This document shows, one piece after another, positions 1 through 64,000 of a stretch of DNA of 64,000 nt. The translations under genes were made by a program, and so were the position numbers. Numbering within the stretch: the stretch's first letter is position 1; each line of letters opens with the position of its first letter. The stretch lies in assembly GCA_014843695.1 (NCBI GenBank), contig CM026400.1:41059295-41123294 (forward strand), written 5' to 3'. The DNA comes from Archivesica marissinica. Taxonomy: Eukaryota > Mollusca > Bivalvia > Venerida > Vesicomyidae. Below the pieces are notes generated by a model, which was given only the letters and a program-made list of their open reading frames with translations, was not told the DNA's origin and searched no databases.

Positions 1-3000
1 TCAACCTACAGAAGAATAGAGATTTATCTATGTCCGAGTTTGTGGTGTTCAACCTACTCAGAATAGATGTTTGTATATGTCCAATTTGTTGATGTTCAAC
101 CTACAGAAGAATAGAGATTTATCTATGTCCGAGTTGGTGGTGTTCAACCTACTCAGAATAGATGTTTGTATATGTCCAATTTGGTGGTGTTCAACCTACA
201 GAAGAATATGATTATGTTTGTCTATGTCCAATTTGGTGGAGTTCAACCTACAGAAGAATAGAGGTTTGTCTATGTCCAATTTGGTGGTGTTCAACCTACA
301 GAAGAATAGAGGTTTGTCTATGTCCAATTTGGTGGTGTTCAGCCTACAGCAGAATAGAGGTTTGTCTATGTCCAATTTGGTGGTGTTCAGCCTACAGAAG
401 AATAGAGATTTATCTATGGCCGATTTGGTGGTGTTCAACCTACTCAGAATAGATGTTTGTATATGTCCAATTTGGTGGTGTTCAACCTACAGAAGAATAT
501 GATTATGTTTGTCTATGTCCAATTTGGTGGAGTTCAACCTACAGAAGAATAGAGGTTTGTCTATGTCCAATTTGGTGGTGTTCAACCTACAGAAGAATAG
601 AGGTTTGTCTATGTCCAATTTGGTGGTGTTCAGCCTACAGCAGAATAGAGGTTTGTCTATGTCCAATTTGGTGGTGTTCAGCCTACAGCAGAATAGATGT
701 TTGTATATGTCCACTTTGGTGGAGTTCAACCTACAGAAGAATATGATTATGTTTGTCTATGTCCAATTTCGTGGAGTTCAACCTACAGAAGAATAGAGGT
801 TTGTCTATGTCCAATTTGGTGGTGTTCAACCTACAGAAGAATAGAGGTTTGTATGTCCAATTTGGTGGTGTTCAACCTACAGAAGAATAGAGGTTTGTCT
901 ATGTCCAATTTGGTGGTGTTCAACCTACAGAAGAATAGAGATTTATCTATGTCCGAGTTTGTGGTGTTCAACCTACTCAGAATAGATGTTTGTATATGTC
1001 CAATTTGTTGATGTTCAACCTACAGAAGAATAGAGATTTATCTATGTCCGAGTTGGTGGTGTTCAACCTACTCAGAATAGATGTTTGTATATGTCCAATT
1101 TGGTGGTGTTCAACCTACAGAAGAATATGATTATGTTTGTCTATGTCCAATTTGGTGGAGTTCAACCTACAGAAGAATAGAGGTTTGTCTATGTCCAATT
1201 TGGTGGTGTTCAACCTACAGAAGAATAGAGGTTTGTCTATGTCCAATTTGGTGGTGTTCAGCCTACAGCAGAATAGAGGTTTGTCTATGTCCAATTTGGT
1301 GGTGTTCAGCCTACAGCAGAATAGATGTTTGTATATGTCCACTTTGGTGGAGTTCAACCTACAGAAGAATATGATTATGTTTGTCTATGTCCAATTTCGT
1401 GGAGTTCAACCTACAGAAGAATAGAGGTTTGTCTATGTCCAATTTGGTGGTGTTCAACCTACAGAAGAATAGAGGTTTGTCTATGTCCAATTTGGTGGTG
1501 TTCAACCTACAGAAGAATAGAGGTTTGTCTATGTCCAATTTGGTGTGTTCAACCTACAGAAGAATAGAGATTTATCTATGTCCGAGTTTGTGGTGTTCAG
1601 CCTACTCAGAATAGATGTTTGTATATGTCCAATTTGTTGGTGTTCAACCTACAGAAGAATAGATATTTGTCTATGTCCGATTTGGTGGTGTTCAACCTAC
1701 TGAGAATATATGTTTGTATATGTCCAATTTGGTGGTGTTCAACCTACAGAAGAATATGATTTGTTTGTCTATGTCCAATTTGGTGGAGTTCAACCTACAG
1801 AAGAATAGAGGTTTGTCTATGTCCAATTTGGTGGTGTTCAACCTACAGAAGAATAGAGGTTTGTCTATGTCCAATTTGGTGGTGTTCAGCCTACAGCAGA
1901 ATAGAGGTTTGTCTATGTCCAATTTGGTGGTGTTCAGCCTACAGAAGAATAGAGATTTATCTATGGCCGATTTGGTGGTGTTCAATCTACTCAGAATAGA
2001 TGTTTGTATATGTCCAATTTGGTGGTGTTCAACCTACAGAAGAATATGATTATGTTTGTCTATGTCCAATTTGGTGGAGTTCAACCTACAGAAGAATAGA
2101 GGTTTGTCTATGTCCAATTTGGTGGTGTTCAACCTACAGAAGAATAGAGGTTTGTCTATGTCCAATTTGGTGGTGTTCAGCCTACAGCAGAATAGAGGTT
2201 TGTCTATGTCCAATTTGGTGGTGTTCAGCCTACAGCAGAATAGATGTTTGTATATGTCCACTTTGGTGGAGTTCAACCTACAGAAGAATATGATTATGTT
2301 TGTCTATGTCCAATTTCGTGGAGTTCAACCTACAGAAGAATAGAGGTTTGTATGTCCAATTTGGTGGTGTTCAACCTACAGAAGAATAGAGATTTATCTA
2401 TGTCCGAGTTTGTGGTGTTCAACCTACTCAGAATAGATGTTTGTATATGTCCAATTTGTTGATGTTCAACCTACAGAAGAATAGAGATTTATCTATGTCC
2501 GAGTTGGTGGTGTTCAACCTACTCAGAATAGATGTTTGTATATGTCCAATTTGGTGGTGTTCAACCTACAGAAGAATATGATTATGTTTGTCTATGTCCA
2601 ATTTGGTGGAGTTCAACCTACAGAAGAATAGAGGTTTGTCTATGTCCAATTTGGTGGTGTTCAACCTACAGAAGAATAGAGGTTTGTCTATGTCCAATTT
2701 TGTGGTGTTCAGCCTACAGCAGAATAGATGTTTGTATATGTCCACTTTGGTGGAGTTCAACCTACAGAAGAATATGATTATGTTTGTCTATGTCCAATTT
2801 CGTGGAGTTCAACCTACAGAAGAATAGAGGTTTGTCTATGTCCAATTTGGTGGTGTTCAACCTACAGAAGAATAGAGGTTTGTCTATGTCCAATTTGGTG
2901 GTGTTCAACCTACAGAAGAATAGAGGTTTGTCTATGTCCAATTTGGTGGTGTTCAACCTACAGAAGAATAGAGATTTATCTATGTCCGAGTTTGTGGTGT

Positions 3001-3433
3001 TCAACCTACTCAGAATAGATGTTTGTATATGTCCAATTTGTTGATGTTCAACCTACAGAAGAATAGAGATGTATCTATGTCCGAGTTGGTGGTGTTCAAC
3101 CTACTCAGAATAGATGTTTGTATATGTCCAATTTGGTGGTGTTCAACCTACAGAAGAATATGATTATGTTTGTCTATGTCCAATTTGGTGGAGTTCAACC
3201 TACAGAAGAATAGAGGTTTGTCTATGTCCAATTTGGTGGTGTTCAACCTACAGAAGAATAGAGGTTTGTCTATGTCCAAGTTGGTGGTGTTCAGCCTACA
3301 GCAGAATAGAGGTGTGTCTATGTCCGATTTGGTGGTGTTCAACCTACATAAGAATAGAGGTTTGTCTATGTCCAATTTGGTGGAGTTCAACCTACAGAAG
3401 AATAAATGTTCGTCTATGTCCAATTTGGTGGAG
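1..3433. repeat. 48-bp minisatellite array with higher-order structure
   Basis: Tandem monomers of about 48 bp run from the window edge to about 3433; each carries a version of ATGTCCAATTTGGTGGTG followed by TTCAACCTACAGAAGAATAG. Monomer variants (CTACTCAGAATAGATG, CAGCAGAATAGATG, GAATATGATTATG) recur in a fixed order: blocks starting at 697, 1325 and 2244 share an order, and 1081 and 2000 start near-identical blocks 919 bp apart. So the array grew by duplication of multi-monomer blocks as well as single units. Because 48 is divisible by 3, short ORFs stay open on both strands; they are repeat artefacts. Confidence 0.97.
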
Positions 3434-4200
3434 AGGGAGCGGCACGTAATCTTAATAAAACAAAGGCTCACATAAGAATAATTACAGATTTTTCCATAAG
3501 AAATGAATATGAAAAACATAAAGTTAACGATATATGTAAGAGATATATGATTTTTGTTCATGAGGATAATGCTACATGATAACTAAAATATTATACAAAA
3601 CGTGTATAACAACTCCTCCCTACCGTTGGAAATAAAAATCCTAATCCATAAAGAACAAGAACGTAAGTAAGTAAGTAATTTTTTATTATAGTGACATGTA
3701 CAAGTACAAGTACATAAATAACAAGAAAAATAGCACCCGACCCAGTGGGTCTATAGATAAGTCACCTTAAATATAATAAAAATACAAAATTGTGAAGTTC
3801 TAACATTCAAACGTATTAAAGGCATGTATGGTGTAAGCTTACGGAAACATTGTGGCGTTTGAATGGTGCAAATACTAGGACAAACCTCAAGGTAATTACA
3901 GTTAATATGGAACATGCGCCATGTCTACTGTCGTGCTGTCTCTATACTGACGACGGTCACAGAAAATAAGATAACGTATACTTAGCCAGGATGTTCGTTT
4001 AAACAATATTTATTTCTTTGAATATACATAATCTAGTACTCATAATATGCACATAATCGTAGGATTGAGGAGAAAGCAACTTGCTTATATGGTAGCCAGG
4101 GTGTTCGTGCGTAATTCCATTTATATTCATTTTTTCATATTCACACATGCTACACAATTCACACGAGATCTGAATCGCCCGGCTGAACATATTGTAACTA
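3434..4200. other. Non-repetitive AT-rich spacer, no gene seen
   Basis: No convincing coding frame is visible. A short AGTAAGTAAGTAA stretch lies near 3664. At 4001-4050 there is a segment (core TATTTATTTCTTTGAAT) that recurs near 38,935 and, inverted, near 44,130, so part of this spacer is a dispersed repeat of unknown type. Confidence 0.6.
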
Positions 4201-5085
4201 CAGGACAGAATGCAGACTCAGCTTAGCGACAGTAGAAATGGATGTATGTTGATTAAAGGACAGAATGCAGAGTCTTGCAGACTCAACTTAAATACAGTAG
4301 AAATTGGTGTATGTTGATTAAAGGACAGAATGCAGACTCAACTTAAATACAGTAGACATTGGTGTATGTTGATTACAGGACAGAGTGCAGACACAACTTG
4401 AATACAGTAGTAACTGATGTTGATTACAGGCCACAACGCAGACTGGACTTGAATACAGTAGAAATTGGTGTATGTTGATTACAGGACAGAATGCAGACAT
4501 AACTTGAATACAGTAGCAATGGGTGTATGTTGATTACAGGACAGAATGCAGACATAACTTGAATACAGTAGAAATGGGTGTATGTTGATTGCAGGACAGA
4601 ATGCAGACACAACTTGAATGCAGTAGCAATGGGTGTATGTTGATTACAGGACAGAATGCAGACATAACTTGAATACAGTAGAAATTCGTGTATGTTGATT
4701 ACAGGACACAATGCAGACTCAACTTAAAGACAGTAGAAATTGATGTATGTTGATTACAGGACACCATGCAGACTCAGCTTAACGACAGTAGAAATTGATG
4801 TATGTTGATTACAGGACACAATGCAGACTCAGCTTAACGACAGTAGAAATTGATGTATGTTGATTACAGGACATAATGCAGACTCAGCTTAACGACAGTA
4901 GCAATTGATGTATGTTGATTACAGGACATAATGCAGACTGAACTTGAATACAGTAGAAATGGGTGTATATTGATTACAGGACACAATGCAGACTCAACTT
5001 GAATACAGTATAAATTGGTGTATGTGGATTACAGGACAGAATGCAGACAAAACTTGAATACAGTAGAAATTGGTGTCAGGCTGTA
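4201..5085. repeat. 55-bp minisatellite array
   Basis: About sixteen imperfect monomers of ~55 bp, each with ACAGGACAGAATGCAGAC, then CAACTTGAATACAGTAG, then GTGTATGTTGATT. The last monomers degrade into a short unique stretch (5086-5137) before the next array. Antisense ORFs across it are repeat translations. Confidence 0.95.
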
Positions 5086-5137
5086 TGTGTGTAGATAGCA
5101 AGGACAGGGGCACAATGGTGTCACCACACCCTCCGTT

Positions 5138-5402
5138 CTACATGGTAGTGTGGCAAGTGTATATGTGTATGTGGTAGTGTGGCAAGTGTATAGGTGTATG
5201 TGGTAGTGTGGCAAGTTTATAGGTGTATGTGGTAGTATGGCAAGTATATAGGTGTATGTGGTAGTGTGACAAGTGTGTATGTGTATGTGGTAGTGTGGCA
5301 AGTGTATAGGTGTATGTGGTAGTGTGGCAAGTGTATAGGTGTGTGTGGTAGTATGGCAAGTGTATATGTGTATGTGGTAGTGTGGCAAGTGTATAGGTGT
5401 AT
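5138..5402. repeat. 29-bp minisatellite, left part (split by transposon)
   Basis: Tandem 29-bp units containing GTGTATGTGGTAGTGTGGCA. The same array resumes at 9738 after the inserted transposon, in register at GTGTAT / TATGTGG, so the two parts were one array before insertion. Confidence 0.95.
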
Positions 5403-5700
5403 TAGTCCGGTCAATATATAGATGGACCCACCACAAATTGCAACAGAAAGTTTGTATACGTTTTTGTCATCAGGAAGGTCACTAGAATGACATACTAAAA
5501 ATCTACCAAAATCTACACAGGCGAAGTTAGTTATTTTCACCCAAATCCAAGATGGCCGCCGTAAAACCTTATTTTTCGATATCTTCGCTTCTAATGAACA
5601 TTTTCTCATTATGTTAAATTCTAAATTAGGGTTTTTAATATCAATGAATCTGTTGACATATATGCCATGCACATTGAAGTAATATTTCCTTTGCATTTAC
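5403..5700 (+). repeat. Left terminal inverted repeat of the transposon
   Basis: About 300 bp from TAGTCCGGTCAA, including CCACCACAAATTGCAACAG, a CCAAGATGGCCGCC motif and TTTTTCGATATCTTCG. It matches 9432-9737 in reverse complement with few differences, apart from a ~10-bp length difference just inside the tip. Similarity fades after TTTGCATT near 5700. Confidence 0.92.
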
Positions 5701-5931
5701 CAAAAATATCAAATTTACATGGATAAATTTGGTACACAGCAACTGTGAATTTGCAATCGATGGCAGCTTGACGAGTTTTTCAACGACAACTGGAAGGCGT
5801 TTCATTTCAGGATTTCATCATGTAATACATTTCAGGTTAGATCGTTGTGATCTGTGGTACCAATATGACTGGTGTTATAAATCATGCTTAGTTAAGATAC
5901 ATGTAATTACCGTACCATCATTCTAGTAGAG

Positions 5932-7555
5932 TCACTAAATAAGCACGGATTCTGCTGCTCATATTCAGAGGTCATGAAGTTTGCTCGCAGTTCTGCAAAA
6001 GCACAGAGAACCGATATTCCTAGTTACACAGCAGATAATTTTGTGCAGTATGTGGCAGATAATGTCGACCACAATATCAGGACAATCGACGGCATGAATA
6101 CATTCCATGGTATGGGCATGATTGCAACAATTACACCTGCAACGAAGAATAATCAACGAATTCCACGTGTTGTGGTCAGTGCAGCAGACATCTCGGCTAT
6201 TGGTACTGTCAACATAGTGCCATTCATTCCCAGAAAGCAATGGACTGAAATCCATATTGTATGAAAAGCTTTCTGATTTCACTGATGACAAAACAGCTAT
6301 TCTTGATGAGTTGTGGAAAGTGTCATTGTCTGTGCGTTCGCCAAGATCAGCTTGGTCTGGCATGATGCAGATGGTCCACACTGGTGACCACCCAGGAAAA
6401 TCATCAGTATTCTTCCTGCCAATGATAGACATGGATCCGGGTAACATGTCATGTGTGAAGTCAACTCTTCTGTTCATATGTGATCATGCGAGGCGTTACA
6501 ATATAATACCGATTGTAACCTTCGATCAGCCACTTTGGTGGAAGGCCTTACAAGTGATACACAGTTCACCAGAGAACAATCCACTACGTTCCATTGTGCT
6601 GAGGTTAGGAGGATTTCACACACTGATGAGTTTCATTGGAAGTATTGGTCACATTATGGAAGGATCAGGGTTGCATGAACTCCTTGAAACAATATATGCA
6701 AACAATACAGTCATACACATGCTTAATGGGAAGGCAATACAGCGAGCAGTTCGGGGCCTACTGCTTGTTGATGGAGCATTGAATGCTATGATTGTTTCTG
6801 CAGAGTTCCACATCAAGCCACCATGCATGATCACACACGATGGTACCGGTACAGATGAGAGTGTTGTCCAAGAAGAACCTGCCTCTTCATCAGTGACTCA
6901 AAGTGATCAGAGTGGAGATGCTACACTGACTGACCTTGACAAAATAGGTAATCTACACGACAGTCTTCTGACAGGAAGGTTGACTGTTGAGGAAGCCTGT
7001 GCAGCCGAGGAATTGATCAGAGTCACAGATAGGCTACATATGAGAAAGCAGTACATGCAGACTTCACGCACAGCAACTGTGTGGCTACAGTTCATGGAGA
7101 TGATGTAAATCCTTTGTAAGTTCGTGAAAGCCGAACGACTGGGGAACTGGGCTCTCCATATGAAAGCTATGCATGAAATGCTACCATACTGAGCTGCTTC
7201 TGGGCATAACTTGTATACCAAAAGCCTCCATATCTACTTACAGCAGATGACAAAACTCCCCCAGACGTCCCCATAAGTATACAGACAGTTCAGCGAAGGA
7301 CTCCACGTTGTGCGTAGGTCTGATCGATTGTGGGCAGGACTTTCAGCTGACCTTGTGAATGAACAAGTATTGATGAGGAGTATGAAAACTAGTGATGGTT
7401 TGACCAGAGGACGTGGCATGTCAGAGACACAACGGCTTTTGTGACTGCTGTCACATCCACATTGTTCTGAGGTGAATAACGCAATGCAGCAACTAACTGG
7501 TGTTAATTACACTACAAGTGATCAACACAAAGATTTAACAAAAGCCAGACATGAG
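5932..7555 (+). pseudogene. Transposon gene, N-terminal half (frameshifted, stop-containing)
   Basis: Coding similarity starts without a Met near 5932 (SLNKHGFCCSYSEV, frame 1) and runs on as the open stretch 5974-6264, which contains ADNVDHNIRTIDGMNTFHGM. The frame then slips near 6255 into frame 2 (6257-7108). That part carries RSAWSGMM, FDQPLWWKA, RLGGFHTLMSFIGSIG and MEGSGL. Reading through stops at 7106, 7190, 7274 and 7442 keeps recognisable sequence (AERLGNWALH, SGHNLYTKS, GLHVVRRSDRLWAG, MKTSDGLTRGRGMSETQR) up to a further slip near 7551. Conserved-block names come from memory of the family. The function of this half is unknown and no catalytic motif is recognised. It is the upstream part of the same ancestral frame as the nuclease-like part at 7551-8998. 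Confidence 0.82.
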
Positions 7556-8998
7556 TGACACTTGTGAACTGTTAACATTCCTGGAGTCACGAAATCCATT
7601 CTGTGACAACAGCAGTTTGCGAAGTATTGCCACTGGTGTGAACGCTGCCAACAGAGTGAATGTTGATAAGGCAAGAGATATAGGAGGCAAAATCCTGACA
7701 TCAATGTTGAACAAGTCAGTTCTTGATTACACATTCAAGAAGAAGGATCAAGTAGTGACACCGAGTGCATCATCTGTCAAAATCCACAATGAAACAATCC
7801 ACATCTACCCAATGTTATTGTTTCAAAGGCTTATCACTGCGGGAACACGGACTGATCAGCTGCAAGATATATTCCAGTTTGAACTTTGCAGTTACCCAAC
7901 ATCCATTTTTGAAGCTAAATATGTAATGCGGGCTGCCAATAAACCGGCCCTGGCAGATGATCTGTGGACTCTGATGCCTGAAACAGTTTCTAAACCAATT
8001 GGCGACAGTCAATATGTTTTGGATGGGGGTGCCCTTCTGCACCGAATACCATGGTCAAGTGGAACAACGTACACTCTCTTATGCAAACAATACACAGACT
8101 ATGTCACTAGAAAATATGGACAAGCAGTAATTGTGTTTGATGGATATGGAGAGAAGAACTGTCCACGAAGGACAGTGCTCAGCAGAGACGAACAGGTGGA
8201 CGAGTAGGAGCAACTGTGGAGTTCTCGAGTGACATGGTAATGAAATCAAAGAAGGATGATTTTTTGTCAAACAAGCACAATAAGCAGAAATTTATAAACT
8301 TGCTAAGTGACCGTCTACAACAAGCTGGATGTCAAACACATCATGCAGATGGCGATGCTGATCTTCTGATTGTGCAAACTGCTGCAGGTTGCGCTGCCAC
8401 TGGTCAAACAATGTTGGTAGGAGATGACACAGACCTTCTTGTGCTCCTTTACTATCATATCAAGGATGATTCCCATAACATATTCTACAGGCCAGAACCA
8501 AAGGCAACCCAAAAGAATATCACACGATGTTGGGACATCAAAACCGTGCAGAGAATCCTGGGAAGGGGAGTCTGTAACCATCTTCTATTAGCACATGCCA
8601 TATTAGGATGCGACACCACATCAAGGGTGTTTGGCATTGGGAAAGGGGTTGTTATGAAGCTTATTCGTAATGACCCTTATTTTCAGTTACACGCTGGTGT
8701 GTTCCTCGATAAAACTGCAACCCAGAGGGAGATAGTGAGTGCTGGTGAAAAGTGTCTTGTGAGCATTTTAAAAGGTGCCCCGGAAGACACCCTTGATAAG
8801 CTGAGATTACAGCGTTTCCACCATAAAGTAGCTACGAGCAAAACGTGTGTGCAGCCTGAAACACTGCCCCCAACATCAGCAGCAGGCAAGTATCACAGCC
8901 TGCGTGTATTTCACCAAGTTCAGGTATGGAAGGGAGTTCCAAACTTGTCTCCTTGTGTCTATGGCTGGGCTGTGCAGGATGGGAAATTGCTGATGTGA
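7551..8998 (+). pseudogene. Transposon gene, C-terminal half: FEN1/XPG/PIN-like nuclease
   Basis: Two open stretches, 7551-8207 (218 codons, frame 3) and 8216-8998 (260 codons, frame 2), are parts of one protein broken by a stop and shift near 8205. Their ordered motifs resemble flap/5'-nuclease enzymes: YVLDGGALLHR (residues 155-165 of the first part) like the first catalytic-Asp strand; VIVFDGYGEK (193-202) like the FEN1 VFDG..P..K segment; GDAD (46-49 of the second part) in place of GEAEA; GDDTDLLVLL (69-78) in place of the TEDSD.LLFG type; and HAILGCDTTSRVFGIGK (127-143) in place of the LLGCDY...PGIG helix-hairpin turn. Each acidic position expected to bind metal is occupied. The match is by eye; family assignment is inference. 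It probably acts on transposon DNA, either as the transposase or as an accessory nuclease. Confidence 0.78.
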
Positions 8999-9002
8999 TC
9001 TT

Positions 9003-9125
9003 GAAGTGGCTCCCAAAACACTATTTGAAGTTGTACGATGTAACTGTAAGTCAGGATGTGAAACTCTACGTTGCACATGTCGCAAACTGCATGTGGAGAG
9101 TGTAGGGGTATATGCTCAAACATGA
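9003..9125 (+). pseudogene. Cys-rich (CXC-like) C-terminal tail of the transposon protein
   Basis: After a 1-base slip near 8990, frame 3 reads EVAPKTLFEVVRCNCKSG, then C, then ETLRCTCRK before a TGA at 9123-9125. The spacing CNCK..C...LRCTCRK resembles one half of a tesmin/TSO1-type CXC zinc-binding motif; in relatives I recall, this tail continues with further Cys residues. A downstream stretch reading EDVGDDEDLP near 9137 may be the decayed end. Likely a DNA-binding tail of the nuclease-like protein. Confidence 0.6.
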
Positions 9126-9431
9126 CTACCCAAATCGCCGAAGATGTCGGAGATGATGAGGATTTGCCATTGGCCATCATCCAGATTTGTCGTCGTTTTA
9201 GTGACATTTTGATATACTAGTATGTTATATCGTACATTTTATCATTGTTTAAACAGTAGGCCTATGTCTCTCTTTGTTCTGTTGTCTCATGTGGGATTTT
9301 ATGTGACCTACATGTATGTGTTCTTGCTCTATATTGCAAAGTTTGGTACACGACATGTCAGTCAAGTGATAGATATGATAGTTAATGTTTTTTTCGGGGT
9401 AAAAAATGGTATTTTGTTGCATAAATTGGAT

Positions 9432-9737
9432 GAATGCAAAATAAATATTATTTCAATGTGCAAGCTATGTATGTCAGCATATTCATTGTTATTAAAAACC
9501 CTAATTTAGAACTTAACATAATGAGAAAATGTTCATTAGAAGCGAAGATATCGAAAAATAAGGTTTTACGGCGGCCATCTTGGATTTGGGTGAAAATAAC
9601 TAACTTCGCCTGTGTAGATTTTGGTAGATTTTTAGTACGTCATTCTAGTGACCTTCCTGATGACAAAAACGTATACAAACTTTCTGTTGCAATTTGTGGT
9701 GGGTTGAGGTGCTGTGGGCGATATTTTGACTGGACTA
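9432..9737 (-). repeat. Right terminal inverted repeat of the transposon
   Basis: Reverse complement of the left repeat. It ends GACTGGACTA at 9737 and is followed at once by TAT and the resumed 29-bp array. It is a few bases longer than the left copy near the tip (GAGGTGCTGTGGGCG region). The near identity of two ~300-bp arms suggests a fairly recent insertion, despite the frame breaks in the gene. Confidence 0.92.
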
Positions 9738-12700
9738 TATGTGGTAGTGTGACAAGTGTATAGGTGTATGTGGTAGTGTGACAAGTGTATAGGTGTATGT
9801 GGTAGTGTGACAAGTGTATAGGTGTATGTGGTAGTGTGGCAGGTGCATAGGTGTATGTGGTAGTGTGGCTAGTGTATATGTGTATGTGGTAGTGTGGCAC
9901 GTGTATATGTGTATGTGGTAGTGTGGCAAGTGTATAGGTGTATGTGGTAGTGTGACAAGTAAATAGGTGTATGTGGTAGTGTGGCAAGTGTATAGGTGTA
10001 TGTGGTAGTATGACAAGTGTATATGTGTATGTGGTAGTGTGGCAAGTGTATAGGTGTATGTGGTAGTATGACAAGTGTATAGGTGTATGTGGTAGTGTGA
10101 CAAGTGTATATGTGTATGTGGTAGTATGAAAAGTGTATAGGTGTATGTGGTAGTGTGGCTAGTGTATATGTGTATGTGGTAGTGTGGCAAGTGTATGTGG
10201 TAGTTTGGCAAGTGTATATGTGTATGTGGTAGTGTGGCAAGTGTATGTGGTAGTGTGGCAAGTGTATATATGTATGTAGTAGTGTGGCAAGTGTATGTGG
10301 TAGTATGACAAGTGTATATGTGTATGTGTGTAGTGTGACAAGTGCATATGTGTATGTGATAGTGTGGCACGTGTATATGTGTATGTGGTAGTGTAGCAAG
10401 TGTATAGGTGTATGTGGTAGTGTGGCAAGTGTATAAGTGTATGTGGTCGTGTGGCAAGTGTATATGTGTATGTGGTAGTGTGGCAAGTGTATATGTGTAT
10501 GTGGTAGTGTGGCAAGTGTATATGTGTATGTGGTAGTGTGGCAAGTGTATATGTGTATGTGGTAGTGTGGCAAGTGTATATGTGTATGTGGTAGTGTGGC
10601 AAGTGTATAGATGTATGTGGTAGTGTGGCAAGTGTATAGGTGTATGTGGTAGTGTGGCAAGTGTATAGGTGTATGTGGTAGTGTGGCAAGTGTATATGTG
10701 TATGTGGTAGTGTGGCAAGTGTATATATGTATGTGGTAGTGTGGCAAGTGTATAGGTGTATGTGGTAGTGTGACAAGTGTATATGTGTATGTGGTAGTGT
10801 GGCAAGTGTATAGGTGTATGTGGTAGTGTGGCAAGTGTATATGTGTATGTGGTAGTGTGGCAAGTGTATATGTATATGTGGTAGTGTGGCAAGTGTATAG
10901 GTGTATGTGGTAGTGTGGCAAGTGTATATGTGTATGTGGTAGTGTGGCAAGTGTATATGTATATGTGGTAGTGTGGCAAGTGTATAGGTGTATGTGGTAG
11001 TGTGGCAAGTGTATAGGTGTATGTGGTAGTGTGGCAAGTGTATTGGTGTATGTGGTAGTGTGACAAGTGTATGTGGTAGTGTGGCAAGTGTATAGGTGTA
11101 TGTGGTAGTGTGGCAAGTGTATAGGTGTATGTGGTAGTGTGGCAAGTGTATATGTGTATGTGGTAGTGTGACAAGTGTATGTGGTAGTGTGGCAAGTGTA
11201 TAGATGTATGTGGTAATGTGGCAAGTCTATGTGGTAGTGTGGCAAGTGCATGGGTGTATGTGGTAGTGTGAAAAGTGTATATGTGTATGTGGTAGTGTGG
11301 CAAATGTGTGTGGTAGTGTGGCAAGTATATATGTGTATGTGGTAGTGTGACAAGTGTATGTGGTAGTGTGACAAGTGTGTATGTGTATGTGGTAGTGTGG
11401 CAAGTGTATGTGGTAATGTGGCAAGTGTATGTGGTAGTGTTGCAAGTGTATGTGGTAGTGTGACAAATGTTTATGTGTATGTGGTAGTGTGGCAAGTGTA
11501 TGTGGTAGTGTGACAAGTGTATGTGGTAGTGTGACAAGTGTATTTGTGTATGTGGTAGTGTGGCAAGTGTATGTGGTAGTGTGGCAAGTGTATGTGGTAG
11601 TGTTGCAAGTGTATGTGGTAGTGTGACAAGTGTATATGTGTATGTGGTAATGTGGCAAGTGTATAGGTGTATGTGGTAGTGTGGCAAGTGTATATGTGTA
11701 TGTGTTAGTGTGGCAAGTGTATAGGTGTATGTGGTAGGGTGGCAAGTGTATATGTGTATGTGGTAGTGTGACAAGTGTATATGCGTATGTGGTAGTGTGA
11801 CAAGTGTATATGTGTATGTGGTAGTGTGACAAGTGTATATGTGTATGTGGTAGTGTGACAAGTGTATATGTGTATGTGGTAGTGTGACAAGTGTATATGT
11901 GTATGTGGTAGTGTGACAAGTGTATGTGGTAGTGTGGCAAGTGTATATGTGTATGTGGTAGTGTGGCAAGTGTATGTGGTAGTGTGACAAGTGTATATGT
12001 GGTAGTGTGACAAGTGTATATGTGTATGTGGTAGTGTGACAAGTGTATATGTATATGTGGTAGTGTGACAAGTGTATATGTGTATGTGGTAGTGTGGCAA
12101 GTGTATATGTGTATGTGTTAGTGTGGCAAGTGTATAGGTGTATGTGGTAGTGTGGCAAATGTATATGTGTATGTGGTAGTGTGACAAGTGTGTATGTGTA
12201 TGTGGTAGTGTGACAAGTGTATATGTGTATGTGGTAGTGTGACAAGTGTATATGTGTATGTGGTAGTGTGACAAGTGTATATGTGTATGTGATAGTGTGA
12301 CAAGTGTATATGTGAATATGTGTATGTGGTATTGTGACAAGTGTATATGTGTATGTGGTAGTGTGACAAGTGTATATGTATATGTGGTAGTGTGACAAGT
12401 GTATATGTGTATGTGGTAGTGTGACAAGTATATATGTGTATGTGGTAGTGTGGCAAGTGTATATGTGTATGTGGTAGTGTGACAAGTGTATATGTGTATG
12501 TGGTAGTGTGGCAAGTGTATATGTGTATGTGGTAGTGTGGCAAGTGTATATGTGTATGTGGTAGTGTGACAAGTGTATATGTGTATGTGGTAGTGTGGCA
12601 AGTGTATATGTGTATGTGGTAGTGTGGCAAGTGTATATGTGTATGTGGTAATGTGACAAGTGTATATGTGTATGTGGTAGTGTGACAAGTGTATATGTGT

Positions 12701-12915
12701 ATGTGGTATTGTGGCAAGTGTATATGTGTATGTGGTAGTGTGGCAAGTATATATGTGTATGTGGTAGTGTGACAAGTATATATGTGTATGTGGTAGTGTG
12801 GCAAGTGTATATGTGTATGTGGTAGTGTGGCAAGTGTATATGTGTATGTGGTAGTGTGGCAAGTGTATATGTGTATGTGGTAGTGTGGCAAGTGTATGTG
12901 GTAGTGTGGCAAGTA
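9738..12915. repeat. 29-bp minisatellite, right part
   Basis: About 110 units. The full unit is 29 bp; a 21-bp short unit lacking the ATGTGTAT-type octamer is interspersed, mostly at 10,190-10,310 and 11,050-12,010. Units alternate TGTGGCAA / TGTGACAA and TATAGGTG / TATATGTG. The period is not a multiple of 3, yet the complementary strand has no stop in any phase, giving a 1,067-codon antisense ORF made only of the repeat (HTTTYTYTLATLPHT type). Not a gene. Confidence 0.97.
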
Positions 12916-13300
12916 CTGAATGCATTGGTTATCACCAACTACTCTTTTCATCCGTATATGAGATGACCAGCTCACATGTACGTATTGTACGAATGTATGC
13001 CTTATTCAGCTTTGTATGTTATTAAAAGAAAATGGAAACAAAAAGTACTGAAGCCTACACAAAGATGACGCTGGTTAGTTTAGCCTATACAAATTTAGTT
13101 TAGATCGATAGCGAAACAAGTTTTTAGAACGTTACATTAATCGTTATCGATACATCATTCCTGGTGAAACCCATCGCCACAAGGGAGAGGGAAGAGGCAA
13201 CAATCTGAACATTTCACGCGTCAATATAGCGGAATAAAGGATTTTAAATAGTAAGAGATATTTAAAGAATATAAATTCAAATATTCGCACAGTATGGTAT
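12916..13300. other. Unique spacer with a decayed SINE-D tail (minus)
   Basis: Mostly unique AT-rich DNA. At 13,075-13,208 there is a diverged minus-strand SINE-D fragment: CTATACAAATTTAG, a GCGAAACAAG tail motif, then CATCATTCCTGGTG and CCATCGCCACAAGGGAGAGG. No coding signal is seen. Confidence 0.7.
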
Positions 13301-13505
13301 GGGGTCCGTGGTCCAGTGGTAGAGCGTCTGATTTGGAATCGAACGGTCCCGGGTTCAGGCCACGTATGTAGTGTCATTGAGAAAGCACCTCACACATATT
13401 GCTTAGTACTGGTTAACCACTTCGGTCAACTTAGCTTTCCCAGGAAAACATGTTTAGGTCCCCGCGATGGGTTTGACATTAATGGACATACAGTAACGAA
13501 ATACA
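13301..13505 (+). mobile_element. SINE-A (tRNA-derived), plus copy
   Basis: The head GGGGTCCGTGGTCCAGTGG, TAGAGCGTC, and CCCGGGTTCAGGCC resembles tRNA A and B boxes. The body has GTGTCATTGAGAAAGCACCT, TACTGGTTAACCACTT and CCCCGCGATGGGTTTGACAT. A second copy lies inverted at 15,755-15,955 with the same order of blocks, which confirms a dispersed family. Confidence 0.82.
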
Positions 13506-13686
13506 TAAAAACCGTCGTGTTCATGGGTTGTCAACAACCATATGTAAGCAATGCTTAATACGCATGCGTGATGCAATACCGGATGTTGAAACAGCTGTCT
13601 TGGATGTGTGTTCTGATTGCCGATAGATAGCGATGCATTCCGAATGAGCGCAGGGCGTGGCGAACCGATTGAGGAAGTCGTACTTT

Positions 13687-13821
13687 AGTTTATACAAATT
13701 TTATTTATTTTTTATTTTAGCTCGATTGCGAAACAAGTTCTTATAACTTATACTAATCACTCTTGAGACCTCATTCCTGATGGAATCCATCGCCACGAGG
13801 GAGAGAGAAGAGGCATGACAT
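13687..13821 (-). mobile_element. SINE-D, 5'-truncated, with target-site duplication
   Basis: Minus-strand copy of the SINE-D 3' part (TAGCTCGATTGCGAAACAAG ... CCTCATTCCTGATGGAATCC ... CGCCACGAGGGAGAGAG). It is flanked by a perfect 12-bp direct repeat AAGTCGTACTTT at 13,675-13,686 and 13,822-13,833, the signature of LINE-type target-primed insertion. Confidence 0.88.
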
Positions 13822-13984
13822 AAGTCGTACTTTCACTTTCTGTTTGATATATTGCAAAAGAACAACGTTTACTGACAGAAAAGTATTATTCAAATTACAT
13901 TGGAAGAATCGGTAAGAGTTTCGCTACTAATCTTGACGTACACTTTAAAGGTTATACTATATTTATTTCCTTACAATAAAGCTT

Positions 13985-14135
13985 TATTTTACATCGATTG
14001 CGAAAGAAGCTTTTACAACTAATAATAATAATCGCTCTCGTTGACGTTGATGAAAGCGTATCTGTGATCATTCATGTTGGAGGAATCCAGAGTACCCGGA
14101 GAAGACCCACCTCTCTCGCACCGTACAATCACATA
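13985..14135 (-). mobile_element. SINE-C fragment (minus)
   Basis: Reverse complement of the SINE-C 3' half: CGATTGCGAAAGAAGC, TAATCGCTCTCGTTGACG, GATGAAAGCGTATCTG, then a block complementary to the TACTCCGG core. The tRNA head is absent. The flanking 13,506-13,674 and 14,136-14,349 show no feature. Confidence 0.75.
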
Positions 14136-14349
14136 TACATACAGATTCATGTATCGTTCCTGGGTTGCATTTGTAAGAAGCTAGGGCGCTAATTTGACAA
14201 CCGAGTTTTGCTTGAAAAGCTATATTTGGACATTTGGCATCTATAGTCGAGCAATGGATTGCGCATCACTAACAACCTAACTAGTGTTTTATTATGATTT
14301 GCAGCTCAGATCGTTAGATACATTGGCTAGAATTGTATGCTTTTCATAT

Positions 14350-14987
14350 TATACAGCGACTATGTTAATCCAAGCTTGATGTTTATGTACAGTGGTGTAG
14401 ACTATGTTAATCCAAGCTTGATGTTGTTTATGTACAGTGGTGTAGGCTATGTTAATCCAAGCTTGGTGTTGTTTATGTACAGTGGTGTAGACTATGTTAA
14501 TCCAAGCTTGGTGTTGTTTATGTACAGTGGTGTAGGCTATGTTAATCCAAGCTTGATGTTGTTTATGTACAGTGGTGTAGACTATGTTAATCCAAGCTTG
14601 ATGTTGTTTATGTACAGTGGTGTAGGCTATGTTAATCCAAGCTTAATGTTGTTTATGTACAGTGGTGTAGACTATGTTAATCCAAGCTTGATGTTGTTTA
14701 TGTACAGTGGTGTAGACTATGTTAATCCAAGCTTGATGTTGTTTATGTACAGTGGTGTAGACTATGTTAATCCAAGCTTGGTGTTGTTTATGTACAGTGG
14801 TGTAGGCTATGTTAATCCAAGCTTGATGTTGTTTATGTACAGTGGTGTAGGCTATGTTAATCCAAGCTTGATGTTGTTTATGTACAGTGGTGTAGACTAT
14901 GTTAATCCAAGCTTGATGTTGTTTATGTACAGTGGTGTAGGCTATGTTAATCCAAGCTTGATGTTGTTTATGTACAGTGGTGTAGGC
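14350..14987. repeat. 45-bp minisatellite array
   Basis: Fourteen very uniform 45-bp monomers (TATGTTAATCCAAGCTTGAT, GTTGTTTATGTACAGTGG, TGTAGAC/GGC). Divergence is limited to A/G at two positions, so it is a young or homogenised array. A 238-codon plus-strand ORF reads through it as a 15-residue repeat (DYVNPSLMLFMYSGV type). There is no promoter, splice or domain evidence that it is expressed. Confidence 0.95.
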
Positions 14988-15134
14988 ACAGTGGGCACGT
15001 ACCTACACATTTTGCTCAAAATTGTAAAATATGAAACGGCAAAATTGCAATAACAACGAAACATAATGGGTGGGGTTGTAAAGCTGTCAACCCAGCGAAT
15101 ATATACAGACTTTCAAGTATTCTCCTGGGGAAAA

Positions 15135-15403
15135 CAGACGGATCTGTAGTCCAGTGATTTAACACGATGGACTGGGAATCCAGGGATCGCAGGTTCGATC
15201 CCCCGTCTGACCCTAATAAAATTAACAGTATTTCAGATGGGACTTTAAACCGAGGTCTCGTGTCGGTGTTTACACCGTGCACGTAAAAGAACCAGAGGAG
15301 ACTCTGGAATGGGTCTCTGTATGTGATGATTAATCGCAGGAGGCGTCGCTCATGTGGACACGCGGTAGCGACGATAAATAAGCGTAAAACACACACACCT
15401 GGG
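15135..15403 (+). mobile_element. SINE-B (tRNA-derived), plus copy
   Basis: Head CAGACGGATCTGTAGTCCAG with B box GCAGGTTCGATCCCCCGTC. Body TTCAGATGGGACTTTAAACC, GAGGTCTCGTGTCGGTG, CGTAAAAGAACCAGAGGAGA, GGAGGCGTCGCTCATGTGG, ending TAGCGACGATAAATAAGCG and (AC)n. The same block order recurs in six other copies in the window. Confidence 0.9.
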
Positions 15404-15754
15404 GAAACACCCATATCCCCTATCCTAATGATGCATCGGTGCCAAGCTACGCCACTGATATGCACATTCACTAAGTGTAATCCAATCACTACCGCTTCTG
15501 TCATAAATCAGGGTCAGGTATCATTTTAAAATCAGTTTTTCCACTGTCAAACACAATGTCATGTCAATAGAAACAAAACAAACATGTACAGCAATTTATT
15601 TAGTGTTTTGACAGAAGTGAAAAAGGCAGAAATGAACATGACAAAAACGTGTGACATGTTTGTATATTTTATTTCTTGTTTATCCGACATATTTAAAGCT
15701 ATATTCCTCTTCATAACTTGCTCTGTATGTATGTATGTATGTATGTATGTATGT

Positions 15755-15955
15755 TCCATTAATGTCAAACCCATTGCGGGGACCTAGACATGTTTTCCTG
15801 GGCAGGCTTAGCCGACCTAAGTGGTTAACCAGTACTAAGCAATGTGTGTGAGGTGCCTTGCTCAATGACACTACATACGTGGCCTGACCGAGTATCGAAC
15901 CCGAGACCGTTCGATTCCAATTCCGACGCTCTACCACTGCACCACGGACGCCACA
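15755..15955 (-). mobile_element. SINE-A, minus copy with TATG-type tail
   Basis: Inverted counterpart of 13,301-13,505: GTCAAACCCATTGCGGGGAC, GGTTAACCAGTACTAAGCAA, TCGAACCCGAGACCG (B box complement) and CACCACGGACGCC (head). It is preceded at 15,724-15,754 by (TATG)n, which in element orientation is a simple-sequence 3' tail. Between 15,404 and 15,723 nothing else is recognised. Confidence 0.82.
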
Positions 15956-16139
15956 CGAGTGTATGCGAGTGTCCAGTTGTTTTACTTTACAATGTGAATA
16001 GGACATGCTAAAAATGATGTACGCGCATTCAACTGATAATATTCAATTATACATGACTATAAGTATTAGTTCTTGCAGCTTATATCATATTTCCTATGAA
16101 AGTTTTACTGGTTACCGTTTACATGTTTCATTATGCTAT

Positions 16140-16213
16140 TTTATGTTTATTTGTTGAGGGCCTCATGGTAGATTGACTTAATTGTTCGAATGAGTTCTCT
16201 CGTTAAGTAAGTC

Positions 16214-16295
<82 letters not shown>
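16140..16295 (+). mobile_element. LINE 3' end only, with (ATT)n tail
   Basis: Contains GTTGAGGGCCTCATGGTAGA, GAGTTCTCTCGTTAAGTAA, GTCTT and a long (TTA)n interrupted once by CAG. It is nearly identical to the 3' end of the LINE fragment at 54,757-54,870, so this is an extreme 5'-truncated copy. 15,956-16,139 and 16,296-16,690 hold no other recognised feature. Confidence 0.82.
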
Positions 16296-16296
<1 letters not shown>

Positions 16297-16690
16297 TTCT
16301 TTGCTATACTAGGCGGGTGGAACTGGATACACACATGTCAAATATTGAAGCCCTCAGCATTGACAAGCCACGCGGGAAGTCTCGAAAACGATCGGTGGTA
16401 TTAATGTGCATACGATGCGTTATTTTAATTTGTAGAACGAGTTTAAATTATGATCACGTGACTAGAATTTGAGCGGGTGGGGACGTAAACCCCCCGCACG
16501 AGTTTCGGTCAAGTTCGGCATTCATTTTTTTTTCAATAAAAGACATGGTTAGCTATAAAAGATTTTAATATTTTCGAATACATTTAAAATATCTTTGATT
16601 TCATTTGTTTACCGAGGCACTTGGGTAATAATGGTTTTATCATGAGTACAGTTGCATGATAACCGTCATGATTTTGATACATCAACATCA

Positions 16691-16980
16691 GCTGTAGTCC
16701 AGTGGTAACACGCTGGACTGGTAATCCAGGGATCGCAGGTTCGATCCCCCCCGTCTGACCCTAAAAAAATTAACAGTCTTTCAGATGGGACGTTAAACCG
16801 AGGTCTCGTGTTGGTGCTTTACACCGTGCACGTACAAGAACCAGAGAAGGCTCTGGAATGGGTCTCTGTCTGTATCATAGCACTATCCTCCAAAATCTAA
16901 AATGACTAATCTCTTCAGGAGGCGTCGCTCATATGGGCAACCGGTAGCGACGATAAATAAACGTAAAACACACACATCAG
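16691..16980 (+). mobile_element. SINE-B, plus copy
   Basis: GCTGTAGTCCAGTGGTAACA head, GGTTCGATCCCCCCCGTCTG B box, body with CTTTCAGATGGGACGTTAAA and GGAGGCGTCGCTCATATGG, ending GCGACGATAAATAAACG and an (AC)-rich tail. Good full-length copy. 16,981-17,221 shows nothing recognisable. Confidence 0.9.
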
Positions 16981-17221
16981 CTGACCATAACCTCCAAAAA
17001 TATTAAATTGTAGCAAATACTCTATGGTAAACAGACATGAAATTGCCAATGTCATACGTAATATTTACAAACAAGAATCTATGAAAACCAGTAGCATTGG
17101 CAAGCTTTTATACAACAACAACTAACAATCTGTTTATCAGAACTCATAATAAACAGTGTGCATGTGTTAGACTTAACGCGTTGTACGAGTGTTAAATAGA
17201 ATATATGTTCACCCAGAAAAC

Positions 17222-18172
17222 GGTGCACCTAGGTGACCGAGTGCTAAAGGTCATTGACTTCAAATCACGTGTTCCTCATCGCTGAGGTGCCAATCCCACT
17301 GGGGATATCGAATTCTTATATGATGCGGAATTACCACTGTCGAATTATTATATGATGCGCGTGTCGAATTCTTATATGACGCAGAATTACCTCTGTAGAA
17401 TTCTTATATGATGCGAAATTACCGCTATCGAATTCTTATATGATGCGGAATTACCACTATCGAATTCTTATATGATGCGCGTGTCGAATTCTTATATGAC
17501 GCAGAATTACCTCTGTAGAATTCTTATATGATGCGAAATTACCGCTGTCGAATTCTTACATGATGCGGAATTACCACTGTCGAATTATTATATGATGCGG
17601 AATTACCGCTATCGAATTCTTATATGATGCGGAATTACCGCTATCGAATTATTATATGACGCAGAATTACCGCTGTCGAATTCTTATATGATGCGGAATT
17701 ACCGCTGTCGAATTCTTACATGATGCGGAATTACCGCTATCGAATTCTTATATGTCGCGGAATTACCGCTATCGAATTCTTATATGATGCGGAATTACCG
17801 CTGTCGAATTATTATATGATGCGAAATTACCGCTATCGAATTATTATATGATGCGGAATTACCGCTGTCGAATTATTATATGATGCGGAATTACCACTAT
17901 CGAATTCTTATATGATGCGGAATTACCGCTGTCGAATTCTTATATGATGTGGAATTACTGCTGTCGAATTATTATATGATGCGAAATTACCGCTGTCGAA
18001 TTCTTATATGATGCGGAATTACCGCTGTCGAATTATTATATGATGCGAAATTACCGCTATCGAATTATTATATGATGCGGAATTACCGCTGTCGAATTAT
18101 TATATGATGCGAAATTACCGCTATCGAATTATTATATGATGCGTGCGCGTGATGTTATAATATAGTACACAA
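17222..18172 (+). mobile_element. SINE-F copy whose body is expanded into an array
   Basis: A tRNA-Leu-like head (GGTGACCGAGTGCTAAAGG, CATTGACTTCAAATCACG, AGGTGCCAATCCCACTGGGG) is followed directly by a block starting CGAATTCTTATATGATGCGG, which corresponds to the gaattcttcatgtgaggaagc body segment I recall from molluscan SINEs. That block is repeated about 26 times. After the array, GTGCGCGTGATGTTATAATA resembles the next SINE segment (a gcccgtgatgaaataatgc type block). So the array lies inside one SINE. Confidence 0.7.
17308..18142. repeat. 32-bp minisatellite inside SINE-F
   Basis: About 26 monomers of 32 bp made of CGAATT(C/A)TTATATGATGCGG then AATTACCGCTGT/AT. A short form reading GATGCGCGTGTCG occurs near 17,358 and 17,477. 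The two boundaries coincide with SINE-derived sequence. Confidence 0.95.
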
Positions 18173-18796
18173 TTACACAATTGATTCTTAACTTTTGTAA
18201 TTTGATCAGATCACGAATGGCACGTGCATCTTATTTGTCTGCATGCAGTGTGCGGCAGTGTGCGACAGTGTCAATCACGTTATCAGGTTGCGCAGAAATG
18301 TACAGTTGCAACAGCTCATAATTGTTTGTGAGACTATTATGAATTAAAGCATCTCTAATCGACAATAACACGTGATTATTTAATTTAATTTATATTATTT
18401 ATATAAGACGTGTAGAGCCTAATAATAAACAAATGTCACTTCCTTGACGAGGCTAATCGTTTTCGGAAAATCCCACGTTTAATTTTGAGAGATTGTAGAT
18501 CGCAAAATCACCATTGACTTATTATACATAATTGGTGTTTAGGAAAGATATGTGCGATGCTACTTTTAAGTGAAAAACATATTTCATGTTCTGTGCGAAT
18601 CTATACTGCTTTAATCTAAATTAACAAAATAACCACGCTTGGAATGCAACAGATCTACAACAAACGAACAAACTTGTTCCAGAAGAACAGGAACCTAATC
18701 ATAAGTTAAGGGAGTATTACCTTGCAACTAGGATGCACCAATAGCAACCTGCCAAATCAGGGCATGCAACAAGTATGTTGGCCTTGCTGCATTTGC
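18173..18796. other. Unique AT-rich spacer
   Basis: No ORF, SINE or tandem repeat recognised. The right end (from about 18,760) already contains partial units of the following 50-bp array (GCAACAAGTATGTTGGCC). Confidence 0.5.
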
Positions 18797-19455
18797 ATAT
18801 AATCCAGACAGCCATGCCGCTGCTGTTGCAAGTTGGCCCTCAATAACGACAAAGCAGACAGCCATGCCGCTGCTGTTGCAAGTTGGCCCTCAATAACGAC
18901 AAAGCAGACAGCCATGCCGCTGCTGTTGCAAGTTGGCCCTCAATAACGACAAAGCAGACAGCCATGCCGCTGCTGTTGCAAGTTGGCCCTCAATAACGAC
19001 AAAGCAGACAGCCATGCCGCTGCTGTTGCAAGTTGGCCCTCAATAACGACAAAGCAGACAGCCATGCCGCTGCTGTTGCAAGTTGGCCCTCAATAACGAC
19101 AAAGCAGACAGCCATGCCCCTGCTGTTGCAAGTTGGCCCTCAATAACGACAAAGCAGACAGCCATGCCCCTGCTGTTGCAAGTTGGCCCTCAATAACGAC
19201 AAAGCAGACAGCCATGCCCCTGCTGTTGCAAGTTGGCCCTCAATAACGACAAAGCAGACAGCCATGCCCCTGCTGTTGCAAGTTGGCCCTCAATAACGAC
19301 AAAGCAGACAGCCATGCCCCTGCTGTTGCAAGTTGGCCCTCAATAACGACAAAGCAGACAGCCATGCCCCTGCTGTTGCAAGTTGGCCCTCAATAACGAC
19401 AAAGCAGACAGCCATGCCCCTGCTGTTGCAAGTTGGCCCTCAATAACGACAAAGA
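18797..19455. repeat. 50-bp minisatellite array
   Basis: Thirteen almost identical 50-bp monomers: AGCAGACAGCCATGCC, G/C, CTGCTGTTGCAAGTTGGCC, CTCAATAACGACAA. The first six have CCGC and the last seven CCCC at one site, so variants are segregated along the array, as expected for growth by local duplication. It abuts the 47-bp array with only ~12 bp between. Confidence 0.97.
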
Positions 19456-22400
19456 TGATCAATAACCGTGAGAAGGTCCAGTATAGGTTGAACTGTGTTT
19501 GAGTAGCAAGTACGGTGAGAAGGTCCAGTATAGGTTGAACTGTGTTTGAGTAGCAAGTACGGTGAGAAGGTCCAGTATAGGTTGAACTGTGTTTGAGTAG
19601 CAAGTACGGTGAGAAGGTCCAGTATAGGTTGAACTGTGTTTGAGTAGCAAGTACGGTGAGAAGGTCCAGTATAGGTTGAACTGTGTTTGAGTAGCAAGTA
19701 CGGTGAGAAGGTCCAGTATAGGTTGAACTGTATTTGAGTAGCAAGTACGGTGAGAAGGTCCAGTATAGGTTGAACTGTGTTTGAGTAGCAAGTACGGTGA
19801 GAAGGTCCAGTATAGGTTGAACTGTGTTTGAGTAGCAAGTACGGTGAGAAGGTCCAGTATAGGTTGAACTGTGTTTGAGTAGCAAGTACGGTGAGAAGGT
19901 CCAGTATAGGTTGAACTGTGTTTGAGTAGCAAGTACGGTGAGAAGGTCCAGTATAGGTTGAACTGTGTTTGAGTAGCAAGTACGGTGAGAAGGTCCAGTA
20001 TAGGTTGAACTGTGTTTGAGTAGCAAGTACGGTGAGAAGGTCCAGTATAGGTTGAACTGTGTTTGAGTAGCAAGTACGGTGAGAAGGTCCAGTATAGGTT
20101 GAACTGTATTTGAGTAGCAAGTACGGTGAGAAGGTCCAGTATAGTTTGAACTGTGTTTGAGAAACAAGTACGGTGAGAAGGTCCAGTATAGGTTGAACTG
20201 TGTTTGAGTAGCAAGTACGGTGAGAAGGTCCAGTATAGTTTGAACTGTGCTTGAGTAGCAAGTACGGTGAGAAGGTCCAGTATAGGTTGAACTGTGTTTG
20301 AGTAGCAAGTACGGTGAGAAGGTCCAGTATAGGTTGAACTGTATTTGAGTAGCAAGTACGGTGAGAAGGTCCAGTATAGGTTGAACTGTGTTTGAGTAGC
20401 AAGCACGGTGAGAAGGTCCAGTATAGGTTGAACTGTGTTTGAGTAGCAAGTACGGTGAGAAGGTCCAGTATAGGTTGAACTGTATTTGAGAAACAAGTAC
20501 GGTGAGAAGGTCCAGTATAGTTTGAACTGTGTTTGAGTAGCAAGTACGGTGAGAAGGTCCAGTATAGGTTGAACTGTGTTTGAGTAGCAAGTACGGTGAG
20601 AAGGTCCAGTATAGGTTGACCTGTGTTTGAGTAGCAAGTACGGTGAGAAGGTCCAGTATAGTTTGAACTGTGTTTGAGTAGCAAGTACGGTGAGAAGGTC
20701 CAGTATAGGTTGAACTGTATTTGAGAAACAAGTACGGTGAGAAGGTCCAGTATAGGTTGACCTGTGTTTGAGTAGCAAGTACGGTGAGAAGGTCCAGTAT
20801 AGGTTGACCTGTGTTTGAGTAGCAAGTACGGTGAGAAGGTCCAGTATAGGTTGAACTGTGTTTGAGTAGCAAGTACGGTGAGAAGGTCCAGTATAGGTTG
20901 ACCTGTGTTTGAGTAGCAAGTACGGTGAGAAGGTCCAGTATAGGTTGAACTGTGTTTGAGTAGCAAGTACGGTGAGAAGGTCCAGTATAGGTTGAACTGT
21001 GTTTGAGAAACAAGTACGGTGAGAAGGTCCAGTATAGGTTGAACTGTGTTTGAGTAGCAAGTACGGTGAGAAGGTCCAGTATAGTTTGAACTGTATTTGA
21101 GAAACAAGTACGGTGAGAAGGTCCAGTATAGTTTGAACTGTATTTGAGAAACAAGTACGGTGAGAAGGTCCAGTATAGTTTGAACTGTATTTGAGAAACA
21201 AGTACGGTGAGAAGGTCCAGTATAGTTTGAACTGTATTTGAGAAACAAGTACGGTGAGAAGGTCCAGTATAGTTTGAACTGTATTTGAGTAGCAAGTACG
21301 GTGAGAAGGTCCAGTATAGGTTGAACTGTATTTGAGAAACAAGTACGGTGAGAAGGTCCAGTATAGTTTGAACTGTATTTGAGAAACAAGTACGGTGAGA
21401 AGGTCCAGTATAGTTTGAACTGTATTTGAGAAACAAGTACGGTGAGAAGGTCCAGTATAGTTTGAACTGTGTTTGAGTAGCAAGTACGGTGAGAAGGTCC
21501 AGTATAGGTTGAACTGTGTTTGAGTAGCAAGTACGGTGAGAAGGTCCAGTATAGGTTGACCTGTGTTTGAGAAACAAGTACGGTGAGAAGGTCCAGTATA
21601 GGTTGAACTGTGTTTGAGTAGCAAGTACGGTGAGAAGGTCCAGTATAGGTTGAACTGTGTTTGAGTAGCAAGTACGGTGAGAAGGTCCAGTATAGGTTGA
21701 ACTGTGTTTGAGTAGCAAGTACGGTGAGAAGGTCCAGTATAGGTTGAACTGTGTTTGAGTAGCAAGTACGGTGAGAAGGTCCAGTATAGGTTGAACTGTG
21801 TTTGAGTAGCAAGTACGGTGAGAAGGTCCAGTATAGGTTGAACTGTATTTGAGTAGCAAGTACGGTGAGAAGGTCCAGTATAGTTTGAACTGTGTTTGAG
21901 AAACAAGTACGGTGAGAAGGTCCAGTATAGGTTGAACTGTGTTTGAGTAGCAAGTACGGTGAGAAGGTCCAGTATAGGTTGAACTGTGTTTGAGTAGCAA
22001 GTACGGTGAGAAGGTCCAGTATAGGTTGAACTGTGTTTGAGTAGCAAGTACGGTGAGAAGGTCCAGTATAGGTTGAACTGTATTTGAGTAGCAAGTACGG
22101 TGAGAAGGTCCAGTATAGGTTGAACTGTGTTTGAGTAGCAAGTACGGTGAGAAGGTCCAGTATAGGTTGAACTGTGTTTGAGTAGCAAGTACGGTGAGAA
22201 GGTCCAGTATAGGTTGAACTGTGTTTGAGTAGCAAGTACGGTGAGAAGGTCCAGTATAGGTTGAACTGTGTTTGAGTAGCAAGTACGGTGAGAAGGTCCA
22301 GTATAGGTTGAACTGTGTTTGAGTAGCAAGTACGGTGAGAAGGTCCAGTATAGGTTGAACTGTGTTTGAGTAGCAAGTACGGTGAGAAGGTCCAGTATAG

Positions 22401-25400
22401 GTTGAACTGTGTTTGAGAAACAAGTACGGTGAGAAGGTCCAGTATAGGTTGAACTGTGTTTGAGTAGCAAGTACGGTGAGAAGGTCCAGTATAGTTTGAA
22501 CTGTATTTGAGAAACAAGTACGGTGAGAAGGTCCAGTATAGTTTGAACTGTATTTGAGAAACAAGTACGGTGAGAAGGTCCAGTATAGTTTGAACTGTAT
22601 TTGAGAAACAAGTACGGTGAGAAGGTCCAGTATAGTTTGAACTGTATTTGAGAAACAAGTACGGTGAGAAGGTCCAGTATAGTTTGAACTGTATTTGAGT
22701 AGCAAGTACGGTGAGAAGGTCCAGTATAGGTTGAACTGTATTTGAGAAACAAGTACGGTGAGAAGGTCCAGTATAGTTTGAACTGTATTTGAGAAACAAG
22801 TACGGTGAGAAGGTCCAGTATAGTTTGAACTGTATTTGAGAAACAAGTACGGTGAGAAGGTCCAGTATAGTTTGAACTGTGTTTGAGTAGCAAGTACGGT
22901 GAGAAGGTCCAGTATAGGTTGAACTGTGTTTGAGTAGCAAGTACGGTGAGAAGGTCCAGTATAGGTTGAACTGTGTTTGAGAAACAAGTACGGTGAGAAG
23001 GTCCAGTATAGGTTGAACTGTGTTTGAGTAGCAAGTACGGTGAGAAGGTCCAGTATAGGTTGAACTGTGTTTGAGTAGCAAGTACGGTGAGAAGGTCCAG
23101 TATAGGTTGAACTGTGTTTGAGTAGCAAGTACGGTGAGAAGGTCCAGTATAGGTTGAACTGTGTTTGAGTAGCAAGTACGGTGAGAAGGTCCAGTATAGG
23201 TTGAACTGTGTTTGAGTAGCAAGTACGGTGAGAAGGTCCAGTATAGGTTGAACTGTGTTTGAGTAGCAAGTACGGTGAGAAGGTCCAGTATAGTTTGAAC
23301 TGTGTTTGAGAAACAAGTACGGTGAGAAGGTCCAGTATAGGTTGAACTGTGTTTGAGTAGCAAGTACGGTGAGAAGGTCCAGTATAGGTTGAACTGTGTT
23401 TGAGTAGCAAGTACGGTGAGAAGGTCCAGTATAGGTTGAACTGTGTTTGAGTAGCAAGTACGGTGAGAAGGTCCAGTATAGGTTGAACTGTGTTTGAGTA
23501 GCAAGTACGGTGAGAAGGTCCAGTATAGGTTGAACTGTGTTTGAGTAGCAAGTACGGTGAGAAGGTCCAGTATAGGTTGAACTGTGTTTGAGTAGCAAGT
23601 ACGGTGAGAAGGTCCAGTATAGGTTGAACTGTGTTTGAGTAGCAAGTACGGTGAGAAGGTCCAGTATAGGTTGAACTGTGTTTGAGTAGCAAGTACGGTG
23701 AGAAGGTCCAGTATAGGTTGAACTGTATTTGAGAAGCAAGTACGGTGAGAAGGTCCAGTATAGGTTGAACTGTATTTGAGAAACAAGTACGGTGAGAAGG
23801 TCCAGTATAGGTTGAACTGTGTTTGAGTAGCAAGTACGGTGAGAAGGTCCAGTATAGGTTGAACTGTGTTTGAGTAGCAAGTACGGTGAGAAGGTCCAGT
23901 ATAGGTTGAACTGTGTTTGAGAAGCAAGTACGGTGAGAAGGTCCAGTATAGGTTGAACTGTATTTGAGAACAAGTACGGTGAGAAGGTCCAGTATAGGTT
24001 GAACTGTATTTGAGAAACAAGTACGGTGAGAAGGTCCAGTATAGGTTGAACTGTGTTTGAGAAGCAAGTACGGTGAGAAGGTCCAGTATAGGTTGAACTG
24101 TATTTGAGAAACAAGTACGGTGAGAAGGTCCAGTATAGGTTGAACTGTATTTGAGAAACAAGTACGGTGAGAAGGTCCAGTATAGTTGAACTGTATTTGA
24201 GAAACAAGTACGGTGAGAAGGTCCAGTATAGTTTGACTGTTTGAGACAAGTACGGTGAGAGGTCCAGTATAGTGAACTGTGTTTGAGTAAAGTACGGTGA
24301 GAAGGTCCAGTATAGGTTGAACTGTGTTTGAGTAGCAAGTACGGTGAGAAGGTCCAGTATAGGTTGAACTGTGTTTGAGAAACAAGTACGGTGAGAAGGT
24401 CCAGTATAGGTTGAACTGTATTTGAGAAACAAGTACGGTGAGAAGGTCCAGTATAGGTTGAACTGTGTTTGAGAAGCAAGTACGGTGAGAAGGTCCAGTA
24501 TAGGTTGAACTGTGTTTGAGTAGCAAGTACGGTGAGAAGGTCCAGTATAGGTTGAACTGTATTTGAGAAACAAGTACGGTGAGAAGGTCCAGTATAGGTT
24601 GAACTGTATTTGAGAAGCAAGTACGGTGAGAAGGTCCAGTATAGTTTGAACTGTATTTGAGAAACAAGTACGGTGAGAAGGTCCAGTATAGGTTGAACTG
24701 TATTTGAGAAACAAGTACGGTGAGAAGGTCCAGTATAGGTTGAACTGTATTTGAGAAACAAGTACGGTGAGAAGGTCCAGTATAGGTTGAACTGTGTTTG
24801 AGTAGCAAGTACGGTGAGAAGGTCCAGTATAGGTTGAACTGTATTTGAGAAACAAGTACGGTGAGAAGGTCCAGTATAGGTTGAACTGTGTTTGAGTAGC
24901 AAGTACGGTGAGAAGGTCCAGTATAGTTTGAACTGTGTTTGAGAAACAAGTACGGTGAGAAGGTCCAGTATAGTTTGAACTGTATTTGAGAAACAAGTAC
25001 GGTGAGAAGGTCCAGTATAGTTTGAACTGTATTTGAGAAACAAGTACGGTGAGAAGGTCCAGTATAGTTTGAACTGTATTTGAGAAACAAGTACGGTGAG
25101 AAGGTCCAGTATAGTTTGAACTGTATTTGAGTAGCAAGTACGGTGAGAAGGTCCAGTATAGGTTGAACTGTGTTTGAGTAGCAAGTACGGTGAGAAGGTC
25201 CAGTATAGGTTGAACTGTATTTGAGTAGCAAGTACGGTGAGAAGGTCCAGTATAGTTTGAACTGTATTTGAGAAACAAGTACGGTGAGAAGGTCCAGTAT
25301 AGGTTGAACTGTATTTGAGAAACAAGTACGGTGAGAAGGTCCAGTATAGGTTGAACTGTGTTTGAGTAGCAAGTACGGTGAGAAGGTCCAGTATAGGTTG

Positions 25401-26155
25401 AACTGTATTTGAGAAACAAGTACGGTGAGAAGGTCCAGTATAGGTTGAACTGTATTTGAGAAACAAGTACGGTGAGAAGGTCCAGTATAGGTTGAACTGT
25501 ATTTGAGAAACAAGTACGGTGAGAAGGTCCAGTATAGGTTGAACTGTTTGAGACAAGTACGGTGAGAAGGTCCAGTATAGGTTGAACTGTGTTTGAGTAG
25601 CAAGTACGGTGAGAAGGTCCAGTATAGGTTGAACTGTATTTGAGAAACAAGTACGGTGAGAAGATCCAGTATAGTTTGAACTGTGTTTGAGTAGCAAGTA
25701 CGGTGAGAAGGTCCAGTATAGTTTGAACTGTGTTTGAGAAACAAGTACGGTGAGAAGTCCAGTATAGTTTGAACTGTGTTTGAGTAGCAAGTACGGTGAG
25801 AAGGTCCAGTATAGTTGAACTGTTTTGAGAAACAAGTACGGTGAGAAGTGTTGGGTGTTTGAGAAAGTACGGTGAGAGGTCTAGTATAGTTTGAACTGTA
25901 TTTGAGAAACAAGTACGGTGAGAAGATCCAGTATAGTTTGAACTGTGTTTGAGTAGCAAGTACGGTGAGAAGGTCCAGTATAGTTTGACCTGTGTTTGAG
26001 AAACAAGTACGGTGAGAAGGTCCAGTATAGTTTGAACTGTGTTTGAGAAGCAAGTACGGTGAGAAGGTCCAGTATAGTTTGAACTGTGTTTGAGAAACAA
26101 GTACGATGAGAAGGTCCAGTATAGTTTGAACTGTGTTTGAGAAACAAGTACTGTG
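19456..26155. repeat. 47-bp satellite array, ~142 monomers, with higher-order repeats
   Basis: Monomer: CGGTGAGAAGGTCCAGTATA, G(G/T)TTGAACTGT, (G/A)TTTGAG, TAGC or AAAC, AAGTA. Two monomer classes (TAGCAAGTA and AAACAAGTA endings) are arranged in long ordered blocks. The block beginning GTACGGTGAG at 21,061 recurs at 22,471, exactly 1,410 bp or 30 monomers later. The minus strand is stop-free in all three phases, giving overlapping 2,131- to 2,237-codon ORFs; these are repeat translations. Monomers near 24,183-24,300 and 25,755-25,880 are ragged. Confidence 0.97.
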
Positions 26156-26275
26156 ATAGACATGTTACAAATGATTGTCGGTGAACACGGAGCATAACAA
26201 CACTAATAACCATTAGATAGTAAGACATAATCCGCTGATATGTTAATGTGCAAATACACAACCTAGAACAAGTAG

Positions 26276-26520
26276 GCTGTCCGATTAGCGCAGTGGTTAG
26301 CGCACTCGCTTCTCATCAATGCAACCCAGGTTCGATCCTCGGACCGGGAATTATGTGAGATGGTACGGTGATCGCCAGATCTGACAGGTGTGTTTTTCTC
26401 CAGGTATTCCGGTTTCCTCCCACTCGAATGATCACATTTACGCGTTCATCCGCATCAACAAGAGTGATTAATATAAGTTGTTAGAGCTTGCTTCGCAATC
26501 ATGGTAAAATAAATAAAGTT
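26276..26520 (+). mobile_element. SINE-C (tRNA-derived), full copy
   Basis: Head GGCTGTCCGATTAGCGCAGT, GGTTAGCGCACTCGCTTCTC with B box CAGGTTCGATCCTCGG. Body TACGGTGATCGCCAG, CTGACAGGTGTG, CAGGTATTCCGGTTTCCTCC, TTACGCGTTCATCCGC. 3' end GAGTGATTAATATAAGTTG, TTCGCAATCATGG and AAATAAATAAAG. The TCC..GTA(C/T)TCCGG core is one I associate with molluscan and other invertebrate SINEs. Confidence 0.9.
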
Positions 26521-26898
26521 TATAACTTTAGATGTAACCACTGTCTAATAATCCAGTAAATGTGCACTTTGACTTAGCAACATAATTTTCATCAGTGCAA
26601 TGCATTTCATTGAAGTATCTAACACGACGTACAACACGTCCCGGAGAATTCTACCACGCAATGACCTAAATTGCATAAATCCAAGATGGCCGCCATGTTT
26701 CCAAAATAAGTCGACATTCTAAATGCGTTATTGCATAATTATGTATTTTATTTTTTCGTGAATAGAGTCTGTTATCATATTGTTATTATAGTGTATATTT
26801 GTGGACAGATTATTTACATACAAGAACAGCGTCACTAACATATAATCGCTGACATATAATCGCTGACATATAATCGCTGACATATAAGGACAATACGT
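26521..26898. other. Spacer with left flanking repeat of the 64-bp satellite
   Basis: Unique AT-rich DNA. At 26,781-26,838 a segment (TGTTATTATAGTGTATATTT ... TTTACATACAAGAACAGCG) is duplicated at 36,215-36,271 beyond the 64-bp array. Next to it, ATATAATCGCTGAC is repeated three times (26,840-26,885). Confidence 0.75.
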
Positions 26899-29800
26899 CC
26901 CTATAAGGAACCACTGTTGGTAGAACTATGGGGACATACCCAGCCCACATCATACACCCCAGCATTATAAGGAACCACTGTTGGTAGAACTATGGGGACA
27001 TACACAGACCACATCATATACCCCAGCATTATAAGGAACCACTGTTGGTAGAACTATGGGGACATACCCAGCCCACACCATATACCCCAGCATTATAAGG
27101 AACCACTGTTGGTAGAACTATGGGGACATACCCAGCCCACATCATACACCCCAGCATTATAAGGAACCACTGTTGGTAGAACTATGGGGACATACCCAGC
27201 CCACATCATACACCCCAGCATTATAAGGAACCACTGTTGGTAGAACTATGGGGACATACCCAGCCCACATCATACACCCCAGCATTATAAGGAACCACTG
27301 TTGGTAGAACTATGGGGACATACCCAGCCCACATCATACACCCCAGCATTATAAGGAACCACTGTTGGTAGAACTATGGGGACATACCCAGCCCACATCA
27401 TACACCCCAGCATTATAAGGAAACACTGTTGGTAGAACTATGGGGTCATACACAGACCACACCATATACCCCAGCATTATAAGGAAACACTGTTGGTAGA
27501 ACTATGGGGACATACCCAGCCCACATCATACACCCCAGCATTATAAGGAACCACTGTTGGTAGAACTATGGGGACATACCCAGCCCACATCATACACCCC
27601 AGCATTATAAGGAACCACTGTTGGTAGAACTATGGGGACATACACAGACCACACCATATACCCCAGCATTATAAGGAAACACTGTTGGTAGAACTATGGG
27701 GACATACCCAGCCCACATCATACACCCCAGCATTATAAGGAACCACTGTTGGTAGAACTATGGGGACATACCCAGCCCACATCATACACCCCAGCATTAT
27801 AAGGAACCACTGTTGGTAGAACTATGGGGACATACCCAGCCCACATCATACACCCCAGCATTATAAGGAACCACTGTTGGTAGAACTATGGGGACATACC
27901 CAGCCCACATCATACACCCCAGCATTATAAGGAACCACTGTTGGTAGAACTATGGGGACATACACAGACCACATCATACACCCCAGCATTATAAGGAACC
28001 ACTGTTGGTAGAACTATGGGGACATACCCAGCCCACATCATACACCCCAGCATTATAAGGTACCACTGTTGGTAGAACTATGGGGACATACACAGCCACA
28101 TCATACACCCCAGCATTATAAGGAACCACTGTTGGTAGAACTATGGGGACATACCAGCCCACATCATACACCCCAGCATTATAAGGAACCACTGTTGGTA
28201 GAACTATGGGGACATACCCAGCCCACATCATACACCCCAGCATTATAAGGAACCACTGTTGGTAGAACTATGGGGCATACACAGACCACACCATATACCC
28301 CAGCATTATAAGGAACCACTGTTGGTAGAACTATGGGGACATACCCAGCCCACATCATACACCCCAGCATTATAAGGAACCACTGTTGGTAGAACTATGG
28401 GGACATACCCAGCCCACATCATACACCCCAGCATTATAAGGAACCACTGTTGGTAGAACTATGGGGACATACCCAGCCCACATCATACACCCCAGCATTA
28501 TAAGGAAACACTGTTTGTAGTACTATGGGGACATACCCAGCCCACATCATACACCCCAGCATTATAAGGAACCACTGTTGGTAGAACTATGGGGACATAC
28601 ACAGCCCACATCATACACCCCAGCATTATAAGGAACCACTGTTGGTAGAACTATGGGGACATACACAGACCACACCATATACCCCAGCATTATAAGGAAC
28701 CACTGTTGGTAGAACTATGGGGACATACCCAGCCCACATCATATACCCCAGCATTATAAGGAAACACTGTTGGTAGAACTATGGGGACATACCCAGCCCA
28801 CATCATACACCCCAGCATTATAAGGAACCACTGTTGGTAGAACTATGGGGACATACACAGACCACACCATATACCCCAGCATTATAAGGAACCACTGTTG
28901 GTAGAACTATGGGGACATACCCAGCCCACATCATACACCCCAGCATTATAAGGAACCACTGTTGGTAGAACTATGGGGACATACACAGAACACACCATAT
29001 ACCCCAGCATTATAAGGAACCACTGTTGGTAAAACTATGGGGACATACCCAGCCCACATTATACACCCCAGCATTATAAGGAACCACTGTTGGTAGAACT
29101 ATGGGGTCATACACAGACCACACCATATACCCCAGCATTATAAGGAAACACTGTTGGTAGAACTATGGGGACATACACAGACCACACCATATACCCTAGC
29201 ATTATAAGAAAACACTGTTGGTAGAACTATGGGGACATACACAGACCACACCATATACCCCAGCATTATAAGGAACAACTGTTGGTAGAACTATGGGGAC
29301 ATACACAGACCACACCATATACACCAGCATTATAAGGAACCACTGTTGGTAGAACTATGGGGACATACACAGACCACATCATACACCCCAGCATTATAAG
29401 GAACCACTGTTGGTAGAACTATGGGGACATACACAGACCACACCATATACCCCAGCATTATAAGGAACAACTGTTGGTAGAACTATGGGGACATACACAG
29501 ACCACACCATATACCCCAGCATTATAAGGAACCACTGTTGGTAGAACTATGGGGACATACACAGACCACACCATATACCCCAGCATTATAAGGAACCACT
29601 GTTGGTAGAACTATGGGGACATACCCAGCCCACATCATACACCCCAGCATTATAAGGAAACACTGTTGGTAGAACTATGGGGTCATACACAGACCACACC
29701 ATATACCCCAGCATTATAAGGAAACACTGTTGGTAGAACTATGGGGACATACACAGACCACATCATACACCCCAGCATTATAAGGAACCACTGTTGGTAG

Positions 29801-32800
29801 AACTATGGGGACATACCCAGCCCACATCATACACCCCAGCATTATAAGGAACCACTGTTGGTAGAACTATGGGGACATACACAGAACACACCATATACCC
29901 CAGCATTATAAGGAAACACTGTTGGTAGAACTATGGGGACATACCCAGCCCACATCATACACCCCAGCATTATAAGGAACCACTGTTGGTAGAACTATGG
30001 GGACATACCCAGCCCACATCATACACCCCAGCATTATAAGGAACCACTGTTGGTAGAACTATGGGGACATACCCAGCCCACATCATACACCCCAGCATTA
30101 TAAGGTACCACTGTTGGTAGAACTATGGGGACGTACCCAGCCCACATCATACACCCCAGCATTATAAGGAACCACTGTTGGTAGAACTATGGGGACATAC
30201 ACAGACCACATCATACACCCCAGCATTATAAGGAACCACTGTTGGTAGAACTATGGGGACATACACAGCCCACATCATACACCCCAGCATTATAAGGTAC
30301 CACTGTTGGTAGAACTATGGGGACATACACAGCCCACATCATACACCCCAGCATTATAAGGAACCACTGTTGGTAGAACTATGGGGACATACCCAGCCCA
30401 CATCATACACCCCAGCATTATAAGGAACCACTGTTGGTAGAACTATGGGGGCATACACAGACCACACCATATACCCCAGCATTATAAGGTACCACTGTTG
30501 GTAGAACTATGGGGACATACCCAGCCCACATCATACACCCCAGCATTATAAGGAACCACTGTTGGTAGAACTATGGGGACATACCCAGCCCACATCATAC
30601 ACCCCAGCATTATAAGGAACCACTGTTGGTAGAACTATGGGGACATACCCAGCCCACATCATACACCCCAGCATTATAAGGAAACACTGTTTGTAGTACT
30701 ATGGGGACATACCCAGCCCACATCATACACCCCAGCATTATAAGGAACCTCTGTTGGTAGAACTATGGGGACATACACAGCCCACATCATACACCCCAGC
30801 ATTATAAGGAACCACTGTTGGTAGAACTATGGGGACATACACAGACCACACCATATACCCCAGCATTATAAGGAACCACTGTTGGTAGAACTATGGGGAC
30901 ATACCCAGCCCACATCATATACCCCAGCATTATAAGGAAACACTGTTGGTAGAACTATGGGGACATACCCAGCCCACATCATACACCCCAGCATTATAAG
31001 GAACCACTGTTGGTAGAACTATGGGGACATACCCAGCCCACATCATACACCCCAGCATTATAAGGAACCACTGTTGGTAGAACTATGGGGACATACCCAG
31101 CCCACATCATACACCCCAGCATTATAAGGAACCACTGTTGGTAGAACTATTGGGACATACACAGACCACACCATACACCCCAGCATTATAAGGAACCACT
31201 GTTGGTAGAACTATTGGGACATACCCAGCCCACATCATACACCCCAGCATTATAAGGAACCACTGTTGGTAGAACTATGGGGACATACACAGAACACACC
31301 ATATACCCCAGCATTATAAGGAACCACTGTTGGTAGAACTATGGGGACATACCCAGCCCACATCATATACCCCAGCATTATAAGGAAACACTGTTGGTAG
31401 AACTATGGGGACATACCCAGCCCACATCATACACCCCAGCATTATAAGGAACCACTGTTGGTAGAACTATGGGGACATACCCAGCCCACATCATACACCC
31501 CAGCATTATAAGGAACCACTGTTGGTAGAACTATTGGGACATACACAGACCACACCATACACCCCAGCATTATAAGGAACCACTGTTGGTAGAACTATTG
31601 GGACATACCCAGCCCACATCATACACCCCAGCATTATAAGGAACCACTGTTGGTAGAACTATGGGGACATACACAGAACACACCATATACCCCAGCATTA
31701 TAAGGAAACACTGTTGGTAGAACTATGGGGACATACCCAGCCCACATCATACACCCCAGCATTATAAGGAACCACTGTTGGTAGAACTATGGGGACATAC
31801 ACAGAACACACCATATACCCCAGCATTATAAGGAACCACTGTTGGTAGAACTATGGGGACATACCCAGCCCACATCATACACCCCAGCATTATAAGGAAC
31901 CACTGTTGGTAGAACTATGGGGACATACACAGAACACACCATATACCCCAGCATTATAAGGAAACACTGTTGGTAGAACTATGGGGACATACCCAGCCCA
32001 CATCATACACCCCAGCATTATAAGGAACCACTGTTGGTAGAACTATGGGGACATACACAGAACACACCATATACCCCAGCATTATAAGGAACCACTGTTG
32101 GTAAAACTATGGGGACATACCCAGCCCACATTATACACCCCAGCATTATAAGGAACCACTGTTGGTAGAACTATGGGGTCATACACAGACCACACCATAT
32201 ACCCCAGCATTATAAGGAAACACTGTTGGTAGAACTATGGGGACATACACAGACCACACCATATACCCTAGCATTATAAGAAAACACTGTTGGTAGAACT
32301 ATGGGGACATACACAGACCACACCATATACCCCAGCATTATAAGGAACAACTGTTGGTAGAACTATGGGGACATACACAGACCACACCATATACCCCAGC
32401 ATTATAAGGAACCACTGTTGGTAGAACTATGGGGACATACACAGACCTTGTTTGGTGTTGGACATCATACACCCCAGCATTATAAGGAACCACTGTTGGT
32501 AGAACTATGGGGACATACACAGACCACACCATATACCCCAGCATTATAAGGAACCACTGTTGGTAGAACTATGGGGACATACACAGACCACACCATATAC
32601 CCCAGCATTATAAGGAACCACTGTTGGTAGAACTATGGGGACATACACAGACCACACCATATACCCCAGCATTATAAGGAACCACTGTTGGTAGAACTAT
32701 GGGGACATACACAGACCACATCATATACCCCAGCATTATAAGGAACCACTGTTGGTAGAACTATGGGGACATACACAGACCACACCATATACCCCAGCAT

Positions 32801-35800
32801 TATAAGGAACCACTGTTGGTAGAACTATGGGGACATACACAGACCACACCATATACCCCAGCATTATAAGGAACCACTGTTGGTAGAACTATGGGGACAT
32901 ACACAGACCACATCATACACCCCAGCATTATAAGGAACCACTGTTGGTAGAACTATGGGGACATACACAGACCACACCATATACCCCAGCATTATAAGGA
33001 NNNNNNNNNNNNNNNNNNNNNNNNNNNNNNNNNNNNNNNNNNNNNNNNNNNNNNNNNNNNNNNNNNNNNNNNNNNNNNNNNNNNNNNNNNNNNNNNNNNN
33101 NNNNNNNNNNNNNNNNNNNNNNNNNNNNNNNNNNNNNNNNNNNNNNNNNNNNNNNNNNNNNNNNNNNNNNNNNNNNNNNNNNNNNNNNNNNNNNNNNNNN
33201 NNNNNNNNNNNNNNNNNNNNNNNNNNNNNNNNNNNNNNNNNNNNNNNNNNNNNNNNNNNNNNNNNNNNNNNNNNNNNNNNNNNNNNNNNNNNNNNNNNNN
33301 NNNNNNNNNNNNNNNNNNNNNNNNNNNNNNNNNNNNNNNNNNNNNNNNNNNNNNNNNNNNNNNNNNNNNNNNNNNNNNNNNNNNNNNNNNNNNNNNNNNN
33401 NNNNNNNNNNNNNNNNNNNNNNNNNNNNNNNNNNNNNNNNNNNNNNNNNNNNNNNNNNNNNNNNNNNNNNNNNNNNNNNNNNNNNNNNNNNNNNNNNNNN
33501 NNNNNNNNNNNNNNNNNNNNNNNNNNNNNNNNNNNNNNNNNNNNNNNNNNNNNNNNNNNNNNNNNNNNNNNNNNNNNNNNNNNNNNNNNNNNNNNNNNNN
33601 NNNNNNNNNNNNNNNNNNNNNNNNNNNNNNNNNNNNNNNNNNNNNNNNNNNNNNNNNNNNNNNNNNNNNNNNNNNNNNNNNNNNNNNNNNNNNNNNNNNN
33701 NNNNNNNNNNNNNNNNNNNNNNNNNNNNNNNNNNNNNNNNNNNNNNNNNNNNNNNNNNNNNNNNNNNNNNNNNNNNNNNNNNNNNNNNNNNNNNNNNNNN
33801 NNNNNNNNNNNNNNNNNNNNNNNNNNNNNNNNNNNNNNNNNNNNNNNNNNNNNNNNNNNNNNNNNNNNNNNNNNNNNNNNNNNNNNNNNNNNNNNNNNNN
33901 NNNNNNNNNNNNNNNNNNNNNNNNNNNNNNNNNNNNNNNNNNNNNNNNNNNNNNNNNNNNNNNNNNNNNNNNNNNNNNNNNNNNNNNNNNNNNNNNNNNN
34001 CCCCAGCATTATAAGGAACCACTGTTGGTAGAACTATGGGGACATACACAGAACACACCATATACCCCAGCATTATAAGGAACCACTGTTGGTAGAACTA
34101 TGGGGACATACCCAGCCCACATCATATACCCCAGCATTATAAGGAAACACTGTTGGTAGAACTATGGGGTCATACACAGACCACACCATATACCCCAGCA
34201 TTATAAGGAACCACTGTTGGTAGAACTATGGGGACATACCCAGCCCACATCATACACCCCAGCATTATAAGGAACCACTGTTGGTAGAACTATGGGGACA
34301 TACCCAGCCCACATCATACACCCCAGCATTATAAGGAACCACTGTTGGTAGAACTATGGGGACATACCCAGCCCACATCATACACCCCAGCATTATAAGG
34401 AACCACTGTTGGTAGAACTATGGGGACATACACAGAACACACCATATACCCCAGCATTATAAGGAAACACTGTTGGTAGAACTATGGGGACATACCCAGC
34501 CCACATCATACACCCCAGCATTATAAGGAACCACTGTTGGTAGAACTATGGGGACATACACAGAACACACCATATACCCCAGCATTATAAGGAACCACTG
34601 TTGGTAGAACTATGGGGACATACCCAGCCCACATCATACACCCCAGCATTATAAGGAACCACTGTTGGTAGAACTATGGGGACATACACAGAACACACCA
34701 TATACCCCATCATTATAAGGAAACACTGTTGGTAGAACTATGGGGACATACCCAGCCCACATCATACACCCCAGCATTATAAGGAACCACTGTTGGTAGA
34801 ACTATGGGGACATACACAGAACACACCATATACCCCAGCATTATAAGGAACCACTGTTGGTAAAACTATGGGGACATACCCAGCCCACATTATACACCCC
34901 AGCATTATAAGGAACCACTGTTGGTAGAACTATGGGGTCATACACAGACCACACCATATACCCCAGCATTATAAGGAAACACTGTTGGTAGAACTATGGG
35001 GACATACACAGACCACACCATATACCCTAGCATTATAAGAAAACACTGTTGGTAGAACTATGGGGACATACACAGACCACACCATATACCCCAGCATTAT
35101 AAGGAACAACTGTTGGTAGAACTATGGGGACATACACAGACCACACCATATACCCCAGCATTATAAGGAACCACTGTTGGTAGAACTATGGGGACATACA
35201 CAGACCACATCATACACCCCAGCATTATAAGGAACCACTGTTGGTAGAACTATGGGGACATACACAGACCACACCATATACCCCAGCATTATAAGGAACC
35301 ACTGTTGGTAGAACTATGGGGACATACCAGACCACACCACCCCAGCATTATAAGGAACCACTGTTGGTAGAACTATGGGGACATACACAGACCACACCAT
35401 ATACCCCAGCATTATAAGGAACCACTGTTGGTAGAACTATGGGGACATACACAGACCACATCATACACCCCAGCATTATAAGAAACACTGTTGGTAGAAC
35501 TATGGGGACATACACAGACCACACCATATACCCCAGCATTATAAGGAACACTGTTGGTAGAACTATGGGGACATACACAGACCACACATACCCCAGCATT
35601 ATAAGGAACCACTGTTGGTAGAACTATGGGGACATACACAGACCACACCATATACCCCAGCATTATAAGGAACCACTGTTGGTAGAACTATGGGGACATA
35701 CACAGACCACACCATATACCCCAGCATTATAAGGAACCACTGTTGGTAGAACTATGGGGACATACACAGACCACACCATATACCCCAGCATTATAAGGAA

Positions 35801-36184
35801 CCACTGTTGGTAGAACTATGGGGACATACACAGACCACACCATATACCCCAGCATTATAAGGAACCACTGTTGGTAGAACTATGGGGACATACACAGACC
35901 ACACCATATACCCCAGCATTATAAGGAACCACTGTTGGTAGAACTATGGGGACATACACAGACCACACCATATACCCCAGCATTATAAGGAACCACTGTT
36001 GGTAGAACTATGGGGACATACACAGACCACACCATATACCCCAGCATTATAAGGAACCACTGTTGGTAGAACTATGGGGACATACACAGACCACACCATA
36101 TACCCCAGCATTATAAGGAACCACTGTTGGTAGAACTATGGGGACATACACAGACCACACCATATACCCCAGCATTATAAGGAA
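26899..36184. repeat. 64-bp satellite array (contains the N gap)
   Basis: About 145 monomers of 64 bp: ACCACTGTTGGTAGAACTAT, GGGGACATACMCAG, (A/C)CCACAYCATAYACCCC, AGCATTATAAGGA. Two main classes, CCCAGCCCACATCATACAC and ACAGACCACACCATATAC, are interleaved at first and replaced by nearly pure second-class units from about 32,300 to 33,000 and 35,000 to 36,184. Rare markers reveal block duplication: GGTAAAACTATGG at 29,028 and 32,101 are 48 units apart, and TTTGTAGTACTATGG near 28,514 and 30,692 are 34 units apart. Confidence 0.97.
33001..34000. other. Assembly gap (1,000 N)
   Basis: Exactly 1,000 N inside the 64-bp array. The left edge ends at monomer position 64 and the right edge resumes at about position 48, so the true gap should be 47 modulo 64; 1,000 is 40 modulo 64. 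The length is therefore most likely a placeholder. Confidence 0.95.
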
Positions 36185-36300
36185 ACCATATGTCCACCCA
36201 TTACTATGCGTGCCATGTTATTATATTGTATATTTGCGGACATATTATTTACATACAAGAACAGCGTCACTAAATCCGTGCGCACATGAAAATTGTTTAT
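36185..36300. repeat. Right flanking repeat of the 64-bp satellite
   Basis: 36,215-36,271 repeats 26,781-26,838 in direct orientation (TGTTATTATATTGTATATTT, GGACATATTATTTACATACA, AGAACAGCGTCACTAA) with about five differences. The two copies bracket the entire 64-bp array. Confidence 0.85.
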
Positions 36301-37416
36301 GTTATTATAAACAGACGGTGTATTGTGACAATTAAAACAACAACCTCAGGCGAAATATCTTTATTTCGTCCCAGATACAACGTCCCAGATATACCGCGTA
36401 ACTCGAGACAACGTATCACAAATCTTACGAAAATAGCCGTCGGTATGAGATGTTTATGTTCAACATAATCGTCGGAAATCACAATAGTATTTGGACTATA
36501 CAATCAAAACAAATAGAGTACAATTAACTGCCCGTAGTTTATTCCGGAACAATAAATGTCACAATAAAGAAATAAAGAAGATACAAATGTATTTATATAT
36601 TATATTTTAACGAGATAAACTATCGTATGTATCAAACATTAATGTTTGTATGACATCAAACAACACTGTAAACTGTTTTATTCCATGTACCTTCACGGTT
36701 ATATCGCTGAAATGGTTTATGTGTGCTGTGTTCTATAGACATGTAATTTTCACAAACGAAATGGTGTATCAAAGGTCAACCAACTAGACAAGGTTCTTCA
36801 GATATTAAGTCGTGGACCGATCTTTTTGCCAGCCCGGTTGTAACACGCTTGATTCGTATCCCGAGGATCATGCGTTAGTTTCCCGAACTCAATCAAAACA
36901 AAAATGAGTAATCATAGAGTTTGCGGATACCTTTGGGCAGTATCACAGTGGTGTATGTAGAAGAAGAAGAAGATGAACATCTGGAATGTGGATTATATCT
37001 GCACCGTGCCCTATACCTTAACATACCTAAGCTGGCGTATCGGGCATCGTTCATGTGGGCAAAACGACAGCGACAATAAATGTTAGTATGTGTTATGTTA
37101 AAGAATCCATTGTATAATGAAATTTAGTGGCTTCATTCTTGAGCTGTATTATCAGGCTTCATGAATCGTAGAAATTATGTTGGCACTATTAATCGTCGAC
37201 AACGTGAATCTAGATTTGCAGTTACATTCATGGTGGGACATGCCCACGTGTGGTATTCTCTCCATTTCTATTACTTGTCTTGCTGACTATATTGTCTTAC
37301 TAAATTTGTGTTGTCAATAATATCTAATAGTTTGCGGGAACGAGCGATTGGTAGGCTTGATGACGACAGACGTTGGGAGTTCTAGTCGAGCGATACGAAA
37401 TATTTGTTGCCAGTAT
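36301..37416. other. Spacer with a possible diverged SINE-B-like element
   Basis: No convincing gene. At about 36,835-37,085 there is a SINE-like arrangement: a GTAACACGCTTGATTCGTAT segment, a CACCGTGCCC block, then GTTCATGTGGGCAAAACGAC and AGCGACAATAAATG. The end resembles the SINE-B terminus. The rest is AT-rich unique sequence. Confidence 0.45.
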
Positions 37417-37660
37417 GTGGAAGTCGTGATAGCGCAGCAGTAGCTCATTGGCTTCAAGTGCGGAATACACGGAGTTCTCGCCAAGCTGTAGCACTTTCGA
37501 TGTGTGCACTTAGACAAGGCATTTACATGCCGCATTGCCCCATCTCTCTCCCATCTCCTTCGTGGTGATGGATTCCATCAGGAATGAGGTCTCGATGGCG
37601 GTTAATCTAACGTTGTAACAACTTGTTTCGCAATGGAGCTAAAATCATTATTTATAAGCT
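37417..37660 (+). mobile_element. SINE-D, diverged full-length copy
   Basis: Head GGAAGTCGTGATAGCGCAGC, AGTAGCTCATTGGCTTCAAG. Body TTAGACAAGGCATTTACATG, then TTCGTGGTGATGGATTCCAT, CAGGAATGAGGTCTCG, and 3' end CAACTTGTTTCGCAATGGAG, CTAAAATCATTATTTATAAG. Confidence 0.85.
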
Positions 37661-37784
37661 AACGACTTGTCACATCGTGGACATCCGCGTATTACAAGGC
37701 GTGGTCAAGACCACTATATCATGAACACTCATTTGCACAATCGATTCCAAACTGCCATTGCTACTGCTGCTAAAACACCTTAGT

Positions 37785-38020
37785 AGAAGTCGTGCTAGCA
37801 CAATGGTAGCGTGTTCGCTTCAGGTGCTAAAGATCCGGAGTTCGAGCCCCGATGGAACCGTTACGATGTTGCCATTAGGCAAGGAATTTAAATGCCACGC
37901 TGCCACTTCATTCTCCCTCGTGGCGATGGATTCCATCAGGAATGAGGTCTCGAGAGTGATTAATATAAGAGGTAAGAACTTACTTCGCAATGGAGCTATA
38001 ATAAATGTGTATACACTAAC
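37785..38020 (+). mobile_element. SINE-D, full-length copy
   Basis: GAAGTCGTGCTAGCACAATG head, B box CGGAGTTCGAGCCCCG, then GGCAAGGAATTTAAATGCC, CTCCCTCGTGGCGATGG, ATTCCATCAGGAATGAGGTC, GAGAGTGATTAATATAAG and TTCGCAATGGAGCTATAATA. It lies ~125 bp after another copy. 38,021-38,383 holds nothing else recognised. Confidence 0.88.
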
Positions 38021-38383
38021 ACACCTTGGCTACAAAATAACGATCTCAGGAATGGAACAGTAGTATACTGGCAGAAATCTACACCTTAGTTGACCCGTTA
38101 TTAAGTGGTAGTTTTGTTTTAAACCCCTACCACAAAATGTCTCCCAGTTTCTGCCAACCTTTACTTTTTAACCAAACAACGCACCATGGAACACTTTTGA
38201 AACGCAAATATAACATTTGTTTTTCATCAAGTTATGTTTCTAGCAATGTTCCTTTACGATTCTCAATGTCAATGTTATTTATTTTTCTTTTATCCAGCAG
38301 AAAGACAGTTTAATATCGTAACCATTGCTACAGATCATAGAATGTCATCGCATAACCCAGACTGTGGAAACACCAGCCTGGGG

Positions 38384-38673
38384 GTGTGTGTTTTACGTTT
38401 ATTTATCGTCGCTACCGGTTACTCATATTAGCGACGCCTCCTGAAGAGATTAGTAATTTAGATTTTGGAGGATAGTGCATGATACAGACAGAGACCCATT
38501 ACAGAGTCTCCTCTGGTTCTTTTACGTGTACGATGTAAAGCATCGACACGAGACCTCGGTTTAACGTCCCATCTGAAAGACTGTTAATTGTATTAGGGTC
38601 AGACGGGGGATCGAACCTGCGATCCCTGGATTACCAGTCCAGCGTGTGAACCACTGGACTACAGATCCGTCAG
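38384..38673 (-). mobile_element. SINE-B, minus copy
   Basis: Reverse-complement order: TTTATTTATCGTCGCTACCG, GACGCCTCCTGAAGAG, CGAGACCTCGGTTTAACGTC, CGGGGGATCGAACCTGCGAT (B box) and CCACTGGACTACAGATCCGT (head). Full length. Confidence 0.9.
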
Positions 38674-39261
38674 CCTGGGGACACAATCCACACTGTATAA
38701 ATACACGTCCCCTAACTGCGTTAGCGAGACGACAATATTAGTTTTGTCGTAAAAGTTATATAAATAGCCCAAGGTAGGGTCATTGTTTGGTAGGTATTTA
38801 GTCAGAGATCGTCTGACACACGGTCAATCATTCTTGTAATTATATATATGAAAATAAACAATTAATAGAAACTAATATGTATCAGTGGCATTCTTGCGTG
38901 TAGGTTTAAGTATAATACGTTGATCAATTGTTTAGTTAAGTTAAGCAATACTTATTTCTTTGAATGTGCATAATCAAGTGTTCATAATAAAGTAAAGTGT
39001 TTGTTTATTATAGTGTCACCCCTATTTAAAGGGCCGGCCATTTCTGACTTATAAGACACCTCTTTTTTATGAACATCAGTACATCACGAATCCTATGCTT
39101 ATATGCCAGACGCCAGGCTGGTTGGCAATCGGTAACTAGCTGGCGGCTCACCAACCGACCTAGCCTGGGTGCCAGTCTGTCGATTTTTAACTTCTGGCCA
39201 AATGACATGATCAGAAACTCAATACGGCCCAATTAATAGTCTCGGTGTTAAATATATTTAT
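38674..39261. other. Spacer, includes one copy of a dispersed AT-rich motif
   Basis: No gene recognised. 38,935-38,985 (AAGCAATACTTATTTCTTTG, AATGTGCATAATCAAGTG) is a diverged copy of the sequence at 4001-4050. 39,000-39,240 is GC-richer (GGCCGGCC, GCCAGACGCCAGGCTGG) and may be part of an unrecognised repeat. Confidence 0.5.
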
Positions 39262-39402
39262 TTGACTGACCAGGCAAAATATATCGACGCCTGTTCCCAG
39301 GCTACAACCGACCATATCAGAACGAAATCCTGACGAGATTCGAGCCTTCGACATCCCGCTCCGTAGGCGGACGCCATAACCACTGGGCCATGGAGACGGT
39401 AT
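39262..39402 (-). mobile_element. SINE-E, tRNA-Arg-like head (minus)
   Basis: On the minus strand: CCGTCTCCATGGCCCAGTGG, TTATGGCGTCCGCCTACGGA and B-box-like AAGGCTCGAATCTCGTC, followed by a body with GGCGTCGAT. The TCCGCCTACGGAGC anticodon-arm-like segment suggests a tRNA-Arg ancestor. Only one copy is in the window, so a decayed tRNA pseudogene is the alternative. Confidence 0.6.
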
Positions 39403-39563
39403 ACTATGTATAACGAGAAAGCAAACTGCTTGTATGAATGGTCACGGAACTGAGATTCTGGACCCAACTATGATTACCTCTTACACCTGATTAAAGCTTT
39501 GATCAAATTGATAGATTCTGATAATGTATTGTAACTATGTTAGTATAATACAACTCATCAGCA

Positions 39564-39728
<165 letters not shown>

Positions 39729-39941
39729 GTTCTGCTGACTCCCTCATTCTTGTCTCTCATTACTCGCAATATGATATAATTAATATGCACACGTAGCGAT
39801 CAGGACTGACCAATAAAAGCCTACCAAGGTGGTCTGGGCAACAGCTGTTTGAGACAGGTTGTTCCACGGGTGCTCGAGATGATTATATCAGCAAGTGTCC
39901 ATACCGTTCCTTCCGCTATACATCCGTTCCTACCGGTATGT

Positions 39942-40240
39942 TTGTTTTGCGTTTGTTTATCATTTATCATTATCTCTACCGGTTGCCCATATGAGCGACG
40001 CTTCCTGAAGAAATTAGTCTTTTTAGATTTTGGAAGATAGTGCAATGACACAGACATATACGTATTCCAGAGTCTCCTCTGGTTCTTTGACGTGCACGTT
40101 GTAAAGCATTGACACGAAACATCGGTCTTAGGTTCCACCTAAAAGACTGTCAATAATATTATGGTCAGATGGGGAATAGAACCTGCGCTCCCAGGATTCG
40201 CCGTGCGACGTGCTAACCACTAGACTACTGACCCCTCTGT
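39942..40240 (-). mobile_element. SINE-B, minus copy adjoining the 45-bp array
   Basis: TTTGCGTTTGTTTATCATTT end, CCGGTTGCCCATATGAGC, GACGCTTCCTGAAGAAATTA, CACGAAACATCGGTC, B-box complement GGAATAGAACCTGCGC and head complement CCACTAGACTACTGACCC. The head edge runs straight into the following tandem array, which repeats that same edge. Confidence 0.82.
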
Positions 40241-42573
40241 CTACATTGTGGGTGGGTTATAATCACTGGACACTGACCCGTTTGTAGACATTGTGGGTTA
40301 TAATCACTGGACACTGACCCGTCTGTGTACGTTGTGGGTTATAACCACTGGACTACTGACCCGTCTGTATGCATTGTGGGTGGGTTATAATAACTGGACA
40401 CTGACCCGTCTGTCTACATATGGGTATATGAGTTATAACCACTGGACTACGGACCCGTCTGTATACACATTGTGGTTGGGTTATAATCACTGGACTACTG
40501 ACCCGTCTGTTTACATTGTGGGTGGGTTATAATCACTGGACACTGACCCGTCTGTATACATTGTGGGTGGATTATAATCACTGGACACTGACCCGTCTGT
40601 ATACATTGTGGGTGGATTATAACCACTGGACTACTGACCCGTCTGTATACACATTGTGGGTGGGTTATAATCACTGGACACTGACCCGTATGTATACATT
40701 GTGGGTGGGTTATAATCACTGGACACTGACCCGTATGTATACATTGTGGGTGGGTTATAATCACTGGACACTGACCCGTCTGTATACATTGTGGGGGTGG
40801 GTTATAATCACTGGACTACTGACCCGTCTGTATACATTGTGGGTGGATTATAATCACTGGACACTGACCCGTCTGTATACATTGTGGGTGGGTTATAATC
40901 ACTGGACACTGACCCGTCTGTATACATTGTGAGTGAGTTATAACCACTGGACTACTGACCCATCTGTATACACATTGTGGGTGGGTTATAATCACTGGAC
41001 ACTGACCCGTATGTATACATTGTGGGTGGGTTATAATCACTGGACACTGACCCGTATGTATACATTGTGGGTGGGTTATAATCACTGGACATTGACCCGT
41101 ATGTATACATTGTGGGTGGGTTATAATCACTGGACGCTGACCCGTATGTATACATTGTGGGTGGGTTATAATCACTGGACACTGACCCGTATTTATACAT
41201 TGTGGGTGGGTTATAATCACTGGACACTGACCCGTATGTATACATTGTGGGTGGGTTATAATCACTGGACACTGACCCGTATGTATACATTGTGGGTGGG
41301 TTATAATCACTGGACACTGACCCGTCTGTATACACATTGTGGGTGGGTTATTATCACTGGACACTGACCCGTATGTATACATTGTGGGTGGGTTATAATC
41401 ACTGGACATTGACCCGTTTGTATACATTGTGGGTGGGTTATAATCACTGGACACTGACCCGTCTGTATACATTGTGGGGGTAGGTTATAATCACTGGACT
41501 ACTGACCCGTCTGTATACATTGTGGGTGGGTTATAATCACTGGATATTGACCCGTATGTATACATTGTGGGTGGGTTATAATTACTGGACTACTGACCCG
41601 TCTGTGTACATTGTGGGCTATAACCACTGGATTACTGACCCGTCTGTCTACATATGGGTATATGGGTTATAACCACTGGACTACGGACCCGTCTGTATGA
41701 CATTGTGGGTTTATAACCACTGGCTTACTGACCCGTCTGTATACATTGTGGGTTATAACCACTGTATTACTGACCCGTCTGTATACATTGTGGGCTATAA
41801 CCACTGGCTTACTGACCCGTCTGTATACATTGTGGGTTATAATCACTTGACTACTGACCCGTCTGTATACATTGTGGGTTATAATCAGTTGACTACTGAC
41901 CCGTCTGTATACATTGTGGGTTATACTCACTTGACTACTGACCCGTCTGTATACATTGTGGGTTATAATCACGTGACTACTGACCCGTCTGTATACATTG
42001 TTGGTTATAATCACTTGACTACTGACCCGTCTGTATACATTGTGGGTTATACTCACTTGACTACTGACCCGTCTGTATACATTGTGGGTTATACTCACTT
42101 GACTACTGACCCGTCTGTATATATTGTGGGTTATAATCACTTGACTACTGACACGTATGTATACATTGTGGGTTATAATCACTTGACTACTGACCCGTCT
42201 GTATACATTGTGGGTTATAATCACTTGACTACTGACCCGTCTGTATACATTGTGGGTTATAATCACTTGACTACTGACCCGTCTGTGTACATTGTGGGCT
42301 ATAACCACTGGATTACTGACCCGTCTGTATACATTGTGGGCTATAACCACTGGATTACTGACCCGTCTGTATACATTGTGGGTTATAATCACTTGACTAC
42401 TGACCCGTCTGTATACCATATGGGTTATAATCACTTGACTACTGACCCGTCTGTATACATTGTGGGCTATAACCACTGGATTACTGACCCGTCTGTATAC
42501 ATTGTGGGTTATAATCACTTAACTACTGACCCGTCTGTATACCTTATGGCTTATAATCACTGGGTTACTGACC
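40241..42573. repeat. 45/42-bp minisatellite derived from a SINE-B head
   Basis: About 53 monomers. The first part has 45-bp units (ACTGACCCGTCTGTATACAT, TGTGGGTGGGTTATAATCAC, TGGAC); from about 41,600 the units are 42 bp with TGTGGGTTATAATCACTTG. Each includes CCACTGGACTACTGACCCGT, the reverse complement of the SINE-B 5' head, plus about 20 bp of non-SINE flank. Both periods are multiples of 3, so ORFs stay open on both strands; these are artefacts. Confidence 0.93.
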
Positions 42574-42806
42574 AGTGTGTTCTACGTTTATTTATCGCCG
42601 TTACCGGTTGTCCTTGCGTTTATTTATCGTCGCTACCGGTTGCCCTTGCGTTTATTTATCGTCGCTATCGGTTGCCCTTGCGTTTATTTATCGTCGTTAC
42701 CGGTTGCCCTTGCGTTTATTTATCGTCGTTACCGGTTGCCCGTGCGTCTATTTATCGTCGCTACCGTTTGTCCCTGCTTTTAGTTATCGTCGCTACCGGT
42801 TGCCTA
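42574..42806. repeat. 32-bp tandem expansion of a SINE-B 3' end
   Basis: Seven units of GCGTTTATTTATCGTCGCTA, CCGGTTGCCCTT. This is the reverse complement of the SINE-B terminal segment (GGTTGCC-type ... CGGTAGCGACGATAAATAA). The array runs directly into the SINE-B body at 42,807. Confidence 0.93.
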
Positions 42807-43052
42807 TATGAGCAACGTCTCTAGACCTGAAGAGATTAGTCATTTTTTATGTTTGGAGGATAGTGCAATGATACAGACAGAGAACCATTCCAGCGTCTCC
42901 TCTGGTTCTATTACGTGCACGGTGTAAAGCACCGACACGAGACCTCGGTTTAAAGTTCCATCTGAAAGTCTTTAATATTATTAGCGTCAGCCGGGGGATC
43001 GAACCTGCGATCCCTGGAGAACCAGTCCAACCACTGCACTACTGACCGTCTG
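42780..43052 (-). mobile_element. SINE-B, minus copy with expanded 3' end
   Basis: After the tandem 3' end units: TGCCTATATGAGCAACGTC, AGACCTGAAGAGATTAGTC, GAGACCTCGGTTTAAAG, GGGGGATCGAACCTGCGATC, and a shortened head CCACTGCACTACTGACC. It is followed by GTCTGTATACATCATGGGTT, a further unit of the preceding 45/42-bp array, so this SINE lies within that array. Confidence 0.85.
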
Positions 43053-44412
43053 TATACATCATGGGTTATAAGCATACTGAAAGCTAACCACCAAAACTAT
43101 TGACACACGTGCACCATTACACCCATGTACCGTCTATTTTCGTGAACTAATTATTTGTAAATTGCCTCCTTATGGATGTTTATTTCCAATATCATTAAGC
43201 TTTGCAAATAATGGTTTACTAATGTTAACGGTAGAATCAATATACATATGATTTATAGTTCTATTTCTCTGTGTGCAGGAGGAGCACCGCATAAACACAC
43301 TATGAACACTTCACGGTGATCTTAATGGATTTGCATGTTTGGTCGGCAGGAGGTGGGCTGGCATCCATGACTTATCCGCTTTAAATCTCATCAAAATCTT
43401 CTGTGTGCAATAGATGATATGGTCAGCGCGTGCCCGTATTAATACCCATCGGATTACCTCTAATGTTATCCAATATCCCGCTGTTTGGCATATCAGTGAC
43501 ATTAAATGCTTGGCATTCTTCCTCGCTCTAGCAAAGCCACCCATGTAAGCTATTTCAGTTTTCAATTTTTTTTTATCAGAATAGTTTAAAGCGGTATAAT
43601 TATTCTTTGGCTTTGAGATAAGAATTACAGTCAAGTATCACATACGCAGCATTATCATATCCACTTGTTCGTCTAAAGGTGCCATAAAATGAAAACTAGT
43701 GTCAAAGTACTCGTTATTTTACAACTTGTTCACTCAAGCATTGTCTATTCATTGAATACATTAAAAAACATGACATTGCTGTACTCCATGGTACCAATGG
43801 CACATACCACTGGCACAGCAGGCACAGCAGGCACAGCAGGCTAAACGTGCTTCTCGCGTAAATTTAATATATCCCGTGAAATATTGAAAAAAGACAAAAT
43901 ATTTAAAGCGGGACGTGATGCAATCCAACTGCGTATCCGAATGAGCGACATCGCTGGCTTTTCTATTACCTCCCTTTGCAGAGAAAGTCCGATGTATCCC
44001 GAAATGTATATCGGATCCTTTGTTTTTATTGATGTTCCCTAATCAGATGTTGAGGTAGGATAAATGTGAATCTATCCAAATGCGTTTAATTAATGTATAA
44101 TATTTAAACTTGACTATGTTTATTCAAAGAAATAAATATTGTTTAACCCAATATATAGCATATTTTTACAGATAAATACTTATCGGATATTCTGTAAGAT
44201 ACCTGTCGAAAAATAGTAACTTAATAGCCATAAGATGAGAAAGTGGATGAAGATTGATAGCATGTTGTGCAAAGTTGACAACGATAAAAACAGAGGAAAG
44301 AACTTAAGAGGAACTATATACTTTTAGGGAGTATTCAGGGGCAGTAACTGACCGATGTCTCTCATTATTTGTGTGTTACTTACATGAATTATTGTACCAT
44401 GGTATTGTTAAA
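43053..44412. other. Spacer, AT-rich, with dispersed fragments
   Basis: No gene recognised. GGCACAGCA is repeated three times near 43,812. 43,965-44,030 (ACCTCCCTTTGCAGAG, AAAGTCCGATGTATCCCG, AAATGTATATCGG) matches 47,650-47,710 in inverse orientation, so it is an unnamed dispersed repeat. 44,108-44,160 carries the inverted copy of the 4001-4050 motif. Confidence 0.55.
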
Positions 44413-44480
44413 GAGTAATAATAATAATAATAATAATAATATAAAGACCTTGTTTTACGAGAGAACGCATTTAGCAAAAG
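44413..44480 (-). mobile_element. LINE 3' tail, minus copy
   Basis: (AATAAT)n followed by ATAAAGACCTTGTTTTACGA and GAGAACGCATTTAGC. This is the reverse complement of a CTCTCGT...AAAGTCTTTATT(ATT)n LINE end. The AT-rich DNA that follows to ~45,200 could be its 3' UTR but has no coding remnant that I can recognise. Confidence 0.6.
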
Positions 44481-45233
44481 TAAATCTATAATAATTTAAA
44501 CATATTTTATTTCAAACAATGTAACATATATACATATAGCAATTACATTACAATATAATATTTTATGTTTTGAAAAAGGATTAGATCCGAAAGCTAGATT
44601 AGCTTATAAAGGTCTTCTCCTTAGAAATTCGTTTGCTGTAAAGTTGGCGGTAAAATAATTTGCTTAAATGCTTAACAATACAAGATTCATAATGCGATTT
44701 AGATAGAAAGATACGATATTGTAGTTGAGATAAGAAAAAAGACATTATAATAATAGAGGTAATCTATAATGAAACATATAATGCAATCAAAAGATAGGAT
44801 TATACGCGAAAACTGCACCTTGGAATTATATAGTACTGAACTAAAGCTGAACAGTATAGAAGCTATATATATATATATGTTATGGAATATATATGAAATT
44901 GTCTAGTAGAGTAGAAAAGGGGAATGGGACAATTAATGACAATAAATCTATATAACCATGTGCAGATATGACTTATAGGGGTATCTTGAAAATACTTTAG
45001 CTTTAAAAGCTTTAAGACGGCCATTCTCAGAATCTAGTAACTATAGAAACGGTAATGCTCAAATGTGCTAAAGACTGTGTACAATATCATCTGAAGTAAT
45101 ACTGGTAGAAATATGTGATTAGTTTGTATTGTTATTGTTCCGCCTTGTGTACAGACATTTGAGTTTCAAAGAAATGATCCTGAGAATGCAAATAATCTTC
45201 GGAGTGTGCTTCCTGTACGCATCCTATATATAA

Positions 45234-45337
45234 AGGATCTTACATGAGTGGTGATTTCATACCAGGCGAGCTAAATAGCAATTTCCAATACTCGTTACAT
45301 ATAATATGGTATGAAATCACCACTACAGAATGATCCT
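45234..45337. repeat. Foldback (hairpin) element, ~31-bp arms
   Basis: Left arm 45,234-45,264 (AGGATCTTACATGAGTGG, TGATTTCATACCA) and right arm 45,307-45,337 (TGGTATGAAATCACCACT ... ATGATCCT) are near-perfect inverted repeats around a ~42-bp loop. This could be a small MITE or a structured RNA; no neighbour favours either. Confidence 0.75.
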
Positions 45338-45459
45338 ATATGTTATTATATAACCTAAGCTGATAACAAACAGCAAAAGAAAAGCAACGGTCGCCATATT
45401 GGATTTATTGATCTGATTGATCATAAAGTGCACGCGCTAGGAGAATCGATAAAGTGTTA

Positions 45460-45690
45460 GTCTATACAAATTTATTTTAGCTCGATTGCGAAACAAGTTC
45501 TTAAAACTTATATTAATCATTCTCGAGACCTCATTCCTGATGGAATCCATCGCCACGAGGGAGAGAAGAGGCAACGTGGAATTTAAATGCCTTGCCTAAG
45601 GGCATAATCGTAACGGCTCCAGCGGGACTCGAACTCCGGACCTTTCGCACCTGTAGCGAACGCGCATCCACTGCGCTATCACGACTTCCA
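45460..45690 (-). mobile_element. SINE-D, full-length, 13-bp target duplication
   Basis: Minus-strand SINE-D from AGCTCGATTGCGAAACAAG through CCTGATGGAATCCATCGCC, TTGCCTAAGGGCATAATCG, GGGACTCGAACTCCGGACC (B box) to GCGCTATCACGACTTCC (head). It is flanked by perfect 13-bp repeats CGATAAAGTGTTA at 45,447-45,459 and 45,691-45,703, which defines its exact ends. Confidence 0.95.
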
Positions 45691-45729
45691 CGATAAAGTG
45701 TTAATTAGATATATACGTACCAATTACTA

Positions 45730-45960
45730 GGCTGTCCGATTAGCGCAGTGGTTAGCACGCTCGCTTCTCACCAATGCAACCCGGGTTCGATCCTCGGACC
45801 GGGAAGTGTGCGAGATTGTACGGTGGTCACCAGATCGGACAGGTGTGTTTTCTCTGGGTACTCCGGTTTTATCCCACACGAATGACCACATATACGCTTT
45901 CATCCGCGCCAACGAGAGTGATTAATATAAGTTGTTAGAACTTGTTTCGCAATCGTTAAC
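45730..45960 (+). mobile_element. SINE-C, full copy
   Basis: GGCTGTCCGATTAGCGCAGT head, CCCGGGTTCGATCCTCGG B box, GATTGTACGGTGGTCACCAG, GGGTACTCCGGTTTTATCCC, GCTTTCATCCGCGCCAACGA and the GAGAGTGATTAATATAAG tail ending CGCAATCG. Confidence 0.9.
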
Positions 45961-45989
45961 AACACGCCTCTTAGAATCAAAGATAACAT

Positions 45990-46148
45990 ACACGGTTGTC
46001 ACCAGATCGGACAGGTGGGTTTTCGCCGGGTACTCCAGTTTCCTCCTACATGAATGATCACATATATGCTTTCATCCGTGCCAACGAGAGTGATTAATAT
46101 AAGTTGTTGAAACTTGCTTCGCAATCGTTGTCAAATAAATAAAAAATA
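45990..46148 (+). mobile_element. SINE-C 3' half, tandem partial copy
   Basis: Repeats the previous SINE from CACGGTTGTCACCAGATCGG through GGGTACTCCAGTTTCCTCC and GTGCCAACGAGAGTGATTAA to AAATAAATAAAAAATAAG. It has no tRNA head and sits 30 bp after the full copy, which points to local duplication or 5' truncation. Confidence 0.85.
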
Positions 46149-46394
46149 AGAGAATGTGTTATGGGTGTCCGATTACCTGTATACTTAACGTGTAATGTTT
46201 CTTTAATTAATATCTTTCCTATATCATAATTATGTCTACCTACCTTATGTGTATTGGTAATGTGCTATGTAAGCCACCTCGTATTACTCTTATTGCAGCA
46301 ATGATAGTGATTAATAGCAGTCTTAAAGTTTGTTGCAAAGTAATCAAGTTTAATCATTTTGTTATGCGACAATGACAGGCAGTGTTGAGTTATT

Positions 46395-46496
46395 GCCCCT
46401 GAATACTCTTTAAGAAGGATACAGGAACCCGAGGTTCGAAGCCGGGTTGCATTGGTGAGAAGTGAGCGCGCTAACCACTGCGCTAATCGGACAGCC
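46395..46496 (-). mobile_element. SINE-C head only (minus)
   Basis: On the minus strand: TGGCTGTCCGATTAGCGCAG, GTTAGCGCGCTCACTTCTCA, then GGCTTCGAACCTCGG as B box. The usual SINE-C body does not follow, so this is either a 3'-truncated copy or another SINE sharing the same tRNA head. 46,149-46,394 and 46,497-46,681 show nothing else. Confidence 0.7.
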
Positions 46497-46681
46497 ACAC
46501 ATTCTCTTACGTATCACTGTCCATATCATATTGATTTAATACGATACTACTTCCACTCTAGTTCGTACAATGGAGAAATAATTAGTAGACATTTGATAGC
46601 ATAATAAAAAGAGATTTTCAACAGCAGTTTATGATGATTCCATTGTCTAGCATAGTACAATTATTTTATCAGGTCGAGAGA

Positions 46682-47030
46682 TAAGTAATGAAGTTCGCTT
46701 CGGGTGTGAGAGACCCGGGGTTCGCGCCCAGATGTAGCCGTTATGATGCAGCCCTTAGGCAAGACACTTAACCTCCACATTGCCTCTTCTCTCTCCCTCG
46801 TGGCGATGGATTCCATCTTCTCTCTCCCTCGTGGCGATGGATTCCATCTTCTCTCTCCCTCGTGGCGATGGATTCCATCTTCTCTCTCCCTCGTGGCGAT
46901 GGATTCCATCTTCTCTCTCCCTCGTGGCGATGGATTCCATCAGTTATGGTATCTTTATTGAGAGCGATTAAAATTATGCTATAATAACTTGTTTCACAAT
47001 CGAGCTAAAATCAATTTGTATAAACTAAGT
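46682..47030 (+). mobile_element. SINE-D with internal 31-bp expansion
   Basis: Partial head AAGTTCGCTTCGGGTGTGAG, GGGGTTCGCGCCC (B box), CAGCCCTTAGGCAAGACACT, then five copies of the CTCTCCCTCGTGGCGATGG, ATTCCATCTT block (46,791-46,945), and finally GATTCCATCAGTTATGG and the 3' tail AATAACTTGTTTCACAATCG, AGCTAAAATC. In other SINE-D copies this block occurs once. Confidence 0.9.
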
Positions 47031-47438
47031 GAAGAAGCTGCCCCTGATAAGTGTGCCAATTTGCCCCACGAAACAATGCATGCCAACTTATCATGTGTGG
47101 TTTCCTCTGTTGTTATCGTTGTTTTCTTTGCATCACACGCTATCAATTTTCTTCCGTTGTCTCATCTTATGATTATTAAAACACTATACCTGGACAGGTA
47201 TCCTGCAGTATACCCAAGCGGTTATATGTAAAGATTTGCTATCAATTAATTAACTTGATTTTGATAAAACTCACATGTATCATACCGCAACATATGGTAG
47301 GGAGCAACAATAAAAACAAAGGAATTCCAACTAAGATGAGTTGGGGAGGGCAGTTTACTAATGTTGCTAGAACGTTTTGCCCAACCCATTTTGCATTTTA
47401 TCACATATAATGAATGTTAAGTCTATATGTACTATATA
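47031..47438. other. Unique spacer
   Basis: An 80-codon frame here (46,989-47,231) has a hydrophobic stretch (VVIVVFFASHAINFLPLSH), but it starts inside the SINE-D tail and has no supporting signal. No gene is called. Confidence 0.4.
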
Positions 47439-47616
47439 CAGTCAAACCTGTGTTAGTGGTCACCTCCGTTAAGCAGCCAACCTGTATTAAGCAGCCAGTT
47501 TACATATTCCCAATTGGGTGTTTTATTATACATTTGACCTATATTAAGCTGCCACCTGTGTTAAGCAGCCACTTTCTCTGACTCCCTTGGCTGGCTGCTT
47601 AATACAGGTTTAACGG
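47439..47616. mobile_element. Tc1/mariner-like palindromic MITE
   Basis: 178 bp starting CAGTCAAACCTGTGTTA and ending, inverted, as CCGTTAAACCTGTATTA, flanked by TA on both sides. The interior repeats TTAAGCAGCCA motifs in both orientations (GTTAAGCAGCCAACC ... GGCTGGCTGCTTAATACAGG), so the whole unit can fold. The CAG-type tip and TA flanks fit non-autonomous Tc1/mariner elements. No ORF. Confidence 0.75.
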
Positions 47617-47749
47617 TATGTAAAATAGCAAATAAAATGTGATTAAACCACAAAGATGACCAATATACATTTCGGAATAAATCGGACTTTATCAGCAAAG
47701 GGAGGTAACAGAAAGAGCAACGATGTTGCCCATTATAGAGTGGGCGTGT

Positions 47750-49425
47750 TTGCTTGTCTGTGTTATGGGTTTAAAGCCGCACCAACAGCTTACAGCAACC
47801 CCGGGTACCCCTCCGAGCAGTAGTACATGCACGCACGGGTACCCCTCCGAGCAGTAGTACATGCACGCACGGGTGCCCCTCCGAGCAGTAGTACATGCAC
47901 GCACGGGTGCCCCTCCGAGCAGTAGTACATGCACGCACGGGTACCCCTCCGAGCAGTAGTACATGCACGCACGGGTACCCCTCCGAGCAGTAGTACATGC
48001 ACGCCCGGGTACCCCTCCGAGCAGTAGTACATGCACGCCCGGGTACCCCTCCGAGCAGTAGCACATGCACGCCCGGGTACCCCTCGGAGCAGTAGTACAT
48101 GCACGCCCGGGTACCCCTCCGAGCAGTAGTAAATGCACGCCCGGGTACCCCTCCGAGCAGTAGTACATGCACGCCCGGGTACCCCTCCGAGCAGTAGTAC
48201 ATGCACGCCCGGGCACCCCTCCGAGCAGTAGTACATGCACGCACGGGCACCCCTCCGAGCAGTAGTACATGCACGCACGGGTACCCCTCCGAGCAGTAGT
48301 ACATGCACGCACGGGTACCCCTCCGAGCAGTAGTACATGCACGCACGGGTACCCCTCCGAGCAGTAGTACATGCACGCACGGGTGCCCCTCCGAGCAGTA
48401 GTACATGCACGCACGGGTACCCCTCCGAGCAGTAGTACATGCACGCACGGGTACCCCTCCGAGCAGTAGTACATGCACGCCCGGGTACCCCTCCGAGCAG
48501 TAGTACATGCACGCACTGGTACCCTCCGAGCAGTAGTACATGCACGCACGGGTACCCCTCCGAGCAATAGTACAGGCACGCACGGGCACCCCTCCGAGCA
48601 GTAGTACATGCACGCACGGGTACCCCTCCGAGCAGTAGTACATGCGCGCACGGGTACCCCTCCGAGCAGTAGTACATGCACGCACGGGTACCCCTACGAG
48701 CAGTAGTACATGCACGCACGGGTGCCCCTCTGAGCAGTAGTACATGCACGCACGGGTACCCCTCCGAGCAGTAGTACATGCACGCACGGGCACCCCTCCG
48801 AGCAGTAGTACATGCACGCACGGGTACCCCTCCGAGCAGTAGTACATGCACGCCCGGGTACCCCTCCGAGCAGTAGTACATGCACGCACGGGCACCCCTC
48901 CGAACAGTAGTACATGCACGCACGGGTACCCCTCCGAGCAGTAGTACATGCACGCACGGATGCCCCTCCGAGCAGTAGTACATGCACGCACGGGTACCCC
49001 TCCGAGCAGTAGTACATGCACTCACGGGTGCCCCTCCGAGCAGTAGTACATGCACGCACGGGTGCCCCTCCGAGCAGTAGTACATGCACGCACGGGCACC
49101 CCTCCGAGCAGTAGTACATGCACGCACGGGTACCCCTACGAGCAGTAGTACATGCACGCACGGGTACCCCTCCGAGCAGTAGTACATGCACGCACGGGTG
49201 CCCCTCCGAGCAGTAGTACATGCACGCACGGGTACCCCTCCGAGCAGTAGTACATGCACGCACGGGCACCATAGTAGAACCAGCGCCCTTCCGCAAGCAG
49301 GCTAGATAGCTTCTTCACACGAATGAATCCGACATCCCCAGTGTGATTCGAACCTACAGCGGAGAGTGGTACGTGGGTTGATGCTAACGACACTAACGAG
49401 TCGGCGGTAACCCGGCGGATGCGTC
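47750..49425 (-). mobile_element. SINE-F copy split by an internal array (minus)
   Basis: On the minus strand the head region has TTAGTGTCGTTAGCATCAAC and TGTAGGTTCGAATCACAC (B box), then GGGGATGTCGGATTCATTCG, TGAAGAAGCTATCTAGCCTG, CTTGCGGAAGGGCGCTGG and TTCTACTATGGTGCCCG. After the array comes the 3' part GTTGGTGCGGCTTTAAACCC, ATAACACAGACAAGC. This order matches the molluscan SINE body I recall (gaagccatccagctggcttacggaag type, then a tgcacggaggggcacc type, then ttggtgcgacgttaaaccc). Confidence 0.78.
47798..49270. repeat. 34-bp minisatellite inside SINE-F
   Basis: About 43 units of ACGGGTACCCCTCCGAGCAG, TAGTACATGCACGC, with A/C and T/C/G variants (CGCACGGGTGCC, CGCCCGGGTACC). In SINE orientation the unit carries CGGAGGGGYACCCG, which corresponds to the single GGAGGGGCACC block of the SINE body. 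Antisense ORFs of up to 489 codons (CTTARRGTRACMYYCSEG type) are repeat translations. Confidence 0.95.
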
Positions 49426-49838
49426 CAAGACTTTGTATATTAAGACAGCTCTTATATGAGTAGGTAAGCTTTATGCAGTATTTCCACATAGCGAATGCCA
49501 TGGCAATGATTGTGTTACTAACCCTGGCTCTCCACTCTTGTTTTTCTGGTATCTTATTAGTAGATATTAAAATATTTCAAAATAATAATATTTTCTCGTC
49601 ATTAAGCTGTCTTGTTCCAGTATTATATTATACCCGAGCCTGGTTACGTACTTTGTCGTTGACATATGTAAACTGTCTGTGAAAAGAAGATAGTGTTGGT
49701 AGGAAAACATTTAAACTTACCTCGTACCTGGTTACCTTCGCAATTGTTCAGGATTTATCTGTGTCTAGTCATAATTTGCTAAGCACCGAAAATGGAATCG
49801 AATTAGCAATGTTGCGTTCATCTTATAATGCACGTGGA
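49426..49838. other. Unique spacer
   Basis: A 69-codon plus frame at 49,473-49,682 has a hydrophobic start (MAMIVLLTLALHSCFSGILL) that looks signal-peptide-like, but it ends after 69 codons without any domain. I see no splice context to support it. No gene is called. Confidence 0.35.
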
Positions 49839-52028
49839 ATGATGCGATCTTACAATACTGTAAACCAGATTAATGCAAACAGGAATGGTGCGATCTTACA
49901 CTACTGTAAACGAGATTAATGCAAGATGAATGGTGCGATCTTACACTACTGTAAACCAGATTAATGCAAACAGAATGGTGCGATCTTACACTACTGTAAA
50001 CGAGATTAATGCAAGATGAATGGTGCGATCTTACACTACTGTAAACCAGATTAATGCAAACAGAATGGTGCGATCTTACACTACTGTAAACGAGATTAAT
50101 GCAAGATGAATGGTGCGATCTTACACTACTGTAAACCAGATTAATGCAAACAGAATGGTGCGATCTTACACTACTGTAAACGAGATTAATGCAAGATGAA
50201 TGGTGCGATCTTACACTACTGTAAACCAGATTAATGCAAACAGAATGGTGCGATCTTACACTACTGTAAACCAGATTAATGCAAACAGAATGCTGCGATC
50301 TTACACTACTGTAAACCAGATTAATGCAAACAGAATGGTGCGATCTTACACTACTGTAAACTAGATTAATGCAAGGTGAATACTGCGATCTTACACTACT
50401 GTAAACTAGATGAATGCAAGTTGAATGCTGCGGTCTTACACTACTGTAAACTAGATTAATGCAAACAGAATGGTGCGATCTTACACTACTGTAAACTAGA
50501 TTAATGCAAACAGAATGGTGCGATCTTATACTACTGTAAACTAGATAAATGCAAACAGAATGGTGCGATCTTACACTACTGTAAACTAGATTAATGCAAA
50601 CAGAATGGTGCGATCTTACACTACTGTAAACTAGATTAATGCAAACAGAATGGTGCGATCTTACACTACTGTAAACCAGAGTAATGCAAACAGAATGGTG
50701 CGATCTTACACTACTGTAAACAAGATTAATGCAAACAGAATGGTGCGATCTTACACTACTGTAAACCAGATTAATGCAAACAGAATGGTGCGATCTTACA
50801 CTACTGTAAACCAGATTAATGCAAACAGAATGGTGCGATCTTACACTACTGTAAACTAGATAAATACAAGCAGAATGGTGCGATCTTACACTACTGTAAA
50901 CTAGATAAATGCAAACAGAATGGTGCGATCTTACACTACTGTAAACCAGATTAATGCAAACAGAATGGTGCGATCTTACACTACTGTAAACCAGATTAAT
51001 GCAAACAGAATGCTGCGATCTTACACTACTGTAAACCAGATTAATGCAAACAGAATGCTGCGATCTTACACTACTGTAAACGAGATTAATGCAAACAGAA
51101 TGGTGCGATCTTACACTACTGTAAACTAGATTAATGCAAGTTGAATGCTGCGGTCTTACACTACTGTAAACTAGATTAATGCAAGGTGAATGGTACGATC
51201 TTACACTACTGTAAACCAGATTAATGCAAACAGAATGCTGCGATCTTACACTACTGTAAACTAGATTAATGCAAACAGAATGCTGCGATCTTACACTACT
51301 GTAAACTAGATTAATGCAAGGTGAATGGTGCGATCTTACACTACTGTAAACTAGATTAATGCAAGGTGAATGGTGCGATCTTACACTACTGTAAACCAGA
51401 TTAATGCAAACAGATTGGTGCGATCTTACACTACTGTAAACCAGATTAATGCAAACAAAATGGTGCGATCATACACTACTGTAAACTAGATTAATGCAAA
51501 CAGAATTCTGCGATCTTACACTACTGTAAACTAGATTAATGCAAGGTGAATGGTACGATCTTACACTACTGTAAACCAGATTAATGCAAACAGAATGGTG
51601 CGATCTTACACTACTGTAATCCGGATTAATGCAAGCGGAATGCTAAGATCGACATACACTACGGTTAACCAGATGAATGCAAGCGGAATGCTAGGGTCGA
51701 CTTACACTATGGTTAACCAGATTATTGCCAGCGGAATGCTAAGATCGACTTACACTACGGTTAACCAGATTATTGCCAGCAGAATGCTAAGATCGACTTA
51801 CACTACGGTTAACCGGATTAATGCAAGCGGAATGCTAGGGTCGACTTACACTACGGTTAACCAGATTAATGCAAGCGGAATGCTAAGATCGACTTACACT
51901 ACGGTTAACCGGATTAATGCAAGCGAAATGCTAGGGTCGACTTATACTAAGGTTAATCGGATTAATGCAAGCGGAATGCTAGTGTCGACTTACACTACGG
52001 TTAATCGAATTAATGCAAGCGGAATGCT
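49839..52028. repeat. 45-bp to 48-bp minisatellite, left part
   Basis: Up to about 51,620 the units are 45 bp (TGGTGCGATCTTACACTACT, GTAAACCAGATTAATGCAAA, CAGAA). From ~51,630 they become 48 bp (AGATCGACTTACACTACGG, TTAACCAGATTAATGCAAGC, GGAATGCTA). The change includes a GA insertion after GATC and G-for-A changes, so the second class is a derivative of the first. The array breaks at 52,028 and resumes at 55,274. Confidence 0.95.
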
Positions 52029-53918
52029 CCTGTCATTCCCACTACTGTCCACTCATCTCTCTCTGATATATTTATTTCTGTACAGGACGTCAAAGACGCT
52101 ATTTGCCTTATTGATCCAACCAAGGCAAGTGGCCCAGATGTAGTCAGTCCGAGGCTAATCAAAGAGGGTGCTAACGAACTGGCGGAGCCACTTTCACTCT
52201 TATTCAACAAACTTATTACTAACTCAGTATTTCCCGCTTGTTGGAAACAGGCAAATGTTTCACCAATCTTTAAAAAATCAGATCATTCTAAGCCTTCCAA
52301 CTACCGACCTATTTCCCTCCTCAGTTGTCTTGGAAAACTCATGGAACGCTGCGTCCACAAGTACTTATACAACTATGTTATATCGAATGATATCCTTACA
52401 ATTTTCCAATCGGGCTTTATCAAGGGTGACTATACCGTGAATCAGCTAACCTACCTCTACAACGACATTAGTAAGGCTATGGATGAGGGTAAAGAGGTGC
52501 GTGCTGTCTTCTGCGACATCTCGAAAGCTTTTGACAGAGTATGGCATCGCGGCCTTCTTCAGAAACTGTCCTCTATTGGCATACAAGGCTCTCTTCTCAA
52601 CTGGTTCTCTTCTTACCTGTCAAGCAGGAAACAAAGAGTCGTTATTGCAAATTCTTCTTCTAGTTGGTCAACAATCAACGCTGGCGTTCCTCAGGGTTCC
52701 ATTCTTGGTCCACTTCTCTTCTTAATCTATATAAATGACATCGTAGCCGATATCCAAGCAAATACACGTCTGTTTGCTGACGATACTAGTTTGTATATCA
52801 TCGTCGAAGATACTATCACGTCTGCATTGGTCCTAAACAACGATTTGTCTCGTATCAACTCATGGTCTAAGTCATGGCTAGTTTACTTCAACCCTTCCAA
52901 AACGGAGTCCGTACTATTTTCAGGTAAGCGCAACAAACCAGATCATCCCGCCATCTTCATGGATCAAGTTCCCATTCCTCAGGTCAAAACTCACAAACAT
53001 CTCGGCCTGACTCTCGCAGAAGATTCCAAATGGACGTCGCACATTTCTTCATCTGTCAACAAAGCATGGCAGAGAATAGGTATCTTTCGGTCACTAAAGT
53101 TTGTTCTATCCCGGTCAAGCCTTGAACGCATGTACATATCGTTTATTAGGCCGCTCCTAGAGTATGGTGATGTTGTCTGGGACAACTATTCTAACGAACT
53201 CAAAATCGATCTGGAAGCAGTTCAAAATGAATCAGCGAGGATTGTAGCGGGTGCCACCAAACTTTGCAATTTGGATCGGCTGCTGAGCGAATTCAATTGG
53301 GAAAGTTTGGACGACAGAAGAAGAAAACACCGACTTATTCTTTTCTTCAAGATGAAGAACAACCTCTCTCCTCTGTATCTTTCCAACCTCATTCCAGAAC
53401 ATAGCAATCAAGCGTATTCACTTCGCTCTCTCCACAATGTTCCACTCATTCACACAAACACACAATCATACGGATCTTTGTTTCTTCCGTTGACAATTCG
53501 AGAGTGGAATACACTTTCATCTGATGTAAGAAACGCATCCACAATATTTGAATTTAAGGGAAAGCTTCACAACAGGCCTAAAAAATCGTCGCCTCTCTAC
53601 AACATTGGAAATAGAAGACAACAGATCCATCACACTCGTCTTCGTCTTGGATGCAGTTCCTTAAACTACGATCTCAATCGTCGAAATATTGTGGATTCAC
53701 CGTTGTGCAGCTGTGGGGCGATTGAGACACCACTTCACTATCTTATACACTGTCCGAGATACGATAGAGCACGCCAACTCTTCTTTTCCGACCTTCCTTG
53801 TGCATTTGTAATTAACAATCTTCTGTTTGGTGATGAACATCTGTCTTTCGAAAGTAACAAGTTCCTCTTCCTGCATATCCAGGGTTACATTGCAGCAACT
53901 AAGCGATTTGACGCATAG
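52029..53918 (+). pseudogene. 5'-truncated CR1/Jockey-like LINE reverse transcriptase
   Basis: The frame is open from the array junction (CCT at 52,029) to TAG at 53,916-53,918, longer than the Met-started 525 codons at 52,341. Upstream of that Met it already reads IPTTVHSSLSDIF and DPTKASGPDVV, typical of the region before the RT palm. Relative to the 52,341 Met: FCDISKAFD (57-65, first catalytic Asp 59), GVPQGSILGPLLF (115-127) and FADDT (145-149) are intact. The C-terminus has a Cys/His cluster CSCGAIETPLHYLIHC (about 53,705-53,750). The enzyme would copy the LINE RNA at a nicked target. The endonuclease domain is absent, so the copy is dead although the RT frame is undamaged. The clade is judged by eye. 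Confidence 0.9.
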
Positions 53919-53929
53919 GTCTGTGACGA

Positions 53930-54870
53930 TGGTTGGTCTCTATTCCCAATCGCAACCTCTTCTACAATGCTTACATATTGCCTCACTTAGACTTTTGTTG
54001 TGTGATTTGGGGTAACTGCAACCCATCTTTAGAAGATAAAATAGTTCGGTTACAAAAGAGAGCAGCTAGACTAATTCTAGATCAGGACTTTGACACTCCA
54101 TCGCAATTATTATTCTCCCAACTAAAATGGATGACCTTTCCAGAACGAGTCATATATCAGAAGGCTATACAAATGTATAAAACATTACATGGAGCTGCTC
54201 CAGACTATTTAAAATCATCCTTCACTTTTACTTCTGATATACATCCTAGAATTCTTAGATCAACCTCAGAATATCAATTATACACACCAAGACCAAATTG
54301 TGAATTATTTCGTAATACATTTGAATTTTCAGGATCATCTATTTGGAATTCATTGCCTCACTCAGTTCAAAATGCTCCAACCATCCAACAGTTCAAAATT
54401 CTCTACTTAAGGTGGAACTATAACAATTCAAACTAATCGCGCACTTCTACTGTTATTATAAATGTGTATTGCGATTGCTATATTTATTAGAATCGTAAAT
54501 ATTGCTGCTGTCTTTAAGTTGATTTCATACATATTTTGAAGATACCACTACAAGTCAAATCTGCATATTGTTAGATAGATCTAGTATCATTAATTGTCTC
54601 ATTCCTATTTTCTACTCTGCTAGCCAATTCCATATATCATCATATTCCATTACATATTAAATATAGTTTCTCTATTTTTCAGCTTTTACATTACTATATT
54701 ATTCCAATGTGCAGTTCTCACTTATAGTGCTATCTTTTGATTGCATTGATTGCATATATGTTGAGGGCCTCATGGTAGATATACTTTTGTTAAATGAGTA
54801 CTCTCGTTAAATAAAGTCTTTATTATTATTATTATTATTATCATTATTATTATTATTATTATTATTATAA
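53930..54870 (+). mobile_element. Fragment of a second LINE: RT C-terminus, 3' UTR and (ATT)n tail
   Basis: The frame 53,933-54,436 reads NRNLFYNAYILPHLDFCC, VIWGNC, LQKRAARLI, ERVIYQKAIQMYKTLHG and SSIWNSLPHSVQNAPTI, the C-terminal thumb/connection region of CR1/L2-like ORF2. It is a different family from the preceding RT, which already has its own C-terminus. The 3' UTR ends GTTGAGGGCCTCATGGTAGA, CTCTCGTTAAATAAAGTC, TTTATT(ATT)n. The same end occurs alone at 16,140-16,295, 44,413 and 57,345. Confidence 0.85.
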
Positions 54871-55273
54871 TCGTTCTCCGATCATGTGTGTGTTATCAGG
54901 ATATATGTGTTTTCGTTCTTTTTTTTATGCTTGTAACTATAACCTATATTTACGAGTTCAATAAAATATCGTAAGAACGCAAATCAATGTACTTCCTTTA
55001 GTTTGCATAATAGGTTCGAACTATTAAACAACATGAATATTATTATATTTTCAAGCTGGTAACGTAGCAACAAATTTATTAATTTACAACGAACACAACT
55101 GCTCTCGCCATGTCTACTTACCGCACTGCGTAAATACATAGTGTGCAAACTCCACCATGGAAAGGAATTCATATAAGCATTTTTTTGCTTGTTTTCCAAT
55201 CCATTTTCTTTTGTCTGGTGTATTTGAATGTATGTGTTTAACAATGTTATGAACTGAATAAAATATGTTTAAA
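54871..55273 (+). other. Probable 3' UTR remainder of the first LINE
   Basis: Non-repetitive AT-rich sequence with AATAAA-type motifs near 54,961 and 55,257. It lies between the (ATT)n tail of the nested LINE and the resumed minisatellite. The simplest reading is that it is the downstream part of the outer LINE, interrupted by the inner one. Confidence 0.5.
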
Positions 55274-55755
55274 CTAAGGTCGACTTACACTACGGTTAAT
55301 CGGATTAATGCAAGCGGAATGTTAAGGTCGACTTACACTACGGTTAACCGGATTAATGCAAGTGGAATGCTAAGGTCGACTTACACTACAGTTAACCGGA
55401 TTAATGCAAGCGAAATGCTAGGGTCGACTTACACTACGGTTAACCGGATTAATGCAAGTGGAATGCTAGTGTCGACTTACACTACGGTTAACCGGATTAA
55501 TGCAAGCGGAATGTTAAGATCGACTTACACTACGGTTAACCGGATTAATGCAAGCGGAATGCTAGTGTCGACTTACACTACGGTTAATCGAATTAATGCA
55601 AGCGGAATGCTAAGATCGACTTACACTACGGTTAACCGGATTAATGCAAGCGGAATGCTAAGATCGACTTACACTACGGTTAACCGGATTAATGCAAGCG
55701 GAATGCTAAGATCGACTTACACTACGATTAACCAGATTATTGCCAGCGGAATGAT
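55274..55755. repeat. 48-bp minisatellite, right part
   Basis: Ten units of the same 48-bp class as 51,630-52,028 (GTCGACTTACACTACGG, TTAACCGGATTAATGCAAGC, GGAATGCTA). The array resumes at CTAAGGTCGAC, in register with the left end ...GGAATGCT, with CT shared. This shows a single array split by the LINE insertion. Confidence 0.95.
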
Positions 55756-55812
55756 CGACTTTTGAACTAATCTTTTGGAGATGAGTAACGTAAACACTAT
55801 ACTAAACGTTAA

Positions 55813-56091
55813 CACCATCTGTGGTCAAGAGATAATATGGGAACCAAGTGTCAATATATGAGTGGTTTGTACGGGTACGACCTCAACTCATCTGCTCGCT
55901 CGGACGACGGCTATGTGACTGCGGAACGTCAATTGATGGTATGCGGATGGTATAATCTTGGATCAACACAACATTCCTATTATATGTCCAGATCGTCCAA
56001 TAAGACCATAATGTTTTCATATGAAAGCGAGAAGTGCTCTAATGAAACTGATACGCTGGGCTATGAGATTACAATAAGAGTAATTTATTAG
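55813..56091 (+). CDS. Candidate host coding exon, CUB-like C-terminal segment
   Basis: An open frame of non-repetitive sequence runs from 55,813 (first stop upstream at 55,810) to TAG at 56,089-56,091; the first Met is at 55,837 (84 codons). It reads MVCGWYNLGS, then SNKTIMFSYES and LGYEITIRVIY. A Cys-Gly, a short loop, a beta-strand with alternating hydrophobics (TIMFSY), then a Gly-aromatic strand at the end resembles the last third of a CUB or similar extracellular beta-sandwich. No clear splice acceptor: the best is the weak CTGTGGTCAAG at 55,829. A last exon or a decayed gene fragment are both possible. Family call is low confidence. Confidence 0.35.
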   Translation, partial: HHLWSRDNMGTKCQYMSGLYGYDLNSSARSDDGYVTAERQLMVCGWYNLGSTQHSYYMSRSSNKTIMFSYESEKCSNETDTLGYEITIRVIY

Positions 56092-56404
56092 TCATTTGCA
56101 TAACTAAGCCGTTTTCACGAGATCTGGGTAAATTCAACGTGACTTTAGCGATTGATATTTATTCTGAGTTAGTGACATCACATTAGTGACAATGTATTGC
56201 AAATGGGGCCATGATACTATGGAAATATGACCATTGGCTATTTCATAATAAACTATATTGGTTCCATCTTACGGTTCTTGGTGAAAACGTAATTTGAAAA
56301 GTGTGCATATAATTATTTACGTTTAACTTTGTAGAAAATCACAAATATTTTGTAATCAAAGATTAAAAGGAAGAGTTGTTAATATTTTAAGCACATGTAG
56401 AACA
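56092..56404. other. Unique AT-rich spacer
   Basis: Nothing recognised apart from possible polyadenylation-like ATAAACTATA near 56,248 and ATTAAA near 56,362. These could serve the upstream exon candidate. Confidence 0.4.
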
Positions 56405-57052
56405 ATATCACTGTAGAACAATATCACCAATCCTCGATATATCCATGATGTTTCTGTCACCAATCCTCGATATATCCATGATGTTTCTGTCACCAATCCT
56501 CGATATATCCATGATGTTTCTGTCACCAATCCTCGATATATCCATGATGTTTCTGTCACCAATCCTCGATATATCCATGATGTTTCTGTCACCATCCCTC
56601 GATATATCCATAATGTTTCTGTCACCAATCCTCGATATATCCATGATGTTTCTGTCACCAACCCTCGATATATCCATAATGTTTCTGTCACCAACCCTCG
56701 ATATATCCATAATGTTTCTGTTACCAACCCTCGATATATCCATGATGTTTCTGTCACCAACTCTCGATATATCCATGATGTTTCTGTCACCAACCCTCGA
56801 TATATCCATAATGTTTCTGTTACCAACCCTCGATATATCCATAATGTTTCTGTTACCAACCCTCGATATATCCATAATGTTTCTGTTACCAACCCATGAT
56901 ATATCTCAGATGTTTCTGTCACCAACCCTCGATATATCCATAATGTTTCTGTTACCAACCCATGATATATCTCAGATGTTTCTGTCTCCAACCCTCGATA
57001 TATCCATAATGTGTCTGTCACCAACCCTCGATATATCCATAATGTTCCATCA
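56405..57052. repeat. 33-bp minisatellite array
   Basis: About 19 units of CTGTCACCAATCCTCGATAT, ATCCATGATGTTT, with AATCC/AACCC and GATG/AATG variants that cluster along the array. Two units carry CCATGATATATCTCAG. The period is divisible by 3, so ORFs on both strands are repeat artefacts. Confidence 0.95.
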
Positions 57053-57344
57053 AAATCCATAAAACACCTAGTTGAGATATCCTGTCCACAAACAAACGCA
57101 GCCAACGCACAATAGCACCCGTTCCTACGGTTGGACCCGGGTAAACTATGTGTACAAAGTCATCCAACTCTGTAAACAATGAGAATAAACATATACACAT
57201 TAAACTAAATGTTGTGGTCTGCAAATAGAACAGTGTTGTACATATAAAACAGTCACGATGTTAAGGATATAGGTTAATAATAGGAAATATGGCGTCATTT
57301 ACATTTAACGTCATTTGCAAGCAATAGCAGAATATATATTTCTA
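57053..57344. other. Unique spacer
   Basis: No gene or repeat recognised. Confidence 0.5.
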
Positions 57345-57440
57345 GTATTATAATAATAATTATAAAGACTTTATTTAACTAGAGAACTCATTCGAACAAT
57401 TAAGACAATCTATCATGAGACCCTCAACAAATTAAAACAT
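57345..57440 (-). mobile_element. LINE 3' tail, minus copy
   Basis: ATAATAATAATTATAAAGAC, TTTATTTAACTAGAGAACTC, then CATGAGACCCTCAACAAATT. This is the reverse complement of the LINE end seen at 16,140 and 54,757. Confidence 0.82.
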
Positions 57441-57473
57441 CAAATAGCATAATACTAATGTCAACCAAGTAAA

Positions 57474-58556
57474 ACGGTGGTCGTCAGATCGGACAGGTGG
57501 TTTTCTCCGGGTACTCCGGTATCGGACAGGTGGTTTTCTCCGGGTACTCCGGTATCGGACAGGTGGTTTTCTCCGGGTACTCCGGTATCGGACAGGTGGT
57601 TTTCTCCGGGTACTCCGGTATCGGACAGGTGGTTTTCTCCGGGTACTCCGGTATCGGACAGGTGGTTTTCTCCGGGTACTCCGGTATCGGACAGGTGGTT
57701 TTCTCCGGGTACTCCGGTATCGGACAGGTGGTTTTCTCCGGGTACTCCGGTATCGGACAGGTGGTTTTCTCCGGGTACTCCGGTATCGGACAGGTGGTTT
57801 TCTCCGGGTACTCCGGTATCGGACAGGTGGTTTTCTCCGGGTACTCCGGTATCGGACAGGTGGTTTTCTCCGGGTACTCCGGTATCGGACAGGTGGTTTT
57901 CTCCGGGTATCGGTATCGGACAGGTGGTTTTCTGGTACTCCGGTATCGGACAGGTGGTTTTCTCCGGGTACTCGGACAGTGGCCGGGTATCCGGTATCGG
58001 AGAGGTGGTTCTCCGGGTACTCCGGATCGGACAGGTGGTTTTCTCCGGGTACTCCGGTATCGGACAGGTGGTTTTCTCCGGGTACTCCGGTATCGGACAG
58101 GTGGTTTTCTCCGGGTACTCCGGTATCGGACAGGTGGTTTTCTCCGGGTACTCCGGTATCGGACAGGTGGTTTTCTCCGGGTACTCCGGTATCGGACAGG
58201 TGGTTTTCTCCGGGTACTCCGGTATCGGACAGGTGGTTTTCTCCGGGTACTCCGGTATCGGACAGGTGGTTTTCTCCGGGTACTCCGGTATCGGACAGGT
58301 GGTTTTCTCCGGGTACTCCGGTATCGGACAGGTGGTTTTCTCCGGGTACTCCGGTATCGGACAGGTGGTTTTCTCCGGGTACTCCGGTATCGGACAGGTG
58401 GTTTTCTCCGGGTACTCCGGTATCGGACAGGTGGTTTTCTCCGGGTACTCCGGTTTCCTCCCACACGAATGATCACATTTACGCTTTCATCCGCGCCAAC
58501 GAGAGTGATTAATATAGGTTGTTTCGCAATCGTTGTAATAATTATAAATAAAGCTT
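57474..58556 (+). mobile_element. SINE-C copy with an internal array
   Basis: The SINE body enters at ACGGTGGTCGTCAGATCGG (head missing) and the core ACAGGTGGTTTTCTCCGGG, TACTCCGG is repeated ~29 times. The SINE then continues as TTTCCTCCCACACGAATGAT, CACATTTACGCTTTCATCCG, CGCCAACGAGAGTGATTAAT and CGCAATCGTTG. Both flanks therefore belong to one SINE-C. Confidence 0.93.
57492..58450. repeat. 33-bp minisatellite inside SINE-C
   Basis: About 29 units of TATCGGACAGGTGGTTTTCT, CCGGGTACTCCGG, nearly identical except a ragged stretch at 57,900-58,030. Both strands and several frames are open for 330-350 codons because the period is 33; none is a gene. Confidence 0.96.
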
Positions 58557-58647
58557 AAACTTTAAGATTTAATGTGATATAAGCTAATTGGCTGAGCAGG
58601 TACTGTTCACAGCATAGTATAAGTGTAGGTGACAGTGGAACATTTAC

Positions 58648-58942
58648 ACAGACTGATCTGTAGTCCAGTGGAAACACGCTGGACTTGTAATCCAGGGATC
58701 GCAGGTTCGATCCCCAGTCTTACCCTAATAACATTAACAGCCTTTCAGATGGGACGTTAAACCGAGGTCTCGTGTCGGTGCTTTACATCGTGTACGTAAA
58801 AGAACCAGAGAAGACTCTGGAATGCCTCTCTGTCTGTGTCATTGTCATTATCACTGTCCTCCAACAATCTAAAATGACTAATCTCGTCAGGAGGCGTCGC
58901 TCATATGGGCAACCGGTAGCGACGATAAATAAACACACACAT
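58648..58942 (+). mobile_element. SINE-B, plus copy
   Basis: GACTGATCTGTAGTCCAGTG head, GCAGGTTCGATCCCCAGTC, CAGATGGGACGTTAAACCG, GGAGGCGTCGCTCATATGG, GCGACGATAAATAAACACAC end. Full length. 58,943-59,477 holds no recognised feature. Confidence 0.9.
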
Positions 58943-59477
58943 GAACATTTACCACCATATTGCCTTGACAGTATGTGTGACATTAGCATAAGCAATATAG
59001 AATACCACAGTGCTGGTGTTCCAAGGATAAGTCAGTTGAAGAATGCAGTGTATGGCAATACAATATCAAACTGTATATTATAATGGAGGCGTATGGAGAT
59101 TTCAATAGCGGTGTCTGACCTGAAATGGGTTCAGGCGTGGGTTATGACTATACCAATAATCGTGTGTGATGCATGCCAGGTGCTTCTATAATATACAATA
59201 TTTATATATCTTTCAAATACACGCAATGATAGATATCCGCTATTCTCTTATTTAATAAAAGATTTAAAAATACACTTCCTGATAAATATGATTCTCCGTG
59301 GGGTGTCCTCTGGTTTACCTTGTGAAAATAAATAACCAGATAGGAGATTAGGCTAATCCTATTGTTATCATTAATTCGCTGTCCTCATTCAATAAACTGG
59401 GTGAACGGCCTTTGATGTCGGGGACACACAAGTTTGTGGTCAAAATGAAGCAGCATTACAACAGTCCTACCCCACAA

Positions 59478-59777
59478 CAGACGGATCTGTAGTATAGTAA
59501 TCCATGGTTTGATCCCCCGTCTGACGGATCTGTAGTATAGTAATCCATGGTTCGATTCCCCGTCTGACCCTAATAAAATTAACAGTCTTTCAGATGGGAA
59601 TTTAAACCGAGGTCTCGTGTCGGTGCTTTACACTGTGCATGTAAAGGAACCAGAGGAGACTCTGGAATGGATCTCCGTCTGTATCATTGCACTATCCTCA
59701 AAAAATCTAAAATTTCTAATCTCTTCATATGGGACAACCGGTAGCGACGATAAATAAATGTAAAACCCACACACCTA
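59478..59777 (+). mobile_element. SINE-B with duplicated head
   Basis: The head GACGGATCTGTAGTATAGTA, ATCCATGGTT(T/C)GATTCCCCGTCT occurs twice in tandem (about 59,480-59,523 and 59,523-59,566). The normal body then follows (CAGATGGGAATTTAAACCG to GCGACGATAAATAAATG). The A-box region is shortened relative to other copies. Confidence 0.88.
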
Positions 59778-60377
59778 CCCCGAAACTGCACAATCCCATC
59801 ACTCCTACTTTAACCTACTGACCTAATACTAGTATACCGAATTAAAACACTGTCGTAACGTCATACCTTTGCACTGGCAGTCCATTATTATTAATATTGG
59901 ACTCAGTGCTGTCAAAAGCCCAGAGTATTATATTAAATCCTACGCGTAAATATAAGAAACTAACAATTGTAATTAGTAGGATCTTGTGTGATCACGGCTT
60001 CCTCTTTCTTCCCAGGGTGACAAGTCCTGTATCGATGTTTCTTTCTTTCGAAAACAGTCCATGTTAGTGTTACATCCTCCACATTTGTTATTCCGCAGTA
60101 TCAGAAACCGGCACATAGGTTCTTCGTAACATCAAGGCATTCCCGGGATCCCTAATGCCAAACCTACACGAGGATCTGAGTCTATGTCGCAGAGACGACG
60201 AATAAGCTGCTACTGCGGGACGTGCATAGCTCGTGGCGTGCACGTTGTGGAGGTAGACCTTGTATCGAAAGAAATAGGGCTGTCATATCTATGAACAATA
60301 TATGATGAAAATAACAATGGCAAAATGCTTACATGGATTGTCTTTGAATTTGACCTAGTACGCTTGTTTGTTTATAG
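59778..60377. other. Unique spacer ending in a splice-acceptor-like sequence
   Basis: No gene recognised. The last bases, CGCTTGTTTGTTTATAG at 60,361-60,377, form a pyrimidine-rich tract with AG, a plausible 3' splice site for the next feature. Confidence 0.45.
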
Positions 60378-60547
60378 ATATGGCTGATTATAGAGTGTAC
60401 GAGGAAGCTACAGACATGGATATGGCTGATTATAGAGTGTACGAGGAAACTACAGACGCGGCTAATCACGTATACCTGGAAAACTCCAGTGACATCAGCA
60501 TTGCAATTCTAGGAATACAGACATCGAAGACTCGTTTGATAAGATAA
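60378..60547 (+). CDS. Candidate terminal exon: tyrosine-rich cytoplasmic tail
   Basis: After the acceptor-like TTTGTTTATAG, the frame containing ATG at 60,380 is open for 55 codons to TAA at 60,545-60,547. It reads MADYRVYEEATDMD, then MADYRVYEETTD, and later NHVYLENSSDIS. The first block is a 42- to 36-nt internal tandem duplication that keeps the frame. Acidic surroundings with YRVYEE and VYLEN look like phosphotyrosine-type motifs in receptor tails. The exon would join an upstream transmembrane exon not visible in this window. A second frame is also open for much of the segment, so the assignment is tentative. Confidence 0.35.
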
Positions 60548-60565
60548 AAAGATAATTAGTAGTAC

Positions 60566-61727
60566 ATGTGTATATCCCTGTTTACGTTTCCTGTACAATA
60601 GTACATATGTATATCCCTGTTTACGTTTCCTGTACAATAGTACATATGTATATCCCTGTTTACGTTTCCTGTACAACAGTACATATGTATATCCCTGTTT
60701 ACGTTTCCCGTACAACAGTACATATGTATATCCCTGTTTACGTTTCCCGTACAATAGTACATATGTATATCCCTGTTTACGTTTCCCGTACAACAGTACA
60801 TATGTATATCCATGTTTACGTTTCCTGTACAATAGTACATATGTATATCCCTGTTTACGTTTCCCGTACAACAGTACATATGTATATCCCTGTTTACGTT
60901 TCCCGTACAATAGTACATATGTATATCCCTGTTTACGTTTCCCGTACAATAGTACATATGTATATCCCTGTTTACGTTTCCCGTACAATAGTACATATGT
61001 ATATCCCTGTTTACGTTTCCCGTACAAGTATCCCTGTTTACGTTTCCCGTACAATAGAACATATGTATATCCCTGTTTACGTTTCCTGTACAACAGTACA
61101 TATGTATATCCCTGTTTACGTTTCCTGTACAATAGTACATATGTATATCCCTGTTTACGTTTCCCGTACAATAGTACATATGTATATCCCTGTTTACGTT
61201 TCCTGTACAATAGTACATATGTATATCCCTGTTTACGTTTCCCGTACAATAGTACATATGTATATCCCTGTTTACGTTTCCCGTACAATAGTACATATGT
61301 ATATCCCTGTTTACGTTTCCCGTACAACAGTACATATGTATATCCCTGTTTACGTTTCCCGTACAACAGTACATATGTATATCCCTGTTTACGTTTCCCG
61401 TACAACAGTACATATGTATATCCCTGTTTACGTTTCCTGTACAATAGAACATATGTATATCCCTGTTTACGTTTCCTGTACAATAGAACATATGTATATC
61501 CCTGTTTACGTTTCCCGTACAATAGAACATATGTATATCCCTGGTTACGTTTCCTGTACAATAGAACATATGTATATCCCTGTTTACGTTTCCTGTACAC
61601 TAGTACATATGTATATCCCTGTTTACGTTTCCTGTACAATAGAACATATGTATATCCCTGTTTACGTTTCCTGTACAATAGAACATATGTATATCCCTGT
61701 TTACGTTTCCTGTACAATAGTACATGT
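60566..61727. repeat. 39-bp minisatellite array
   Basis: About 30 units of TACATATGTATATCCCTGTT, TACGTTTCCYGTACAAYAG, with C/T variants and GAACATATG units clustered at the right end; one short unit lies near 61,027. The period is divisible by 3, so 300- to 430-codon ORFs on both strands are artefacts. Confidence 0.96.
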
Positions 61728-62405
61728 GTACTCAATAATTATCTCATTACATTGTACGTATATGTCTAAACGTGGGAATTTCGTGCTAAACATGGAATTA
61801 TCGCAGGTAACTACGGAGGAATACTTACGCGATACAAAATTGAATTTGTATTCGCTTTTATTACCTTATTAAGTTACATGAACTATACATACGTCTGAGA
61901 CAGCACCGCCGTAGCACGCTATTTCTTACCAAGACAAAAAGACTTTAGCAGATCGTATTTCATCTTGCTGAGAAATTAATATATAAACAACATTACTGAA
62001 ATCAAGAAGGAAGACGCGTCGCGAAATTATATGCCATATTAATTAATGCTGCTAACTATTAATATTTATGGACAAACCTGGAGACGAATATCTCCTTTGA
62101 AGTTTTAATCATATTTCTAAAACTCGTATTCGCATAAATTTTTATATCTAATGTGTTGATATCCTCACGATTTCAACCCACACTATTTTCTTATTACCCA
62201 AAATATTCTTAACATTTTATTCGTTTGATATAGATTAGCCATTGGAAAGAAAGGCAATTTTGACTGCTCAATTTTACATCTAAGTAAGCTATCTTTCTGT
62301 TCACGCCACCCACTTGGTTAATAGTAGCATTCAACATTACGTTGAATAAACGCCAATTAATGCATATAGAATTGTGCAACTATTAGGAGATGATATATTG
62401 GTGGA
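61728..62405. other. Unique AT-rich spacer
   Basis: No SINE, LINE or coding signal recognised. Confidence 0.5.
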
Positions 62406-64000
62406 ATTTATACGGAGGCCAGAAGTAGGGACGTGACAAAATGCTATACGGAGGCCAGAAGTAGGGACGTGACAAAATGCTATATGGACGCCAGAAGTAG
62501 GTACGTGACAAAATGCTATATGGAGGCCAGAAGTAGGGACGTGACAAAATGCTATATGGAGGCCAGAAGTAGGGACGTGACAAAATGCTATATGGACGCC
62601 AGAAGTAGGGACGGGACAAAATGCTATATGGACGCCAGAAGTAGGGACGGGACAAATTGCTATATGGACGCCAGAAGTAGGGACGGGACAAAATGCTATA
62701 TGGACGCCAGAAGTAGGGACGGGACCAAATGCTATATGGACGCCAGAAGTAGGGACGGGACAAAATGCTATATGGGCGCCAGAAGTAGGGACGGGACAAA
62801 ATGTTGTATGGACGCCAGAAGTAGGGACGGGACAAAAAGCTATATGGACGCCAGAAGTAGGGACGGGACAAAATGTTATACGGAGGCCAGAAGTAGGGAC
62901 GGGACAAAATGCTATATGGACGCCAGAAGTAGGGACGGGACAAAATGTTATACGGACGCCAGAAGTAGAGACGGGACAAAATGCTATATGGACGCCAGAA
63001 GTAGGGACGGGACAAAATGTTATACGGACGCCAGAAGTAGGGACGGGACAAAATGTTATATGGACGCCAGAAGTAGGGACGGGACAAAATGCTATACGGA
63101 CGCCAGAAGTAGGGACGGGACAAAATGTTATATGGACGCCAGAAGTAGGGACGGGACAAAATGTTATACGGAGGCCAGAAGTAGGGACGGGACAAAATGT
63201 TATACGGACGCCAGAAGTAGGGACGGGACAAAATGTTATACGGAGGCCAGCACTAGGGACGGGACAAAATGCTATATGGACGCCAGAAGTAGGGACGGGA
63301 CAAAATGCTATATGGACGCCAGAAGTAGGGACGGGACAAAATGCTATATGGACACCAGAAGTAGGGACGGGACAAATTGCTATATGGAGGCCAGAAGTAG
63401 GGACGGGACAAAATGTTATACGGACGCCAGAAGTAGGGACGGGACAAAATGTTATATGGACGCCAGAAATAGGGACGGGACAAAATGCTATATGGACGCC
63501 AGAAGTAGGGACGGGACAAAATGCTATATGGACGCCAGAAGTAGGGACGGAACAAAATGTTATACGGAGGCCAGAACTAGGGACGGGACAAAATGCTATA
63601 TGGACGCCAGAAGTAGGGACGGGACAAAATGTTATACGGAGGCCAGCACTAGGGACGGGACAAAATGCTATATGGACGCCAGAAGTAGGGACGGGACAAA
63701 ATGCTATATGGACGCCAGAAGTAGGGACGGGACAAAATGCTATATGGACACCAGAAGTAGGGACGGGACAAATTGCTATATGGAGGCCAGAAGTAGGGAC
63801 GGGACAAAATGTTATATGGACGCCAGAAGTAGAGACGGGACAAAGTGCTATATGGACGCCAGAAGTAGGGACGGGACAAAATGCTATATGGACGCCAGAA
63901 GTAGGGACGGGACAAAATGCTATATGGACGCCAGAAGTAGGGACGGGACAAAATGTTATACGGAGGCCAGAAGTAGAGACGGGACAAAATGCTATATGGA
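62406..64000. repeat. 36-bp minisatellite array, runs off the window
   Basis: About 44 units of GCTATATGGACGCCAGAAGT, AGGGACGGGACAAAAT. The first five have GGACGTGAC instead of GGACGGGAC. Variants GTTATACGGAGG and CCAGCACTAGG mark block duplications (63,231-63,400 resembles 63,630-63,800). Antisense ORFs (SRPYFWRPYSIL type) are repeat artefacts. Confidence 0.96.

What the first reader, a model, noticed from the sequence alone, without database searches (positions are those of the whole stretch)
7551..8998. A TIR transposon whose main protein looks like a FEN1/XPG/PIN nuclease
The decayed gene shows, in the order expected for flap/5' nucleases, VLDGG..LHR, VFDGYGEK, GDAD, GDDTDLLVLL and HAILGCDTTS..FGIGK. 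Every acidic metal-ligand position is filled. Long inverted repeats and a short target duplication mark the unit as a DNA transposon. Known cut-and-paste superfamilies mostly use RNase-H-like DDE/D transposases; a PIN/FEN-type enzyme as the main protein would be a distinct chemistry. I recall the protein as a common uncharacterised multi-copy family in invertebrates, but no named superfamily.
Basis: partly seen in the sequence, partly recalled or inferred. Interest (0 to 1): 0.88.

Follow-up and report, generated by a model that had tools for sequence, protein, structure and literature searches.

The report
Academ-type transposon with fused FEN1-like nuclease
This is a decayed copy of a widespread animal DNA transposon whose one large protein joins a predicted ordinary RNase-H-fold transposase to a predicted FEN1/Exo1-like DNA-cutting enzyme; it likely belongs to the known Academ group, so the nuclease is probably a helper and not a new kind of transposase.

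The parts
5400..5402 (.). Left copy of the target-site duplication, TAT
   Evidence: Flanks rejoin the 29-bp array in phase (168 of 174) only when 3 bp are dropped
5403..5709 (+). Left terminal inverted repeat, tip TAGTCCGGTCAA
   Evidence: same repeat found 40 times in the own genome, a capped search
5905..6228 (+). Transposase piece, residues 387-494 of P0241; holds the first conserved Asp pair (codons 6058, 6067)
   Evidence: tblastn, 74% identity; codons
6236..7552 (+). Transposase piece, residues 497-940 of P0241; holds the second Asp (6524) and the Glu (7361); four in-frame stops
   Evidence: tblastn, 74% identity; codons; predicted RNase-H fold from relative P0214
7527..8153 (+). Linker and start of the nuclease, residues 936-1144 of P0241; VLDGG (Asp codon 8022) and VFDGY (8139)
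   Evidence: tblastn, 75% identity; codons
8147..8995 (+). Nuclease piece: Lys 8168, Arg 8186, GDAD (8354, 8360), GDDTDLL (8426, 8432), GCDTTS (8612)
   Evidence: predicted FEN1/Exo1 fold from relative P0011
8994..9160 (+). Remnant of the C-terminal cysteine cluster, in two frames
   Evidence: 74% identity over residues 1427-1461 of P0241; some homologs are named Tesmin/TSO1-like CXC by their source
9421..9737 (-). Right terminal inverted repeat, ends GGACTA
   Evidence: matched in 29 of 30 loci, 23 of them aligned to the same last base
9738..9740 (.). Right copy of the target-site duplication, TAT

Best explanation
The window holds a decayed 4,335-bp copy (5403-9737) of a TIR DNA transposon whose ~1,490-aa protein is predicted to join an RNase-H-fold DDE transposase to a FEN1/Exo1-like nuclease, and which likely belongs to the nuclease-encoding branch (AcademX) of the Academ superfamily. 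Shown by sequence: TAGTCC...GGACTA ends, 3-bp TSDs in most copies read, one open frame covering both domains in intact relatives, and near-complete conservation of both sets of candidate catalytic residues. Predicted from models: the two folds. Inferred: the DDE domain cuts the element ends and joins them to target DNA with a 3-nt stagger, while the nuclease would process the 5' strands at the ends, either finishing second-strand cleavage at excision or trimming 5' flaps after strand transfer. The N-terminal Cys motifs and the C-terminal cysteine cluster would bind DNA (inferred).
Confidence: 0.82

Rival explanations
1. One reading: the FEN1/PIN-type nuclease is itself the transposase and the element moves by a chemistry other than DDE.
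For: The nuclease is predicted intact in relatives, with all ligands kept. Plain Foldseek did not recognise the transposase domain.
Against: A predicted RNase-H-fold domain lies in the same chain, with D-D-E kept in 84 of 85 rows, in 7 of 7 open own-genome proteins and in the window copy. Per PMC10045372, the sister lineage AcademH has a helicase where AcademX has the nuclease.
Confidence: 0.05
2. The nuclease is a captured passenger with no role in transposition (for example replication or repair of the element).
For: Transposons do capture host genes (general knowledge); accessory enzymes vary between lineages of one superfamily (Kolobok in PMC9587614 passages).
Against: The fusion occurs in relatives named from sea spider, sponge, coral and snail. 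Nuclease and transposase distances agree (r 0.72, 0 of 999 permutations, 81 of 85 rows). Between families dN is similar in both domains, with dS mostly not computable. It is only about 10-16% identical to Exo1/FEN1-class chains, so not a recent capture.
Confidence: 0.12
3. The element belongs to an unnamed superfamily near P/hAT that gained a nuclease independently of Academ.
For: Direct sequence membership in Academ is untested; the best structural match is P element; Pfam gives only a sub-threshold DUF6589 match.
Against: Nuclease and 3-bp TSD both fit AcademX; P and hAT have 8-bp TSDs (recalled).
Confidence: 0.13

Closest known systems
Academ superfamily, AcademX lineage (Kapitonov and Jurka 2010, Kojima 2020: neither paper seen; described in a passage of PMC10045372)
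   Same: Nuclease encoded along with a transposase; 3-4-bp TSD; size about 5.5 kb; invertebrate hosts
P element, hAT (Hermes), Transib/RAG1 transposases
   Same: Predicted RNase-H fold with a helical insertion before the last Glu-bearing helix
   Different: No nuclease domain (recalled); other TSD lengths, 8, 8 and 5 bp (recalled); no sequence match in PDB searches
FEN1 / Exo1 / XPG 5' nucleases
   Same: Predicted fold, seven acidic ligands, Lys and Arg in the arch region, GIGK helix-hairpin stretch
   Different: About 10-16% identity; fused to a transposase; host enzymes are cellular repair and replication proteins
Tn7 TnsA + TnsB (recalled)
   Same: A DDE transposase working with a second nuclease of another fold: an analogy for a possible mechanism only
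   Different: TnsA is a separate protein with a restriction-enzyme fold; here one chain with a FEN-type domain

Membership tests
Academ (AcademX) | DDD/E transposase | tested here: met
   Predicted fold only: central model closest to DDE recombinases, D-D-E kept in 84 of 85 rows; plain Foldseek not significant
Academ (AcademX) | Encodes a nuclease (as opposed to the helicase of AcademH) | tested here: met
   Predicted FEN1/Exo1 fold in the same chain
Academ (AcademX) | 3- or 4-bp TSD | tested here: met
   17 of 23 copies exact 3 bp, none longer; 3 of 4 copies of two further families
Academ (AcademX) | Transposase groups with Repbase Academ sequences | not testable with these tools
   Repbase not available; defining paper not held
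FEN1/XPG 5' nuclease superfamily | Fold and acidic metal ligands | tested here: met
FEN1/XPG 5' nuclease superfamily | 5' flap or exonuclease activity | not testable with these tools
   Needs a biochemical assay
P element superfamily | 8-bp TSD (recalled) | tested here: not met
   3-bp TSD in 17 of 23 copies, none longer; only the predicted fold is shared

The most novel reading that the evidence does not exclude
One polypeptide holds two unrelated DNA-cutting enzymes that divide the work of cut-and-paste: the DDE domain cuts and joins the 3' ends, and the FEN1/Exo1-like domain cuts the 5' strand, a single-chain eukaryotic counterpart of Tn7's TnsB+TnsA that needs no hairpin and whose presence goes with the short 3-bp TSD.
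Probability: 0.3. Interest if true: 0.75.

Novelty: new member of a known kind. Interest (0 to 1): 0.36.

Why it matters
It places a very common unannotated invertebrate protein family as a transposon protein with two predicted nuclease folds, which helps genome annotation. It also makes an open question testable: why some Academ transposons carry a nuclease and others a helicase, with different TSD lengths. The same genome holds copies with open 1,486-aa frames that are 99.86% identical over 5,563 bp at sites with different flanks, so that family moved recently.

Tried and rejected
A nuclease-only element was rejected once the long search showed one fused protein; the two earlier searches could not show it, as their candidates were limited to about 500 aa. 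A passenger nuclease is held unlikely, not excluded. Relatives in viral and species-genome contigs: 92 and 162 pattern matches, none confirmed. Pfam on four window pieces: nothing above cut-off. Pfam on six full-length relatives: DUF6589 in three of six, all below its cut-off; on 30 shorter ones, five at E<=0.01. NCBIfam on three: nothing relevant. PDB sequence searches: marginal Exo1 rows with A3 (E 0.026), no nuclease with A4, one unrelated weak hit with P0241 alone. Strict motif patterns fit fewer of the 88 long proteins than the alignment columns do (74-88 of 88); A3 used 81 of those 88 plus four shorter proteins. Papers: a DUF6589 search returned one irrelevant paper. XPG with Academ: one search listed 20 of 2,435 papers and the one with 'XPG nuclease' was irrelevant; the 10 papers and 6 held no pair of the two words. 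L059 and L062 gave no TAGTCC ends and L060 is N on its left. dS between families was mostly not computable; within L060-L063 the ratios rest on few changes (0.36 transposase, 0.75 nuclease, 1.35 N-terminus). Loci left out of the 23 because a left end was not read or the right end was missing or N: L003, L004, L005, L008, L015, L016; L003 and L004 share identical flanks. L030, another family, did not match the right TIR.

Full report
What is there. The finding lies inside a DNA transposon at 5403-9737. The terminal repeats are about 300 bp: the ungapped repeat finder sees 284 nt at 94%, and the tips (TAGTCCGGTCAA on the left, TTGACTGGACTA on the right) are separated from that core by a gapped stretch. 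The element sits in a 29-bp tandem array, whose borders Tandem Repeats Finder puts at 5402 and 9738. With the flanks rejoined, the array continues in phase (168 of 174 positions) only if exactly 3 bp are dropped; the seven other offsets tried give 95-123. So the TSD is TAT. A BLASTN search of the window with the element found no second copy there.

The gene. Against P0241, a 1,493-aa relative from an unnamed source, the window matches residues 387-1488 in order from 5905 to 9160, at 66-75% identity per piece. Five changes of frame and at least four in-frame stops mark decay; the first 386 residues have no match. Of the 120 proteins listed by the long search (of 723 at E<=1e-3), 119 span the central and nuclease regions in one chain. 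That search admitted only proteins of about 510-1,620 aa. Named sources include Nymphon, Dysidea, Porites and Littorina.

Conservation. In alignment A3 (85 rows) the central D438, D441, D595 and E877 (P0241 numbering) are kept in 84 rows each; which of D438 and D441 is catalytic I cannot say. In the 81 rows that reach the nuclease, seven acidic positions are kept in 80 or 81, and a Lys and an Arg in 80 of 80 rows with letters; the median column is 58%. All are kept in seven of seven open proteins from the window's own genome and are readable in the window copy. Transposase and nuclease distances agree (r 0.72, 0 of 999 permutations, 81 of 85 rows).

Copies in the same genome. Of the 30 loci returned, 29 match the right TIR, 23 of them to the same last base. 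The left TIR gave 40 hits. Both ends were read for 23 copies, the window's included: 17 have an exact 3-bp TSD (TAT 4; TAA, ATA, TGT, CTA 2 each; TTT, TAG, GTA, TTG, TTA 1 each), none longer. Of the other six, L011 differs at one base, L017 looks shifted by one inserted base, and L012, L019, L021 and L025 have altered tips. About 0.4 of 23 would match by chance (my estimate from base composition). Seven stretches of other families were read. L061, L064, L063 and L065 carry TAGTCCAGTCAA tips; L061 (TAA), L064 (ATG) and L063 (TTA) have exact 3-bp TSDs, L065 (TAT against TTT) does not. L060 is N on the left; L059 and L062 showed no such tips. L061 and L064 hold open frames of 1,486 aa and are 99.86% identical over 5,563 bp with different flanks: recent movement.

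How it most likely works. Shown: ends, TSD, one chain, conserved residues. Predicted: folds. Inferred: the DDE domain cuts and joins the ends with a 3-nt stagger, and the nuclease processes the 5' strand. Kojima remarks that the TSD lengths of AcademX (3-4 bp) and AcademH (9-10 bp) seem related to their nuclease and helicase (PMC10045372, passages). How a 5' nuclease would shorten a TSD is not clear to me, since the stagger is normally set by the transposase.

What it is. Academ is among the superfamilies said to encode a DDD/E transposase (PMC9587614, passages). The features tested fit AcademX, and the longest of the 23 copies, 5,564 bp, is close to the 5,565-bp mean of curated bivalve Academ (PMC10294476, passages). 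I could not compare with Repbase sequences, and the defining paper is not held. I recall, from no call, that the Academ nuclease has been called XPG-like.

Noticed in passing
window 1-64000: About 57% of the window (36,472 bases) lies in tandem repeats of score 150 or more, mostly arrays of 29-64-bp units, each with its own sequence.
   Followed up: partly
window 16688-16761 (+) and 38595-38668 (-): Two tRNA-Thr-like sequences share about 285 bp of sequence at 93%, so they are probably tRNA-derived SINEs and not tRNA genes.
   Followed up: partly
window 52014-53915 (+): A 634-aa open frame with a reverse transcriptase domain (PF00078, E 4e-34), probably a LINE-type retrotransposon.
   Followed up: no
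window 33001-34000: A run of 1,000 N between two stretches of one 64-bp array: an assembly gap or withheld stretch.
   Followed up: no
L061 582-6144 and L064 582-6144: Two 5,563-bp copies of a related family, 99.86% identical with different flanks and open 1,486-aa frames: recent transposition in this genome.
   Followed up: partly
P0254 residues 629-925: Sub-threshold match of the central domain to Pfam DUF6589 (E 3.5e-6, 26.4 bits against a cut-off of 27), a family of unknown function that may hold related transposases.
   Followed up: partly
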